Shown one piece after another: positions 1 through 64,000 of a stretch of DNA of 64,000 nucleotides. Location of the stretch: the NCBI GenBank assembly GCA_003211275.1, contig QCTE01000004.1, positions 1 through 64,000 of the forward strand, given 5' to 3'. The DNA comes from Synechococcus sp. AG-673-A03. Its GTDB lineage: Bacteria > Cyanobacteriota > Cyanobacteriia > PCC-6307 > Cyanobiaceae. Under the pieces are notes generated by a model that saw only the letters and a program-made list of their open reading frames with translations, did not search any database and was not told the origin of the DNA. The first letter of the stretch is position 1. Each line of letters begins with the position of its first letter. The position numbers and the translations under genes are program-made.

Positions 1-161
1 CACCAATCCCTGTGCTTGCAGAAAAGAAGCGACTCAGCAATGAACAGGGGTATGGAGTGATTTACTTCTACTGGGAAGGGTTATGGGGAGTTCATAGCGG
101 CAAGGAAGGATCTGTTTATCGACGCAAAGCTCTGCAGCAAATGGGTTCTCAGAACCAGTAA
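1..161 (+). CDS. C-terminal end of an unrecognised protein (partial)
   Basis: An open frame enters from the left edge and ends at TAA 159-161, giving about 52 residues with no start in the window. The visible part is rich in aromatic residues (YGVIYFYWEGLWGVH) and ends with a basic RRKALQQMG segment. No motif lets me name a family. The codon pattern and clean stop suggest a real gene, but a truncated view cannot prove it. Confidence 0.45.
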   Translation, partial: PIPVLAEKKRLSNEQGYGVIYFYWEGLWGVHSGKEGSVYRRKALQQMGSQNQ

Positions 162-194
162 GCGCGAATTGGCGATCAACAGCAGGGCCTCCGC

Positions 195-228
195 AGTGAA
201 TGACGGAGTGAATGACGGAGTGAATGAC
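195..228. repeat. 12-bp tandem repeat, nearly three copies
   Basis: The unit AGTGAATGACGG occurs at 195-206 and 207-218, and its first ten bases recur at 219-228. It lies between the stop of the left-edge gene and the convergent MFS gene. The copies are identical, so it is a recent or unstable simple repeat. No function is evident. Confidence 0.8.
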
Positions 229-291
229 TTATTCAACAACTTGAACCTAAAATTATCAAGAAATTCATGATTACTTGCTAGCTTAAAAAAT

Positions 292-1464
292 TCACGAAGT
301 GCTTACAAGTGTGATGATCTGATTCTGTTTTGGTGCAATGAAAGCCAACACGAGCCCGACCAGAGCAAGAAGCAAGACCAACAAGAATGCACCTTGAAGC
401 GCAACATCAAAGGCATAACCCAACAGAGGAGGGCCGATTCCAATACCGATGTTCTTTAACATCTGTAGTGTGCCCATGGACTGGCCGGTGGAGGAACCAC
501 GGACAAACAAGGAGCAGACCGAAGCGGAAATCAGCGCAAAGCCCATCGACATCAAGCTCACACCCACCACAGTGTTGACAAAGTTCGATGGAATTTGAAC
601 TGCCCAGATCACCGCAGCCCCAGCAATCATTAAACAGCAACCGATTCGAAAAATTCCATGATCGCTGAAAGCGCGACTTAAACGAGGAAGAATCAGCCAC
701 TGCTGAAGCACGCTGAGGACTCCCGCAACACTGAAGACAAACCCAGCAGTACTCACAGTCACTTGATGAATATCGTGCAACATCAGACTTGCTGCATAGA
801 GGCCGCCATAACCAGCCATCATCAGACAGGTATAAGCAAGACCGACAAGTTTTGGCCAGGAGCGATTTGGCTGAGCTAATGATTGTTTGGGCGAATTAGA
901 ACGCCTGGTTTCCTGAAACCCAGCAGCGATCAAAATCACATTCATTAACAACATAAAGCTTGCGATCCAGACAGGCAGGCGCACATTGAGAGTGGCAAAA
1001 AGACCTCCCAGTCCAGGGCCAACAATCAGGCCAACCGCGCTGGCCATCGCCACCAAACCGAACGTTTTCGTCTGATCTTTGCGAGGCGTGATATCTGCCA
1101 TCACAGCCTCCGAAGTCGCTTCACTGCCACCGCCGAGGCCATCAACCAAACGCCCGAAGAACAAGGCAGGAACGGTTGAGGCAATGCCAAAAATGGACAT
1201 GCCTACGGTGCTGATGCCAAGGCAACCGAGCAGAATCGGTCGACGACCACAACGATCGCTCAACCTTCCAGCGATAGGGGCCGCAACTGCAGAGGTCAAG
1301 GTGATGCTCGCCATGACCAGACCAAGCATCAGCCCCGAGAGGTGGAAGCGAACGACGATGAAAGGCAGGATGCAAAGGATCAGAGTGCGTGCCACCCGGT
1401 CGTTGACCAGGGTGAAAAACACCAGTCGTAGTGTTTGGGAGCGTTTCGCTGGCTGATTGGTCAT
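292..1464 (-). CDS. MFS drug-type efflux transporter
   Basis: About 390 residues with the hydrophobic periodicity of a 12-helix major facilitator. The loop between helices 2 and 3 carries the MFS motif A (GRLSDRCGRRP), and a second GGLGSEAT-like proline/glycine-rich stretch resembles the TetA/Bcr exporter branch. It probably exports small molecules across the inner membrane by proton antiport; the substrate is unknown. I prefer ATG 1464 (MTNQPAK...) over the TTG twelve codons upstream because the upstream start adds only a short non-hydrophobic tail. The gene stands alone, convergent with the left-edge gene. Confidence 0.85.
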   Translation of the reverse strand: MTNQPAKRSQTLRLVFFTLVNDRVARTLILCILPFIVVRFHLSGLMLGLVMASITLTSAVAAPIAGRLSDRCGRRPILLGCLGISTVGMSIFGIASTVPALFFGRLVDGLGGGSEATSEAVMADITPRKDQTKTFGLVAMASAVGLIVGPGLGGLFATLNVRLPVWIASFMLLMNVILIAAGFQETRRSNSPKQSLAQPNRSWPKLVGLAYTCLMMAGYGGLYAASLMLHDIHQVTVSTAGFVFSVAGVLSVLQQWLILPRLSRAFSDHGIFRIGCCLMIAGAAVIWAVQIPSNFVNTVVGVSLMSMGFALISASVCSLFVRGSSTGQSMGTLQMLKNIGIGIGPPLLGYAFDVALQGAFLLVLLLALVGLVLAFIAPKQNQIITLVSTS

Positions 1465-1787
1465 CGCCCAGAGCCGTTCAATGCCACCAAGATCTGCCAA
1501 CCATCACTGACAGAGCTTGATGCACTTAAGTGACGTCGGACGTTACACCACATCGAAACTTGCCCCGTCCTCTACTGAGTCAACCAGAGTCAACACAGCT
1601 TGCAGGTCATTGTCACTGACAAACCTGACCTAAAAAGACTGAATCGATGAATCATGAAAACTGATCCTGTTCTGATCAGCCGTCCATTATTTTTCAACCA
1701 ATCTGAACTACTCAGCGTCAGGAGTGGGATGAGTTGAAGACAAGCCCCAACTGTTGTTCTTGCCAGTACAAGCTTTAAATTCAGACC

Positions 1788-2294
1788 ATGAAGGATCCGA
1801 CCCTCATTGTTCGAAAGCTGATCAGCGAGCTTCGCGACGAGATGTCTGATGCTGCGCGGGAACTGCGCAATCGAGCCAGCTGGGATCTGCAATGCCCTGT
1901 GATTGTGATTGATGCCAGAGAGCATCCCAAGCGCGTTCTGAAAACTTCGGTGCGAGGTCTCACTGGAACCATCACCACAAGCAATGTGATCGACAATCCA
2001 CTGCTGCGATCATTTCTGGCTCGTTACAAGGAGGTGGGCGCTGACGAAGCGCTTGATGAATTCATGAACGGTCCGGAAGCAGAACACTTCTCCATGCTCT
2101 GGGATCGCTATGCCGATGAACGTCATCGTCATGGGCTCGCTGTTTGGTCATATTCGGATGCAGCCAAATTCGCCCTTAAATCCAAGCAGTGTTTCGAACA
2201 AGGTGACATTGCCTGCGTCGCCATTACGGAGGGGAACGAGACCGATGATCACGGTGTTCTCACATTTTCAGTGGATTCCAGCTGGCTCTCCTGA
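1788..2294 (+). CDS. unknown protein, first of a tandem paralogous pair
   Basis: 168 residues, soluble and charged, with no signal peptide or membrane segment. It shares an ordered set of signatures with the next gene: a W-D/F-x-C-P-x-V-V strand followed by a D-A/G-R turn near residues 32-45, an I-D-N/H-P motif near 70, an acidic helix ending in G-P/E-E-A, a Y-x-x-x-x-E-R helix, a W-S-x-x-D segment and a final L-T-F-x-x-D. Both have the same length. I do not recognise the family. The 82-nt gap and shared direction suggest duplication in place and co-transcription. Confidence 0.75.
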   Translation: MKDPTLIVRKLISELRDEMSDAARELRNRASWDLQCPVIVIDAREHPKRVLKTSVRGLTGTITTSNVIDNPLLRSFLARYKEVGADEALDEFMNGPEAEHFSMLWDRYADERHRHGLAVWSYSDAAKFALKSKQCFEQGDIACVAITEGNETDDHGVLTFSVDSSWLS

Positions 2295-2375
2295 CACCAG
2301 CGGATCCACAACGCTGAATCATCTTTCGCGACAATTGAACAGCATCGTCCGACTGGGATCAAACCAAGAGCGCAC

Positions 2376-2888
2376 ATGTCATCAAATCGAGCCCGTCTGG
2401 ACGTCTTGGTGTCTGAGTGCCGGGAGACGTTTGTAGAAGCAGCCATCAAAGTCAGCGCCGTGAGGGCATGGGATTTCTCTTGTCCTTGCGTCGTTCTCGA
2501 TGGTCGTACGGATGAGATCAAAGCGGTGGTGATCGGCGTAGGCAGCATTGGCAACCTGGTGCCGACATCGGCCGCAATCGATCATCCAGAGGTCAAAGAA
2601 TGGCTTCGGATCGCCACGGAGAAGAGCCCCGAAGTGGCCTTCGCTGAGATGCTGGATGGCGAAGAGGAACGCGCCAAACGCTTTAACGAGGCTTACGAAC
2701 GGTTGATTGAAGAACGTCGATCCGGAATTAAGGGCCTTTGGTCTGCTGATGATCTCTCATCATTTGTCGCCAGAAGTAAGGCGGCGTTCCCCAAGGCCAT
2801 CAGCGCGATTGCACTGCTACCTGGACAAGAGGGCCAAAGTCACAGCATCCTCACGTTTGAAAGTGATATCAGGTCTCTACTGAATTAA
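2376..2888 (+). CDS. unknown protein, second of a tandem paralogous pair
   Basis: 170 residues, collinear with the preceding protein from end to end: WDFSCPCVVLDGR matches WDLQCPVIVIDAR, IDHPEVKEWL matches IDNPLLRSFL, and HSILTFESD matches HGVLTFSVD. Divergence elsewhere is large, so the duplication is old. The conserved Cys-Pro within a beta strand followed by Asp-x-Arg is the most distinctive shared feature. Soluble, no targeting signal. Function unknown. Confidence 0.75.
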   Translation: MSSNRARLDVLVSECRETFVEAAIKVSAVRAWDFSCPCVVLDGRTDEIKAVVIGVGSIGNLVPTSAAIDHPEVKEWLRIATEKSPEVAFAEMLDGEEERAKRFNEAYERLIEERRSGIKGLWSADDLSSFVARSKAAFPKAISAIALLPGQEGQSHSILTFESDIRSLLN

Positions 2889-2949
2889 AGATCTCGAACA
2901 AACAACAGTGCTCATCAACAAAACCCGTTTAATGCCACTCTGATTGGAA

Positions 2950-3141
2950 CTAAGAATCAAGTTCGTGAGAACTACTCTTATACATACTGAATTCTTTGAA
3001 GACAGCTTCCGCCTCGTGAAAGTCTTTGTCTTCCCTTAAAAAATAGAGTTGAGCTTTCCACCATTCCCAGGTGTCTTCATAAATGTCTTTTTTCAGGAGA
3101 TCCTCGAGAACTTCGCTGCTCATACCTCCTTCGCAAGTCAC
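2950..3141 (-). CDS. small acidic hypothetical protein
   Basis: 63 residues from GTG 3141, or 57 from ATG 3123. A strong GGAGG lies only one base before the ATG, which is too close for ideal spacing, while the GTG has a weaker AGG at better distance, so the start is open. The chain is helical, with an acidic amphipathic first half and a WEWWKAQLYFLRED segment reminiscent of a short helical repeat. No family recognised. It lies alone downstream of the paralogous pair on the opposite strand. Confidence 0.55.
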   Translation of the reverse strand: MTCEGGMSSEVLEDLLKKDIYEDTWEWWKAQLYFLREDKDFHEAEAVFKEFSMYKSSSHELDS

Positions 3142-3257
3142 TGCAACCTAGAGAGCGTCATTCCCGAGTCAATTGAGTTTCACAGGGCGTAACGCAGTAG
3201 CGATGAGGCGCAAAAAACCCCACCCAAACATTCAAATCTCCTGAACGTTGCCCAGAC

Positions 3258-3293
3258 CAGCACCCTCTGCCGAATCGAAAGAGGGTGATGCTG
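3258..3293 (-). terminator. hairpin downstream of pepN
   Basis: The arm CAGCACCCTCT pairs with AGAGGGT and GCTG across an 11-nt loop, with a three-base bulge. It begins 35 nt past the pepN stop. There is no U-tract on the pepN strand, so it may be an mRNA 3' end stabiliser rather than a classical intrinsic terminator. Confidence 0.4.
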
Positions 3294-3327
3294 AATGAAG
3301 ACAAGTGCCAAACAGGTAAAAACTGGT

Positions 3328-5988
3328 TCAGGCTTCCATCAACGTCACCACTTCACGGGTGTTTGTGGAGAGATCCGCCGAAGCCAGCGTCGACAAGGCC
3401 CGCTTCACGGCAGCCTGACGTTCGCTGCCGTAAGTGCGCCAACGACTAAACACCTTGGCGAGCCTCGATGCTGTGATGGCATTGCGCTGATCCACGGCGA
3501 TGATCTGTTCAGCCATGAACTGATACCCACTGCCATCAAGGGCATGGAAGACCCGTGGATTACCCACAAGCCCACCCAGCACAGCACGCACTGAATTAGG
3601 GGCCATCGGGTCATAACGGGGGTGTTCCAACAAAGCCGCAACCCTCTCAAGAGCATCCGCGCGCGGTGTTGAAGCTTCCAGCGAAAACCAGGTGTCGAAA
3701 ATCACCGGACGCTCCTGCCAGCGATCATGGAACGATCGCAGAGCCTGATCGCGCTCATCACAGTCAATGGGCTGCAATGCCCGCAGGCCGGCACGCGCCA
3801 ACGTCATCGAGGGGCCTTGCACCGCCTGAGCAGCATCGGAGCGCGCCACTGAATCACCGGCAGCAGCCAACCAGCTCCAGATCAGACCGGTGAGCTGGCG
3901 CTCGCCCTGGCCCGCAGGCCAGGCTTGGTCCAGGCTGGACGCAACGCCATCGAGCCTGGACCTCAGCAAGGGTTCCAGCTGTGATCCGAGCAGCTCTCTC
4001 AGTTCACAAGTGGCTCGCTCCAGAGCAGGAGGGTCGGCTTCCTTTTGCAGTGACTCAAGTTCGGCAGGACCAGGAAAAGCCAGGAGAGTGGCCAACACGG
4101 CAGGGTCTTGTTCGCCGTCAACAGCGAGGAGCTGGCCAAGGGCATCCAGCATGCGTGACTCCAGTTCTGACTCAGGAGTTCCTGCCGCACGGGGAAGAAT
4201 CAGTCGCTTCCACAGCTGTTGGCCAGCATCCCAGCGGGCAAAGGCGTCGTTATCCCCAGCAAACAGCGCAAACAGATCGTCGAGGGTCTGGCCGGAAGCC
4301 CAGGTCACCGGAGCTGAAAAACGTCGGAATAACGAGACAACCGGGGGCTGTACCGCAGGGGACAACCCTTCCAAGACGACGGTCTGTGTCTCCTGATCAA
4401 GCACCAACAGCCGTTCTTCTCCGGCACCTCCATTGGCCTGCAAGACAGACCAAAGAACAGGAATCACCAGTGCTTGCTTCTGTTCCTGACCTGGCGTTGG
4501 AGCCGTGGACTGCTGCAGCGTCAGGCTTAGACGTCCGGCTTCTCCATCCCAGTGGGATTTCACCGTGACATGAGGCGTTCCCGCCTGGTGATACCAGAGC
4601 CGAAATTGCTCGACATCAAATCCGAGAGGCTGACCGTCTGCTCCCGCGCCATCCACAATCGCGTTCACAAAATCCTCTGTTGTGGCGGCTTCCCCGTCAT
4701 GCCGCTGGAAATACAAGCTCATCCCTCGCATGAAACGTTCAGGCCCAAGCAGGGTCCGCAACATGCGAATCAGCTCCGCCCCTTTTTCATAAATCGTTGT
4801 TGTGTAGAAATTATCAATAGCCTGATAGGAGTCCGGCTTGACCGGATGGGCTGTTGGGCCTGAATCCTCTCGGAACTGTGTATTGCGAAGCATCGCTGCA
4901 TCTTCAATCCGCTTCAAAGGTTCGGAATGAAGGTCGGCGGTGAAGCACTGGTCTCGAAACACGGTGAGACCTTCTTTCAGCGACAACTGAAACCAATCGC
5001 GACAGGTAATTCGATTACCAGACCAGTTGTGAAAATACTCATGCCCAACAACACTTTCAATCCGCTCCAGTTCCCCATCTGTTGCGGATTCTGCATCAGC
5101 AAGAACTAGCTTGGAATTGAAAATATTCAGACTTTTATTCTCCATTGCACCCATGTTGAAGTGGCGCACTGCGACGGTATTGAACTCATCAAGGTCGTAC
5201 TCGAGTCCATAAACGGACTCATCCCATGCCATGGAGCGCTTTAACGACGCCATGGCATGGGCGGTGAAGGGTTCATCACCTGCTTCAACATGCAGGCGCA
5301 GCGTGACGTCCCTTCCAGAAGCCGTGGCGTAATGATCCCTGATCTCTCGGAGGTCACCAGCAACGAGAGCAAACAGGTAAGAGGGTTTGGGGAAGGGATC
5401 TTCCCAGACAACTTCGTGCCGAGAGGCATCGTCTAAGAGAGCCGAAGCACTAATTTCATTTCCATTGGAGAGCAGCACAGGAAACCGTGCGCGATCCGCC
5501 TCGATCCGAACCCGATAGCGGCTCAAAACGTCAGGACGATCTGGATGAAAGGTGATGCGTCGGAATCCTTCAGCCTCACATTGCGTTGTGAGCATTCCGC
5601 CGCTTTCGTACAAGCCTTCGAGTGAGGTATTGGCCTGAGGATCAAGACGACTGACAGTCGTCAACGTGAACGGCTGAGTCGGCGGTGAAGGGATTTCCAG
5701 CTGCCCATCATTCAAGCGATAGGAGTTCGACTCCAGAGGGTGCCCATCGAGCGAGATTGAAATCAGCTCAAGATCCACTCCACGCAAGATCAGTGGAGTG
5801 GAAGCTTTTGAATCAGAGGGCTCAAGGTGCAGATCAGCCGTGACCAAAACCGAAGAAGGCTGGTGCACCATCACATTCAGCTCAATCCTTGGGATGGCAA
5901 ACGGGAAAGGCCGGTAGTCAGACAACCGCTTGGGCGGGGCAACTCCCGCCCAGCTGATGGCCGACTCAGAGGATGCGGTGGAAACCAT
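3328..5988 (-). CDS. pepN: aminopeptidase N (M1 family)
   Basis: 886 residues, the normal length of the bacterial PepN type. It removes N-terminal residues from peptides in the cytoplasm using one zinc ion. The substrate-recognition motif GAMEN is at about 280-284 and the zinc motif HEYFH at 316-320; the third ligand is E339, exactly 19 residues past the second His, in the helix NWSGNR...LKEGLTVFRDQ. The N-terminal beta domain and the long helical C-terminal domain are both present. The gene is monocistronic, with a 350-nt gap upstream and a hairpin 35 nt downstream. Confidence 0.97.
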   Translation of the reverse strand: MVSTASSESAISWAGVAPPKRLSDYRPFPFAIPRIELNVMVHQPSSVLVTADLHLEPSDSKASTPLILRGVDLELISISLDGHPLESNSYRLNDGQLEIPSPPTQPFTLTTVSRLDPQANTSLEGLYESGGMLTTQCEAEGFRRITFHPDRPDVLSRYRVRIEADRARFPVLLSNGNEISASALLDDASRHEVVWEDPFPKPSYLFALVAGDLREIRDHYATASGRDVTLRLHVEAGDEPFTAHAMASLKRSMAWDESVYGLEYDLDEFNTVAVRHFNMGAMENKSLNIFNSKLVLADAESATDGELERIESVVGHEYFHNWSGNRITCRDWFQLSLKEGLTVFRDQCFTADLHSEPLKRIEDAAMLRNTQFREDSGPTAHPVKPDSYQAIDNFYTTTIYEKGAELIRMLRTLLGPERFMRGMSLYFQRHDGEAATTEDFVNAIVDGAGADGQPLGFDVEQFRLWYHQAGTPHVTVKSHWDGEAGRLSLTLQQSTAPTPGQEQKQALVIPVLWSVLQANGGAGEERLLVLDQETQTVVLEGLSPAVQPPVVSLFRRFSAPVTWASGQTLDDLFALFAGDNDAFARWDAGQQLWKRLILPRAAGTPESELESRMLDALGQLLAVDGEQDPAVLATLLAFPGPAELESLQKEADPPALERATCELRELLGSQLEPLLRSRLDGVASSLDQAWPAGQGERQLTGLIWSWLAAAGDSVARSDAAQAVQGPSMTLARAGLRALQPIDCDERDQALRSFHDRWQERPVIFDTWFSLEASTPRADALERVAALLEHPRYDPMAPNSVRAVLGGLVGNPRVFHALDGSGYQFMAEQIIAVDQRNAITASRLAKVFSRWRTYGSERQAAVKRALSTLASADLSTNTREVVTLMEA

Positions 5989-6338
5989 GAACAGCTCACT
6001 CTGCTCCGATCCTGGCTCGCTGGATCAACCGATGGCGAGAGGGAAAACCTCACCAGTCATCGAAAGTCCAAATTTCAGCAACGAATCTCAAACAACAAGC
6101 GACCTGAATAGAAGGGAGAATCTCGGCATTCATCAATTGCTTGAGTCGACAATATCCTCAATATCCTGAATGACAGGAGGACAGTAGAAATCGGAAGGCA
6201 ATCGCTTAACTTTCAAGCTTATCTGAACTTTCAAACACAAAAAAACATCAATGGACGATTAATTGCGCCCAAAAGAAATACAACCAAGAAACAAGATCTG
6301 AACCAACTATTGCTGGAACAGACCTGATCAATCAATGG
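5989..6338. other. 350-nt gap between pepN and a secreted-protein gene
   Basis: This AT-richer stretch presumably holds the pepN promoter (leftward). I found no open frame with a credible start, no hairpin with a T-tract and no tRNA. A short direct repeat (AATATCCT) occurs twice near 6151-6165. Confidence 0.5.
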
Positions 6339-6809
6339 TCAGCTTCCTGACTGAGACTTCAAAAGCTTTTCGGCTTTGGTCACCTCTTTCTTGTAATCCT
6401 GCGGCAAGTCCTTGCCACAACGGATGCCAACGACTGGTAGCAATTGCATTGCCAGACCGTTTGCGACTTCCTCTGAAGACAAAGCCTGTCCGCTCTTGAC
6501 TCCTGAAATCTTGGAACCATTGACTTCCTTGATGTAACTGACCATCGGAACCATATTGGCCTGCATTGCAGTCAAGAATGGAACCTTGCTTTTCGACAAA
6601 ATGCACATATTGATCGAAGCGATTGAAACCATCCGCTCGATTTCGATCGCTGTGGCCGGGCTTTTCGCTCCACCAGCCCCTTGAGCGAATGCAATTGAAG
6701 CATTGAGAGGAAGCGCTGCGAGGAGCAGAGCAGTTCTGAACGCCTTCGGAAGACTGGGACGGGGAATACGCACTGACAGACTTAAGGGAGCGGCTCCATG
6801 CTGCCTCAT
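6339..6809 (-). CDS. small secreted hypothetical protein
   Basis: 156 residues. A basic N-terminal region is followed by a hydrophobic core (FRTALLLAALPLNASIAFA) and a likely signal-peptidase site AFA-QG near residues 41-44, so the mature protein of about 113 residues is periplasmic. The mature part has two cysteines (MCILS and IRCGKDL) that could form a disulfide, and is mostly helical. A start further in, closer to the signal core, is possible. No family assignment from sequence alone. Confidence 0.65.
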   Translation of the reverse strand: MRQHGAAPLSLSVRIPRPSLPKAFRTALLLAALPLNASIAFAQGAGGAKSPATAIEIERMVSIASINMCILSKSKVPFLTAMQANMVPMVSYIKEVNGSKISGVKSGQALSSEEVANGLAMQLLPVVGIRCGKDLPQDYKKEVTKAEKLLKSQSGS

Positions 6810-7074
6810 ACCAGCGAAAAATGGCTAGGAACTTGTTGCGACAAGATCCATCCCTGACCTACAGCGGAACTGCTCAATCTCTGGACAACAGGGTGCGTCC
6901 AGGTCGAGAACAGAACCAGCCTTCAGGTCATGTCATCGCTCGGCACTGAGCTCAAGACACTACAAGGCCATCAAGCCGATCAGGTCTGAAGAGGACTACG
7001 AAGACGAGACCAGCATGCTGCCCCCGCCAATCGCTCTGGTTGGGACCGACCTATGACAGCGATCACAGCTCAAT

Positions 7075-7650
7075 TCACTCAGTGTCAATCGGAGCGGAAG
7101 CATCTTCAAGACGGGTTTCGTGGTGATGTTCCACGATTTCCAGATCGCCTTTCTGCCAGCTGTAGATCGCGCGTGATCGGAAACGATCCTGATCGATCAG
7201 TCGTGTGTACTCCTGAACATCCCAGTCGAGGTAATGCGACTCAAACACCACCTCATGTTCATCCACCTGACGAATCTGCGTTCGCGACTCGACTTCTTCG
7301 AGATAGGCACGGCTGCGCAGCAACTGGTGGCCCATCAATGTTGCCTCCATCACCCCTTCACGCTGATAACGCGGCTTGCGATCGAAGAAATCTGTTTCAT
7401 GTTCAGGCCACCAGCTAATGCGGTATTGAGGCTTGCCAACACGTGATTCCGCAAAGATCTCAACCCGGATCATCATGTCCAGGAATAAAACTTCCTCATT
7501 CTTGAATACGTATTGACGCCGTGAACGCCAAAGGCCGAGGTTTCGCGCAAACCAGCGCCTGAGATTGCTATCGATGTAGACCCGCTGCGAAGCCGGGGAC
7601 TCACCATCCGGGGGTGGAGCACCACGGCGTTCAACGGGAAGAAGGGCCAT
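7075..7650 (-). CDS. conserved-looking hypothetical protein, aromatic and beta-rich
   Basis: 191 residues without signal peptide or membrane segment. The core alternates charged and aromatic residues (RRQYVF, YRISWWPEHETDFFD, HYLDWDVQEYTRLI, RAIYSWQKGDLEIVEHH), a pattern typical of a beta barrel. It is loosely reminiscent of the lipocalin-like phycobiliprotein lyase group, but I cannot identify the CpeS/CpcS signature and do not assign it. It is divergent from sasA, with 100 nt between the starts. Confidence 0.65.
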   Translation of the reverse strand: MALLPVERRGAPPPDGESPASQRVYIDSNLRRWFARNLGLWRSRRQYVFKNEEVLFLDMMIRVEIFAESRVGKPQYRISWWPEHETDFFDRKPRYQREGVMEATLMGHQLLRSRAYLEEVESRTQIRQVDEHEVVFESHYLDWDVQEYTRLIDQDRFRSRAIYSWQKGDLEIVEHHHETRLEDASAPIDTE

Positions 7651-7750
7651 GCGAAGTCCTGACTGACAACAGTCTGTTCAAAATCGTCCTAGCGGTTCTG
7701 CTGACCTTTGCAAAAACCCATAAGGTAAGGCTCATCTTTCGGAGCAACAC

Positions 7751-8905
7751 TTGGTGGGCGGGATCGATCCCACACCACGTCAGCAGCTGACTTTGCTGCT
7801 GGTCGCAGGTCGTCACCATCTCTCCAGCGGTGATCTACGTTCGCTGATCCAGTTCCTGGAACAGGAAGACTGCGGTTTTGACGTGACACTCCAGGTGGCT
7901 GATCCTGTCGAGCACCCCGAATTGCTGGAACTCCACCGCCTGGTGGTTACGCCTGCACTGGTGAAGCTGCAGCCGATGCCGAAGCAGGTCTTTGCAGGGA
8001 CCAGCATTTTTCAGCAACTTCGCGGCTGGATGCCCCGATGGCAGCAAGATGAAGTCGTCAGTGGACTTGGCCTAAGCCTGAAGCCCACAGAACTGGATGG
8101 AAGTCGTACCCAGAGCGAGCTTCAACTCGAGGATCAGCTGCTAGTGCTGCGGCAAGAAAATGAAACTTTGATTGACCGCCTCCAGTCTCAGGAACGCCTC
8201 CTGAGAATGGTGGCCCACGAACTACGCACACCCCTAACCGCTGCGACGCTGGCACTACAAAGTCAGCAACTTGGTCAGATTGATCTCAACCGATTCCACG
8301 ACGTCCTGAAACGGCGCCTCGACGAAATTGCTCTGCTCTCCAAGGATCTACTGGAGGTGGGGAGCACACGCTGGGAAGCTCTCTTCAACCCCCAGAGACT
8401 TGACCTTGCCAGCATTGCCGCAGAAGCCATCCTTGAACTTGAGAAGCTCTGGCTCGGCCGAGACCTGACTATCAACACAGACATTCCGGCTGATCTGCCA
8501 CTCGTCTTCGCAGATCAGCGGCGCATGCGTCAGGTGCTGCTCAATCTTTTGGAGAACGCACTCAAATACACCCAGGACGGCGGCACGATTGCACTGGCCA
8601 TGGTGCATCGCACCAGTCAGTGGGTGCAGGTGAGTATCAGCGACAGCGGTCCTGGCATCCCCGAAGCAGAACAGCAACGCATTTTTTTGGACCGTGTACG
8701 GCTGCCTCAAACCTCTGGAGGAACATCGGGATTCGGAGTTGGGCTTTCGGTCTGCCGACGAATCGTTGAGGTTCATGGCGGACGCATTGGGGTTGTCTCA
8801 GAACCAGGAAAAGGAGCCTGCTTCACCTTCAATGTTCCTGTCTGGCAAGGGCAAGGACAGGAGAAGTTGACCGCCGCCTTGACGGAGGGTCAGTTGGAAC
8901 CGTAA
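7751..8905 (+). CDS. sasA: circadian output sensor histidine kinase SasA
   Basis: 384 residues. Residues 12-97 form a KaiB/thioredoxin-like sensor domain ([11 protein letters not shown]..., ending before GWMPRWQQ), which in this family binds the KaiC clock protein. A coiled linker then leads to a histidine kinase core: the phospho-acceptor H156 in [10 protein letters not shown], the N box near 265-271 ([11 protein letters not shown]), DSGPGIPE and a final [10 protein letters not shown] box. There is no membrane segment, as expected for a cytoplasmic clock-reading kinase; its usual partner RpaA is not in this window. The start is TTG 7751 or the next codon, GTG 7754. Confidence 0.95.
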
Positions 8906-8946
8906 TTTCATTTGGTGCCCGGGAGAACACCCGAGAGCACGGCCTC

Positions 8947-9019
8947 GCCCCCATCGTCTAGAGGCCTAGGACACCTCCCTTTCACGGAGGCGACAGGGGT
9001 TCGAATCCCCTTGGGGGTA
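8947..9019 (+). tRNA. tRNA-Glu (anticodon UUC)
   Basis: A 73-nt cloverleaf: acceptor arm GCCCCCA/TGGGGGT with G1-U72, an anticodon stem-loop CCTCCCTTTCACGGAGG with TTC at the anticodon position, and a T arm GGGGTTCGAATCCCC. CCA is not encoded. In cyanobacteria this tRNA also feeds tetrapyrrole synthesis through glutamyl-tRNA reductase, so it supports chlorophyll and bilin production as well as translation. Confidence 0.97.
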
Positions 9020-9045
9020 TTGATCGATTTGCTTTGTGCAGCATC

Positions 9046-9070
9046 ACATCCAGTGCATGGATGTTTTTTT
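9046..9070 (+). terminator. intrinsic terminator of tRNA-Glu
   Basis: The stem ACATCCA/TGGATGT around a 5-nt loop is followed at once by six or seven T residues. It lies 26 nt past the tRNA, a canonical rho-independent terminator. Confidence 0.9.
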
Positions 9071-9136
9071 ATGACAATTGATCATGACTTGAAGGGCTCA
9101 TTTAAGAACTAAAAAAGTTTTATTCAAGAGGAAACC

Positions 9137-9682
9137 TCAGCCCTCGGTGAATCTCTTCATCGTTTCTTGCTCAACCGCAAGGAGATTGTCATTGAGGTCT
9201 TGTCGTAGACGTTGTTCGATCAATGCAACGGGCATGCCCAGGCATCCCTGAACAGTGAGTTCGTAGAGAACCAGTGTTTGATTGGGAACAGTCTGCAAAC
9301 GCCAGGCACCCTCAAAACGCCGAAAATCACCTTTCAGCATTCTGAATTGAAGCAATCCTTCGGGACGATGCTCCGTGAGTTCCAGCTGGACCTCAGCCGA
9401 GAACTTCAGACCTAAAACCAGTTGCTGACTGCCAACCTGGGCGAGAGTGACTCGATTCCCGGAACGCTCAATCAGTTTGCTGCTGCTGAGATTGGGAATG
9501 AAATTGCTGAGACCTTCATAGTCAGTGAGTACCTGCCAAAGGTGATCCACTGTTTGATCGGTTCGCAGCTGAACAGCTAATCGACGAACACCCTGCGGCA
9601 AACGCTCAATGGTCTGCTCAATCGTCTGCTGACGGCCTCTGGTTGCTCGCTGAAGAGACGTCAAGGAGTCGGCGAAGTTCAA
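9137..9682 (-). CDS. SRPBCC/polyketide-cyclase-like (COQ10 type) protein
   Basis: 181 residues. The pattern VDHLWQVLTDYEGLSNFIPNLSSSKLI... near residues 65-95 is the helix-grip opening of the SRPBCC (START-like, COQ10/cyclase) fold, followed by alternating strands (RVTLAQVGSQQLVLGLKFSAEVQLEL) and a long C-terminal helix. Such proteins bind hydrophobic ligands such as quinones or lipids; the ligand here is unknown. It is divergent from petH and shares the 140-nt intergenic region that holds the TGAARGTCAG repeats. Confidence 0.8.
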   Translation of the reverse strand: MNFADSLTSLQRATRGRQQTIEQTIERLPQGVRRLAVQLRTDQTVDHLWQVLTDYEGLSNFIPNLSSSKLIERSGNRVTLAQVGSQQLVLGLKFSAEVQLELTEHRPEGLLQFRMLKGDFRRFEGAWRLQTVPNQTLVLYELTVQGCLGMPVALIEQRLRQDLNDNLLAVEQETMKRFTEG

Positions 9683-9709
9683 CCTGAAAAAGGTAACAAC
9701 GGAATCCTA

Positions 9710-9781
9710 ATGAAAGTCAGGCTGAAGGTCAGACCGCAATCTGATGTGAAGGTCAGGTCGACTAAGGGCCGACGTCGATGA
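9710..9781 (+). promoter_or_regulatory. petH leader: three TGAARGTCAG repeats that also form a 23-codon micro-ORF
   Basis: TGAARGTCAG occurs at 9711-9720, 9723-9732 and 9747-9756, with spacings of 12 and 24 nt. The same stretch reads from ATG 9710 to TGA 9779-9781 as a very basic 23-residue peptide with KVR three times; GGAA stands a few bases before the ATG. Either these are operator repeats, or the periodicity comes from an upstream peptide. The petH start is 42 nt beyond, and a TATGAT-like box sits near 9787. Confidence 0.4.
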
Positions 9782-11134
<1,353 letters not shown>

Positions 11135-11167
11135 CTTCGGTCAGGAGGACCTCGTTTCATTCTCATG

Positions 11168-11189
11168 CCCGCCGAATGGCGGGTTTTTT
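11168..11189 (+). terminator. intrinsic terminator of petH
   Basis: The stem CCCGCC/GGCGGG with a GAAT loop is followed by TTTTTT, 33 nt past the petH stop. It separates petH from zwf. Confidence 0.93.
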
Positions 11190-11295
11190 GATGGGCATCA
11201 GTTGTCCCGAGACGACCACAAAACGTGGCGGGATGTTCCGGAGCACTGTCAGCGCGGGGATTCCTGGTTAAACCTGCGTCAGAGCTTCCGGTGTC

Positions 11296-12819
11296 ATGAG
11301 CGCAACGATGACAAACCCGCTGAGGGTCGGCCTGCGTCAGGAGCGAGTGATCGCTCCCCAATGCCTGGTGATCTTCGGCGCAAGTGGTGACCTCACGCAT
11401 CGCAAATTGGTGCCGGCCCTATTCGAGTTGTTTCGACAGCGACGCCTGCCCAGTGAATTTGCATTGCTGGGATGTGCTCGGCGCCCATGGAGTGATGAGG
11501 AGTTCCGCCAAAAAATGGCGGAAGCCATGGAGACCACAGTGAATGAGAACCGTGCGGCCTGGGAGCAGTTTTCGGCAGGCATGTTCTACGAACCGGTGGA
11601 TCTTCAGCAGCCCGAGGATCTTGTCAAGCTCGGGCACCGACTCGACGAGATCGACAGGACGCGAGCAACCCGCAACAACCGTACGTTTTATCTCTCGGTT
11701 TCACCCAAGTTTTATGGCAGTGGCTGCCGCTCTCTCGCCGACGCAGGCCTGCTGAAGGATCCACAACGCAGTCGTGTGGTGATCGAAAAGCCCTTTGGCA
11801 GGGATTACGGAAGCGCCCAGAACCTCAATCGGGTGGTTCAGAGCTGTGGGCAGGAAAATCAGATCTTCCGCATTGATCACTATCTGGGCAAAGAGACCGT
11901 TCAGAACATCATGGTTCTGAGGTTTGCCAACACGATTTTCGAGCCGATCTGGAACCGGAACTACATCTCGAGTGTTCAGATCACAGCCGCGGAAACGGTC
12001 GGTGTCGAGGAACGGGCCGGCTACTACGAAACATCAGGTGCCCTCAGGGACATGGTGCAGAACCACCTGACCCAGATGCTGGCGATCACAGCCATGGAAA
12101 CGCCTGGACGCTTTGACCCTGAAGCGATCCGCAGTGAAAAAGCGAAAGTTTTGCAGGCAGCACGGCTGGCGGACGAAAACGAACCCTGGAACTGCTGCAT
12201 CCGCGGTCAGTACGGCCCCGGTGGAACCCACGACTCACCTCTGCCCGGCTATCGCCAGGAACATGGCGTTGATGCCAACAGCACCACAGAAACCTATGTG
12301 GCGATGAAACTGTTCATCGACAACTGGCGTTGGCAGGGAGTGCCCTTCTATGTACGCACAGGTAAACGACTGCCGAAGCGCCTCAGCGAGGTGGTGCTCA
12401 CCTTCAGGGAAGCACCGGTGCATCTGTTTGATGCCGCCGGAGGCGGGCCAACCGCTAACCAGTTGGTGTTGAGAATTCAGCCCGATGAAGGTGCTGAATT
12501 CCGTTTTGAGGTGAAGTCTCCAGGTTCCGGCATGCGCAGCCGACCTGTGGAAATGGAATTTTCCTACGACGAATCATTCGGAGAGCCATCCGATGAGGGC
12601 TATGTGCGTCTGCTAGCCGACGCCATGCTCGGCGACCCCACGCTGTTCACCCGCAGCGATGAGGTGGAAGCAGCCTGGCGTCTCTACACCCCTCTTCTGG
12701 AGCTGATTGAAGATAGCCCCTGGCAGCTGCCGATCCACCCCTACGAATCAAGAACCTGGGGACCTGCTGCATCCGATGCCCTGCTTGCCCGTGATGGCTT
12801 GCTCTGGCGACGTCCATAA
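11296..12819 (+). CDS. zwf: glucose-6-phosphate 1-dehydrogenase
   Basis: 507 residues, full family length. It oxidises glucose-6-phosphate to 6-phosphogluconolactone with NADP+, the first step of the oxidative pentose phosphate pathway and the main dark source of NADPH. The Rossmann motif IFGASGDLTHRK is at 26-37, EKPFGRD at 164-170, and the active-site signature RIDHYLGKE with the substrate-binding His and Lys at 192-200. It is followed 44 nt later by opcA, whose product assembles and activates this enzyme. Confidence 0.98.
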   Translation: MSATMTNPLRVGLRQERVIAPQCLVIFGASGDLTHRKLVPALFELFRQRRLPSEFALLGCARRPWSDEEFRQKMAEAMETTVNENRAAWEQFSAGMFYEPVDLQQPEDLVKLGHRLDEIDRTRATRNNRTFYLSVSPKFYGSGCRSLADAGLLKDPQRSRVVIEKPFGRDYGSAQNLNRVVQSCGQENQIFRIDHYLGKETVQNIMVLRFANTIFEPIWNRNYISSVQITAAETVGVEERAGYYETSGALRDMVQNHLTQMLAITAMETPGRFDPEAIRSEKAKVLQAARLADENEPWNCCIRGQYGPGGTHDSPLPGYRQEHGVDANSTTETYVAMKLFIDNWRWQGVPFYVRTGKRLPKRLSEVVLTFREAPVHLFDAAGGGPTANQLVLRIQPDEGAEFRFEVKSPGSGMRSRPVEMEFSYDESFGEPSDEGYVRLLADAMLGDPTLFTRSDEVEAAWRLYTPLLELIEDSPWQLPIHPYESRTWGPAASDALLARDGLLWRRP

Positions 12820-12863
12820 CAAGATCCGACTGACAACACCTGTCCCAATCAACCGGCTGCTCC

Positions 12864-14147
12864 ATGTCCCCCCAGCTCACACTTCAAACCCCTCTCGAAC
12901 TGCCGCCCTCTGAGGTCCCCGGTTATCTCGAACAGCTCTGGTCGCGGGATCAGCCCAACAACGTCGGTGCCCACACGTTCTGTCTGCTCATTTGGCAACC
13001 GGCCTGGGTTGAGCAACAGCTGGTGCGCACCGGCCGCCTGGATGGCCCGATCACTGGCGTGCAGAGATCACAGCTGATTGCTGCAGGCCGTCAGGCTGTG
13101 GTGGATGGCGATCTGCCCATCAGCACACCACCGCTCGCCGAAGCAGTGGCGACTTGTCTCGGCCAGATGGACGGGGGGCATACCAGTGAGGATCTGCGAG
13201 GCCAGCATGTGGATGCCGCTCTCAGCAACCTGCGCCCTCGGCGACTGATCACTCTTGCGCCCAGCCTTGATTCAGAACAGCCGCTTGAAACTCTTGTGGC
13301 TGCGTACTGTCCACTTCCGGAAGAAGGCGGTGGAACGGTTGCCTGCGGTGATGTGGTGGTGTTGCGTGGAGGCAAGCCTGCCCTTCAGCAGGGTCTCACG
13401 ATCCTCGATCCTTTGTTGCCAGAGGAACTCCCCTCCTGGGTGTGGTGGAACGGAGCCCTTGATGAAGCCCCTGAGCTCTTGCAACAACTTGCTAGCTCAC
13501 CGCGCCGTCTGATTCTCGATTCCGCCCTGGGAGAGCCTGGATTCTGCCTCAACCTGTTGGCCTCCAGAATCGAAGCAGGACAGGCGGTCAACGATCTGAA
13601 TTGGCTGCGCCTTGGCAGCTGGCATCAGACCCTGGCCATGGTCTTCGATTCACCGCATCGCCGCGATGCCCTCGGCCACGTGGTTCAGCTCGACATCGAT
13701 GTCGAGGGCGACCATCCAGTTCAGGGGCTGCTGCTCGGATCCTGGATCGCCGACCGCCTTGGCTGGGAGCTGCAGCACACCCAGCGCAACCCTGATCAGA
13801 GCATCAGCGCAAACTTCAAGCGCGCTGATGGAACTGATGTTCAAATGCGCGTGTCGCCAGTGCCCATGGGGCAACCCAGCATTCACCCTGGGCAAATTGT
13901 GGGTCTGCGCCTGATCTGCAAGCCAGACAATCAGCCTTCGATCTGCGTGATTCTCTGCGCTGAGTCTGGGGGCTGCATGCGACTCGAAGCCGGTGGAATG
14001 GCCAGCATGGAGTTGATTGAAGAGGTCGTTCCAGTGCAGCATTCCCCAGTGGAGGCGGATGTGTCCCGCCAGCTGGAAGGAGGCCACGACTCCACCAACC
14101 CTCTGCTGGCTGCAGCGGCCCCGCTGGCTGCCAAGCTGATCAGCTAA
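12864..14147 (+). CDS. opcA: glucose-6-phosphate dehydrogenase assembly protein OpcA
   Basis: 427 residues, soluble. Recognised from overall composition, size and its conserved cyanobacterial position directly after zwf; segments such as ARTHCLLIWQPAW-like RxNxxNL surroundings and the C-terminal D-V-Q-M-R-V region fit OpcA. OpcA promotes oligomerisation and redox-sensitive activation of Zwf, which links the pathway to thioredoxin. Co-transcription with zwf is likely. I see no catalytic motif, consistent with a chaperone-like role. Confidence 0.93.
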   Translation: MSPQLTLQTPLELPPSEVPGYLEQLWSRDQPNNVGAHTFCLLIWQPAWVEQQLVRTGRLDGPITGVQRSQLIAAGRQAVVDGDLPISTPPLAEAVATCLGQMDGGHTSEDLRGQHVDAALSNLRPRRLITLAPSLDSEQPLETLVAAYCPLPEEGGGTVACGDVVVLRGGKPALQQGLTILDPLLPEELPSWVWWNGALDEAPELLQQLASSPRRLILDSALGEPGFCLNLLASRIEAGQAVNDLNWLRLGSWHQTLAMVFDSPHRRDALGHVVQLDIDVEGDHPVQGLLLGSWIADRLGWELQHTQRNPDQSISANFKRADGTDVQMRVSPVPMGQPSIHPGQIVGLRLICKPDNQPSICVILCAESGGCMRLEAGGMASMELIEEVVPVQHSPVEADVSRQLEGGHDSTNPLLAAAAPLAAKLIS

Positions 14148-14204
14148 TTCCCCGCTGAGCGGAGTCGCTCCTGTCGCTCCGCTCCAACCATCTCCGCTCA
14201 CACC

Positions 14205-15599
14205 ATGGCCTGCGTGATCGCTGCTCCGGCCAGCGGCAGCGGAAAAACCCTGCTCAGCCTCTGCCTGATTGCCTGGGCCCGCCAAGTTGGGCACAGCATT
14301 CAGCCGTTCAAGGTCGGACCGGACTATCTCGATCCGCAGCTGCTCTCGTTAGCGGCGAATCAGCCCTGCAGAAACCTTGACTTGCCCCTATGCGGCGAAG
14401 ACTGGGTTCAGCTCAGCTTCAACGGTTATGGCGGCCGTTGTGACATGGCCATTGTTGAGGGCGTGATGGGCCTGTTCGATGGCATTGGATCCAGCTCCGA
14501 GGGGAGCACTGCCGATGTGGCTGTGAGCCTGGGCCTTCCGGTGGTGCTGGTGGTGGATGCTGGAGGCCAAGCCCGGTCTCTCGGTGCACTGGTTCGAGGT
14601 TTCAGAGATCTGGATCAACGCCTCAATCTTGCTGGCGTCGTGCTGAATCGTGTGAGCAGTCCCAGGCATCGGGAGCTGCTTGAGGAGGTGCTCACGGACA
14701 TTGGTGTGCACTGCCTGGGCTGCCTACCAGGGGATCCCAACCTGGAGTTACCAAAACGGCATCTGGGTCTTGCTCCCGCCCATGAACTGAGCTCCCTGCA
14801 AAAGCGACTGGCGCACTGGTCTGCTCTGGCCGAGCAGCACCTCAACATGAAAGTGTTCGGTCCTCTCCTGAAAGCACCAAGGCCCGGCCCAGACCCGATT
14901 CGGCATGTCCTGTCTCCAGAGCTAGAGACATCACAACAACAATCGTTGCCTGTGGCCGTCGCACAGGATTCGGCCTTCCACTTCCGCTACCCCGAAATGC
15001 AGGAATGCCTGGAGCTGCTGGGGATGCCAGTGCTTCCCTGGAGTCCCTTGAGCGATAACGCTTTACCACCAGAAGCGACCGGCCTGATTCTGCCCGGGGG
15101 ATTTCCAGAGCTGCATGCACATCAACTGAGTGAATGCAAAACAACCTTCTCAGCGCTACACGCATGGATTCGCGACAAGCCGATCTACGCCGAATGCGGA
15201 GGGATGCTGCTTCTAGGTCGAGGCCTGGCCGATCCAGACGGGACACTGCATGCGATGGCTGGTCTCCTGCCGTTTGAAGCCAAACGTGGGCGACTGCAGG
15301 TGGGCTACCGACAGCTGGAGGCTCAAACCGACAGCCTGCTGTTACGCAAGGGTGAAAGGCTCAGAGGCCACGAATTTCATCGCTGGCAACTGTGCCGTGA
15401 ATCGGATGCAAGCGTTGGCAGCTTGGGGCCGCTGTGGCAGGTTGAAGGTTGGAAAGTTGAGCAGAGAGCTGAGGGATGGAACCTGCCCAATCTCCACGCA
15501 AGCTGGGTCCACCTCCACTGGGGCGGATCCTCGATGATCCCCCGGAGATGGCGCGCCGCGCTCGGCTTCGCGGCGAAGCGGAACGTCGCCGCTTTGTGA
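14205..15599 (+). CDS. cobB: cobyrinate a,c-diamide synthase
   Basis: 464 residues. It amidates the a and c side chains of cobyrinic acid using glutamine and ATP in (pseudo)cobalamin synthesis. A P-loop APASGSGKT sits at 7-15, followed by the DRAE-like synthetase half. The C-terminal glutaminase half has the nucleophile C331 in AECGGM and the oxyanion strand LPGGFPE near 297-303. The final HASWVHLHWGG stretch carries the C-terminal histidine. The stop overlaps the GTG of the next gene by 4 nt. Confidence 0.95.
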   Translation: MACVIAAPASGSGKTLLSLCLIAWARQVGHSIQPFKVGPDYLDPQLLSLAANQPCRNLDLPLCGEDWVQLSFNGYGGRCDMAIVEGVMGLFDGIGSSSEGSTADVAVSLGLPVVLVVDAGGQARSLGALVRGFRDLDQRLNLAGVVLNRVSSPRHRELLEEVLTDIGVHCLGCLPGDPNLELPKRHLGLAPAHELSSLQKRLAHWSALAEQHLNMKVFGPLLKAPRPGPDPIRHVLSPELETSQQQSLPVAVAQDSAFHFRYPEMQECLELLGMPVLPWSPLSDNALPPEATGLILPGGFPELHAHQLSECKTTFSALHAWIRDKPIYAECGGMLLLGRGLADPDGTLHAMAGLLPFEAKRGRLQVGYRQLEAQTDSLLLRKGERLRGHEFHRWQLCRESDASVGSLGPLWQVEGWKVEQRAEGWNLPNLHASWVHLHWGGSSMIPRRWRAALGFAAKRNVAAL

Positions 15600-15901
15600 C
15601 CCGCCAGACCAGGCAGAGATCGGTCACTCTTCAGGAACGCTGGCGTTTTCTGGTGGAAGGAACCGTTCAAGGCGTTGGTTTTCGGCAGGCCTGTCGTCGA
15701 CGTGCTCTTGAACTAGGCCTCAGCGGCTGGGTCCGCAACCTGGATGACGGCCGTGTGGAAGTACAAGCCGAAGGTGATCAGCTTCCCCTCAACGAGCTGA
15801 GGCTTTGGTGTGAACAGGGTCCCAGCGAAGCGAAGGTTCGTCTTGTTCGTCCCTGCCAGATGCCGATCACCGGTGCCGACTGGTTCGAAATCCGTCACTG
15901 A
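15596..15901 (+). CDS. acylphosphatase
   Basis: About 101 residues from GTG 15596, which overlaps the cobB stop as GTGA. The family signature GTVQGVGFRQ carries the phosphate-binding loop and Arg, and GWVRNLDDGRVEV carries the catalytic Asn. It hydrolyses acyl phosphates such as 1,3-bisphosphoglycerate. In-frame ATG codons upstream at 15548 and 15476 lie deep inside cobB and would add a non-conserved arginine-rich tail, so I prefer the coupled GTG. Confidence 0.9.
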   Translation: MTRQTRQRSVTLQERWRFLVEGTVQGVGFRQACRRRALELGLSGWVRNLDDGRVEVQAEGDQLPLNELRLWCEQGPSEAKVRLVRPCQMPITGADWFEIRH

Positions 15902-15983
15902 GAACGTGTTGGCAAGGGGTTGATTGCGAAGCCAAATCAACTCCTGATGGTCAGAATCTGAGCAGAGACGGCTGATTCTGGCC

Positions 15984-16577
15984 ATGACCCATCAACGCCA
16001 GCTCTGGCTGCTTCGCCATGGAGCCACCGAGTGGGCTCGCAGCGGACGTCACACAGGCAACACCGACGTCTCTCTGCTATTAGAGGGAGAAGACGAAGCC
16101 CGGCAACTGGTTCCTGTCTTGAGCCAACAGCATTTCGCGGCGGTCTTCAGCTCACCTCTTCAACGTGCTCGGCGAACCTGCGAACTGGCAGGGCTGGGCG
16201 CAAGCATGACCGTGATGAAGGAGTTGCTGGAGTGGAATTACGGTGATTACGAAGGAATCACCACCCCTGACATTCAGCGCAAGGTGCCGGAGTGGAATGT
16301 GTTCACCCATGGCTGTCCGAATGGCGAAGACGCTGAGGCCGTGCAAAAACGCTGTGAAACCGCGATTCGGCTTTCCATGGAATCGCCCGGAGATGGAGAC
16401 GTTGCACTGTTTGCCCATGGACATCTTCTGCGGGCCTTAGCCGGGACCTGGCTTGGCCTGGGAGCCGAGGGCGGCAGGCTGCTGATGTTGAGCACCGGAA
16501 GTCTCTGTGTGCTCGGTTTCGAGCATGGAAATCATGCGATCGTGCGCTGGAATGCGCCTGCTGACGGCCGGTTCTGA
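15984..16577 (+). CDS. histidine phosphatase family protein (phosphoglycerate mutase-like)
   Basis: 197 residues. The phospho-acceptor motif LLRHGATEW (RHG at 11-13) is followed by the second Arg in SSPLQRARRTCEL, the catalytic Glu in LLEWNYGDYEG, and the second His in FAHGHLLR. In cyanobacteria such proteins range from cofactor-dependent mutase to broad phosphatases; the position after cobB fits an alpha-ribazole phosphatase (CobC-like) role, but this is inference. The stop and next start overlap as TGATG. Confidence 0.88.
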   Translation: MTHQRQLWLLRHGATEWARSGRHTGNTDVSLLLEGEDEARQLVPVLSQQHFAAVFSSPLQRARRTCELAGLGASMTVMKELLEWNYGDYEGITTPDIQRKVPEWNVFTHGCPNGEDAEAVQKRCETAIRLSMESPGDGDVALFAHGHLLRALAGTWLGLGAEGGRLLMLSTGSLCVLGFEHGNHAIVRWNAPADGRF

Positions 16578-17263
16578 TGAGCGACACAACCCTCTGGGCG
16601 GAACTGCTGGCCTATGGCACCGGCATTGGCCTCTCGCCGATTCATATCGCCGTTCTCTTGCTGCTGCTCCTGGGTCCGAACCCCATCAAACGAGGCGGAT
16701 GGTTCCTCGCAAGCTGGGTGGTCACGACTCTGCTTGCAGCCACGCTGCTAGTGACGGTTGGACATTCGCTGGTGCTGGATATGAGCCATGGCTCCCATCA
16801 CCGCACGGGCCTGGATCTGCTGGCAGGAGGAGCGCTGGTCGCCATCGGTGGACGGGAACTGATCAAATCCTTCACCGAAGGTTCGGAGCCGCCGGCCTGG
16901 ACCAAAGGCATCGACCGCTTTTTGGCCATGCCGCTACCGCTGCTGTTGTTGCTGGGTTCCGTCGGCGAAATCATTAGCCCAGACGACATCGTGCTGTTCG
17001 CCAAGTCAGCTGGAGTGGTTCTGTCAGCGCAGTTGCCCACCTGGCAGGAAGCAGTCGGTCTGATTGCTTTCACATTCGGAGCCAGCCTGTTTCTATTCAC
17101 TCCTTTTGTTGCCGTTGTGATCGGCCGTGACAAGGTCATTCCACTTCTCGAGAAAGGGAAAGAGGTGTTATTTGCCAGAGGAAGTCTTGTGGTTGGTGGG
17201 GTCAGCCTGGGGCTGGGGATCTACCTCGGATGGCAGGGTGTGAGCGGACTGACAGCGATCTGA
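16577..17263 (+). CDS. GAP family (Sap-type) membrane protein
   Basis: 228 residues with about six hydrophobic helices. The opening LAYGTGIGLSPIHIAVLLLLLLGPNPIKRG matches the GAP / sulfolipid-1-addressing (Sap) family, whose members export lipids or other compounds in actinobacteria; the cyanobacterial role is unknown. A His-rich loop HGSHHR follows helix 3. It is translationally coupled to the phosphatase gene upstream and ends the rightward block, with 38 nt to the convergent helicase gene. Confidence 0.8.
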   Translation: MSDTTLWAELLAYGTGIGLSPIHIAVLLLLLLGPNPIKRGGWFLASWVVTTLLAATLLVTVGHSLVLDMSHGSHHRTGLDLLAGGALVAIGGRELIKSFTEGSEPPAWTKGIDRFLAMPLPLLLLLGSVGEIISPDDIVLFAKSAGVVLSAQLPTWQEAVGLIAFTFGASLFLFTPFVAVVIGRDKVIPLLEKGKEVLFARGSLVVGGVSLGLGIYLGWQGVSGLTAI

Positions 17264-17301
17264 ACCCAATCGCGAGCCTTCAGAAGGAAAGCCCTGAACG
17301 A

Positions 17302-18788
17302 TTAGCCAATCCCGCGTAAAGCCTTGCTCCAGGAGGCTGCATTGCGTTGGCTATCACCCACCAGATAAACCCCATGCCGGGCACGACTGACTGCCACATA
17401 AGCCAGCTGTTGATGAAACACCTGCCTCTCTGGCGCCAGGCGGTCAAGGCTGCGAGGGAACACATCATCAGCAACAAAAACCTCACCAAAGCTGCTGCCT
17501 TGACTGCGATGCACCGTGAGGACTGCAGCAGGCCCAAGTGATGCAAAAGCATCCCTCACCAGGAAGTAACGGCGCCAAAGCGATCGCCCGCCGCGTTTCC
17601 CGGCGTTCCTTGCTTCCTGAGCCAGACGCTTCAGCAGTGCATCCAGTTGCTCCCTCGCCTGACTGCCGGAAGGAGGCTGAAGGCGCAGCCTGAGCTCAAG
17701 CTCGCCACTGCGAACCTTCGCATTGAGGGTCTCAATCACGGGCACACCCAGTCCGGCCAACGACAGCTGCGCTTCACCAGCAACACCGAACTCCGCAAGA
17801 TCGCAGCGTTCCGGAGACACGTCTTCAACCACGAGTTCACGGTTGGAACCCAAGACCAGATCGGGTTCCTCGCCGGTCTCGCCTCCATCGCTGGATGCCG
17901 GTGCCATCACCGCAGTGCGCGTGATCAACACCTCACCCGGCAACACAGCCATCTGATCCGCCATCTCTCCATGAATGGCTCTGCGAGCATGGGGGACCAA
18001 CGTTTCGAGGCGGCGATTGGTGTAGCAGAGGATTCGCGCCGCATCGGGGTTATCGCTCGCCGCCGCCTGGCGCAGACCCTCCTGAGCACGCGACAACCAG
18101 TCAGCTCGGCTCAGCACTCCCACCTGACCGAGATCCGAGCGAACGGGAGGCAGCAGCGGTGGCACTTCGCAGGGCAAGCGACCATCGCGCAGACAACTGG
18201 CCAGTTGCAGGACCGGGCCCTGGTGACGAACAACCTCACGCAAGCAGGCGGAAACAGCACGATTGATGCCGAACACCGGGCTTTCGCTTTCACCCACCGG
18301 TGGCAACTGGGCCGGATCACCCACAAACACCAGTCGCGTTTTGAACGGGTGGGCACACTGCAAGGCAATGGACAGCAGCGAGCTGTCGACCATCGAGGCC
18401 TCATCGACCAGCACCAGCCCGAGATGCTCCAACGCTGCGGCCGTTTGTTCAGTGGATTCGCACAGCTCCCGATCACCCTGTCGCTTGAGCTTCAAACGCA
18501 GCAAACGATGAATCGTGGAGGGGTACCAAGTGGGCTGAAGACCTTCGAGGCTGAGGGCCTGCCGTAACACCCCCACAGCCTTGTGGGTTGGAGCCACAAC
18601 GGTCCAGCAGAGACCGCTGCTTTCCACTTGCCTCAGCAGGCGCATCGACAGGAAGGTCTTGCCACTGCCGGCATAGCCACTGAGGACGAAGGGAAGGCCA
18701 GCGTCCTGCTGCTGCAGCCAGTCGGAGAAAGCCTCTGCGGCCTTGTGTTGATCCTCAGTGAGGCTCAGTTCAGCGTGGGGAAATGACG

Positions 18789-18792
<4 letters not shown>
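17302..18792 (-). CDS. RecD-like superfamily 1 DNA helicase
   Basis: 496 residues. The Walker A loop GYAGSGKT is at 39-46, Walker B LVDEASMVD at 128-136, GDPAQLPPVGES is motif III, and the C-terminal UvrD-like half ends with TVHRSQGSSFGEVFV and VAVSRARHGVYLVG. This is an ATP-dependent 5'-3' helicase of the RecD/TraA class standing alone, without RecB or RecC nearby, so it probably acts in repair or fork processing by itself. Its start overlaps the DUF212 stop by 4 nt, so it is the last gene of the folD-crtE operon. Confidence 0.9.
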
Positions 18793-20263
<1,471 letters not shown>

Positions 20264-20289
20264 TCAGGCCGGCGGGCACGCAAGCCCCA

Positions 20290-21186
20290 TCAGATGATCA
20301 AGTCAGCCAGATCGTGATCGACCCCATGGCGACGGCACCATGCCACAACGGTGTTCACCAGAAGCATCGTGACAGTCATGGGGCCAACGCCTCCGGGCAC
20401 CGGCGAAAGCGCAGCGGCAATGGGCTCCAGCTCTGCCGCCTTCACATCACCACAGAGTCCGCCCTCAGGACGACGGTGGATCCCCACATCCACCACGACC
20501 GTGCCTGGGCTCACATGATCTGCTCCAAGCATTTCCGGACGACCGGCCGCCACCACGAGAATCTCTGCCTGACGCGTTAGAGCAGCGAGATCTCTGGTTC
20601 GTGAGTGAGCAATAGTCACCGTTGCGTTCGCGGCCTGCAGCATCAGGGCCATGGGCTGCCCCACCAAAATGCTGCGTCCGACCACAACGGCACGACGGCC
20701 AGCAGGATCGATGTCTGCACTGCGCAGCATCGCCATCACGCCGGCAGGAGTGCAGCTCCGGGGACCCTTTTCGCCCTTGAGCAACCGGCCAAGATTCAGC
20801 GTATGCAGACCATCGGCATCCTTTTCAGGATCAATCGCAGCCAACAAAGGTGTTTCGTCCAATCCCTGCGGGAGCGGAAGCTGCAACAGGATTCCGTCCA
20901 CCCTCTGATCAGCATTTAAGGCACGGATCGCCTGCATCACCTGGTCAGGTGATGCATCTGCTGGAAGGTGAGACCCATAGCTCTCAACACCGACTCGAGC
21001 ACAGGCCTTTTCCTTATTGGCCACGTAGACCGCACTGGCAGGATCATCACCCACACGCAAAACAGCCAAGCCCGGCGGGCGACCGGCGGTCTGGCGTGCA
21101 GATTGGACCTGAGACTGCAGCCGTAGCTCGAGTGTCTTGGCCAGGGCCTTGCCATCCAACCTGAGGGCCATTGCCATCTGATGCAT
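20290..21186 (-). CDS. folD: methylenetetrahydrofolate dehydrogenase / cyclohydrolase
   Basis: 298 residues, full length. YVANKEKAC carries the catalytic Lys, [13 protein letters not shown] the cyclohydrolase region, and [13 protein letters not shown] the C-terminal signature; [16 protein letters not shown] binds NADP. It interconverts 5,10-methylene- and 10-formyl-tetrahydrofolate for purine and one-carbon metabolism. Three Met codons occur within the first six residues, so the exact start is uncertain by a few residues. Divergent from the HD-domain gene, with about 40 nt between starts. Confidence 0.97.
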
Positions 21187-21230
21187 GTGAATCCAGCATG
21201 CCGCTCCGGCAGAGCTAGCGTTTGTGCTGG

Positions 21231-23345
21231 ATGCTCACAGCTGACTTGCGTTCGCATCGCCTTGCACGTCTCTGGAGGTCCTGGCTCAGGAGCGAATCAC
21301 CTCGCCGCCCTGTGCTGCGCTGGAACAGATTGCAGAAAGCAACGCTGCTGATCCTCTGTGTTCTGGTGGCACTGGTGTCCAGCTGGCCGTGGCTGGTGGA
21401 ACCCGACCTGCGGCCAGGACTGGCCGCTCCCTTTGATGCAGAGGCCCCTAAGGACGCCAGAGTTGTAGACAGTGAAGCCCTGGAGCAGAGGCGCTCAAGC
21501 CTGGGATCCAGCACCTTCGTGCAGGTTCTGGACCCTCAGGAAAACGAGCAAATCCGCATGCGACTGGAGCGACACCTCAGCGAATTGGAACGGGTCGCGA
21601 ACAGCAACGATGCCGAGCGAATCGGACCTGTGAACCTGTCTCTCAACGAGCAGAGATGGCTGGAGAAACGAAACCAGGATGAACGTCGGGATTGGGGTAT
21701 GGCTCTTCGCCGAGCGCTCGACCGAATGCTCAGTCAGGGGCTTGTCAACACGCTGGCACTGGAACAGCTTCAACGGGCCAGCGACCTGCAGCTCGAAGAC
21801 CTCAATCAAGGCGAGCCAGCGGGCCGCAGTCTGGGCAGCAAGGTGCTGACCACAACGCTTCAGGGCGCCAGCAACCTTCAAACCGATCCACTGCGAAGCC
21901 AGCGACTGATCGAGGAGTTGATCACCCAACAAGGAATCCCCACCATTGAAGTGAATCGCGGCGATCTGATCACCCGCAAGGGCGAGCCGATCAGCTCACA
22001 GGCCTACGACGTTCTCGATTTCTTCGGAATGGTGAATCGCCGACCGAAGCTGGGGATTTGGTTCATCCGTTTCACAGAAGCACTGGCCAGCTGCGGGGTT
22101 CTGCTGCTGGTCATGCGCCGCGAACGTCCCTGCCTGGAAGCACCCCATGGCCTGCTGGCTCTGGGTCTGTTGCTGCTGGGTCAAGCCTGCAAACTCTGGT
22201 TTGGTGCTTCGGTGAGCCCGCTGGCGGTGATCGTGCCGCCCACCCTTCTCCTGGCTCAGGGCCTTGGCACAACCAGTGCACTGGCCTGGATGGCTGTGGC
22301 CAGTCTTCTCTGGCCAACCCCAGTGACTGGCCTGGGGGAAGGACGCCTGCTGATTGCCGCTGCCACAGCCACCGTCGCTGCATTGCAAGCAGGTCGCTTG
22401 CGCAGCAGAGCACAGTTGTTGCAACTCGCCGTCTTGCTGCCGGTGGGTGCATGGCTGGCCGAGCTGGTGTTGATGAGCCGAGAGGGCCAACCGCTTGCTG
22501 GGTCATGGATCCGCTTGCCATCCGATGCCGGGGAACTCGCCTCGGAAGCCTTGTTGCTTGGGCTGGCAATGATGCTGGCGATCCTGGTCATTCCTCTTCT
22601 GGAAAGCTCCTTCGGGTTGCTGACAAGAGCACGCTTGATGGAACTTGCCGATCAGGAGCGCCCATTGCTGCGGCGGCTGTCCTTAGAAGCCCCAGGCACC
22701 TTTGAGCACACCTTGATGATCTGCGGCCTGGCCGAAGAGGGAGCGCGGTCGATCGGCGCCGATGTCGACCTGATCAGAACAGGATCCCTTTATCACGATG
22801 TGGGGAAGCTCCATGCCCCCAACTGGTTCATCGAAAATCAAACCAGTGAAGAGAACCCGCATACCCGGCTCAACGACCCTTTGGCCAGTGCAGGAGTGCT
22901 CCAAGCCCATGTGGATGAGGGGCTGAAACTGGCACGACGACATCGGCTTCCTCGCCCGATTGCGGACTTCATTCCTGAACATCAGGGCACGTTGCGAATG
23001 GGATATTTCCTGCATCAGGCCCGGCAGCAGAATCCTGACATCTCTGAGAAACGCTTCCGCTATCACGGACCGACGCCTCGCTCGAAGGAGACCGGAATCA
23101 TGATGCTGGCGGACGGCTGTGAGGCTGCATTGCGCTCACTACCGCCGGACACGAGTGATCATGAAGCTCGTGACACGGTCAAGCGGATCGTTGAGGCTCG
23201 CATCAGCGACGGACAACTCAGCCAGAGCAGTCTCAGTCGGGCCGAACTGGAACTGGTGATGCATTCGTTCGTGCGTGTGTGGCGAAGAATGCGGCATCGC
23301 CGCATTCCTTATCCCATTCCCGCAAAGCGCAGCTTCTCCGCTTGA
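21231..23345 (+). CDS. 7TM-HD (HDIG) membrane phosphohydrolase
   Basis: About 704 residues from ATG 21231 (a TTG lies three codons upstream). One N-terminal helix, a long periplasmic region, then a cluster of about six to seven helices, then a cytoplasmic HD domain with H-D at about 525-526 of the longer form ([13 protein letters not shown]) and EHQGT further on. This is the 7TMR-HD architecture typified by Listeria PgpH, which degrades cyclic di-AMP. That function here is inferred from family. The last 37 nt overlap the convergent pseudouridine synthase gene. Confidence 0.92.
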
Positions 23346-24019
23346 GCCCAGTCAGCCTGAGCCCAGCTCGGGAGTGCAGAACGCACACGCACCCTTCGAT
23401 GGTCATAAGGGTCCTGAAAGCTCAGACCATAAGCATGCAGATGCATCGGACCCTGAAGGTCGGGGGCGGTATAGATGCGATCAGCACAGATGGGCGCCCC
23501 CACGGCAGCGAGATGCGCCCGCAACTGATGGGATCGGCCGGTCAGAGGCCGCAACCACAAACGTGTGCAATCTGCTGACTGCGTCCATTTGCGCCAAAGC
23601 GTGCAACAGGGCTTGCCCTCCGGATGCGGTCCGTAAAAAGGCGGATGGCGCTGCAGCCTGGCCAGGGGCAGACGAATGCTTCCCCGCCGTCCCAACAAAG
23701 GCCTGACGACATCAGCGAGATAAAGCTTGTGAACTCTGCGGGCAGCAAACAGAGCACTGAGCGATCGCAGGCTGCTCTGATTTTTGGCCACAAGAACGAG
23801 TCCAGAGGTCTCCCGGTCGAGGCGATGCACCAAGCGAAGCTCAGGGCAACAGTCCTGGAGTCTCGTGATCAGGGAATCACGTTGATGAGAACCCAGACCG
23901 GGCTGACTCAGCAAGCCAGATGGCTTATCGACCACCAGATATTGAGGGTGCTCGAGCACGAGAGCACAGCCCGCGAGCTGAGGAAGAGCTGCTGCCAAGG
24001 CATCAAAGCCTGACGCCAC
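23309..24019 (-). CDS. RluA-family RNA pseudouridine synthase
   Basis: 236 residues from GTG 24019. The catalytic motif LVHRLDRETSGLVL has Asp at residue 68, followed by RVHKLYLADV, and GRSHQLRAHLAAVGAPICAD is the C-terminal conserved loop. It isomerises uridine to pseudouridine in rRNA or tRNA; the target cannot be told because there is no S4 domain. It overlaps the HD gene's 3' end by 37 nt (convergent) and the upstream membrane gene by 17 nt. Confidence 0.92.
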   Translation of the reverse strand: MASGFDALAAALPQLAGCALVLEHPQYLVVDKPSGLLSQPGLGSHQRDSLITRLQDCCPELRLVHRLDRETSGLVLVAKNQSSLRSLSALFAARRVHKLYLADVVRPLLGRRGSIRLPLARLQRHPPFYGPHPEGKPCCTLWRKWTQSADCTRLWLRPLTGRSHQLRAHLAAVGAPICADRIYTAPDLQGPMHLHAYGLSFQDPYDHRRVRVRSALPSWAQADWAQAEKLRFAGMG

Positions 24020-24404
24020 GTCGATGGGCAGGGCGGCACCAATAGATCAGCGCCAGCACATTGATCAACCCGAGCACGACAGGTCCCAACCCCATGGTCT
24101 GCGGCTCAAGCCCCAGGACCAGGCGAACAAGGCCATAGGGAATGGCTCCGGCAAGACTCATGGACAGGGCAACGATGGCCAGAATCACACCCCAGCGTCG
24201 CTGCGCCAGCAAGCCTGCTGAAGCCACGATGCCCACGATCGCAGCGGGCCAAGCCAGAGAGAACGCAAGGCTGATGTTGGTGATGGCAATGCCGGAAGAG
24301 GATCCTTCTCGAAATGCCAGCAGGCCGATCACAGGCAGAGCGATCAAGTTGGCCACCAGACCTAGCCAGGTCATCAACCAATAGCCGTTGAGCCGCGGAC
24401 CCAT
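24003..24404 (-). CDS. small integral membrane hypothetical protein
   Basis: About 133 residues from ATG 24404 with four predicted helices: a first pair around WLMTWLGLVANLIALPVIG and ISLAFSLAWPAAIVGIVAS, then WGVILAIVALSMSLAGAIPYG and LGPVVLGLINVLALIYW. TTG 24461 would add a charged 19-residue head and is less likely. No family recognised. It overlaps the pseudouridine synthase start, so the two are probably co-transcribed. Confidence 0.7.
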   Translation of the reverse strand: MGPRLNGYWLMTWLGLVANLIALPVIGLLAFREGSSSGIAITNISLAFSLAWPAAIVGIVASAGLLAQRRWGVILAIVALSMSLAGAIPYGLVRLVLGLEPQTMGLGPVVLGLINVLALIYWCRPAHRRGVRL

Positions 24405-24469
24405 GGAGAGATGCCACACATCTGCACACCGTAAGTTCCGTGCCTTATCCAGCTCAGCCAATTCATGGC

Positions 24470-25048
24470 TCAGGGAGGTGAACCAAGAACATCAGGCGGT
24501 TGAGCAACCTTGCGATGACTCAGACGGTCAGCACAGAAACTGCGAAACAAGGCTTCCACCTCCTCGGGGGGCATCCCTTGAACCAGCCGTGCCTCGATTT
24601 CATCACGACGCTGCGACTGGTGATAGAGACGCAGCTCCTGGAACGTTGTTTGGGATTGAGATTCGATGCGCGCGAGGGCATTGCCGACTTGGTGATCCGC
24701 GAGCAACGGCCCGCCGTGACAGTGCTGCATCACATGGGCCGACTCGTGGGCAAGAACAACCCAGACCTGCCTTGGATCGTCCTCGATGTTGTTGGCACAA
24801 ATCAACAGGGCATTTCGGGGCGCATGGAAGGCACCCAGAAGGGCGGACGGACAATCTTTGGCCACAAGCGTGTGGGTTCCCGCCCGGCGGATCAGAGCGG
24901 CGTAGCTTCCGATCCGATCCCAGGTCTCAGCCTTGGACGATCCGGCGAAAAACGGAGCCAACAGAGTGAGGGCAAGCGCAGCGAAAGCACGCACTCGAGC
25001 CGACGGAGCCAGACCCAGCAAACCAACGTCTCCAGTTCCTGGTCTCAT
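24470..25048 (-). CDS. secreted HExxH-motif protein, putative zinc metallopeptidase
   Basis: 192 residues. A hydrophobic signal (AFAALALTLLAPFFAGSSKA) ends near residue 40. The mature part carries VVLAHESAHVMQHC with H101-E-S-A-H105, the zinc-binding core of zincin peptidases, and acidic residues downstream (RRDEIEARLVQ) that could give a third ligand. Cysteines at CPSAL, ICANN, HCHGG and SFCAD could form disulfides. Peptidase activity is inferred from this motif only. It is 65 nt upstream of the membrane gene, on the same strand. Confidence 0.75.
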   Translation of the reverse strand: MRPGTGDVGLLGLAPSARVRAFAALALTLLAPFFAGSSKAETWDRIGSYAALIRRAGTHTLVAKDCPSALLGAFHAPRNALLICANNIEDDPRQVWVVLAHESAHVMQHCHGGPLLADHQVGNALARIESQSQTTFQELRLYHQSQRRDEIEARLVQGMPPEEVEALFRSFCADRLSHRKVAQPPDVLGSPP

Positions 25049-25090
25049 TCAAGACACGCTGGATCAAATTGGCATCCCTTCCGCCTGAAT

Positions 25091-25390
25091 TCACGGCATC
25101 AGGCGATTCACGCTGCCCACTTTGTCGCGAAACGACTGAACGCGATCAATCCGGGTGTTGACGCGAAGCGTGGCGTGAATCCGCTGCACTCCCTCTTGAT
25201 GCAAGCGGTCATGACAGCCCTTCACGCAAGCGAAGACGTCATCCCATTCCCCTTCGATGGCCGTGCCATCGGGGCCGAGCTGATGTTCAAGCCCGGAAGC
25301 CTTGATGACCTCTTGGCACAAAGCAATCGAAGGCCCTAGCGACACTCCAACCCCAAGCGGAACCAAACAGAGATCGACACTTACCCGCAC
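25091..25390 (-). CDS. MTH1187/YkoF-like thiamine-binding family protein
   Basis: 99 residues from GTG 25390. The pattern VSVDLCLVPLGVGVSLGPSIALCQEVIKASGLEHQLGPDGTAIEGEWDDVFACVKGCHDRLHQEGVQRI is that of the UPF0045/MTH1187 ferredoxin-like fold, including the L-G-P-x-G-T-x-x-E-G-E-W-D loop. Some members bind thiamine derivatives. The role here is unknown; no thiamine gene is adjacent. Confidence 0.87.
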   Translation of the reverse strand: MRVSVDLCLVPLGVGVSLGPSIALCQEVIKASGLEHQLGPDGTAIEGEWDDVFACVKGCHDRLHQEGVQRIHATLRVNTRIDRVQSFRDKVGSVNRLMP

Positions 25391-25479
25391 AAGCCAATCA
25401 GCCAGCTTCAGCCATGGTTGAACAAGATCCGACCAGCGCGCAAGCGCTTACAAGCTTCTCAGCGCGCTGAAGCGCCTCT

Positions 25480-25716
25480 TCACGATTCCAAAAGGCAGGC
25501 ACTGGGGTAGCCAAGGGTGCGCCATTCCCCGCAACGGGTTTGCACTTCTAAAGCGATTCCTCGCTGAACCACCGACATCGAACGCCCCTGTCCAGCACAC
25601 CAGCGACTGGCCGCCGCTTCCGCAGCAGCAATGGATTCATAGGGAGCGTCTAAAACCGGATGCGGCTGCCCGTCCAATGCCACGAGCCTGTAGAGGGGGC
25701 AGCCGGACTCAGGCAT
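25480..25716 (-). CDS. small hypothetical protein
   Basis: 78 residues from ATG 25716. A longer frame from 25773 would run toward the divergent gene, so the shorter start is preferred. The layout PLYRLVALDGQPHPVLDAPYESIAAAEAAASRWC followed by VQRGIALEVQTRCGEWRTLG suggests a small beta-alpha-beta domain in which a query strand is followed by an Ala-rich helix. No recognised family or partner. Confidence 0.6.
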   Translation of the reverse strand: MPESGCPLYRLVALDGQPHPVLDAPYESIAAAEAAASRWCAGQGRSMSVVQRGIALEVQTRCGEWRTLGYPSACLLES

Positions 25717-25801
25717 CTGTCCACTTTCGCATCTGTCTACAGTGTTCCACGGCGTCGAGCGACGCGCCATCACGAAGTGTGTGCACAGCCCTCCTTGCGC
25801 G

Positions 25802-26242
25802 ATGCCAAGTCAAGCTCTCACTGACGCTTATGCAGAACTTCTGAGCCGCGCTCCTGCGCCTCTGTTCGCCCGAGCAAGACAGCTCTATCTCAACAAATAC
25901 TGCCTGGATGGACGGACCACCCAGAGTCCTTTACGCCTTTTCGTGGTGCAAGAGACCCTCAATGAACGGGTGGAAGCCGATCAGGAGGCAGGTCCTCTCG
26001 GCAGGGTTGTCACCCTTCAATCCAGCTCGACGGAGCTGGCGATCGTTCACTGGCAGCGGGACGAGCCCCCTGAGCAGGCAGTCATTGAGACGTACCTGCA
26101 TCAGAGCTGGCAACTCCAGCCCTCTCAGCTCTCTCCAGTTGAAGAACCCTGGTTCCGCAACGGCGGATATCAACTACGGATGACCTTGCAGGAACCCCTG
26201 ACCTGGGTCCGGAGCAGCCGATATCAAGACACCGACCATTAG
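25802..26242 (+). CDS. hypothetical soluble protein
   Basis: 146 residues from ATG 25802, chosen over an upstream frame start at 25742 that would overlap the divergent gene. The chain is soluble; the segment LYLNKYCLDGRTTQSPLRLFVVQETLNERVEADQEAGPLGRVVTLQSSSTELAIVHW looks like an alpha/beta domain. No signature recognised. Divergent from the 78-residue protein, sharing a short promoter region. Confidence 0.65.
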   Translation: MPSQALTDAYAELLSRAPAPLFARARQLYLNKYCLDGRTTQSPLRLFVVQETLNERVEADQEAGPLGRVVTLQSSSTELAIVHWQRDEPPEQAVIETYLHQSWQLQPSQLSPVEEPWFRNGGYQLRMTLQEPLTWVRSSRYQDTDH

Positions 26243-26331
26243 TCCGGCAAAGGAAAACCCACGAAAAGCTGAAGTCACCGTCACCAGCTGCACAAAGCTG
26301 GCTAGGCAGAGTTCAGGACTCGCAGAGATTC

Positions 26332-26541
26332 ATGATGAGATCATCACTCCTTGAGCGGTATGTTCTGCGCTATGCGAGCACCGGTCATTACCTGCGGGTT
26401 AACGACGAAAGCCAGAAAATCGAACGCAGCTCCAGCCCTGATTCAGCTTGGGAATTTCATACTCACGAAGGAGCTGTCACGCACGCACTCTGGATTGGAG
26501 AAGTGTTTGGTCAAACGCCCGACGTGGTGAAAATGGTCTAA
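26332..26541 (+). CDS. small hypothetical protein
   Basis: 69 residues from ATG 26332. YVLRYASTGHYLRVNDESQKIERSSSPDSAWEFHTHEGA reads like a compact beta domain. The start has no strong ribosome site. No neighbour lies within 80 nt on either side. I accept it on codon usage and pattern alone. Confidence 0.5.
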   Translation: MMRSSLLERYVLRYASTGHYLRVNDESQKIERSSSPDSAWEFHTHEGAVTHALWIGEVFGQTPDVVKMV

Positions 26542-26701
26542 ATGTGGCTGAGTAATGAGAAAGTGACAAGATGCGGCGATCTCACTCAGTTCGTTGCCTG
26601 AGTTGCTTTTTCTAGACCAAATCAAGTGTCTTCAACACCTTGATTCAGAACAGCATGCAAACATTTTGTGCATACAAATCAGTTAGCAATCTGATCTTCA
26701 G

Positions 26702-26947
26702 TCAACCCTGGATAAAATGCCTGAGACGTCTTGACTCGTCAGCCATACGCCTTTGCAACTCCGCAGACGGAGCAGCGGAATCTTCCCTTAACTGAGCGTT
26801 GATCACATCATCTTCAGTGATTGAAAGGCCGCGCTCATGGCCGAGCTCGATCAAGGTCTCGACAGACACCGGCTCTGCAAGGCGCTGCGCCAGCTCCTGC
26901 TCCTCATGGCGTTGCTTGAGAAGGGTATCGAGATCCTGAAGAGACAT
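26702..26947 (-). CDS. Nif11-like domain protein
   Basis: 81 residues from ATG 26947. Opening MSLQDLDTLLKQRHEEQELAQRLAEPVSVETLIELGHERGLSITEDDV matches the Nif11 pattern: a first helix with spaced charged residues, an L-x-x-P/A turn, then E-L-x-x-E-x-G-x-x-I-T-x-D-D-V/L. Nif11 domains occur as stand-alone proteins and as leaders of ribosomal peptides. Here the tail is charged (RRMADESRRLRHFIQG) and has no GG cleavage site or cysteine-rich core, so it looks like a stand-alone member, not a precursor. Confidence 0.7.
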   Translation of the reverse strand: MSLQDLDTLLKQRHEEQELAQRLAEPVSVETLIELGHERGLSITEDDVINAQLREDSAAPSAELQRRMADESRRLRHFIQG

Positions 26948-27022
26948 GAACAGCAGCGTGCAGTGATCACAACCCCATTCCACCAGACCATTGCTAGACA
27001 TCGCAAAGGACTTTTGAAGACC

Positions 27023-27499
27023 ATGAGGACCCCCCGTTTCACGACTGCTCTGCTCGGCCTCAGTGTTGGCCTGATCAGCCTTGAAGCCGGCCTATCAGCG
27101 GCACAGGCTGGTTGCAACTTCCTCCCCCCTGTCGGAAGCAATGGCAGCAGCAACATCGTTAAAAAGCGGGTCAGCAGAGAGAAGCTGATCGGCCGCACCA
27201 ACTGGAACACTGACTTTGCCGTCAATGCTCCATACAGCAGCTTCAAGCTTTTCTTCACAGCCGACTCCACAGCCAGCGGCACTTATCCAGTGGAAGCATT
27301 CCTGAAATTCACTGACGGCAGCAATCTGCGCGTGGTGAAGGAATCCATGACTCCGCCAATCGGCACAGGCAAGCAGTTCGGGCCATTCACTGTTCCCCAG
27401 GGCAAACAGGTCAACCAGGTGAACTTCAAGATCGGTACAGGCAGCGATCCCAACTCAACAGGATTCAGCTACCGCATTTCCGTTCAGGGCTGCAACTGA
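27023..27499 (+). CDS. secreted hypothetical protein
   Basis: 158 residues from ATG 27023, with an AAGGA element 12 nt upstream. The signal TTALLGLSVGLISLEAGLSAAQA is cut before residue 31, leaving CNFLPPVGSNGSS at the mature N-terminus. The mature domain is beta-rich (FKLFFTADSTASGTYPVEAFLKFTDGSNLRVV) and ends in SVQGCN, so the first and last cysteines could form a disulfide. Longer upstream frame is unsupported because it overlaps the divergent Nif11 gene. Function unknown; presumed periplasmic or exported. Confidence 0.75.
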   Translation: MRTPRFTTALLGLSVGLISLEAGLSAAQAGCNFLPPVGSNGSSNIVKKRVSREKLIGRTNWNTDFAVNAPYSSFKLFFTADSTASGTYPVEAFLKFTDGSNLRVVKESMTPPIGTGKQFGPFTVPQGKQVNQVNFKIGTGSDPNSTGFSYRISVQGCN

Positions 27500-27515
27500 G
27501 CCATCCCAGAGAGCA

Positions 27516-27938
27516 ATGCGTGAACGGCTCTGGATCATCATCCCCGCAGCTGGATTTCCATTCCTGCTGGTGCTGTTCATTGTTCTCTGGCAGTCCCTGC
27601 AACAACAGAACCGCACCATTCAGGATCTGGTCCAGCAGCTCGAGGGACTCGAACGTGTCGAGCTGCGTGACAGAGAAGGCAACCGGGAACTGATCGAGCA
27701 GCAGCTTGGGGTTCTGCAGACACGACAACAAACGCTGCAGAGGCAGATCAGCAATCTGGAAAGCTGGCAGCGTGCTTCCGGTGATCGGGAACGGGCCCTC
27801 TGGAACAGGATCCAGGCACCGTTCCCAACCAATCCGGATGTTGACCTTCCAGACAACCGGGACATTGAGCGAACAGCACCACCCGGAGGGCCGTCATCTC
27901 AACAGCCTTCATCTCAACAGCCAATCCTCAGCCCTTGA
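27516..27938 (+). CDS. single-span coiled-coil membrane protein
   Basis: 140 residues. A transmembrane helix (IIIPAAGFPFLLVLFIVLW) is followed by a 60-residue Gln/Glu/Leu coiled coil (residues 28-90) and a Pro/Ser/Gln-rich tail with a PSSQQ repeat. It starts 17 nt after the secreted protein gene, so the two are likely co-transcribed. The last 11 nt overlap the convergent ABC permease gene. Function unknown; a scaffold or envelope tether is possible. Confidence 0.7.
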   Translation: MRERLWIIIPAAGFPFLLVLFIVLWQSLQQQNRTIQDLVQQLEGLERVELRDREGNRELIEQQLGVLQTRQQTLQRQISNLESWQRASGDRERALWNRIQAPFPTNPDVDLPDNRDIERTAPPGGPSSQQPSSQQPILSP

Positions 27939-28788
27939 CGGCATCGCCGCTGGCGCTGGGGAGAATGAAGCGCTGCAAAAGGATGAACAGCAGCAGCACG
28001 GGAAGAATTGAAACCACAGATCCTGCGGCCACAATTCTCCAATCAAGGGAAAAACTGCTGGCCAGCTGCTGCAGACCCAGCGGCAGCGTGAACAGCTGAG
28101 GGTCATCCAGGATCACCAGTGGCCAGAGGAAATCGCTCCAGGTTCCGATGAATACAAACATGGCCAGGGTGATCAGATCAGCTCGCGCAGCTGGGATCAT
28201 CACGTTCCACCACTCACCGAGCTTGCCGCAGCCATCCATGCGGGCGGCTTCCTCCAGCTCAGCTGGAACCCCGAGAAAGCTCTGACGAAGCAGATACAAC
28301 CCGAAGGCGGTTGCGGCCTGCGGAATCACGAGAGCCATCAGGGTGTTGCGCAAACCCAGCTGCACCATCAATAGATAAAGGGGGATCATCACCACCTGAA
28401 ACGGGATCAGGATGGTGGCAACGACCAACCCCAGAACCAATCCACGCCCTGTGAAGCGCATGCGCGCCAGGGGGTAGGCAGCCAGGGAGCAGAACAGCAG
28501 ATTGGCCACCACAGCCAACAGGCTGACCACGGTGCTGTTGAAGAGATAACGACCAAGAGGGTTGTCTCGAAACAGCCTTCCATAGGCGTCAAGACTGGGT
28601 TGCGAGGGCAGCAGGGCTGGGGGACTGGTGAAAATATCCTCTGCAGGACCCTTCAGTGACGTGCTGACCAACCAAAGAAGGGGCACGAGCACCAACAGTG
28701 CCAGCAGAATCAGCAGCAGCAGCTGGAGCAAAGCCCCGGCACGAAGCCCAGCTTTGCCAGCTGGGTCTCGAGTGACGGAGGGCTGCAT
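27928..28788 (-). CDS. carbohydrate-type ABC transporter permease (MalG family)
   Basis: 286 residues from ATG 28788; the longer upstream frame overlaps leuA and is rejected. Six helices, and the ATPase-contacting EAA loop EEAARMDGCGKLGEWWNVMIPAAR near the C-terminus fits the MalG/GgtD-like group. A permease of this kind needs a partner permease, a binding protein and an ATPase, none of which is adjacent. It may serve a sugar or glucosylglycerol importer encoded elsewhere. It starts 4 nt after the leuA stop, so the two could share an mRNA. Confidence 0.88.
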   Translation of the reverse strand: MQPSVTRDPAGKAGLRAGALLQLLLLILLALLVLVPLLWLVSTSLKGPAEDIFTSPPALLPSQPSLDAYGRLFRDNPLGRYLFNSTVVSLLAVVANLLFCSLAAYPLARMRFTGRGLVLGLVVATILIPFQVVMIPLYLLMVQLGLRNTLMALVIPQAATAFGLYLLRQSFLGVPAELEEAARMDGCGKLGEWWNVMIPAARADLITLAMFVFIGTWSDFLWPLVILDDPQLFTLPLGLQQLASSFSLDWRIVAAGSVVSILPVLLLFILLQRFILPSASGDAVKG

Positions 28789-28792
28789 CAGG

Positions 28793-30415
28793 TCAGAGGG
28801 TGGGACGGGCATCCAGAGGCGCGGTGTCCTTCTGGGGATGCAAGGCAGGTTGTGCAGACCCAGCAACCAGACGATTCAGAGCATTGACGAAGGCCTGAGC
28901 AGCAGCCACAACCACATCCGTATCGGCGGAATGACCTGAATACAACTCACCGTCGCGCCGCAGCCTGATGGTCACCTCACCGATGGCATCAATGCCTTCG
29001 GTCACAGATTTCACGGAAAACTCCACCAATTCATTGGGCACCCCGGCCAGACCGTTGAGTGCTTGACACACGGCATCGACCGGACCGGTACCGATGGATG
29101 CCATCGTCTGCTCCTTGCCATCTTCGTCAGCCAAGGTGACCGTGGCGGTGGGGCTGAGGCTGCTGCCGCAGCTCACCTGAACCTGCTTCAGCTGATAGCG
29201 AGCCTCCGGCTGCTGAACCTGCTCACTGACAATGGCTTCAAGGTCGCGATCGGTGATTTCACGCTTGCGATCGGCAAGGTCCTTGAAACGAGCAAAGGCA
29301 TCATCGAGATCCTCACGGCTGAGGTCATAGCCCAGCTCTTCCAGACGCGCTCGCACCGCACTGCGGCCACTGAGCTTGCCAAGGGAAATGCGGTTGTCAC
29401 TGAGCCCAACCGTGCGGGCGTCGACAATCTCGTAGGTCAGCCTGTTCTTGAGAACACCGTCCTGGTGGATGCCCGATTCATGGGCAAAAGCGTTCGCGCC
29501 CACGATCGCCTTATTGGGCTGCACCACCATGCCGGTGAGATTGGAGACCAGACGTGAGGTTTTGGTGATCTCCTCAGTGCGCACAGCCGTGAGTGGAGTT
29601 GGCGAGTCCGCATCGCGGCCAAAGAAGGGATTGAAATAACGGCGGCGCACATGCAACGCCATCACCAGTTCCTCAAGAGCAGCATTACCGGCTCGCTCAC
29701 CAATGCCATTGATCGTGCATTCGAGCTGTCGCGCACCGTTCTTGACAGCCTCCAGAAAGTTGGCGACGGCAAGACCAAGATCGTTGTGTCCATGAACGGA
29801 CAACACCGCCTCGCCCATGTTGGGAACATGGCGATCAATGCCTGCGATCAACTCTCCGAACTCGGTCGGTGTGGTGTAGCCGACCGTGTCAGGAATATTG
29901 ATGGTGGTGGCGCCGGCAGCGATCGCTGCCTCGATGACTTCGTAAAGAAATTCAGGGTCACTGCGTCCTGCGTCTTCGCAGGAGAACTCAACGTCATCGA
30001 CCAGGGAATGGGCGTAAGCCACCATGTCCGGGACGATGGCCAGCACCTCCTTACGACTTTTGCGCAGCTTGTGCTCAAGGTGAATATCGCTCGTTGCGAT
30101 GAACGTGTGAATCCGTCTCCGTGGTGCCGGAGCCACCGCGTCCGCGCAGGCCTTGATGTCGCCTTTCGACGCCCGCGACAGCCCGCAGATCACTGGCCCG
30201 TGTTCACCACCGACCTGCTGGGCGATGCGCTGGACAGCGGCGAAATCCCCAGGACTTGCGAAGGGAAAACCCGCTTCAATCACATCGACGCCCAGTCGAG
30301 CCAGCTGCTGCGCGATCGCCAGTTTCTCCTCAAGGTTGAGACTGGCTCCCGGTGATTGTTCACCATCCCTGAGGGTGGTGTCGAAGATCAAAACGCGGCC
30401 TGGGTCGTGGGCCAT
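28793..30415 (-). CDS. leuA: 2-isopropylmalate synthase
   Basis: 540 residues. It condenses acetyl-CoA with 2-oxoisovalerate, the committed step of leucine synthesis. The signature [16 protein letters not shown] is at 10-25, [13 protein letters not shown] and the [18 protein letters not shown] loop bind metal and substrate, and the C-terminal regulatory domain (about 400-540) likely senses leucine. The 130 nt upstream hold the promoter, shared divergently with the GH57 gene. Confidence 0.97.
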
Positions 30416-30544
30416 GGCAAAAGCCTCGACGCGATTTAGTCGGAATGACTATGGGTAAGTCCACTCTAAGCGAGTCAGCCAGTGGCAATCTTGTAGATCC
30501 CGCCCGGAATCCCGGTACATTCACACGACTAATGGGACGGAAAA

Positions 30545-32113
30545 GTGGCCAACGGGGCACTGGCTCTTGTTCTGCACGCCCATCTGCCGTTCGTCCGCGG
30601 CGCGGAAGCTCACTCGCTTGAAGAGGACTGGTTCTTCCAGGCTCTGATCGAGTGCTATCTCCCCCTGCTGGAGACGCTCGAGCGAGCTGCTGCCGATCCA
30701 GGGCAGAGCCCACAGCTGACCATGGGGCTGTCGCCGACGCTGCTGTCACTACTGGCGGATCCCACTCTGAGACAGCGTTTTCCCGCCTGGATCCAAGCTC
30801 GACTCAACCTGTTGCACCATGCCCCGACTGACCGACGAGCGGCAGCGGAGCATCTGACCAGCAGCTTCCAGCGCCACCTCGCAGCCTGGCAACGCTGTGA
30901 CGGCAACCTGATTCCACGCTTCGCAGCACTCCAGCGCCAGGGCGTTCTCGATCTGCTCACGTGTGGAGCAACCCATGGGTATCTACCTCTGCTGAGGGAG
31001 CACCCAGAGGTTGTGCGTGCTCAGTTGCGAACTGCCGTTAGAGAGCACCACAGATTGGTGGGAGAAAGGCCTCTTGGCATCTGGCTGCCCGAATGCGCTT
31101 ACTACGAAGGACTGGATCGCTGGATGCGCGATGCAGGACTGCGCTACGCCGTCCTCGATGGCCACGGACTTCTGCATGCCCAACCCCGGCCGCGTTATGG
31201 GGTGTATGCGCCGATTGTGAGCCGTCAGGGAGTGGCCTTCTTCGGTCGCGACAGTGATGCCACCCTTCCAGTTTGGTCAGCAAAGGATGGCTATCCAGGC
31301 GATCCCTGGTACCGGGAATTTCACCGGGATCTGGGTTGGGATTTGCCAGCAGAACAGATTGAAGCCATGGGTCTGCCAACCCAGCGTCCGTTGGGACTGA
31401 AACTGCACCGCGTCAGCGATCCTGCCGGTGGCCTGGATGGCAAGCAGCCCTATCAGCCCGAAAAGGCCCTCGCACGCACCCGTGACCATGCCCAGCATTT
31501 CCTGGAGGGCCGACGGCGGCAGCTCGACAAGCTCAGCGACGGGATGGCTATCGAACCTCTGCTCGTTGCTCCCTTTGATGCCGAGCTTTTCGGGCACTGG
31601 TGGTTTGAAGGTCCAGGTTTTCTGGCCGAACTATTCCGACAGGCACCAGAACAGAACATCCGATTCACCAGCCTGCGTGGCGTCCTGAACACCCAGCCGA
31701 ATCTTCAGGTCTGCGATCCCTGCCCTTCCAGCTGGGGCAGGGGTGGCTTTCACGACTATTGGCTCAACGAAACCAACGCCTGGGTCATTCCTGAATGGAG
31801 CCGAGCAGGTCGGGTCATGGTCGATCGCTGCAGCCGCGGTGTGGGCAGCGAACTGGATCTTCGTTTATTGCATCAGGCCGGACGGGAACTGCTGCTGGCT
31901 CAGTCCTCGGACTGGAGTTTCATTCTCAGGGCAGGCACCACAACGGAACTGGCCCGAGAGCGCATTGAGCGTCACCTCGAACGCTTCTGGCGCTTGATCG
32001 CCGCAATCGAGCGACGGGAGCAACTACCGGAGGGATGGCTGGAAGAGCTGGAGGAGGAAGACGCTCTCTTCCCCTTGATTCAGCCGGCTGACTGGAGCAG
32101 CCTTACTGCCTGA
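30545..32113 (+). CDS. GH57 family 1,4-alpha-glucan branching enzyme-like protein
   Basis: 522 residues from GTG 30545. The GH57 signs are HAHLPFVR at 11-18, ATHGYLP near 142-148, the nucleophile E183 in WLPECAYY, and the acid D345 in APFDAELFGHWWFEG. The spacing matches Thermus-type GH57 branching enzymes. It probably modifies glycogen, the storage polymer used in darkness; the reaction could also be amylolytic. Its end overlaps the convergent lycopene cyclase by 11 nt. Confidence 0.9.
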   Translation: MANGALALVLHAHLPFVRGAEAHSLEEDWFFQALIECYLPLLETLERAAADPGQSPQLTMGLSPTLLSLLADPTLRQRFPAWIQARLNLLHHAPTDRRAAAEHLTSSFQRHLAAWQRCDGNLIPRFAALQRQGVLDLLTCGATHGYLPLLREHPEVVRAQLRTAVREHHRLVGERPLGIWLPECAYYEGLDRWMRDAGLRYAVLDGHGLLHAQPRPRYGVYAPIVSRQGVAFFGRDSDATLPVWSAKDGYPGDPWYREFHRDLGWDLPAEQIEAMGLPTQRPLGLKLHRVSDPAGGLDGKQPYQPEKALARTRDHAQHFLEGRRRQLDKLSDGMAIEPLLVAPFDAELFGHWWFEGPGFLAELFRQAPEQNIRFTSLRGVLNTQPNLQVCDPCPSSWGRGGFHDYWLNETNAWVIPEWSRAGRVMVDRCSRGVGSELDLRLLHQAGRELLLAQSSDWSFILRAGTTTELARERIERHLERFWRLIAAIERREQLPEGWLEELEEEDALFPLIQPADWSSLTA

Positions 32114-33347
32114 AACGTGGGGCCTTGTGCTGCGAGGCTCCCAGCACAAGGCCTTGCCTGAGTTCCCATGGGGACAGGGCAAACAGTCGCAACATCACGC
32201 CCATCAGGCGGGGCAGCGGCAGGGTGTTGGTCAGAAAGCCGAACCAATCCTCCCGAGGTAGGGAGAAAAAGGTCGCGAAATGGCGCCGCAGCAGCTGTTC
32301 GTTGAATCCCATCAATCGCCCCAGACCAAACTGATAAAGCTGATGGCGCAGCACCAGCTCCATTGGCCAGAGCGCCTGCCAGCCGCGCCGCGCAAGATCG
32401 ACTGATCCGAGCGACGGGTCAGCCAGAGCGGCCGCCAGAGCTTCAGCCAATCCAGGGCCCCGACGCAACAGAGACCCCACCATGTAGCCCGATGCCGGGT
32501 GCACCATGCTCGCGGAACCCCCGAACGCGAGCAGAGGTTGATTGCGATCCGGTAGAGGCAGATTCATCGGAAACAGACAGAACTCCTCATGGAGGACTTC
32601 GGTGATCTGAACCCCGCGATGCTCGAGGCGTTGCTTCAGTCGCTGTTGAAGAACGTCGTAGGCAACTCCCGGTGCCAAAGCCAGTGAGGTCTCTTCGACG
32701 AAGAACACCCCATCACCGAGATCCATTGCATAGAGAAACGTGGGAGGCTCCAAATGCTGCTTCTCACTGAGATGGTTGCTGCGGTAATCCATCAACACGA
32801 AACGTCCGCTGCTGATGGGGGCCTCTGAGAATCGCCCTACGAGCCCATAGGCGGCCTGCCCAGCAACAGGTCCCTGATCAGGCCTGCGGATGTGCGGGCT
32901 GCTGGCACCGGACGCATCAATGACAAGCCTGGCTTTGCGCACTTCGCCAGAGGCGCAGCTCACCAGGGTGTGCTCTGCTCCTGCTTCGACCCGTTCGGCG
33001 AAGTCCTTATGCCAGAGCACGCCATCGGCTCGCTTCAGCCAATAGCGCTGTAATGCAGCCCGATCGAACAAGCCGTAGTCGATGCCGTGAACCAGCGGTT
33101 GATCTGCGGCCTCTGAGCCACCAGATCCGAAGTAGCTGACCGTGTCGCTCCAGCGATGCTCAATGAGGTGATCTAGGTCGAGGGCCTTCAACTCGTCGAC
33201 CCAGATCCCGTAGGTGTTAGGCCAAGGTGCGTCAACGGGCTCGGGAGCGATGCCCTCAACAGCCACTCCGCGCTGGTTCAGCTCAGAAGCAATACAGAGG
33301 GCAGCTGGACCGCCCCCAAGCACCAGCACATCAGCGCAGCGAGCCAA
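32103..33347 (-). CDS. crtL: lycopene cyclase
   Basis: 414 residues from TTG 33347, two bases after the gyrA stop. The N-terminal dinucleotide fold DVLVLGGGPAALCIASELNQRG is followed by APWPNTYGIWVDELKALDL, a lycopene-cyclase signature, and HPASGYMVGSLLRRGP in the middle. It cyclises lycopene ends to beta (or epsilon) rings. Picocyanobacteria carry both CrtLb and CrtLe; I lean to the beta type but cannot separate them by eye. Likely transcribed with gyrA. Confidence 0.9.
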   Translation of the reverse strand: MARCADVLVLGGGPAALCIASELNQRGVAVEGIAPEPVDAPWPNTYGIWVDELKALDLDHLIEHRWSDTVSYFGSGGSEAADQPLVHGIDYGLFDRAALQRYWLKRADGVLWHKDFAERVEAGAEHTLVSCASGEVRKARLVIDASGASSPHIRRPDQGPVAGQAAYGLVGRFSEAPISSGRFVLMDYRSNHLSEKQHLEPPTFLYAMDLGDGVFFVEETSLALAPGVAYDVLQQRLKQRLEHRGVQITEVLHEEFCLFPMNLPLPDRNQPLLAFGGSASMVHPASGYMVGSLLRRGPGLAEALAAALADPSLGSVDLARRGWQALWPMELVLRHQLYQFGLGRLMGFNEQLLRRHFATFFSLPREDWFGFLTNTLPLPRLMGVMLRLFALSPWELRQGLVLGASQHKAPRFRQ

Positions 33348-33349
33348 GG

Positions 33350-35983
33350 TCAGCTGTCCGCCGGAGCACTCTCAGCATTGACGTCGCCAGCCTCACTGGA
33401 ATCAGAGTCGGCTGAGGCGTCATCCAGCTCATGCGACTCGGCTTCCGGTGGAACCAACACGACCTTGAGGAGGTGATCACCCTTGTCGAGCTTCTGAAGG
33501 CGAACGCCCGTGGCCGCGCGTGATTGCTGAGGGATGGCATCAGCACTGGTCCGGACGATCACCCCTTTTTCACTCACCAACAGCAACTCCTCACCGGCTC
33601 CAAGAACGCTCAGACCCACAAGCTGATCGGCATCGGTGCGGAATTTCATGGCCCTCAGACCCATTCCAGCTCGCTTCTGCAGACGGAATTGCGTCACCGG
33701 CACTCTCTTGCCCAGGCCTGCAGCTGAGGCCACGAGGACCCAGGGCCCCTCACTAGCAGGAGTGCCTTCGTCATCACCGTCGTCAGCACTAGCAGCGATC
33801 TGATCGGCCAGCTCCACCGGCAGCACATCCATGCTCACCAGTTCATCTCCTGCGCGCAGATTCATCGAGCGAACACCACGGGCGGTGCGGCCCAGAGGAC
33901 GCAGTTCATCGTCGCTGAGGCGGAAGTGAATGGTCATTCCGGCTTTCGAGCCGATCAGAACACTGTCGCCGGGCACGGAGAGCCGTACCCACGTGAGCGC
34001 ATCACCATCCTCAAGACCGATGGCGATCAGACCATTGGAGCGGATGTTGCTGAACGCCGACAGGCGGGTTCGTTTGATGAATCCCCCCTGGGTCAGCATC
34101 AACAGATCGGTGTCGTCATTGAACTCAGACACCGCCAGTAGCGAGGTGATCGCCTCTTCCCTGGGAATGGGCAGCAACTGCACCACAGGTGTTCCCTTGG
34201 CCGTTCGGCTGCACTGAGGCACGCGATAGGCCGGCAGGGCGTACGACACACCTCGATCGCTGAACAGCAACAGGGTGTCGTGGTCGTTACAGCCGATGAA
34301 CAGCTTCACCGCATCTTCACCCTGGCTTCTGGTGCCGGCCTTACCGCGGGTGCCCCGACTGGTGGCTTCAAATTCACTCACCGGCATCCGCTTGAGATAA
34401 CCCGTTTCGGTCACCAGCACGACCGATCGCTCGTTCGCGATCAAATCGATGTCTTCGAGGCCGCCACCAAGGTCGAGAATCTCCGTGCGACGCGGCACGG
34501 CATGACGATCGTTGAGCTGATGGAGTTCGTCCTTGATCAGACCGAAGACCCGCTCACGTCGACCGAGAATGTCTTTGTAATCAGCGATCTTGGCAACCAG
34601 ATCCTCATGCTCTAAGCGAATCTTGTCGGCTTCAAGCGCAGTGAGTCTGCGCAGCTGCATTTGCAGGATCGCGTCCGCCTGAACATCGCTCAAACCATGA
34701 CGGTCCTGCAGCTGCTGACGCGCTGTGGCGGTGTCGGGGGCAGCCCTGATCAGGGCGATGATCGGATCGAGCTGGTCGAGGGCCAGCAGCAGACCCAGCA
34801 GGATGTGATCACGTTCCTCTGCCTTGCGCAGCAAGTAACGCGTACGGCGCTCGATCGTCTCGACCCTGAAGTCGAGGAACACCTCGAGCATCTTGCGCAG
34901 GGTGAGCAGGATCGGCTCACCATTCACAAGGGCCAGCATGTAAGCGCTGAAGTTGCTCTGCAGAGGCGTGAGCTTGTAGAGATTGTTCAGCACCACCTGT
35001 GGGTAGGCATCGCGGCGAAGCTCCACAACGATCCGCATGCCGTCGCGATCGCTTTCATCACGAATATCGGAAATCCCCTCCAGTTTCTTGTCGTTGACCA
35101 TCTCGGCGATACGCTCAATCAGCGCTGCTTTGTTGGTCTGATAAGGGAGTTCGGTAATGATCACGGCATCGCGATCAGGACGACCAGGAATCTCGAGTGT
35201 TTCGATACCGGCCACACCGCGCATCGTCACCGAACCGCGACCACTGAGATAGGTCTCCTTGATTCCAGTGCGACCCAGGATCTGACCTCCGGTCGGGAAA
35301 TCGGGGCCTGGGATCAGGGCCATCAGCTCCTGATCGCCGATCTCACGGTTCTCGATCAGCGCCAGAAGGCCAGCAATCAGCTCTCCCAGGTTGTGAGGAG
35401 GGATATTGGTCGCCATGCCCACGGCGATTCCTGCCGAGCCGTTGAGCAACAGCTGAGGGATCCGTGATGGCAGAACCGTGGGCTCTTGCTGCGAACCGTC
35501 GAAGTTGTCAATGAAATCAACGGTCTCCGCCTCGATGTCTTCGAGCAGGGAGTCGGTCGTGAGTGCCTGCAACCGCGATTCGGTGTATCGCATGGCGGCT
35601 GGTGGATCATTGTCCACCGAACCGAAGTTGCCATGCCCGTCGATCAAGGGCATCGACATGGAGAAGCTCTGGGCCATCCGCACCAGTGCGTCGTAGACCG
35701 CCGTATCTCCGTGTGGGTGATATTTACCGAGCACTTCACCCACCACACGCGCGCACTTGCGGTAAGGACGGTCGCTGGTGAGACCCAGCTCATACATCGC
35801 ATAGAGAATTCTGCGATGGACAGGCTTGAGACCATCGCGGGCGTCAGGCAGAGCTCTGCCGACGATCACGCTCATCGCGTACTCGAGATACGAGCGCGAC
35901 ATCTCGTTGCGCAGGTCCGTCTGGATGATCCGATCGTCGGAATCGCCGGGACCGCCGCTGCCGGGCCCCACTGAATCCGCCAT
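33350..35983 (-). CDS. gyrA: DNA gyrase subunit A
   Basis: 877 residues. It cuts and rejoins DNA to introduce negative supercoils with Gyr[34 protein letters not shown] opens the breakage domain, with the catalytic Y133 in [10 protein letters not shown]; six-bladed C-terminal repeats follow. The place where a GyrA box (QRRGGKG) is expected reads SRGTRGKAG, degenerate. The last 60 residues are an acidic Ala/Ser/Asp-rich tail. Followed closely by crtL. Confidence 0.97.
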
Positions 35984-36122
35984 ACAAGACCTGTAGATCG
36001 CTTACCAGTTTATCGCGGATGTGCGATCGGATGACACCCGGCGCGTCACCTTTTGCTGTCTGTGTGGGATCAATCACGGATCAGGCCCTTACCCTTTGGC
36101 CTCGCCACATGGACTGAAGTTG

Positions 36123-36713
36123 ATGTCGTCCGACAAGCCCTCCGAAAAGCAAGCTCCTGCCGAATCCATCAATCCGGATCTTTCAGCTCAGGGCGACATC
36201 ACTGAGCGAGGAGTCGAAGCGGAGCGGATCCAAGCTGCTGCAGAGTCCGCACCAGTTGCTGAAACACCAGTTGCTGAAACACCAGTGGCTCCAGAACCAG
36301 CCGCACCAACCGTTACAGCGCCAGCCACACCGTCGATCGCAGAACGCATCAGCGTTCCAGCGCAGGCATCTGCAGACAGCCGCGAAGAAGACGGCGGCGA
36401 GTGGGATCTGCTGTCCAGCCGCATCAAGCAGTTCTTTGAGGCCAACAACCTTCAAGATCAATGGCAGAGCCTCCGCCAGCCTCTCTTTCTGCTCGGCGGA
36501 CTGATTGTCGTCATTCTGACGATGCGGATCTATGGAGGAATCCTCGACGCCATCGCCACGGTCCCACTGGCTCCCCGACTGTTTCAGCTGGTCGGCACCT
36601 TTTATGCAATCTGGTTTGCAGCCACCCGCTTGATCCGCGCAGAAGAGCGGAAAAAGATTTCGGCCAACGTGAATGATCTCTGGACCAGCTTGCGCGGGGG
36701 CACAAAGCGGTAA
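36123..36713 (+). CDS. CAAD-domain (CURT1-like) thylakoid membrane protein
   Basis: 196 residues from ATG 36123. The N-terminal half is a flexible Pro/Ala/Glu-rich tail containing a 15-bp tandem repeat that encodes PVAET twice, partially three times. Then comes an amphipathic helix (SRIKQFFEANNLQDQWQSLR), two close transmembrane helices (PLFLLGGLIVVILTMRIY and FQLVGTFYAIWFA) and a basic C-terminal helix. This is the CAAD/CURT layout, which in cyanobacteria is linked to membrane curvature and aminoacyl-tRNA synthetase anchoring. Confidence 0.85.
   Translation: MSSDKPSEKQAPAESINPDLSAQGDITERGVEAERIQAAAESAPVAETPVAETPVAPEPAAPTVTAPATPSIAERISVPAQASADSREEDGGEWDLLSSRIKQFFEANNLQDQWQSLRQPLFLLGGLIVVILTMRIYGGILDAIATVPLAPRLFQLVGTFYAIWFAATRLIRAEERKKISANVNDLWTSLRGGTKR
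36251..36290 (+). repeat. 15-bp tandem repeat in the CAAD gene
   Basis: ACCAGTTGCTGAAAC occurs at 36251-36265 and 36266-36280, with ACCAGTGGCT following. It is in frame, so each copy adds five residues to the flexible tail. Confidence 0.85.
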
Positions 36714-36777
36714 CCCGAAGCGTCACGAAGCGCGAAGCATCGATTGGTAGCTTGATCCGACTCTGTTAGCTCCTGCG

Positions 36778-37941
36778 GTGGACATTCAGCTCGGACGCTC
36801 CAAGGTTGTACGCCGGGCCTATGGCATCGATGAGATCGCACTGGTGCCTGGCGGCAAAACCGTGGATCCGCAGGTGACCAACACCAGCTGGTCGATCGGA
36901 GGAATCGAACGAGAGATCCCAATCATCGCCAGCGCCATGGATGGCGTCGTGGATGTGGATATGGCCGTGAATCTCTCCAGGCTGGGAGCACTCGGTGTGA
37001 TCAACCTGGAGGGAGTCCAGACCCGTTACGAAGACCCGAACAGCGTTCTCGATCGCATTGCATCCGTCGGCAAGGACGAGTTCGTTCCTCTGATGCAGGA
37101 GATCTACAGCCAGCCAGTCCAGGAGTCGCTGATCCGCAAGCGCATCCAGGACATCAAGGCCCAGGGTGGTCTTGCCGCAGTCAGCGGAACCCCGGTCGCA
37201 GCTCTGCGCTTCGGCAAAGCAATCGCCGAGGCAGGCGCCGATCTCTTCTTTGTACAGGCCACTGTGGTGTCGACGAATCACGTCGGACCGGAGGGCCAGG
37301 AGACACTCGACCTTGAAGCCCTCTGTCGAGACCTGGGAATTCCCGTTGTCATTGGCAATTGCGTGACGTACGACGTCGCTCTTCAGCTGATGCGCGCCGG
37401 AGCAGCTGCCGTGATGGTGGGGATCGGCCCTGGAGCGGCCTGCACCTCTCGAGGTGTATTGGGCGTTGGAATCCCACAGGCCACAGCGGTTGCGGACTGC
37501 GCCGCGGCCCGTGAGGACTACCAGAAGGAAAGCAATCGGTACGTTCCCATCGTCGCCGACGGCGGCATTGTGACCGGAGGAGACATCTGCAAATGCATCG
37601 CCTGTGGGGCTGATGCCGTGATGATCGGCTCACCGATCGCCCGCGCAGAAGAAGCACCCGGCCGTGGTTTTCACTGGGGGATGGCCACACCGAGTCCGGT
37701 GCTGCCTCGCGGCACCCGGATCAACGTCGGCAGCACAGGAAGCCTGGAACGCATTCTTCGTGGGCCGGCCAAACTGGATGATGGAACCCACAATCTGCTG
37801 GGCTGCCTGAAGACCTCGATGGGAACCCTTGGAGCCCGCACGATCAAAGAGATGCAGCAAGTCGAAGTGGTGGTGGCTCCCTCGCTGCTCACCGAGGGCA
37901 AGGTGTATCAGAAAGCCCAGCGCCTGGGCATGGGCAAATAA
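36778..37941 (+). CDS. guaB3: GuaB3-family IMP dehydrogenase-related protein
   Basis: 387 residues from GTG 36778. TIM-barrel protein of the IMPDH/GMPR superfamily. The active-site loop [20 protein letters not shown] puts the catalytic Cys at about 222, and [26 protein letters not shown] is the phosphate-binding loop. It lacks the CBS domains of classical GuaB, as this shorter actinobacterial and cyanobacterial group does; NAD-dependent IMP oxidation is the expected reaction. It is the upstream neighbour of the small RNA Yfr1. Confidence 0.93.
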
Positions 37942-37987
37942 ACACTGTTCTCGCACCGAGACAAGAGTGACGCCGCTGAGACATGGG

Positions 37988-37993
37988 TAAAAT
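37988..37993 (+). promoter_or_regulatory. -10 box of yfr1
   Basis: TAAAAT lies about seven bases before the inferred RNA start. No clear -35 TTGACA is present, so the promoter is probably -10 driven. Confidence 0.6.
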
Positions 37994-37999
37994 CAAGCC

Positions 38000-38064
38000 G
38001 TGCGAGCCTTGGCTCACACACTCCTCACACCCCCTGGCCCGACGCGTTCGGGCTTTCTGTCTTT
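38000..38064 (+). ncRNA. yfr1: small regulatory RNA Yfr1
   Basis: The unpaired core ACTCCTCACAC at 38020-38030 is the motif conserved across cyanobacterial Yfr1. It is flanked by a 5' hairpin (GAGCC/GGCTC, 38004-38015) and a 3' terminator hairpin (GCCCGA/TCGGGC, 38037-38053) followed by TTTCTGTCTTT. A TAAAAT -10 box lies at 37988-37993, which places the start near 38000. The location between guaB3 and trxA is the known one in marine cyanobacteria. Yfr1 pairs with porin mRNAs in Prochlorococcus; targets here are inferred. Confidence 0.93.
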
Positions 38065-38157
38065 CGTTCATCCATCACAGTTCAGGCGAAGAGCTGGTTG
38101 ATTGAGCAGCAACCTCAGAAACGGTTGCTAAATTTCGCCCAATTCGACCGATCCTGA

Positions 38158-38481
38158 ATGTCCAGCGCTGCCGCTGTCACCGACGCCTCCTTCGAACAGG
38201 ACGTCCTTCAGAGCGACGTCCCCGTGCTGGTCGATTTCTGGGCCCCCTGGTGTGGCCCCTGTCGCATGGTGGCTCCCATTGTTGACGAAATTGCCAAGGA
38301 GTTCGAAGGCAAGATCAAGGTGTTCAAGCTCAACACCGATGAAAATCCCAACGTCGCCAGCCAGTTCGGCATCCGCAGCATTCCGACTCTGATGGTGTTC
38401 AAAGGCGGCCAGAAAGTCGACACCGTGGTTGGTGCCGTTCCCAAGGCAACTCTCTCTGGCACGATTGCCAAGTACCTCTGA
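38158..38481 (+). CDS. trxA: thioredoxin
   Basis: 107 residues. The redox motif WCGPC is at 31-35 in [14 protein letters not shown], with the cis-Pro in [10 protein letters not shown]. It reduces disulfides in light-regulated enzymes, ribonucleotide reductase and peroxiredoxins. The leader holds the yfr1 gene and, nearer the start, a 7-bp hairpin (AGCAACC/GGTTGCT, 38108-38129). A perfect hairpin follows 47 nt past the stop and lies over the hisH start. Confidence 0.98.
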
Positions 38482-38527
38482 GGCCACCACTGACCTCGTC
38501 AGCTGACTACTTCCCTGAGAGTTCATC

Positions 38528-38552
38528 CAAGCCGATCCAGAGGATCGGCTTG
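38528..38552 (+). promoter_or_regulatory. perfect 11-bp hairpin over the hisH start codon
   Basis: CAAGCCGATCC and GGATCGGCTTG are exact reverse complements around the 3-nt loop AGA. The 3' arm ends with the TTG start codon of hisH at 38550, and the only Shine-Dalgarno-like element, AGAGGA at 38539-38544, lies in the loop and arm. No T-tract follows. If the RNA folds, hisH initiation would be masked. Confidence 0.8.
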
Positions 38553-39173
38553 ATCGATTACGGCATGGGGAATCTCCATTCCGTTCAGACGAGTTTCAAT
38601 CGATTGGGCCAACCTTTGGTCCAGGTACGCAATCCGCAGGATCTTGACTGTTGTGATGCGCTGATTCTGCCGGGAGTCGGAGCTTTCGATCCGGCAATGG
38701 ACAAGCTTCATTCCTCTGGACTCGTGCAGCATCTACGCAGCTGGCACAACAACAAACGCCCCTTGCTCGGGATTTGCCTTGGCCTGCAGTTGCTGTTCAA
38801 ACGCAGCGATGAAGGCAGCGCCGAAGGCTTGGGACTCTTCGAAGGAGCCGTTCAACGCCTCCCGGATCAACAAGGCGAACGGATTCCTCACATGGGCTGG
38901 GGTCAATTGCAACCTCGACAGCCCTGCCCACTGCTCCAAGAGGGCAGCGCACAACCCTGGGTGTATTTCGTGCACTCCTATGCAGCGGTCCCCAACCAGA
39001 CGTCTGATCTCGCGGCGACAGTGACCTTCGGGCAGGGGGAAGCCACAGCGATGGTGTGGAAGCACCGCACTGGAGCCTGCCAGTTTCACCCTGAGAAATC
39101 AGCGAAAGCCGGCGCGCAGTTGCTGAAGCAATGGATCAGATGGCTGCAGTCCGGCGCTCCGCTGCCCCAGTGA
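38550..39173 (+). CDS. hisH: imidazole glycerol phosphate synthase glutaminase subunit
   Basis: 207 residues from TTG 38550. A class I glutamine amidotransferase with nucleophile C76 in GICLGLQLL and the partners H180 and E182 in CQFHPEKSAKAG. It supplies ammonia to HisF in histidine synthesis. The frame is open upstream but has no ATG, GTG or TTG between the trxA stop and this codon; AGAGGA sits 5 nt before it. The N-terminus starts at I-D-Y-G, a little shorter than usual, and lies inside a perfect hairpin. Confidence 0.94.
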   Translation: MIDYGMGNLHSVQTSFNRLGQPLVQVRNPQDLDCCDALILPGVGAFDPAMDKLHSSGLVQHLRSWHNNKRPLLGICLGLQLLFKRSDEGSAEGLGLFEGAVQRLPDQQGERIPHMGWGQLQPRQPCPLLQEGSAQPWVYFVHSYAAVPNQTSDLAATVTFGQGEATAMVWKHRTGACQFHPEKSAKAGAQLLKQWIRWLQSGAPLPQ

Positions 39174-39790
39174 AAGGTGGGCAACTGCGTTTGATCGGTG
39201 GGCGTCGACTGCGTAGCCCTCAAGGCCAGGGAACTCGGCCGACCACGTCGCGCGTGCGAGAAGCCCTGATGAACATGTTGAGTTCTGAGATCAGAGGCTG
39301 CCACTGGCTCGACCTCTGCAGCGGCAGTGGAGTGATGGGCTGCGAGGCGCTGATCCGAGGCGCATCCCACGTGGTTGCAGTGGAGAGGGATGCGCACACT
39401 GCGGCGATCTGTCGCGAGAATCTCGAACTGGTGGCCTCCAACGATGCCTGTGAGGCAACGGTGAACGTGATCAGGAGAGATCTGCTCAGCTGGCTGAAAC
39501 AAGGTTGCCCTGAGAGCGAACGCAGATTCTCAATCGTTTATTTCGATCCGCCCTATGCCTCTGGGCTGTACCAACCAGTGCTCAACATGCTCGAGCGCGG
39601 TCATTGGGTGGGATACCAGGGTCTCGTGGTCTGTGAGTACGCCACAAAAGAAGTCATCGAAGTTCCTTCAGGCTGGAAGGAAGTCGACAGACGTCATTAC
39701 GGAGCCAGCAGCCTGCTGATTCTCAACCCCCCAGAGCACTGCCGCGGCGATACTGATTCCAAGCTGCGACAAACAACCCGAGAAGTGTGA
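39131..39790 (+). CDS. rsmD: 16S rRNA (guanine966-N2)-methyltransferase
   Basis: 219 residues, starting inside the end of hisH (43-nt overlap). The SAM-binding motif [15 protein letters not shown] is near 60-74, the catalytic motif DPPY at 139-142. The N-terminal [28 protein letters not shown] is the RsmD signature that holds RNA. It methylates G966 in the small ribosomal subunit. The last 68 nt overlap petG, which runs on the other strand. Confidence 0.95.
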
Positions 39791-39836
39791 TCGGAATCAG
39801 ACCAAGAACGATGCCACAAAGCAAAGGTTCGATCAT
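39723..39836 (-). CDS. petG: cytochrome b6f complex subunit PetG
   Basis: 37 residues beginning [20 protein letters not shown], a single transmembrane helix with the short basic/polar tail typical of PetG, subunit V of the cytochrome b6f complex. It stabilises the complex that moves electrons from plastoquinol to plastocyanin. ATG 39836 is clear. Its 3' part lies antisense to the end of rsmD, and its start is 33 nt from the divergent cytM. Confidence 0.97.
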
Positions 39837-39868
39837 GGCGTCGCGCTGAGTGGAAGGATTGACCACAA

Positions 39869-40279
39869 TTGTTCCATGCACATGACGCAACTGTGACGAC
39901 ACCGTCATCAACTGCTGCAACGTCGGAACGACGCCGTGGTTTGGTGACGGCGTTGATCGTCATGGCTGTGATCACAGCCATAGCCCTAGGGGCATGGTTT
40001 TATCTCAGCACCCGTCTGGATCCCTACAGCAAGGCGACCCTGGCATTGAATGGCGATGTGCAACATGGGGCGCAGCTGTTCCGCATCAACTGCGCTGGCT
40101 GTCATGGCATCGCAGGTCAGGGACTCGTGGGTCCAACCCTTCAATCAGTGAGCGAACGACGGCCGGACCGCTCGCTCATCCACCAGATCGTGAGTGGGGA
40201 AACGCCACCAATGCCACGCTTTGAGATTGAGCCAGAAGGAATGGCCGACCTGCTGAGTTACCTGCACACCTTGAACTGA
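39869..40279 (+). CDS. cytM: cytochrome cM
   Basis: 136 residues from TTG 39869, or 128 from GTG 39893; GGAAGGA upstream fits the TTG with about 10 nt. One N-terminal membrane anchor ([21 protein letters not shown]) precedes a small haem c domain with CAGCH at 75-79 and a distal Met in the segment ETPPMPRF. CytM is a low-abundance cyanobacterial cytochrome that influences respiration and photosynthesis under stress or in the dark. Divergent from petG. Confidence 0.93.
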
Positions 40280-40286
40280 TGCTGTC

Positions 40287-41021
40287 GTGAGCCTTGCCGT
40301 GGTGTTGGTGGAACCGGCCGGTCCGCTCAACATCGGGAGCGTGGCTCGTCTCTGCGCAAATTTCGGGGTCGAGGATCTGAGGCTGGTCGCTCCACGTTGT
40401 GATCCAACTGATCCAGATGCACAACGCATGGCTGTACATGGCGGACAGGTGCTGTGCCGTGCACGACGCTTCCCAACCCTTCCTGAAGCTTTAGCGGATT
40501 GTCAGCGCGTTGTAGCCAGCTGCGGACGGATCGAGCATGGCGAGATTCCTCTTCAAGCTCCCGAACAGGTCATGCCCTGGGTGCAACAGGGGCTTGAATC
40601 AGCTGCGCAAGTCGCACTGGTCTTTGGCAGAGAGGACCGCGGACTCAGCAATGAGGAGCTGCTGCTCAGTCAACGCGTCGTACGGCTTCACTCTTCTGAG
40701 GCCTATCCATCGTTGAATTTGTCCCATGCGGTTGCCGTGATGCTGCATGAGCTAGAGCGGGTTCGCAGAGGATCCTCAGAGCCGCTGAAAGCAGCACTTC
40801 AGGACGCGGAAACAGCCGCACCAACCCAGCTGATCGACTGCCTCGATGACGCAGAAGATCTGCTTCTGGAGGCGGGTTTCCTGCTGAAGCACACCGCCAG
40901 AGCACGCATGGCCAAAGTCAAAGGGCTGCTGCAACGATCGCTGGTGCGTCCAGAGGAATTGGCCATGCTGCGCGGCATGGTCCGACAACTTCGTTGGGCG
41001 ATTCGTTGCCACCGCCCGTAA
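40287..41021 (+). CDS. TrmJ-like RNA methyltransferase (SPOUT class)
   Basis: 244 residues from GTG 40287. The knot-forming SPOUT core shows VVLVEPAGPLNIGSVARLCANFG at the N-terminus, VALVFGREDRGLSNEEL for SAM binding, and YPSLNLSHAVAVMLHEL in motif 3. This is the TrmH group 1/TrmJ family, which 2'-O-methylates tRNA at position 32 in bacteria. An N-terminal catalytic domain is followed by a short helical extension. Located 7 nt after cytM, so likely in one mRNA. Confidence 0.9.
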   Translation: MSLAVVLVEPAGPLNIGSVARLCANFGVEDLRLVAPRCDPTDPDAQRMAVHGGQVLCRARRFPTLPEALADCQRVVASCGRIEHGEIPLQAPEQVMPWVQQGLESAAQVALVFGREDRGLSNEELLLSQRVVRLHSSEAYPSLNLSHAVAVMLHELERVRRGSSEPLKAALQDAETAAPTQLIDCLDDAEDLLLEAGFLLKHTARARMAKVKGLLQRSLVRPEELAMLRGMVRQLRWAIRCHRP

Positions 41022-41045
41022 TCTCTGGCTTTCTCGCGCAGTTCA

Positions 41046-42200
41046 TTGGCCTCCAGTCGATCCAGACGCCAAGACCCTGGCTGGGGACGTCCTCTGCGGC
41101 TTGTGCTGCGACTTGTTCTGATGGGGGTGGGCCTTGGCGTGATTACCGGGTCCTTGCTGAAATTGGCCGGCCCAGCCGTTGAGACAGGCGATCTTGCACT
41201 GCCTGCGTGGCTGCCGTTATCCGAGCAGAACCAAGAGAGCAAAGCCAAGCCTGGAGCAACTGCCGACAACAGCGGAAGCACGTCCCTTAATCGCACCGAA
41301 TCCCTGGGCCGCTTCGAGACCCGCAATGAACTCAAGCCTCTGAGTGAGCGCTGGCAGACACTGGCAGCAGAACAGCCCGACCTGAAAGTCAGCGCCTTCA
41401 TGCTCGTGTTGGATGACGGTCGCTACGCGCAGCTGGAGCCTGACACTGCGCTGCCGGCTGCCAGCTCCATCAAAACGCCGATCCTGCTCGTCACCCTTGA
41501 GGAGCTTGATGCAGGGCGCTTGAGCTGGAACGAACCTCTGCAACTCAGCAAAACCGTCGTGGGCGGGGGTGCTGGCTGGATGGCATCGAAACCACTGGGC
41601 ACCAGGTTCCCGACCCACGAAGTCGCCACTGAAATGATCCGGGTGAGCGACAACACCGCCACCAACCTCTTAATCGAACGCCTGGGAGGTCAGGAGACGC
41701 TGAATGCACGATTCAATGCTTTGGGCCTCAGCGCCACAAAGGTGAATGATTGGTTACCCGATCTCAAGGGAACCAACAGCACGAGTGCCAGAGACCTGGC
41801 GCGATCGATCGCGCTCGTTGACACAGGGGAAGCTCTCTCGATCCGCAGCCGCGATCTGTTTCGGGAGGTCATGGGCACATCGATCACGAATACTCTTCTG
41901 CCGCGCGGACTGCTGCGTGGCCTTGGCGGTCGTCAAGGAGAGCCTGACGACAGCCTGATGGTGAAGGGCTACAGAGTGCTCAATAAAACCGGGGACATCG
42001 GGATCGCCTACGCCGACGCCGGCTTGATTGAGTTACCGGATGGCAGCAGAGCTGTTGCCGCCTTCCTGGTGAAGGGGCCGTTCAACGATCCCCGCTCAAC
42101 GGAACTGATCCGCAAGCTGGCAGCGGCGATGGCGCCGGTTCTCAAACCCAAACCCGCCGTTGCCCGTTCCTCGGCAAGTGCCGCCAGCATCGATCCATGA
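41046..42200 (+). CDS. serine hydrolase, class A beta-lactamase-like
   Basis: 384 residues from TTG 41046. One N-terminal hydrophobic helix (VLRLVLMGVGLGVITGSLL) places the rest in the periplasm. The three active-site boxes of penicillin-recognising enzymes are present: SSIK at 140-143, SDN at 201-203 and KTG in VLNKTGDIG. It may be a transpeptidase-like cell-wall enzyme; a resistance role is not implied. The stop and the start of the DUF3370 gene overlap as ATGA. Confidence 0.88.
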   Translation: MASSRSRRQDPGWGRPLRLVLRLVLMGVGLGVITGSLLKLAGPAVETGDLALPAWLPLSEQNQESKAKPGATADNSGSTSLNRTESLGRFETRNELKPLSERWQTLAAEQPDLKVSAFMLVLDDGRYAQLEPDTALPAASSIKTPILLVTLEELDAGRLSWNEPLQLSKTVVGGGAGWMASKPLGTRFPTHEVATEMIRVSDNTATNLLIERLGGQETLNARFNALGLSATKVNDWLPDLKGTNSTSARDLARSIALVDTGEALSIRSRDLFREVMGTSITNTLLPRGLLRGLGGRQGEPDDSLMVKGYRVLNKTGDIGIAYADAGLIELPDGSRAVAAFLVKGPFNDPRSTELIRKLAAAMAPVLKPKPAVARSSASAASIDP

Positions 42201-43612
42201 CTCGTCTCAACCGCCTGAAGGCGCTGGCCGCTCTGAGCATGGCCGCAGCGTCCATGGCAATGGTGCTTGCACCATCACAGCTTGCCGCGGACCAGCAGAA
42301 GCCGACTGATCAAACCCTGACTCGCCAAAGCCAGGTCCGTGCACTTCCAGGCCAGCTGGATGACGTGCTGATGGTGAATGACAACAACCCGGAACTCATC
42401 ACCGGGGAAGGCATCCTTGTCTCGACCTTTCCTCAGGCGCCGGGCCTGAATATGGCGCTGAACGGTCGCTTCGACCTGTTCAGCCATCACGTTTATGCCG
42501 GCCAGCCCGATCAGCTCGATTCCACTCTCTGGCTTGCTGTTGTGGCCGAGCCAGCTGGAGACGCTCCGGTGACTCTGCAACTTCTGGGTGGCAGCACCTC
42601 CCTCTCACAGGCGACTCTGAAGGGCCAAACCGCATCACCATTTCTACCGCTGCCCGCCCTGATGGCTGAATCCGGCACAGCGATTGCCTCCGGTCCTGGC
42701 AGCAAGGTGGCCGGCGACCTGCTGCGCGGAGACATCGCCGATGAACTTCAGCGGGAATGGCAGATTGCGCCTGGGTCAATCAGCCCCCTGGTCGTGCTTC
42801 CGATTCCGGTCGCCGGACTGGACCCCCTTCTCAACGGTCGCAACCTTCAGCTGCGACTTCAAAGTTCAGGTCCGGTCCATCTCGCAACCATTGCCGCCTA
42901 TGGAAGCAATAACAAGGTTCCTGGCCAAGACCGGTGGAGGAAGCTGCTGAGTGAGGGGCGGCAGAGTCCCAAGGAGCACCAACCAACACCGCGTGAAGCC
43001 CGCGGCAAGATTGTTTACTCACGCGTCAGCGGTGTACAGATCGGCAGCACCTGGAGGGCAACCCTCACCGATCCAGGGTCCAGCCACCTAAATGTTGAGG
43101 ATGCACCCATCTCCTGGCCGATTAGCAGCCTGGAACGCGGTGAGCTGAAGACAGGACAAATCCAGACAGCAGAGCTGAAAGGATTTGATGCAGGCACCGC
43201 CTGGGCAGCACACGGCAACTACGGCGTTGAATACGACCTGATGCTTCCCCTCCGCAATCAGGGATCACAGCAACGAACGGTGGCGATCAGCCTGGAATCC
43301 CCTGACAAGAACAGAAGCGGCAGCGGCCAACTGGTGTTCAGCAGCAGTCAAAGCGGTCCGGTGATGTTTCGTGGCCCGATTGAGGTGAGTGGTCTGGATG
43401 GACAAGAGGGGCGACCCAGTGGACGTCGACGGTTTCACCTGGTGCTGCGACGGGGTCAAGAGGGCCCCCAACTTGGGCATATCACTCTTGCTCCAGGGCA
43501 ACAACGTTCGGTGCGCGTCCGCCTGGTTTACCCAGCGGATGCCACCCCTCCCCAGGTGCTGTCTCTCCGACCTGTGAAACAATCCACAAGAGCACCAGTC
43601 GATCGTCCGTGA
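42197..43612 (+). CDS. DUF3370 secreted protein
   Basis: 471 residues. The signal peptide LAALSMAAASMAMVLAPSQLAA is followed by a long beta-rich ectodomain. It matches the cyanobacterial DUF3370 pattern: a QSQVRALPGQLDDVLMVNDNNPELITGEGILVSTFP opening, then repeated Gly/Ser/Leu strands. No catalytic motif is seen. It is translationally coupled to the serine hydrolase upstream and to chlI downstream by 4-nt overlaps, so it belongs to one operon. Confidence 0.85.
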   Translation: MTRLNRLKALAALSMAAASMAMVLAPSQLAADQQKPTDQTLTRQSQVRALPGQLDDVLMVNDNNPELITGEGILVSTFPQAPGLNMALNGRFDLFSHHVYAGQPDQLDSTLWLAVVAEPAGDAPVTLQLLGGSTSLSQATLKGQTASPFLPLPALMAESGTAIASGPGSKVAGDLLRGDIADELQREWQIAPGSISPLVVLPIPVAGLDPLLNGRNLQLRLQSSGPVHLATIAAYGSNNKVPGQDRWRKLLSEGRQSPKEHQPTPREARGKIVYSRVSGVQIGSTWRATLTDPGSSHLNVEDAPISWPISSLERGELKTGQIQTAELKGFDAGTAWAAHGNYGVEYDLMLPLRNQGSQQRTVAISLESPDKNRSGSGQLVFSSSQSGPVMFRGPIEVSGLDGQEGRPSGRRRFHLVLRRGQEGPQLGHITLAPGQQRSVRVRLVYPADATPPQVLSLRPVKQSTRAPVDRP

Positions 43613-44697
43613 GTTCACCGCGCAAGCGCAGAGTTTTTCCCTTCACGGCCGTGATCGGTCAGGAGGAAATGAAACTTGCTCTGCTGCTCAACGTGATCGA
43701 TCCCCGCATTGGCGGAGTGATGATCATGGGCGACAGGGGCACTGGTAAGTCGACCACGATCCGGGCACTGGCGGACCTGCTGCCTGGCATTGAAGTGGTT
43801 GCCGGAGACCCTTACAACAGCTCACCAACCGATCCTGATCTCCAAAGCAGCGATGTGCGTCAGCGCCTCGAGCATGGGGAAACCCTGGCGACAGAAGACC
43901 GTCAGGTGCCCATGGTTGATCTGCCGCTAGGCGCAACCGAAGACCGTCTGTGCGGCACCATCGACATCGAGAAAGCCCTCAGCGAAGGTGTACGGGCCTT
44001 TGAACCAGGCTTACTGGCTAAGGCAAACCGTGGCTTGCTTTACGTCGATGAAGTCAATCTTCTGGACGATCATCTTGTCGACGTCTTGCTCGATTCTGCG
44101 GCGTCAGGCTGGAACACAGTTGAACGAGAAGGCGTGTCTGTGCGCCATCCAGCCCGATTCGTGCTGATCGGTTCCGGAAACCCTGAGGAAGGCGAATTGC
44201 GCCCACAGCTGCTCGACCGCTTTGGAATGAGTGTTGAGGTTCGGACCGTCAGAGACCCTGAACTTCGCGTTCAGGTGGTGGACCAGCGCACCGCCTTTGA
44301 CACTGATCCTGATGCATTCAGCTCCTCAGTTGAAGCTGGACAAAAGGCACTTCAAGAACGGGTCGTAGAAGCCCAGCAGAGGCTGGACCAGGTTGAAATC
44401 GACGATGACTTGAGACTGAGGATTTCCGCTGTGTGTGGAGAGTTGGATGTCGACGGCCTCCGGGGTGACATCGTCACCAACAGGGCTGCACGAGCACTGG
44501 CTGCCTTTGAAGGCCGAACTGAGGTCACCGAAGAGGATGTCGCTCGCGTGGCGTCATGTTGTCTTCGCCACAGACTGCGCAAAGATCCCCTGGAGCAGAT
44601 CGATTCCGGTGATCGTGTTGTGAAGGTGTTCTGCAAAGTGTTCGAGCGCAGCGAGAGCAGCGACAAAGCCGAATTTGAGCTGGCTCTGGCCGCCTGA
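43609..44697 (+). CDS. chlI: magnesium chelatase subunit ChlI
   Basis: 362 residues from GTG 43609. AAA+ ATPase that drives insertion of Mg into protoporphyrin IX with ChlD and ChlH, the branch point to chlorophyll. Walker A GDRGTGKSTT is at 41-50, Walker B LLYVDEVNLLDDH near 143-155, and sensor 1 IGSGNPEEGELRPQLLDRFG follows. The N-terminal VFPFTAVIGQEEMKLAL is typical. It lies directly before ruvC, a known cyanobacterial arrangement. Confidence 0.97.
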   Translation: MSSPRKRRVFPFTAVIGQEEMKLALLLNVIDPRIGGVMIMGDRGTGKSTTIRALADLLPGIEVVAGDPYNSSPTDPDLQSSDVRQRLEHGETLATEDRQVPMVDLPLGATEDRLCGTIDIEKALSEGVRAFEPGLLAKANRGLLYVDEVNLLDDHLVDVLLDSAASGWNTVEREGVSVRHPARFVLIGSGNPEEGELRPQLLDRFGMSVEVRTVRDPELRVQVVDQRTAFDTDPDAFSSSVEAGQKALQERVVEAQQRLDQVEIDDDLRLRISAVCGELDVDGLRGDIVTNRAARALAAFEGRTEVTEEDVARVASCCLRHRLRKDPLEQIDSGDRVVKVFCKVFERSESSDKAEFELALAA

Positions 44698-44716
44698 TGC
44701 ACTTCGACCGGTAAGC

Positions 44717-45181
44717 GTGCGAATTCTCGGTATCGACCCCGGTCTCGCCCGCGTTGGTTACGGGGTGATTGACATCTCTGACGGTCAGCAGACCATGCTC
44801 GATTGCGGCATCATCCGTACCGATCCAGGCCATTCAGAAGGCGCACGGATGGTGGAGATTGCCCGAGACTTGCGTCAGCTGATCAGGGCCTGGCGCCCGG
44901 AATTGGCATCCGTTGAAAAGTTTTTCTTCTACCGATCCAGCAACACCATCGCCGTTGTTCAAGCGCGTGGCGTCGTGATCATGACTCTCAGCAGATTCGG
45001 ACTCCCGATCGTCGAGTTTCCGCCGATGCAGATCAAGCAGGCTCTCACTGGCCATGGCCATGCTGACAAGGATGAAGTTCTTGAAGCCGTGATGCGCGAG
45101 CTCAACCTTGAGTCACCGCCCAGGCCAGACGACGCTGCGGATGCTCTAGCCGTTGCATTGACAGGATGGTTTCAGCGATAA
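44717..45181 (+). CDS. ruvC: crossover junction endodeoxyribonuclease RuvC
   Basis: 154 residues from GTG 44717, giving the canonical N-terminus RILGIDPGLARVGYGVID with the first metal-binding Asp at residue 7. The other acidic ligands fall in VEKFFFYRSS and RPDDAADALAVAL. It resolves Holliday junctions in recombination. A start upstream at 44675 would add 14 unrelated residues and overlap chlI, so the shorter form is preferred. Confidence 0.95.
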   Translation: MRILGIDPGLARVGYGVIDISDGQQTMLDCGIIRTDPGHSEGARMVEIARDLRQLIRAWRPELASVEKFFFYRSSNTIAVVQARGVVIMTLSRFGLPIVEFPPMQIKQALTGHGHADKDEVLEAVMRELNLESPPRPDDAADALAVALTGWFQR

Positions 45182-45532
45182 AGGCCTCGATACAAACTCA
45201 AACAGACATGATGAAGAGGTGGATTGCTGATCAACGTCTTTAATGGAGTAGCAAATGATTACAGCAGCCTGATGATCACTTAGAACTCTATGAAAGATTG
45301 ATGAAAGAAGACTGAATGGTTGGCTCTTTTCCACAACTCGCTGTTGATAACTATGCCAAATTGTGGAAAACAGGCATGACCAAATCATGCCTGACGATGA
45401 GTTTTAAATCATTCATTCAGGGAGCTCAAAGAGTCAAAACCTCGGCAGTCGGGCGAGATCAGAACGATGGCTTGAAAGCCATTAACAGGGGGCTTGCAAT
45501 TGCCGCTGGCTTTCTGGACGACGGAGAAACGC
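45182..45532. other. 350-nt gap between ruvC and the LapA-domain gene
   Basis: AT-richer than its surroundings. The only open frame on the plus strand runs into the LapA gene and has no homology I know. The single structured element is the inverted repeat at 45371-45393, described separately. Confidence 0.5.
45371..45393 (-). terminator. inverted repeat, likely terminator of the LapA-domain gene
   Basis: CAGGCATGA and TCATGCCTG pair exactly around CCAAA. On the minus strand TTTTCC follows at once, giving an intrinsic terminator shape about 140 nt past the leftward LapA-domain gene. Confidence 0.65.
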
Positions 45533-45922
45533 TCAGTCTGAGCTGGACACCTGCACCGCTGGGGCCTCTTCCATTGCTTCTCCTTCTTCAGAACTTGCTG
45601 AAGGGAGCAAGCCCAGCTGCGTTTCAACGGTTGCCCGGTACCGATTCAGATCGGTCTCCAATTCTTGGATGCGCACTTGCTTGGCATCGAAATCACTGGA
45701 CTGATTGAAGCGATCCACGCTGTTCAGCATTCCACTCCACGCAGCAAACAGCCAGGCGGACGTTGCGCCAATCCCCGCAGACAACAGCAGCAATGCTGCA
45801 AGGGGGGTGGTGTACTTCAGCCCCGGCAGCACATGAACGGTGGTTGCAGCTGTGTTTTCCAGCGTAAAAAACACCATGCTCAGGCCGAACACGAAGATCA
45901 GGGTGAAATTGATCTGGCGCAT
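45533..45922 (-). CDS. LapA-domain (DUF1049) membrane protein
   Basis: 129 residues. Two hydrophobic segments, FTLIFVFGLSMVFFTLENTAATTVHVLPG and TPLAALLLLSAGIGATSAWLFAAW, follow the LapA/DUF1049 layout, including the F-x-x-x-N/E-x-x-x-V-x-V turn between them. A helical cytoplasmic tail (residues 68-110) then leads to an acidic Ser/Glu-rich end. In proteobacteria LapA is tied to LPS assembly; a cyanobacterial role is unknown. The minus-strand hairpin downstream probably ends its mRNA. Confidence 0.85.
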   Translation of the reverse strand: MRQINFTLIFVFGLSMVFFTLENTAATTVHVLPGLKYTTPLAALLLLSAGIGATSAWLFAAWSGMLNSVDRFNQSSDFDAKQVRIQELETDLNRYRATVETQLGLLPSASSEEGEAMEEAPAVQVSSSD

Positions 45923-46086
45923 AGTCCGAGTGGCTTGAGGACCAAAAACTACGTAACCAGTTGCGAACTTGGAGCCAAAGACAGTTGAAAGGATGAAGTT
46001 CGTTAAGCAGCGACAAGGTCGTTAACGAAACGAGTAAGCGTCGGGCCATCGCCCTGAAACTCGGGGCACGGATGAGTTGGGTGTAG

Positions 46087-46266
46087 TCATTCCTTGAGCC
46101 GATCCATCACAACTCTCGAAAAAGCTCTCTCCCTTGCAGCCGTGACAATCAGCGCTTTCGAGAGTTGCTTGAGAGACTCCACGTCATTGCACTCATCGAT
46201 CTTGCGACAGGCACGTTCAACGCGAAACTGCTGTTCGATGGTCAGGGGAATCTCAGAAGACAACAC
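46087..46266 (-). CDS. 59-residue helical protein resembling NblA
   Basis: Read on the minus strand from GTG 46266 to TGA at 46087-46089: 59 residues, all helical. It contains LTIEQQFRVERACRKIDE, then KQLSKALIVTAARERAFSRV in a second helix. NblA, the small phycobilisome-degradation adaptor, has an L-T/S-x-E-Q-Q-F first helix, a turn and a second helix of similar length, so a NblA-like hairpin is plausible. The match is to a short pattern only, and the protein may belong to another small helical family. Weak AAAGG upstream. Confidence 0.6.
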   Translation of the reverse strand: MLSSEIPLTIEQQFRVERACRKIDECNDVESLKQLSKALIVTAARERAFSRVVMDRLKE

Positions 46267-46555
46267 GGCAACAAAGCCTTTTGCTCGGGCGAATCTGGCG
46301 AGTTCAACCCCTCAGCCGTGGCAACCGCGCCCTAAGAAAAAACAAAAAAATCGGAGTGGCCTGTTCAATCCAACATCAGAAGACAGGGCTGAGAAGCTTG
46401 GGAAAGACCATCCATGACCAACAGAGACGTTGAGAAGAGGACAACAGCAAGGAGCTGATCACCGAGAGACAAATCGACATTCATCCTTGAAAAACAAGTC
46501 TAATGTTGATCTATGGGACGATTTGCTAGCTTTCGATCAGCCCACCAAAACAGGC

Positions 46556-46777
46556 ATGAAAGCATTCATCCCTATTTACGCAATTTCAATTCTTCTAGGA
46601 ACAAATGCTTTCGCAAACAGTCAATCATCGACTGCAGAAGGTGTTGATAAAGAGATAACGATCAATCGACTGATGTCGAAAGTTCCTCAGGGAGCAAACG
46701 TGACCAACACATCCTGCCAAGAGATTGGAACCGCTGGCTTTAACATCCGTTATCGCTGCACAATCACCTGGCAGTGA
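46556..46777 (+). CDS. small secreted two-cysteine protein
   Basis: 73 residues from ATG 46556. The signal AFIPIYAISILLGTNAFA is cut near residue 20-22. The mature peptide of about 53 residues has two cysteines, in NTSCQEIG and RYRCTITW, 17 residues apart, so one disulfide is likely. A longer frame upstream begins with hydrophilic residues and would bury the signal, so it is rejected. No family recognised. Confidence 0.65.
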   Translation: MKAFIPIYAISILLGTNAFANSQSSTAEGVDKEITINRLMSKVPQGANVTNTSCQEIGTAGFNIRYRCTITWQ

Positions 46778-46810
46778 GTGGATGCCATCAACGAGCGGCC
46801 CCCAGGACCT

Positions 46811-46951
46811 TCACTCAGCTTCCACATCCACAACCGCATCACCTGCATCGAAATCCTCTTCTCTCTTGATCTCTTGCATAGACGACAGGAGCTTTTTCAC
46901 GAGTCGGCTCATGAAATAGACCGTTGCTAACAGCCAGATGATCTTGATCAT
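46811..46951 (-). CDS. 46-residue single-span membrane protein
   Basis: Minus strand, ATG 46951 to TGA 46811-46813. MIKIIWLLATVYFMSRLVKK is a membrane helix with two following lysines, and the tail is acidic (REEDFDAGDAVVDVEAE). TGGAG stands close before the start. The layout suggests an inner-membrane peptide with a cytoplasmic acidic tail. I found no homology by eye; it is convergent with the small secreted protein gene. Confidence 0.65.
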   Translation of the reverse strand: MIKIIWLLATVYFMSRLVKKLLSSMQEIKREEDFDAGDAVVDVEAE

Positions 46952-47075
46952 GACTCCATTATGCCGAAGTCGAAGCGGCCAGGTCAGATCACCGGCAGCA
47001 GCGGGAAGGGGACATCAAAGTCTTCGCCTGGAGCTAAGCCGGTATCAGAAGACTCTTGAGACCAGGGCCTAGCCA

Positions 47076-47294
47076 CTAGAGCTCTGAAGGGAGAACAGGC
47101 TTGGGTCGGTCAAAACGAACAACGAGTAATTTTTCCTTGGTCACACTGCCGTTCTGATCGAAGAGTTCTGGATGGGTGGTTTTGAGCCCGGTTCGATCTT
47201 TTGAATTGAGAGATAAACGCATCAATCGAACAGCCTGAATAACCACAAAGGTGAGAAATGCTGTGTAGGCAAGCGCGTTAATAGCTGGGAACAC
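47076..47294 (-). CDS. DUF2973-like small membrane protein
   Basis: 72 residues. One N-terminal helix (ALAYTAFLTFVVIQAVRLM) is followed by a soluble segment with THPELFDQNGSVTKEKLLVVRFD, which fits the H-P-E-L-x-D-x-x-G-x-x-x-x-E-x-L-L-V pattern of the cyanobacterial DUF2973 proteins. Function unknown. It is monocistronic in a gene-poor stretch. Confidence 0.7.
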   Translation of the reverse strand: MFPAINALAYTAFLTFVVIQAVRLMRLSLNSKDRTGLKTTHPELFDQNGSVTKEKLLVVRFDRPKPVLPSEL

Positions 47295-47427
47295 TGACTT
47301 ACAGGTGCGTTCCGCAACATTAGTGAAACCAGACCTCCAGCCTTGGCAGCAATGTTTTCAGGGCCGTCATGCAAATGACACGGTCAGCTGACTTTTGATT
47401 CAGCTCGGGAAACAGCACAGCTTCTGA

Positions 47428-47598
47428 TCATTGCCGATGACTGGGAGGCGACGTTGACGCCTCAACTGGATGGTCTTCACCGCTGTCAATCCGATCTCGG
47501 CAAGTGGAGCAGAGCAAGTGCCCTTTTCGCTTCCAGTAAGAGCGTTTGGATCGCTCGATTGACTGCCCGCAGATCAGGCACTGAAACAGAGGTGACAT
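47428..47598 (-). CDS. 56-residue zinc-ribbon protein
   Basis: Minus strand, ATG 47598 to TGA 47428-47430. Two CxxC knuckles, C7-L-I-C10 and C30-S-T-C33, separated by a basic stretch (ERSKRSYWKRKG), form a classic four-cysteine zinc ribbon. An acidic, Ser/Pro-rich tail follows. Such microproteins often bind RNA, DNA or ribosomes, but no partner is indicated. No Shine-Dalgarno site is visible. Confidence 0.75.
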   Translation of the reverse strand: MSPLFQCLICGQSIERSKRSYWKRKGHLLCSTCRDRIDSGEDHPVEASTSPPSHRQ

Positions 47599-48092
47599 GA
47601 AAGCCGCAGGCTCTTGAGATGCCCCAGGCTGCGAGAAGCATTGTCCTCAATCTGTTCACAACAGACCTTCCTGGCGAAGCAGCTGCTCCTGATCTCCGAC
47701 ATCAATTCACTCTTCAATGAAGTCAGACATCAGCTGAAGCGGTTGAATACTGGTCACGACATCAAAGCTCATCGGGCTTGAACTGTTGGCAAACCAGTCT
47801 GATTCTAATGGTTACAATGTTATCCAGAGTGGAAATAACAGACCATTACTCACCTTTTCTGCAAACAATGTGTCGTCACTGGTCTCCTTGACTGACGACG
47901 GACTTGGCTTCTGTTCAAGAGCTGAACCAACAGTTCAGCACGATGGATCAGCAACAGGTTTGAGCAGGAGGGTTGAGCAAGGTGACAACGCCGCCAACAC
48001 AAAGACCATGGATCCGAGATCTCTGCTCGTGGTGGGAGAACAGATTGTAGAGAGGGTGCAGAATTGCAAGGGTTGCAACGCTTGATGGGGCT
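47599..48092. other. 494-nt gap with no convincing gene
   Basis: Open frames on both strands are short or lack a plausible start. A TTG-initiated plus-strand frame of 99 residues (47786-48085) has low-complexity, Ser/Asn-rich content unlike the neighbours and is not accepted. No hairpin with a T-tract and no tRNA seen. Confidence 0.45.
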
Positions 48093-48281
48093 GTGACGGA
48101 CCGAACCGAAAGCACAATCGATCTCACCCTCAATGCCGCAGGGCTGCGTCTGCTTCTTGGTGCAGTGAGTCATCAGCTCGATCGATGGTCGGGCGGGGAC
48201 CCAGTCGAGCAGAACAATCTGCAGGAGATGAAGACACTGCTAACGGCTGCACTGCTGGAATGCACCTTTCAAGACAACTGA
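48093..48281 (+). CDS. small hypothetical protein
   Basis: 62 residues from GTG 48093. The chain is helical: STIDLTLNAAGLRLLLGAVSHQLDRW then EQNNLQEMKTLLTAALLECTF. The even spacing of hydrophobic residues suggests a helical hairpin. It is followed closely by the methyltransferase gene. No family recognised. Confidence 0.6.
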   Translation: MTDRTESTIDLTLNAAGLRLLLGAVSHQLDRWSGGDPVEQNNLQEMKTLLTAALLECTFQDN

Positions 48282-48347
48282 ACATCAAGGCTTGATGAAG
48301 CTCCAGTGCGAAAGGATTCACAACCGCCAGATGCTGAAACGTTGCTG

Positions 48348-49121
48348 ATGCCAGCGACTGACAAAGGCTGGTTTGATTCTGTGGCGATTGACTACGCGCG
48401 CTGCAGGCCCCGCTACCCGGATGCCTTTTTCGCCTGGATGGCCGACCAGGCCAGCGCCCTGAATTGTTGTTGGGATGCAGCCTGCGGGAATGGCCAGGCC
48501 TCCATCGGGCTGAGCCGCTGGTTTGACCAAGTTGAAGCCACAGACCTCAGTCCCGAGCAGATTGCGGCAGCAGAACCGCACCCCCGAATTCACTACCGAC
48601 AGGGAGCAGCGGAACAATCCCATTTAGGCAGCAACAGCGTGGATGCCGTGCTGATTGCTGCCGCCATTCACTGGCTGGATGTGGAGCGCTTCAATCGAGA
48701 AGTCCGTCGAGTGCTGCGACCGGGGGGGCTCTTGGTCTGGCTGGGCTATGAACCCATCCAGGGAGCACCAGAGGAGTTACAAACCTGGCTGAACAAGCTG
48801 TATCACGAGCGACTCAAACCGTTATGGCCACCTGAACGCATCCATGTCGACACCTGCTATGCCGATCTGAAGTTCCCGGTCTGCGATCAACCGCTGCCCC
48901 AGGGATTGAAGATCATCGAGCACTGGACCCAGAACGACCTTCTTGGCTTTATCTGCACCTGGTCAGCACTCAGACAGGCAAGCCAGCAGGTTGATGGCAA
49001 TGACCAGGCACGGTTCTTGATCAACAAACTGTCTGATGAGCTGAACCAGGTCTGGCCTCAGAATTCAGATCAACTGACACTGCATTTGCCGCTGATGGGT
49101 CGCTGGGGGGTCTTGCCCTGA
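48348..49121 (+). CDS. SAM-dependent methyltransferase
   Basis: 257 residues from ATG 48348 (a GTG lies 42 nt upstream). The class I motif WDAACGNGQASIGLS binds SAM, followed by EATDLSPEQIAAA and VDAVLIAAAIHWLDVERFNREVRRVLRPGG. The pattern resembles the small-molecule UbiE/TAM-like group; the acceptor is unknown. The stop overlaps the next start as TGATG. Confidence 0.9.
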   Translation: MPATDKGWFDSVAIDYARCRPRYPDAFFAWMADQASALNCCWDAACGNGQASIGLSRWFDQVEATDLSPEQIAAAEPHPRIHYRQGAAEQSHLGSNSVDAVLIAAAIHWLDVERFNREVRRVLRPGGLLVWLGYEPIQGAPEELQTWLNKLYHERLKPLWPPERIHVDTCYADLKFPVCDQPLPQGLKIIEHWTQNDLLGFICTWSALRQASQQVDGNDQARFLINKLSDELNQVWPQNSDQLTLHLPLMGRWGVLP

Positions 49122-49720
49122 TGCAGGCCTTTGATAAGGCGAGTAAAGCCAATCTTCGAAAGGTCTTCAGAACACGAAGGCTCCTGGCGCTCGAAGCTGA
49201 ACCAACCTTGCAGGCCAGGATCAGAGATCAGGCCAGACAGGAACTCAGGCGGCGCCACCGAGATGGTGACTTGCACCAGTCAGTCGGGCTTTATTGGCCA
49301 TTGCCTGGAGAAGTGGACCTGACACCTCTGCGTCTTGAGCTTGTCAACGAACTCGGGCTAAGCACAGCGCTGCCTGCCGCTGATGGACAAGGCAACATGA
49401 CCTATCGAGCTTGGAACACAGCACCGCTGACGCAGGACGGCTGCGGGATCCCGGCTCCTTTGGACCAACCAGCCCTGAGTGCTGAACAGATTTCTCTGTT
49501 ACTGGTACCAGCCCTGGCTGTGGATCGGATGGGCATCCGACTCGGCTACGGCGGTGGCTACTACGACCGCCTTCGCTGCCTGGAACGCTGGAGAGGAGTC
49601 CCTGCACTCGTTGTGCTCCCCAGCGCCTGCGTGAGCGTTCAGGCACTGCCTTCAGACCCCTGGGACCGGCCTTTCCAGGGCTGGTTGAGCGAAAACGGTT
49701 TCCATCAGACGTTGCCCTGA
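49121..49720 (+). CDS. 5-formyltetrahydrofolate cyclo-ligase
   Basis: 199 residues. GIRLGYGGGYYDRL is the family signature near 140-153, preceded by LLLVPALAVDRMG. It converts 5-formyl-THF to methenyl-THF with ATP, returning a storage folate to the one-carbon pool that FolD (also here) uses. Translationally coupled to the methyltransferase gene. Confidence 0.95.
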   Translation: MQAFDKASKANLRKVFRTRRLLALEAEPTLQARIRDQARQELRRRHRDGDLHQSVGLYWPLPGEVDLTPLRLELVNELGLSTALPAADGQGNMTYRAWNTAPLTQDGCGIPAPLDQPALSAEQISLLLVPALAVDRMGIRLGYGGGYYDRLRCLERWRGVPALVVLPSACVSVQALPSDPWDRPFQGWLSENGFHQTLP

Positions 49721-49822
49721 ATCAAAGGAAACCTGGCTTGAGGGAATTCAGAGCCCCCTCAATCAGGACTGGTTGAGTAGCGCAATCTCCCGCACGATGG
49801 GTGCCTTAATGACAGGTGCGCC

Positions 49823-50287
49823 ATGGCCATTCCATCCCGTTTTGCACTGATGGTCACTACCGCACTGGGGCTGGCTCTCACGCAGCCCCTGCAGGCTGAA
49901 GCCCATGGAGTACAAAGCAGTCTCCGCTATCTCGACGGACAACTCGAACTCACCAGCAGCTTCTCGACCGGAGAACCCGTGGAAGGGGCAGTAGTGAGGA
50001 TCCTGAAGGCCGATGGAACACCCGGTGAGGAACTCGGACGCATCGATGCGGGAGGCAGGCTGCAGATGACCCTTCCAGACCTGGGAGATGGGCTCTTGGA
50101 CCTGCAGGTGGATGGAGGACCAGGCCACCGTGACTACCTCACCCTTCCTCTTCAACAAGGACGAGTCAACCTGGATGAAGTCGTGATCAACCCTGGTCAC
50201 CAAAGAGGGCTGGACTGGGCCTTGGCACCAGCCCTGGTTGGAGTAGTGGGACTGATGGTTAGGGTGCGCAGGCTTCGACAACGCTGA
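49823..50287 (+). CDS. secreted hypothetical protein with C-terminal membrane anchor
   Basis: 154 residues. Signal LMVTTALGLALTQPLQAEA is cut near residue 27, leaving HGVQSSLRYLDGQLELTSSF. The middle is a beta sandwich-like domain (GEPVEGAVVRILKADGTPGEELGRIDAGGRLQM), similar in outline to the carboxypeptidase-regulatory or DUF4198 domains found beside metal transporters. A C-terminal helix (ALAPALVGVVGLMVRV) anchors it. Function unknown. sufE follows 8 nt later, on the same mRNA. Confidence 0.7.
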   Translation: MAIPSRFALMVTTALGLALTQPLQAEAHGVQSSLRYLDGQLELTSSFSTGEPVEGAVVRILKADGTPGEELGRIDAGGRLQMTLPDLGDGLLDLQVDGGPGHRDYLTLPLQQGRVNLDEVVINPGHQRGLDWALAPALVGVVGLMVRVRRLRQR

Positions 50288-50294
50288 CCCAGCC

Positions 50295-50741
50295 ATGGCT
50301 GAATCAGGCAGCTCCACCACTCGCTACGGCAGCCAGGCTCTCGATCAACTCGCCGAGCGGCTGAGCAGCACATCAGATCCGCGCAAACGCTACGAATACG
50401 TTCTCTGGCTCGCCAAAAAGCTGCCTTCCATGCCGCCAGAGCTGCAAACAGAAGAGCGCAAGGTCAAGGGGTGTGTATCCCAGGTCTTTATTGCATCGGA
50501 GCTGGTAGATGGGCGCCTGAACTGGCAGGGAGATTCCGATGCCCTGATCACCAAGGGGCTGCTGGCCCTGCTGATCAAAGGACTAGGCGACCTCACCCCG
50601 GCACAGGTCGTCGCCGTTGATCCCGGTTTTATCGCCGCTACGGGCCTTCACGCCAGCCTCACACCATCCCGAGCCAACGGCTTCCTCAACATCCTGCGGA
50701 TGATGCAACAGCAAGCCAGTGCACTGAACGAATCGGGGTGA
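50295..50741 (+). CDS. sufE: cysteine desulfuration protein SufE
   Basis: 148 residues. The active-site Cys is at about C60 in the loop RKVKGCVSQVFI, and RYEYVLWLAKKLPSMPPEL is the family N-terminus. It accepts sulfur from SufS for Fe-S cluster assembly, which photosystem I and ferredoxin demand heavily. The suf core operon is not in this window. Confidence 0.94.
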   Translation: MAESGSSTTRYGSQALDQLAERLSSTSDPRKRYEYVLWLAKKLPSMPPELQTEERKVKGCVSQVFIASELVDGRLNWQGDSDALITKGLLALLIKGLGDLTPAQVVAVDPGFIAATGLHASLTPSRANGFLNILRMMQQQASALNESG

Positions 50742-50747
50742 ACAGAA

Positions 50748-50766
50748 GCAGCGGACCGACCGCTGC
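50748..50766 (+). terminator. hairpin downstream of sufE
   Basis: GCAGCGG/CCGCTGC pair exactly around ACCGA, 7 nt past the sufE stop. No T-tract follows, so termination strength is uncertain. Confidence 0.45.
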
Positions 50767-50805
50767 CTAAAGTCGACCCCTCAGCGCATCTAATGGACCC
50801 GCTCC

Positions 50806-52122
50806 ATGGCGACAAGGATCGGCATCGGCCTGCTTGGCCTCGGCACCGTCGGCGCAGGCGTGGCAAGCATCCTGAACAGTCCGGAAGGTCGCCATCCTCT
50901 GATTGCCGACCTTGAGCTGGTTCGGGTGGCGGTGCGTGACCTACAGCGCAGCCGCCCCGTCGCGATCCCCACCGATCGCCTGACCACTGACCCCAATGAG
51001 GTCGTGGACGACCCGAACGTGCACGTGGTTGTGGAGGTGATCGGCGGCATTGAGCCGGCTCGCACCCTGATCATGCGAGCCATTTCAACCGGCAAATCCG
51101 TGGTCACCGCCAACAAGGCCGTGATCGCAAGACACGGTGAGGAAATCGCAGCTGCAGCCGCTGCAGCCGGTGTCTACGTCTTAATTGAAGCGGCCGTGGG
51201 CGGTGGCATTCCGATTATCGAACCGCTCAAGCAGTCGCTCGGGAGCAATCGCATCGAGCGGGTGAGCGGCATCATCAACGGCACCACCAACTACATCCTC
51301 AGTCGGATGGCCGATGAAGGCGCTGATTATCACGCCGTTCTAAAGGAAGCCCAGGAACTGGGCTATGCGGAAGCGGATCCGGCCGCTGATGTTGACGGAC
51401 ATGACGCCGCGGACAAGATCGCGATCCTTGCCGGACTGGCCTTTGGCGGTCCGATCGAACGCAGCGCCGTTCCGACAACAGGCATCAGCAATCTGCAGGG
51501 GCGCGACGTCGACTACGCGACGCAACTGGGATACGGCGTGAAGCTGCTTGCTGTTGCAGAACGTCTGGAAAGCGATGGGGATCCCATGGGATCCCTGCCT
51601 CTGGGCGTCCGTGTCCAGCCCACGCTGGTGCCGAAGGATCACCCACTTGCCGGAGTGAGTGGCGTCAACAACGCCATCCTTGTGGAAGGCGACCCAATCG
51701 GCCGGGTGATGTTCTACGGCCCCGGTGCCGGGTCTGGGCCGACAGCCTCCGCAGTGGTTGCCGACATTCTCAATATTGCCGGCATCCGACAGCTCAACAG
51801 CAGTGATGGTGGCCTTGATCCCCTGCTCGCCGCCAGCAGCTGGCGCTCCTGCCATCTGGTGGATTCCAGCCGGATCCGACAGCGCAACTACGTGCGTTTC
51901 AACACGGAAGATGCCCCCGGCGTGATCGGCAGGATTGGCAGCTGCTTTGGCGAACAGGGCGTGTCGATCCAATCCATCGTCCAATTCGACGCCTGCGACG
52001 AAGGCGCTGAAATCGTTGTGATCACTCACGAAGTGGGCAATGGAGCGATGCAAAACGCCCTACAGGCCATTGCTTCTCTACCTGGAGTCCGCTCTCTGGC
52101 GGCCCATTTCGGCTGCTTCTGA
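50806..52122 (+). CDS. hom: homoserine dehydrogenase
   Basis: 438 residues. Oxidoreductase that reduces aspartate semialdehyde to homoserine for threonine and methionine. GIGLLGLGTVGAGVASIL opens the NADP domain, and SGIINGTTNYILSRM and LGYAEADPAADVDGHDAADK carry the catalytic Lys and Asp. A C-terminal ACT domain (residues about 355-438, NYVRFNTEDAPGVIGRIGSCF) likely senses an amino acid. Confidence 0.97.
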   Translation: MATRIGIGLLGLGTVGAGVASILNSPEGRHPLIADLELVRVAVRDLQRSRPVAIPTDRLTTDPNEVVDDPNVHVVVEVIGGIEPARTLIMRAISTGKSVVTANKAVIARHGEEIAAAAAAAGVYVLIEAAVGGGIPIIEPLKQSLGSNRIERVSGIINGTTNYILSRMADEGADYHAVLKEAQELGYAEADPAADVDGHDAADKIAILAGLAFGGPIERSAVPTTGISNLQGRDVDYATQLGYGVKLLAVAERLESDGDPMGSLPLGVRVQPTLVPKDHPLAGVSGVNNAILVEGDPIGRVMFYGPGAGSGPTASAVVADILNIAGIRQLNSSDGGLDPLLAASSWRSCHLVDSSRIRQRNYVRFNTEDAPGVIGRIGSCFGEQGVSIQSIVQFDACDEGAEIVVITHEVGNGAMQNALQAIASLPGVRSLAAHFGCF

Positions 52123-52316
52123 ATCCATTTGGAAGCCATTCGCAGATCAGTGGGTCTTCGCATCCCCTGGCGAATGCACCCCCGGATGAGGCAGAGTTGT
52201 AAGAACCATCACAGCTCCGGTTCGCATTCGCGGATTCATGCTGCAAAACGTTCATGCCGAACGATCTCTCTGTTCTTCAGGGGCAACGCTGCAATCAGTC
52301 GGAATCTCGATCCGTC

Positions 52317-52496
52317 ATGAGGCTCCATCAGGGCGACTGCATCACATTGCGGAGTGATGCCGGTCTGTTTCAGATCATCGGCATTGATGGCGATCACGAC
52401 CGCTGCTGGGTCCGACAGTGGCCCCTAAAGCCCCAGGGATCCCCTGTCTTTGAGGTTCCTCTCGACCAGATCACGCCGCCCTCTGGTCCCGATTAG
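52317..52496 (+). CDS. small hypothetical protein
   Basis: 59 residues from ATG 52317. Short beta-rich chain: LHQGDCITLRSDAGLFQIIGIDGDHDRCWVRQWPL, with a VPLDQITPP end. It resembles small SH3-like or DUF domains, but I cannot assign it. An ATG at 52254 would add an unrelated 21-residue head. It is 16 nt upstream of the ABC binding protein. Confidence 0.6.
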   Translation: MRLHQGDCITLRSDAGLFQIIGIDGDHDRCWVRQWPLKPQGSPVFEVPLDQITPPSGPD

Positions 52497-52512
52497 GACG
52501 CGGGGCTTTTGA

Positions 52513-54168
52513 ATGGCTGCGTCTGACTTCAGTGGCGTGATCGATCAATCCAGACAGTCACGCCTGGCCTCGCTGAAACGACGCTGCAAACAGATGCAGC
52601 CACTCAGCTCAGCCTTGTCACTCAGCACTGCCCTGGCTCTCTGCATCAGTCAGAGCGCCTGTCAGCCAGGCAGACGTAGTGATCGAATCACAGTGGCCAG
52701 CGCAGGCCGCATCACCTCTCTGGATCCGGCCCAGGCCAGCACGTTCGGAGCTCTGCAACTGCTCAGCGCTCTCGGAGACACTCTTTACAAGAGAACAGCG
52801 GAAGGAGAACTGAAGCCGGCTCTGGCATCAGCGCTGCCGGAGATCAGCGATGACGGCCGCACCGTGACGATCCCCCTGCGTGAGGACGTGCTCTTCCATG
52901 ACGGCACTCGCTTTGATGCAGAAGCGATGGCCTTCAGCCTGCGCCGTTTTCTAGAAATAGGAACGCTCAGTTACGTGGTCGGTGATCGCATCACCGCAGT
53001 TGAAGCCCCCGAGACCTATCAATTACGACTGCGCTTGAGCCGCCCCTCAAGCTCGCTTGAGAATCTCCTCACCGCCACCAACCTGACCCCTGTATCCCCC
53101 AGGGCTTATCAGGATCATCAGGATCGATTTCTCAACGACCGCTTCATCGGAACGGGCGCTTACAAACTGACCAGCTTCCGAGCTGTGCAGCAACGGTTGG
53201 AGCCCTTCAAGCAGTACTGGGGACCCTCGCCCAGCAACGCAGGGCTGGATCTGATCTATCTCAGCAATTCCACCGCCCTGTTCGGTGCGATGCGCAGCGG
53301 CGAAGTGGATGTTCTTCTCTCTGACTCCATCGATGAGGATCAGCGCCTGGCTCTGAATCGCATGGCCGCCAAGGGGCGTTTGCGAGAAGGGCAGGGTCCT
53401 GCCCTGGTGATCGGTTACATCACGCTGCTGAGCAACACACCGCCACTGCAGAATCCAGTCCTGCGTCAGGCCTTGGCACTGAGCATCGATCGAGACCTGA
53501 TTAACAAGAGAGTCAGCCACGGATTGCGGCCTCCGCTTTTTTCGTTGGTTCCGCCGGGACTGCCGGGCGGAGATCTCAAGCCCTGGCCACGGCACGATGC
53601 CGCCCGGGCCAGAAACCTGTTCATTCAGGCGGGGTACTGCAATGGGAAGGTTTTCAATCTGCCATTTACCTACCGGTCGAATGTGCCCGCAGACCGTCTG
53701 ATGGCACTCACCTGGCAAGCCCAAATCCAACGCGACCTGGCTGATTGCCTTTCGCTCAAACTCGACGGCGTGGAATCAACGACTGTGTATCGACAGCTGG
53801 GCGAAGGGGCTTTCCAGGCCGTGATGCTCGACTGGCGAGGCGCCTATCCCGACCCAGAGGCCTACCTGGCACCTCTGCTCAGCTGCAAGGAATCGCAGAG
53901 ATCCATTTGCAAGCGGGGGGAAGCCGCCATCAGCGGAAGTTTCTGGACAGCGCCAGGTCTGGAAACAACATTGCTGCAGTCGGACCGCAGCCGCGGTGAT
54001 GCACGACAGCGTGATCTGGAGAGCGTGGAGCAGATGGCCGCTGAAGGCGCCGCCTACATTCCGGTCTGGCTTGTGACGCCTAGGGCCTGGAGCAGTACCG
54101 CCCTGGCCACTCCGGAGTTTGACGGCAATGGTCAGGTGGTGCTGGCCCGATTGCAGGAGCAGCGCTGA
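52513..54168 (+). CDS. ABC transporter substrate-binding protein, family 5 (peptide type)
   Basis: 551 residues. A basic N-terminal region and hydrophobic core (LSSALSLSTALALCISQSAC) end in a cysteine that may be lipidated, though the -3 residue is Gln, so the lipobox is poor. The mature part follows the DppA/OppA pattern: SLDPAQASTFGALQLLSALGDTLYKR, then FHDGTRFDAEAMAFSLRRFL. It captures peptides or similar solutes in the periplasm. A start at 52594 is possible. Its stop overlaps the permease start as TGATG. Confidence 0.9.
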   Translation: MAASDFSGVIDQSRQSRLASLKRRCKQMQPLSSALSLSTALALCISQSACQPGRRSDRITVASAGRITSLDPAQASTFGALQLLSALGDTLYKRTAEGELKPALASALPEISDDGRTVTIPLREDVLFHDGTRFDAEAMAFSLRRFLEIGTLSYVVGDRITAVEAPETYQLRLRLSRPSSSLENLLTATNLTPVSPRAYQDHQDRFLNDRFIGTGAYKLTSFRAVQQRLEPFKQYWGPSPSNAGLDLIYLSNSTALFGAMRSGEVDVLLSDSIDEDQRLALNRMAAKGRLREGQGPALVIGYITLLSNTPPLQNPVLRQALALSIDRDLINKRVSHGLRPPLFSLVPPGLPGGDLKPWPRHDAARARNLFIQAGYCNGKVFNLPFTYRSNVPADRLMALTWQAQIQRDLADCLSLKLDGVESTTVYRQLGEGAFQAVMLDWRGAYPDPEAYLAPLLSCKESQRSICKRGEAAISGSFWTAPGLETTLLQSDRSRGDARQRDLESVEQMAAEGAAYIPVWLVTPRAWSSTALATPEFDGNGQVVLARLQEQR

Positions 54169-55187
54169 TGGGACGAAGTCGAGAGCTGCTTCGCTACACG
54201 GGGACAAGGCTGGCCCTAGCTCCAGTGATGCTCTGGCTGATCGCGACGCTGGTGTTTCTGTTGCTGCGGGTTGCGCCTGGCGACCCAGTGGACGCAGTGC
54301 TCGGGAGCCGCGCTCCTGAAGCAGCCAAAGCCGCACTCAGAGCGCGTTTGGGGTTGGATCAATCCCTGGGGCAGCAATATCTGGATTTTCTCGGCGGGCT
54401 GCTGCATGGCGACCTTGGCCAGGCGCTGATCAATCAGGAGCCGGTCAGTCAAATCATCCGAGAGGCGCTTCCGGCAAGCCTGGAATTGAGCGTGACCGCC
54501 CTGCTGCTGGCAGCCGTGACTGGACTGGCGGTTGGTTTCACAGCGATTGCCCGTGCCGAGGGCAAGATTGATCTGGCAGGACGCTTTTACGGCATCGGCA
54601 CCTACGCCTTACCTCCCTTCTGGGTGGCCATGCTGGCCCAGCTTCTGTTTGCCGTCACCCTGGGATGGCTGCCTGTTGGAGGTCGTTTTCCCCCAGGCAT
54701 GATTGCGCCTGATGGCAGCGGCTTTCTGATTGCCGACAGTGTGATCAGCGCTAACTGGGCAGCACTGCAGGGTGCTCTGCGCCACTTGGTGCTGCCGGCA
54801 TGCACACTCGGATTGCTGTTGAGCGGCGTCTTCACCAATGCCCTGCGCCTGAACCTGAATCGCAGTCTTCGCTCGGATTATGTGGAGGCGGCCCGAAGCA
54901 GAGGACTGAGCGAAACCCAGGTGATTCTTCGACATGCCCTGCCTAATGCACTTCTGCCAGTGCTGACCATTGCCGGAATCACCGTCGCCTCGTTGATTGG
55001 CGGTGCATTGCTGATTGAGGTGACCTTTTCCTGGCCGGGCATTGCACTGCGCCTGCAGGAAAGCATCAACCAGCGCGACTATCCAGTGGTGCAAGGCATT
55101 GTGGTGGTGATCGCCGCTTTGGTGGTGCTCGTCAGTGTGGCTGTGGATCTCCTCGTCGCCTTTCTGGATCCAAGGGTCCGTTACTGA
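54168..55187 (+). CDS. ABC transporter permease, DppB type
   Basis: 339 residues. First helix LMWLIATLVFLLLRVAPGDPVDAVLG is the DppB/OppB opening, six helices follow, and EAARSRGLSETQVILRHALPNALLPVLT is the EAA loop that docks the ATPase. A DppB-type permease usually works with a DppC-type partner and two ATPases, but none follows. The module may rely on components elsewhere or be a remnant. Coupled to the binding protein by TGATG. Confidence 0.93.
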   Translation: MGRSRELLRYTGTRLALAPVMLWLIATLVFLLLRVAPGDPVDAVLGSRAPEAAKAALRARLGLDQSLGQQYLDFLGGLLHGDLGQALINQEPVSQIIREALPASLELSVTALLLAAVTGLAVGFTAIARAEGKIDLAGRFYGIGTYALPPFWVAMLAQLLFAVTLGWLPVGGRFPPGMIAPDGSGFLIADSVISANWAALQGALRHLVLPACTLGLLLSGVFTNALRLNLNRSLRSDYVEAARSRGLSETQVILRHALPNALLPVLTIAGITVASLIGGALLIEVTFSWPGIALRLQESINQRDYPVVQGIVVVIAALVVLVSVAVDLLVAFLDPRVRY

Positions 55188-55218
55188 ACGGCACCGTTGA
55201 GGGCATCTCCAGGCCGCT

Positions 55219-56883
55219 TCAATCCAGGAAACGCTCTGCACCACTCTGATTCAGACGGTGCACATGCAGATCCCCCACCTGCAGGTGTTCAACACCACCC
55301 TGCACGGCTCCGGACACACGACCAAGCTCTAGATCAAGAAGAAAGCGCACGATTTCTCTCTCCAGCTGGGCCTGAACCCGCAGAGGCTGAACCCCAACAA
55401 ACTCTTCGCCGAGTTGGAACACATCCTCACCCTGACTACCACCGCTCTGCCCCTCCACGCGCACAGGGGAGAAATGGCTGGCGCCTTCAACCAACACAGC
55501 ACGGGTTGCAGGATTGGCGGGCAATGACCTGAGCAGGCCCAACTGCTCACTCAGTGGAGGGGTGATCAGATCAAGAGTTCCGCCGCTCAGAAAGACAGCA
55601 ACATCCCCAGGCAGGGGAATCCTCCGAGGCCAGAGCAGGCTGCCGAAACTGTTCAGGCCCACCACAGCAGCCAGCTGCTTGGGTGGACGCACGGCGGGCA
55701 GAGGCACCTCCTCGATCTGACACTGAAGAAGTCGCGACAGGTTGCTAATCGGAAGGGCATCAAGATCCTGGCCGCAACGACGACCAAGGCCCGTCTCAGG
55801 CCCGGCACCTGCTGCGAGCAGAGCCGTGAGTGCTCCAAGAGAATGACCACCCAGCACCAGTCGGGTGCCAGGAAGCTTGAAAACACCTCTCTGGCGTGCA
55901 TCCAGCACCGCATCCAGATCTCTCAGGCGATCGGGCAACACCTCAGCACCTGGCGGCGGACGCCGCCCCTCCAGCAGGGCCTGCACGGCAAGCGCATCAC
56001 TGCCTGGATGTTCAAGCACAAGAACCGGCCATCCCTGCCGACTGAGGGCTCGTCCAAGCCAGCGGAAATGATCCGGGCTACCCCCCAGACCTGGCATCAG
56101 CACGAGCCAATGTCTGCGCTCGCGACCGTCTGCACTCAGCGGGCGCCACAGCTGAATCTGCAGCGGCTGAGCCCGATGCTCCACCGGCAAGGTCAATCGC
56201 TGAAGCGCGCGATCAGAGGCGCTCTCAGCCTGATCAACAGGATCCATCCTCTGAGTCAGAGACGAGACCGGGAGTTGGTTGAGGGTTTTGACCAGAGCCT
56301 GCTGCCGTTGCAACTGACGCCTCCAGCTGCTGGCGACAGGGAGTAGGGCATCGAGATCGAGGCGAACACGCTTCGCTGGCAGTGCCTCAAGCAGATCGAG
56401 AGTCGTGACCTGTGCGCGCTTGTCGAGGAGCGACTCGAGCGTCACCTGAACGGTTTGGCCTGTTGCATCGTCGTCAACCAGCACCAGGTCACTGACCTGA
56501 TCAAGCAAACGCCGACCTGCCCAGCTGTTGAGAATCTGGCGGGCCATGCTGCGGTCATTGATCAGCGGGGCCTTGAGCAGATCAATCACTCCCTGACGAC
56601 TGTCTTCCTCAAGCAAATTCAGCCACACACTCAGCTCCGAGGAGCCGCGTTCTTCACCACGCAGCCATCCCCCCAGATCGTTGATCGAAAAGGGCAGATC
56701 CATCCCATCCAGACGAACGACCAACTCGGAGGCTGTACGAGCAGGTCGCGGTGACAGGGCACCGAGCATCAGACTGCACACCAGTCCTACGGCAAACCGT
56801 TGTCCTGTTGAGCGTCTTCGCAAGGCCAAGGCCCGTTCATTGGTGGAACCAGTTTCCCGCACCTTTGCAGGAAGTGGCTTCAA
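55219..56883 (-). CDS. DUF1400 plus alpha/beta hydrolase, secreted
   Basis: 554 residues as TTG-initiated; another TTG at 56823 gives a better signal (RRRSTGQRFAVGLVCSLMLGALSPRPARTA). The DUF1400-like helical region covers about residues 55-185. A hydrolase core follows: the nucleophile elbow LGGHSLGAL, the acid in SGGTLDLITPP and the His in EGASHFSPV. This resembles cyanobacterial chlorophyllase- or esterase-like dienelactone hydrolases. The substrate is unknown. The start overlaps or abuts the divergent MFS gene. Confidence 0.83.
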   Translation of the reverse strand: MKPLPAKVRETGSTNERALALRRRSTGQRFAVGLVCSLMLGALSPRPARTASELVVRLDGMDLPFSINDLGGWLRGEERGSSELSVWLNLLEEDSRQGVIDLLKAPLINDRSMARQILNSWAGRRLLDQVSDLVLVDDDATGQTVQVTLESLLDKRAQVTTLDLLEALPAKRVRLDLDALLPVASSWRRQLQRQQALVKTLNQLPVSSLTQRMDPVDQAESASDRALQRLTLPVEHRAQPLQIQLWRPLSADGRERRHWLVLMPGLGGSPDHFRWLGRALSRQGWPVLVLEHPGSDALAVQALLEGRRPPPGAEVLPDRLRDLDAVLDARQRGVFKLPGTRLVLGGHSLGALTALLAAGAGPETGLGRRCGQDLDALPISNLSRLLQCQIEEVPLPAVRPPKQLAAVVGLNSFGSLLWPRRIPLPGDVAVFLSGGTLDLITPPLSEQLGLLRSLPANPATRAVLVEGASHFSPVRVEGQSGGSQGEDVFQLGEEFVGVQPLRVQAQLEREIVRFLLDLELGRVSGAVQGGVEHLQVGDLHVHRLNQSGAERFLD

Positions 56884-58127
56884 TCAGGCTCCTGGCTTCG
56901 CTGGGAGCGGGTGGGGTCATCTATATGACGCCCATCGTGTTCCACCAGGCCAGCTTCACGGCGACTCAGGTTGGTCAGGGTCTGGCAGCTGCCGCACTGA
57001 TCGGAACGGCTGCCCGTCTGCTCAGCGGTGTCTTACTGGATCGGGGCCTTTGCTGCTCCTGGCCGGTGCGTGCTGCGGCAGTGCTGGCCTTCATCGCCGA
57101 TTTCATCCTGCTGCAAGCGCAAGGTTTTGGTGGTTACCTCACAGGACAACTGCTGATCGGTCTAGCCGCAGGGCTTTATTTCCCGGCAATTGAGCTTGCG
57201 GTGCCACTCAGCTGTGCCGGCTTCAAGTCCAGCCGGGGTTATGCACTCGCTCGCAGCGCTGATGCACTGGGTGTTGCCTTGGGCGCACTGATCGGCGCGG
57301 TTGTCACAGCTCTCGGCCTGATCCGTACGGTTTATCTGGTGGAAGCGGCGGCCGTGGTGGTGATGTTGCTGGTGCTGAGCTGGCGACCTCTGCCGGATGG
57401 GCGCGCTGCCCTGTTGCATCTCGACGACGTTGATCAAGAACAATCCACGGCCAAGCCTCCTTCGGCCGATGGATGGCGCTGGTTGACTCCGCTGCTGCCG
57501 GTGCTGGCCATCAGCATCGTTGCCACAGGAATGATTGCTCTGAGGCAGAGCGCCCTGCCTCTGGATCTGGTGCGTGGAGGCCTCTCGCGGCCAGCAGTGA
57601 GCGAAGCGGGCAGCGGTGCACTGATCGCGCTGCAGTTAGCTCTATTAGTTGTTTTGCAGTGGCCTGTGGGCAACTGGGTGGCGAAGCGCAGCCTCCGTTT
57701 TGGATTGGGGACTGGACTGGTTGGCTTCGTGATCGGCTGCCTGCTTCTGGCGAGCTCGGCGTTCTGGAGCGGTGGAATGGTCCTGATCTCACTGGCCATG
57801 GTGCCCCTGGCCTTCGGAGAAGCGGCGTTTCTTCCCAGTGCTGCCGAAGCCATGGTGGAAGAGACCCCTCTGAAACACAGGGGCCTGTCCATGGCGCTGT
57901 TCTCCCAATGTTTCGCCATCAGTGCCACCGGTGCACCCTTGCTGGCCGGAACCTTGCTTGACCAGCAGGGTCATGGCGTGCAGCTCTGGTTACTGATGGC
58001 CGTCATCTGCCTGGCTGTGATGCCGCTGCTCAAAACCGTGCGACCTCGCTATACAGCAGGTCTAGATGGAACCCCACTGGAGAACGACGAGGATGTCCCG
58101 AGCCCGCGAATTGCTTCGCTCCGTTAA
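56874..58127 (+). CDS. MFS transporter
   Basis: 417 residues from GTG 56874, 12 hydrophobic helices beginning IRLLASLGAGGVIYMTPIVFH. The motif A-like loop LIGTAARLLSGVLLDRGLCC lies between helices 2 and 3. The longer frame starting at 56751 would overlap the divergent hydrolase by over 130 nt and carries no helix, so I reject it; TTG 56865 is another option. Substrate unknown. The end overlaps the Coq4 gene by 35 nt. Confidence 0.85.
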   Translation: MASIRLLASLGAGGVIYMTPIVFHQASFTATQVGQGLAAAALIGTAARLLSGVLLDRGLCCSWPVRAAAVLAFIADFILLQAQGFGGYLTGQLLIGLAAGLYFPAIELAVPLSCAGFKSSRGYALARSADALGVALGALIGAVVTALGLIRTVYLVEAAAVVVMLLVLSWRPLPDGRAALLHLDDVDQEQSTAKPPSADGWRWLTPLLPVLAISIVATGMIALRQSALPLDLVRGGLSRPAVSEAGSGALIALQLALLVVLQWPVGNWVAKRSLRFGLGTGLVGFVIGCLLLASSAFWSGGMVLISLAMVPLAFGEAAFLPSAAEAMVEETPLKHRGLSMALFSQCFAISATGAPLLAGTLLDQQGHGVQLWLLMAVICLAVMPLLKTVRPRYTAGLDGTPLENDEDVPSPRIASLR

Positions 58128-58770
58128 AAACCTTTCAGTTCTGCGGGAACTGGCCAAGACCAATGGTGGCCTCAACGGTGTCGGGGATTTGGTTGATAAC
58201 TTCATCGACAGTGAGGCCATGGTGGTTTGCCTCCAACGTTTCAAAGCTCTGCCCGGTGGCAAGGAGATGGTGGAACAGCGTTATCCACCCTTCCAACCTG
58301 ATATCCCTGCTTTGGAGAAGTTACCGGAGGGAACGCTGGGTCGGGCTTATGCGGGAATGATCCGCCGACTGAACTACGACGCTGATTTTTTCCGACCAAG
58401 AGACACCAGCACTGAAGCGCTCTGGCTGACGCAGCGAATCGCCTCAACCCACGATCTGCATCACGTAATCGGTGGATTCAACACCGAAACGGCTGGTGAG
58501 TCGGGAGTGCTGTCGATCACAGCAACCCAGATCGGTTTTCCTGCCTATGTGCTGTTGAACACGCTGGCGGGGTTCCGCGCATTTCGCTTCCAACCGGATG
58601 AGTTTGAAAAGATCAGCCGAGCGATCGCCGTGGGCAGCCGCATTGGCCTGGAAGCGACGCCTCTTGTGCTGCAGCGCTGGGAGGAAGGCTGGGAGAAACC
58701 TATCCATCAGTGGCGCGAAGAGCTGGGAGTCAAAGCCGCTGTAGGAGAACAGTTTGGGGCGGAGTATTAA
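58093..58770 (+). CDS. Coq4-family protein
   Basis: 225 residues from ATG 58093. It carries the zinc-ligand motif HDxxHx11E exactly: H-D-L-H-H then VIGGFNTETAGE, with the Glu 12 positions past the second ligand His. In eukaryotes Coq4 organises or decarboxylates in ubiquinone synthesis; in cyanobacteria the quinone partner would be plastoquinone. That role is inferred. The convergent SemiSWEET gene overlaps its last 4 nt. Confidence 0.93.
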   Translation: MSRARELLRSVKNLSVLRELAKTNGGLNGVGDLVDNFIDSEAMVVCLQRFKALPGGKEMVEQRYPPFQPDIPALEKLPEGTLGRAYAGMIRRLNYDADFFRPRDTSTEALWLTQRIASTHDLHHVIGGFNTETAGESGVLSITATQIGFPAYVLLNTLAGFRAFRFQPDEFEKISRAIAVGSRIGLEATPLVLQRWEEGWEKPIHQWREELGVKAAVGEQFGAEY

Positions 58771-59036
58771 CGCTCACCAGCCTTCAGGCGGTGGCGAATC
58801 TTCTTCTGCAGCACGAACGATGCTGGGATCAAGGTGAATCCATTAGCCAGGATCACGGGCCCATTCCCACTGAGCAATCCAAACGCCGCCCAGATGGCAA
58901 CGCCGCTGGTAAACAGGCTGTACATCGAAAGGGATATGGAGTGCGTGTCATCGGTGCGCAACGTCTTGATGGCCTGTGGGAAGAAGCTCAAGGTGGTCAG
59001 AGCCGCGGCCACATAACCGATTGCATCCACATCCAT
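58767..59036 (-). CDS. SemiSWEET / PQ-loop small transporter
   Basis: 89 residues from ATG 59036 (an ATG three codons upstream is possible). Three helices with the PQ-loop motif LTTLSFFPQAIKTLRTDDTHSISLSMYSLF, then FGLLSGNGPVILANGFTLIPASFVL. Such half-transporters dimerise to move sugars. The family is clear from size and motif; the substrate is unknown. Convergent with the Coq4-like gene. Confidence 0.9.
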   Translation of the reverse strand: MDVDAIGYVAAALTTLSFFPQAIKTLRTDDTHSISLSMYSLFTSGVAIWAAFGLLSGNGPVILANGFTLIPASFVLQKKIRHRLKAGER

Positions 59037-59093
59037 CCTGAACATCACTGGAGCGGAAGCACTCCATAAACTGCCGCCAGTCTTGCTGCAGTC

Positions 59094-59492
59094 ATGGCAA
59101 TCGGTGTCAACGCCAGCGTTGGGTGCCTGCTGGGCCATTCGCACAGCTGGCAACTCGGCTGGCGTTCAGCCTTGATGCTCAGCGCACTTCTGGGAGCGCT
59201 GCAGCCATCGGTTCAAGCCAGCGAAACAGAAACGCGTCATGCCATGGCTGCCATGGCTGCTTTTACAGAATGCAAAATCATGCACGCCGGCTACAGCCGA
59301 GACAGAGCCCAGAACATCCTGAACACCTGGATCAAAAACAAAGGGTGGGAACAAGAAGCTGAATGGCTGCAGTCACCTCAAGCCATTCGCGTTGTCGCTC
59401 TAACCAGTGAAGCGATGAACAAAAGCTGCAATGACTTTGATCAGAACAGTCCACAGTTCATCCCTGCAATGGAGGCGATCGACGCCATCTGA
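59094..59492 (+). CDS. small secreted hypothetical protein
   Basis: 132 residues. A long hydrophobic start (residues 20-42) ends near QPSVQA-SE. The mature part is helical with two cysteines (FTECKIMH and NKSCND), a paired arrangement that suggests one disulfide. A start nearer 59175 would still include the signal. It is divergent from the SemiSWEET gene. Confidence 0.65.
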   Translation: MAIGVNASVGCLLGHSHSWQLGWRSALMLSALLGALQPSVQASETETRHAMAAMAAFTECKIMHAGYSRDRAQNILNTWIKNKGWEQEAEWLQSPQAIRVVALTSEAMNKSCNDFDQNSPQFIPAMEAIDAI

Positions 59493-59617
59493 ACCTGCTC
59501 GCAACACTGCAGACGACAACGCCTTCTGCCTTTAAGTCCTGAGAATAAATACTCATCCCAGGGCAAGCGGGAATGGTTAAACCGTGAGGGAAGTTGCCAC
59601 ACCGACTGCGCCCAAAC

Positions 59618-60187
59618 ATGTCAAACCCCACCCACGTTCCTGACGCCACATTCCAAACACGTGTCAGAGACGAATCCATCGCAGGAGACAATCCATTCCG
59701 GTGGCAGGAGCTGAGCAGCAAAGACATTTTTGGCGGCAAAAAAGTCGCTCTTTTTGCACTTCCTGGAGCGTTCACACCAACTTGCTCGTCCAACCATCTT
59801 CCCCGCTACGACGAACTCTTTGAGGAATTCAAAAGCCACGGAGTTGATCAGATTATCTGCCTATCGGTGAATGATGCATTTGTGATGTTCCAATGGAGCA
59901 AGCACCTTGGAACCAAGAACATTTTCATGCTTCCTGATGGCAATGGTGAGTTCACCCGAAAGATGGGAATGCTCGTCGAGAAGTCAAATCTTGGCTTTGG
60001 AATGCGCTCCTGGCGTTATTCGATGCTTGTCAATGACATGGTCATTGAAAAAATGTTTGTTGAGCCTGATTTCGCAGACAACTGCCCGACAGATCCTTTC
60101 CAATCCTCTGACGCTGACACGATGATGGCATTTCTGAAAGGGAGCACATCACCAGGGATCGCCAAACCACATGCTTTCGTCGGCTGA
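59618..60187 (+). CDS. peroxiredoxin (Prx5/PrxII type)
   Basis: 189 residues from ATG 59618. The peroxidatic Cys is at about residue 56 in LPGAFTPTCSSNHLPRY, the Prx5 signature, and GNGEFTRKMGMLVEKSNLGFGMRSWRYSM is the conserved centre. No resolving Cys lies in the usual place; one more Cys occurs in ADNCPTDPF. It reduces peroxides using thioredoxin or glutathione and helps against photosynthetic oxidative stress. Confidence 0.93.
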   Translation: MSNPTHVPDATFQTRVRDESIAGDNPFRWQELSSKDIFGGKKVALFALPGAFTPTCSSNHLPRYDELFEEFKSHGVDQIICLSVNDAFVMFQWSKHLGTKNIFMLPDGNGEFTRKMGMLVEKSNLGFGMRSWRYSMLVNDMVIEKMFVEPDFADNCPTDPFQSSDADTMMAFLKGSTSPGIAKPHAFVG

Positions 60188-60225
60188 TTGAAACGCCAAT
60201 CGCCCTCATACTGAGCTGCGTTCTG

Positions 60226-60260
60226 AACCAATGCCTGTTGATCGAAGACAGGCATTGGTT
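60226..60260. repeat. 12-bp perfect inverted repeat
   Basis: AACCAATGCCTG and CAGGCATTGGTT are exact reverse complements around an 11-nt loop, 38 nt past the peroxiredoxin stop. No T-tract follows on either side, so a role as terminator, stabiliser or protein site is open. Confidence 0.8.
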
Positions 60261-60307
60261 GCCTCAGGCTGATTGATCGAGCAAAGCAATGGGCGTCAAG
60301 ACAGAAC

Positions 60308-60808
60308 ATGAAGAGAGCAGACATCGCCAGCAATCTTCTGATCTCCTGCCTGATCTGGGCTGCTGCACCGGCAGCAGCCATCCCATTACCTCTGGTCTGC
60401 GAGTTGACCAGCGAAGAGAGTTCTACGGTGAAGATTCGACTCACTGAACGAACAACAGGATCGCTCAGAGGTGAGTTGATTCAAAACGACAAAACACTCG
60501 GTGTTTTTCAATCGGGGAAACCAAAGCGAGGCAAGGATCCCTGGTGGTCTTTTCAGCAAGATCACCAAAGCTCCAAAGGCATTTCAGTCTTTTTCAAAGA
60601 CACAGAACTCTGGAACCCCTTTCGACGTGTTCCGAGACCACAAGACAGCAACCGAGTTCTATTTGCTGGACTAGGGCCTGCCCTTTGGAATTGGACAGCA
60701 GCTCAAAAAGGTCGAGTTTTTCAAGACAACAGTGATTTATTGAAGGCCGCTGGAGGGCTCTGGTCAATTTCTAGCCAGTGCGTTGGCGGAAGAATCGTTG
60801 ATGGATAG
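60308..60808 (+). CDS. secreted hypothetical protein
   Basis: 166 residues. The signal LLISCLIWAAAPAAAIPLP is followed by a beta-rich mature part with VCELTSEESSTVKIRLTERTTG and SSQCVGG at the end, giving two cysteines. No known family. It lies alone; 48 nt separate it from the inverted repeat upstream. Confidence 0.65.
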   Translation: MKRADIASNLLISCLIWAAAPAAAIPLPLVCELTSEESSTVKIRLTERTTGSLRGELIQNDKTLGVFQSGKPKRGKDPWWSFQQDHQSSKGISVFFKDTELWNPFRRVPRPQDSNRVLFAGLGPALWNWTAAQKGRVFQDNSDLLKAAGGLWSISSQCVGGRIVDG

Positions 60809-60974
60809 CAAGGAGATCTACCGAGACACCCCTTACTTGCTATCAGGGCTAATGCAATCTTGATTCATGAAAATTATGCATTGACTTCGACGAGATAGTT
60901 GCTAAAAAATAATTGTCTGAACATCTCAAACGTCCGAAAATCAGTCTTTCGATTGGCTTGCGCTTTGGCGAATT

Positions 60975-61076
60975 GTGATCTCTATAGCAATTGTTGTCTG
61001 CATTTATGAATGCGCTACAGAAGAAGCAGAAAACCCATCTCAGGCAGAGTTACTCTCTATTTCAAGAGTCGTTTGA
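60975..61076 (+). CDS. possible membrane micro-peptide without ATG
   Basis: The frame opens after TGA 60918-60920 and ends at TGA 61074. Its residues read SFDWLALWRIVISIAIVVCIYECATEE and then a polar tail, a clear single membrane helix. The only canonical start is GTG 60975, inside the helix, giving 33 residues. It may be a real gene with a non-standard start, a frameshifted remnant, or chance. The terminator 46 nt downstream favours a transcribed unit. Confidence 0.35.
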   Translation: MISIAIVVCIYECATEEAENPSQAELLSISRVV

Positions 61077-61121
61077 TCAAGGCAATTGATTAGCCCTGGA
61101 ATGCCGAAAGGTCATTCTGAC

Positions 61122-61149
61122 AAAGCCTCTGCAATCGCAGAGGCTTTTT
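61122..61149 (+). terminator. strong intrinsic terminator with no clear parent gene
   Basis: AAAGCCTCTGC and GCAGAGGCTTT pair over 11 bp around AATC and end in TTTTT. It lies 314 nt past the last secure gene on this strand (60808). Confidence 0.9.
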
Positions 61150-61359
61150 GATGTTCACAACTGGGCTCATTAGGCCAGAAACAACTTATCAATGCCGAGC
61201 AGCAACTATCAAACTCATCATGGTGATCAGAGCTCTTCCATCAAGTGCCAGATCCTTTGTGGCGATTGTCGGCAAAAACTGATTGGATTTGTCCAACTTG
61301 TCGGCACCGTAGGCAAAAAGCTCACTTTGCAACGCAAAAATCTTGCTGATCCTGAAATA

Positions 61360-62451
61360 TTAGACGTTGAACAAAAACTCCATCACGTCACCTTCTTTGA
61401 CTTCATACTCTTTGCCTTCACTGCGAAGCCAACCTTTGTTGCGTGCTTCTGTAAGCGATCCTGCCTCCAGCAATTTCTCGCAACCGATGGTCTGAGCACG
61501 AATAAATCCTCGCTCGAAATCGGTATGGATCACTCCTGCCGCCTGAGGCGCAGTCATCCCAGCCCTGAACGTCCAGGCACGTGTTTCCTTTTCACCGGTC
61601 GTGAAATAAGTGCGCAATCCCAATAAACGATAAGTGGCACGAATCAGACTTTTCAGTCCACCTTCACTGACTCCAAGTCCATCGAGATAGTCCTTTCGTT
61701 CTTCTTCGCCAAGCTCAACCAGTTCCGCTTCCACCTGTGCAGAGATGCGCACGGTTTCAGCGCCCTCCTTCGCGGACAGAGCCACCACCTCCTCGCAGAA
61801 CCCATTTCCTGCAGCAAGGTCGTCTTCGCTCACATTGGTGGCGTAAATGATGGGCTTGGCCGTTAGGAGTCCCAGTGGTTTGATCATCAGCGCTTCTTCA
61901 TCGCTGAGCTCAACGCTGCGCGCAGCACCACCTTCCTCGAGCACAGCCTGAATTCGTTCGAGCGCCGCATCCTCTGCCTGCGCTTCCTTGCTTATTCGCA
62001 TCTGTTTCTTCAGGCGCTCGCGACGTTTTTCAATCTGGGTCAAATCTGAAAGTCCGAGTTCCAGATTGATCACTTCGGCATCACGAACAGGGCCCACCGA
62101 ACCGGACACATGGATGACGTCGTCATCCTCGAAGCAACGCACCACGTGAACAATGGCGTCCACTTCACGAATATTGGCCAGGAACTTGTTGCCGAGTCCT
62201 TCACCCTGACTCGCTCCTTTCACCAGGCCGGCGATATCGACAAACTCCATGCGAGTGGGAATGGTGTCGGCACTTTTGCTCAGATCAGTCAGTTGCTCCA
62301 AGCGCGCATCCGGAACGGACACGGTGCCGACATTCGGTTCGATGGTGCAGAACGGGAAATTGGCTGCCTGGGCCTGGGCATTGGCCACAAGGGCATTAAA
62401 GAGAGTGGATTTACCCACATTGGGTAATCCAACGATTCCGGCTTTGAGCAT
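61360..62451 (-). CDS. ychF: redox-regulated ATPase/GTPase YchF
   Basis: 363 residues, full length. The P-loop GLPNVGKSTLFNAL is at 8-21, DIAGLVKGASQGEGLGNKFL is the switch II region, and YATNVSEDD stands in place of the usual NKxD. The C-terminal TGS domain contains AWTFRAGMTAPQAAGVIHTDFERGFIRAQT. It is an Obg-related ATPase tied to ribosomes and stress control. Divergent from the membrane-fusion gene. Confidence 0.97.
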   Translation of the reverse strand: MLKAGIVGLPNVGKSTLFNALVANAQAQAANFPFCTIEPNVGTVSVPDARLEQLTDLSKSADTIPTRMEFVDIAGLVKGASQGEGLGNKFLANIREVDAIVHVVRCFEDDDVIHVSGSVGPVRDAEVINLELGLSDLTQIEKRRERLKKQMRISKEAQAEDAALERIQAVLEEGGAARSVELSDEEALMIKPLGLLTAKPIIYATNVSEDDLAAGNGFCEEVVALSAKEGAETVRISAQVEAELVELGEEERKDYLDGLGVSEGGLKSLIRATYRLLGLRTYFTTGEKETRAWTFRAGMTAPQAAGVIHTDFERGFIRAQTIGCEKLLEAGSLTEARNKGWLRSEGKEYEVKEGDVMEFLFNV

Positions 62452-62523
62452 GGCGGAAATCTATCGGCAGGTGCGTCTTGGGAACCATCGTTCGGAACAC
62501 GATTGGTCCATTCACGGGCGAGA

Positions 62524-63726
62524 ATGGTTACGAAAGATGTTGAAGGGGCCATGGGCAGCCAAAAAAGCCAGTCCCCAACTGGGGCCACTCCTGAAGCCCT
62601 GCGTGCATTGAGCCGTCTAAGTGGCCTGAAACGCAGGCGTCGTCGCTTGATCGGTGCTGGAGCAGCAGCTGTTCTGTTCACAGCAGGCGGTGTGATCTGG
62701 AGCCAAGGTCCCGGGTCCGATCGTTCGCGTCAGCTGAGTGAGTTCACCGTGGCGGCGGAGCGAGGATCTCTGCCTGGCGTGATTACGGCCAGTGGTGAGC
62801 TGGAAGCGATCCGACGGGTGAACGTGAGCCCAAACAAGAGTGGGTTAGTGGAAGCGCTTTATGTCGATGAAGGCGATGTCGTGACCAAAGGTCAAGTGCT
62901 TGCCCGGATGGACTCCGGTGATCTCCAAGACCGAATGGATGAATTTGCCGCACTCGAGCGGCAGGCCAAGGCGGACTATGAAGCCAAGCGGGCCGAATAT
63001 TTACGCAACCGGCAGTTGGTGGATGTCGGAGCCATCAGCGCATCGGACCTGGATGGTTTCCGAGCTGCCTTCATCAGCAGCAAGGAAGCTCTGACCGCAG
63101 CTCGCGAGCGCATTGAACAACGCAACGTTGAAGGCAATGACCTGCTGATCCGCGCTCCTTTCAGCGGGCTCATTACCGAACGCTTCGCCGAACCTGGATC
63201 CTTTGTCACCCCCACCACAGCAGCTTCAACCAATGCCGGCGCCACCAGCTCATCACTTGTTGAGCTGTCCGAAGGCCTGGAAGCGGCCGCCAAGGTTCCT
63301 GAAAGCGACATCGGTCGCATTCGTATTGGCCAGGACGCCACTGTTCGCGTTGACTCTTTCCCCGATCAGCTTTTTCCGGCAAAGGTGCGAGACATCGCAC
63401 CGCGTGCACTCAAAACCGACAACGTGATCTCATTCGAAGTGGAGCTCACCCTGATCGATCCTCCACCAACCCTGCGGATCGGCATGACTGCAGATGTGAA
63501 CTTCCAGACCGGACGCACCGCCGCCAGCACACTGGTTCCAACAGTGGCAATCGTGACTGAGCAAGGTCAATCAGGCGTTTTGCTGGTTGGCAACAACGAT
63601 GAGCCCACATTCCAGCCTGTGCAGCTCGGTGCCAGCAGCGGCGACAAGAGTGCCATTCTCTCCGGTGTGCAGCCCGGCACACGCGTGTTCATTGACCTGC
63701 CGCCCTGGGCGAAACAGCGCGACTGA
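62524..63726 (+). CDS. membrane fusion protein (HlyD/MacA family)
   Basis: About 400 residues from ATG 62524 (ATG 62551 also plausible, with AAGGGG two bases before it). A signal-anchor helix (RRRRRLIGAGAAAVLFTAGGVIW) precedes a biotinyl-lipoyl-like domain (SPNKSGLVEALYVDEGDVVTKGQVLARM), a coiled helical hairpin (DEFAALERQAKADYEAKRAEYLRN...), and beta barrel segments. It is the periplasmic adaptor of an ABC exporter or tripartite pump; the ATPase/permease should be elsewhere. 24 nt to polA. Confidence 0.9.
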   Translation: MVTKDVEGAMGSQKSQSPTGATPEALRALSRLSGLKRRRRRLIGAGAAAVLFTAGGVIWSQGPGSDRSRQLSEFTVAAERGSLPGVITASGELEAIRRVNVSPNKSGLVEALYVDEGDVVTKGQVLARMDSGDLQDRMDEFAALERQAKADYEAKRAEYLRNRQLVDVGAISASDLDGFRAAFISSKEALTAARERIEQRNVEGNDLLIRAPFSGLITERFAEPGSFVTPTTAASTNAGATSSSLVELSEGLEAAAKVPESDIGRIRIGQDATVRVDSFPDQLFPAKVRDIAPRALKTDNVISFEVELTLIDPPPTLRIGMTADVNFQTGRTAASTLVPTVAIVTEQGQSGVLLVGNNDEPTFQPVQLGASSGDKSAILSGVQPGTRVFIDLPPWAKQRD

Positions 63727-63750
63727 CCGAGCCAGAACCTGCCTTCATCC

Positions 63751-64000
63751 ATGCCAAAAACCAAGGAGAAACCGCTGCTGCTGCTGGTGGATGGCCATTC
63801 CCTTGCCTTCCGCAGTTTTTATGCCTTCAGCAAAGGCGGCGAAGGTGGGTTGGCCACGCAGGACGGACGTCCAACCAGCGTGACCTATGGATTTCTCAAG
63901 GCCCTACTGGATAACTGCAAAGGCCTGAAACCCCAGGGTGTGGCGATCGCGTTTGACACCGCCGAGCCCACCTTCCGCCACAAGGCTGATCCCAACTACA
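63751..64000 (+). CDS. polA: DNA polymerase I, N-terminal part (truncated by window)
   Basis: The first 83 residues are visible. LLLLVDGHSLAFRSFYAF, then GRPTSVTYGFLKALLDN and AIAFDTAEPTFRHKADPNY are the 5'-3' exonuclease (FEN) motif run with the metal-binding Asp residues. The polymerase domain lies outside the window. Confidence 0.93.
   Translation, partial: MPKTKEKPLLLLVDGHSLAFRSFYAFSKGGEGGLATQDGRPTSVTYGFLKALLDNCKGLKPQGVAIAFDTAEPTFRHKADPNY

Follow-up and report, generated by a model that had tools for sequence, protein, structure and literature searches.

A small gene, here called P0001, lies in the 64,000-nucleotide stretch of Synechococcus sp. AG-673-A03 DNA that we analysed (the window), and it encodes a real protein under strong purifying selection. 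Judged from its sequence, this protein belongs, with several paralogs, to a family of small proteins seen only in the Synechococcus/Prochlorococcus family (Cyanobiaceae), and profile comparisons support a distant relationship by common descent between this family and NblA, the phycobilisome degradation protein that triggers breakdown of the light antenna. Since marine Synechococcus, which contribute heavily to primary production, do without canonical NblA, the way they take their antenna apart under nutrient stress is still ill-defined.

The P0001 gene, its predicted fold and its surroundings

The initial annotation had claimed a minus-strand gene of 59 residues carrying LTIEQQF, and this reading frame indeed exists (Table 1). 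It opens with GTG, translates as VLSSEIPLTIEQQFRVERACRKIDECNDVESLKQLSKALIVTAARERAFSRVVMDRLKE and places LTIEQQF at residues 8-14; since an ATG or GTG occurs slightly further upstream in some orthologs, the true start could lie a few codons away. Orthologs were present in 7 of the 31 genomes of the genus, with 90-96% identity in the six besides its own, and a scan of named genomes also found the gene in Synechococcus sp. AG-673-F03 and in an uncultured Synechococcus MAG. Over 52 codons, the differences between orthologs were mostly synonymous (for example, 22 synonymous versus 2 non-synonymous), and 23 of 25 changed bases fell at third positions. Because the codon changes are so overwhelmingly synonymous (up to 22 versus 2), the frame is coding and not a chance one.

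The AlphaFold2 model of P0001 (mean pLDDT 86, pTM 0.57) placed one helix at residues 10-25 and, after a loop, another at residues 29-58, which agrees with the earlier claim of a two-helix layout whose second helix is about as long as in NblA. The model thus predicts for P0001 the monomer layout of NblA, about 60 amino acids arranged as helix-loop-helix. Foldseek and VIA-align searches with this model, a short hairpin as a query, returned generic helical hairpins only; NblA was not retrieved and nothing was significant.

Upstream of the start lies a block of about 85 bases, a T-rich run followed by CTGAGGGGTTGnACTCGCCAGATT, that was nearly invariant across the seven orthologs; the sequence further upstream was less conserved. 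The core of the block occurs once in the window, at 46292-46315. From its conservation, the block is possibly a promoter or leader that serves a regulator. No Rfam family was found within 45500-47000. A gene for a LapA-domain membrane protein adjoins the P0001 ortholog on its downstream side in every orthologous locus; any functional link between the two neighbours is putative. The upstream gene at 46556-46777, in divergent orientation, encodes a small protein that looks secreted, contains two cysteines and has no Pfam match; it lies beside the NblA-like gene in another locus (L002) too.

Table 1. Positions of P0001 and of the features discussed with it. Window positions are given unless a contig is named.
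Feature	Position	Strand	Context	Basis
P0001, NblA-like small protein gene	46087..46266	(-)	59 aa	ORF, orthologs, purifying selection, model, family homology to NblA
Conserved block, candidate promoter or leader	46267..46352	(-)	upstream of P0001 start	alignment of 7 orthologs
LapA-domain membrane protein gene	45533..45922	(-)	129 aa; same strand, downstream of P0001	Pfam PF06305, 32.6 bits
NtcA-type box	G000:C40:6362-6375		window's own genome; about 62 bases upstream of AW-type paralog 6438-6611	GTTGCAATGACTAC

Kinship of the P0001 family with NblA

The initial annotation had also claimed a resemblance to NblA. Taken as a single sequence, P0001 bears this out marginally: against Pfam NblA (PF04485) it scored 15.1 bits (E 0.033), below the curated cut-off of 25 bits and tied with the unrelated helical model NPHP3_hel, and single-sequence searches of Pfam, NCBIfam, PHROGs and, by phmmer, PDB were marginal or empty. 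Pfam NblA was a weak match for 6 of 30 members of the P0001 family (best E 0.0066), and it was the commonest weak match among Pfam families for these members. With the family profile, a search of PDB reached NblA (1ojh) at E 0.32 only, behind unrelated chains.

At the family level, the resemblance held. When the P0001-family profile was aligned with an NblA profile by hhalign, both profiles being broad, the match extended over the full length (57 columns) with a probability of 94.5% and a P value of 7.4e-8, which multiplied by 24,736 Pfam families amounts to about 0.002. An earlier hhalign run with a narrow NblA set had given 3% and was superseded by the broader alignments. We also searched a pool of 5,774 ORFs, which was built around NblA and the P0001 family on a background of mostly arbitrary reading frames and so offers support, not proof: with a broad NblA HMM, the 42 listed matches after NblA all belonged to the P0001 family (best E 1.2e-5), and with the P0001-family HMM, the listed matches outside the family were NblA. 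The best reversed decoys reached E 0.025 and 0.56, respectively. Over whole genomes, members of the P0001 family ranked first for the NblA profile in most genomes giving a hit. Moreover, bridging sequences from another Cyanobiaceae genus (LSLESNFELERIKRSIDAMDDLELLKHLAKQMAEMMHAQKHV) scored 23.4 bits with Pfam NblA (E 8.3e-5) and about 53 bits with the family profile.

Because of the profile-profile match, the reciprocal HMM hits and the bridging sequence, we accepted the kinship with NblA at the level of the family. These three, together with the complementary distribution described below, disfavour a resemblance by chance or convergence, in which P0001 would be an unrelated two-helix protein with an NblA-looking start. 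We consider such a coincidence very unlikely, even though two-helix hairpins are common, the narrow profile aligned poorly and P0001 matches NPHP3_hel as well as it matches NblA.

The segment kept from NblA in the P0001 family is L-S-L-E-Q-Q-F, together with a hydrophobic spine. Among 30 family rows, F14 was invariant, Q12 was present in 26 and E11 in 17. The segment agrees with an N-terminal motif that has been linked to ClpC binding (PMC4103541). At the other end, the alignment with NblA revealed no WG motif in the C-terminal region of P0001. Bienert et al. 2006 reportedly identified Leu-51 and Lys-53 of Anabaena NblA as C-terminal phycobiliprotein-binding residues. The position of Leu-51 is occupied by Val-53 in P0001, which keeps it hydrophobic; that of Lys-53, where 21 of 22 NblA rows have K or R, is occupied by Asp-55. 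P0001 falls short of the Pfam threshold and lacks the C-terminal residues, and for this reason we did not file it as NblA proper. We placed it as a diverged protein of the NblA superfamily that would probably work as NblA does.

Distribution, branches and NtcA-type boxes

NblA and the P0001 family have complementary distributions. In a class-wide sample of 116 cyanobacterial genomes, 87 had a Pfam NblA match above the cut-off; none of the 31 genomes of P0001's genus did, and 1 of 201 Cyanobiaceae genomes did. The P0001 family occurred in 143 of 201 Cyanobiaceae genomes and was not found in about 106 cyanobacterial genomes outside them. Here 'Cyanobiaceae', and 'Prochlorococcus' for small, low-linker genomes, are labels that we assigned by inference. 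The premise of the initial annotation that marine Synechococcus are without clear NblA homologues therefore stands for canonical NblA; it gives way in that a divergent nblA-like gene had already been noted in WH8102, according to the accessible part of PMC7439483 (citing Nadel 2019).

Two observations concern NblA itself. The lone Cyanobiaceae NblA over the Pfam cut-off (L304, G243:C41:5504-5650) lies on an 8.2-kb contig, possibly phage DNA, in a genome with one phycobilisome linker. In a family outside the Cyanobiaceae (f23), loci L180-L188 encode a divergent NblA type, EKQF...CQQV...DLHLLYLGQQ, near or below the cut-off.

We counted phycobilisome rod linkers via PF00427 and took genomes with three or more as linker-rich. 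The P0001 family was present in 118 of 120 linker-rich Cyanobiaceae genomes versus 25 of 81 with fewer, counts that ignore shared ancestry; the two linker-rich genomes without it are incomplete assemblies. One branch, AW (E <= 1e-9), was found in 106 of the 120 linker-rich genomes versus none of the 81 others, again uncorrected for shared ancestry. Because of this, the association between the family and phycobilisomes may reflect few independent losses. Some genomes with a single phycobilisome linker, or none at all, also contained relatives, and therefore ordinary phycobilisomes cannot be the target of every branch.

Within P0001's genus, relatives of P0001 were found in 29 of the 31 genomes, the nearest at 30-47% identity, and the window's own genome gave 4 hits to the family, which points to several paralogs per genome. 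The branches of the family were AW (pattern MEPIALTLGQKFEIEKFSREID...LLVAWQQQQAASAW), GLEQSFE, NHxLSxEQ, DLY, a Prochlorococcus-type branch related to GLEQSFE, and P0001. In a tree from a short alignment (73 columns), from which we used the starred groups alone since the other forks were weak, P0001 grouped with NHxLSxEQ and EAACR sequences (support 100/96), and the Prochlorococcus-type rows grouped with GLEQSFE (support 99/84). In one low-linker genus (g5), probably of the Prochlorococcus lineage, the NblA-like domain of L156, L162 and L166 continues into a fused C-terminal extension of some 70 residues.

These patterns bear on a reading in which P0001 is an adaptor whose client has nothing to do with phycobilisomes, the family having diversified by client as the Prochlorococcus-type branch suggests. 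The members in genomes with under three linkers, some of which have none, and the C-terminal fusion in some low-linker members would fit such a client. However, all the P0001 orthologs found come from one genus, which has full phycobilisomes, and the Prochlorococcus-type members fall in a different branch from P0001, which makes this reading quite unlikely in our judgement.

NtcA binds GTAN8TAC, later redefined as GTN10AC, and in most activated promoters the site is centred near -41.5 (PMC6166021). Of 54 AW-type Cyanobiaceae genes, 39 had GT[AT]N8TAC in the 130 bases preceding them (1.2 expected from shuffles), among them one in the window's own genome (Table 1), and in 17 the box came with a -10-like hexamer at the canonical distance (0.1 expected). 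The box was absent upstream of P0001 orthologs (0 of 6), was not found upstream of the GLEQSFE and Prochlorococcus-type genes, and preceded 1 of 29 NHxLSxEQ genes; GTN10AC matches around the P0001 gene were at chance level only. Because NtcA-type boxes precede AW genes and not P0001, the AW branch, and not P0001, is likely the nitrogen-controlled NblA equivalent of these cells. With the box missing and the phycobilisome-binding C-terminal region unconserved, P0001 itself is no more than a possible trigger of phycobilisome breakdown.

Proposed role and relation to known systems

Because the N-terminal segment is shared with NblA and the C-terminal part is lacking, we propose, with slightly better than even confidence, that P0001 is a ClpC adaptor of the NblA superfamily with a diverged client end; its ClpC binding, dimer, client and physiological role are drawn by analogy. 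On this reading, a diverged NblA superfamily takes the place of canonical NblA in Cyanobiaceae, and P0001 is one of its lineage-specific paralogs. P0001 would form a dimer as NblA does, with the conserved N-terminal LTIEQQF and the first helix engaging the ClpC chaperone, and its second helix would bind a client for delivery to the Clp protease. With its N-terminal half conserved and its client-binding C-terminus diverged, P0001 could have as its client either a component of marine phycobilisomes (a phycobiliprotein or a linker) or some other protein of photosynthesis. P0001 might act alone or as a heterodimer with its nitrogen-regulated sister paralog.

A heterodimer could also do something other than deliver. 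P0001 could derive from NblA and be a modulator that pairs with the nitrogen-regulated paralog to tune or block it, or else a phycobilisome stabiliser. Several paralogs coexist in one genome, NtcA-type boxes are limited to the sister branch, and the C-terminal client residues are lost in P0001, all of which would suit a modulator, as would NblA1/NblA2 of Synechocystis, which act as a heterodimer, reportedly according to Baier et al. 2014. Nevertheless, the ClpC-linked N-terminal segment is intact in P0001, and we hold a non-delivering role to be unlikely. The ClpC adaptor remains our preferred reading.

A wider scenario is offered tentatively, with appreciably less than even confidence. Marine picocyanobacteria may have turned NblA into paralogous ClpC adaptors, of which an NtcA-controlled branch would degrade phycobilisomes under nitrogen stress. 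The other branches, including P0001, would keep the ClpC-docking end but respond to other signals and serve different clients, and one of these branches would have been retained in low-linker Prochlorococcus-like genomes after phycobilisome loss. An NblA-derived paralog family, with one branch both NtcA-boxed and in near-perfect co-occurrence with phycobilisomes, names knock-out targets with predictions. Because the same family reaches cyanophages, it also bears on viral reshaping of host light harvesting.

The viral relatives are represented by ORF237, the nblA of cyanomyovirus S-SCSM1 (QFG06501.1), which matched the P0001-family HMM at 27.6 bits. ORF237 shares the REID..DIE.L pattern with the family, but its EQQ residues are gone and its C-terminus, which includes KLYFKQQE, is short. 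At least 118 viral loci are related to ORF237, and the identity of its close relatives to P0001 is 17-30%; a search of IMG/VR returned no close relative of P0001 itself. The relatives of ORF237 encoded by these viral loci (L221-L300) have KLYFKQQE in helix 2, reminiscent of KLYEQMM in NblA.

The broad idea of NblA-like genes in marine Synechococcus is not new, because divergent 'picocyanobacterial nblA' genes were already reported by Nadel et al. 2019, as described in the accessible text of PMC7439483 and PMC9602691. Those genes resemble the present family in being divergent NblA homologs of marine Synechococcus, and they cluster with marine cyanomyovirus nblA. By contrast, the accessible text on them mentions neither a family of several branches nor the NtcA split nor the P0001 branch. 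Judged against this limited literature, the set of paralogs, their division by NtcA-type boxes and the P0001 copy may be new.

The closest known system is NblA (PF04485; structures 1ojh, 3cs5, 2q8v and 2qdo). P0001 differs from it in scoring below the Pfam cut-off, in having one additional loop residue and the family-specific E17, R21 and D28, in having Asp for Lys-53, and in being without the C-terminal KHxWG and without an NtcA-type box at its gene. P0001 and NblA have in common a length of about 60 amino acids, an L-S/T-x-E-Q-Q-F start, a helix-loop-helix architecture (predicted for P0001), a hydrophobic pattern along the length and their occurrence in phycobilisome-bearing cyanobacteria.
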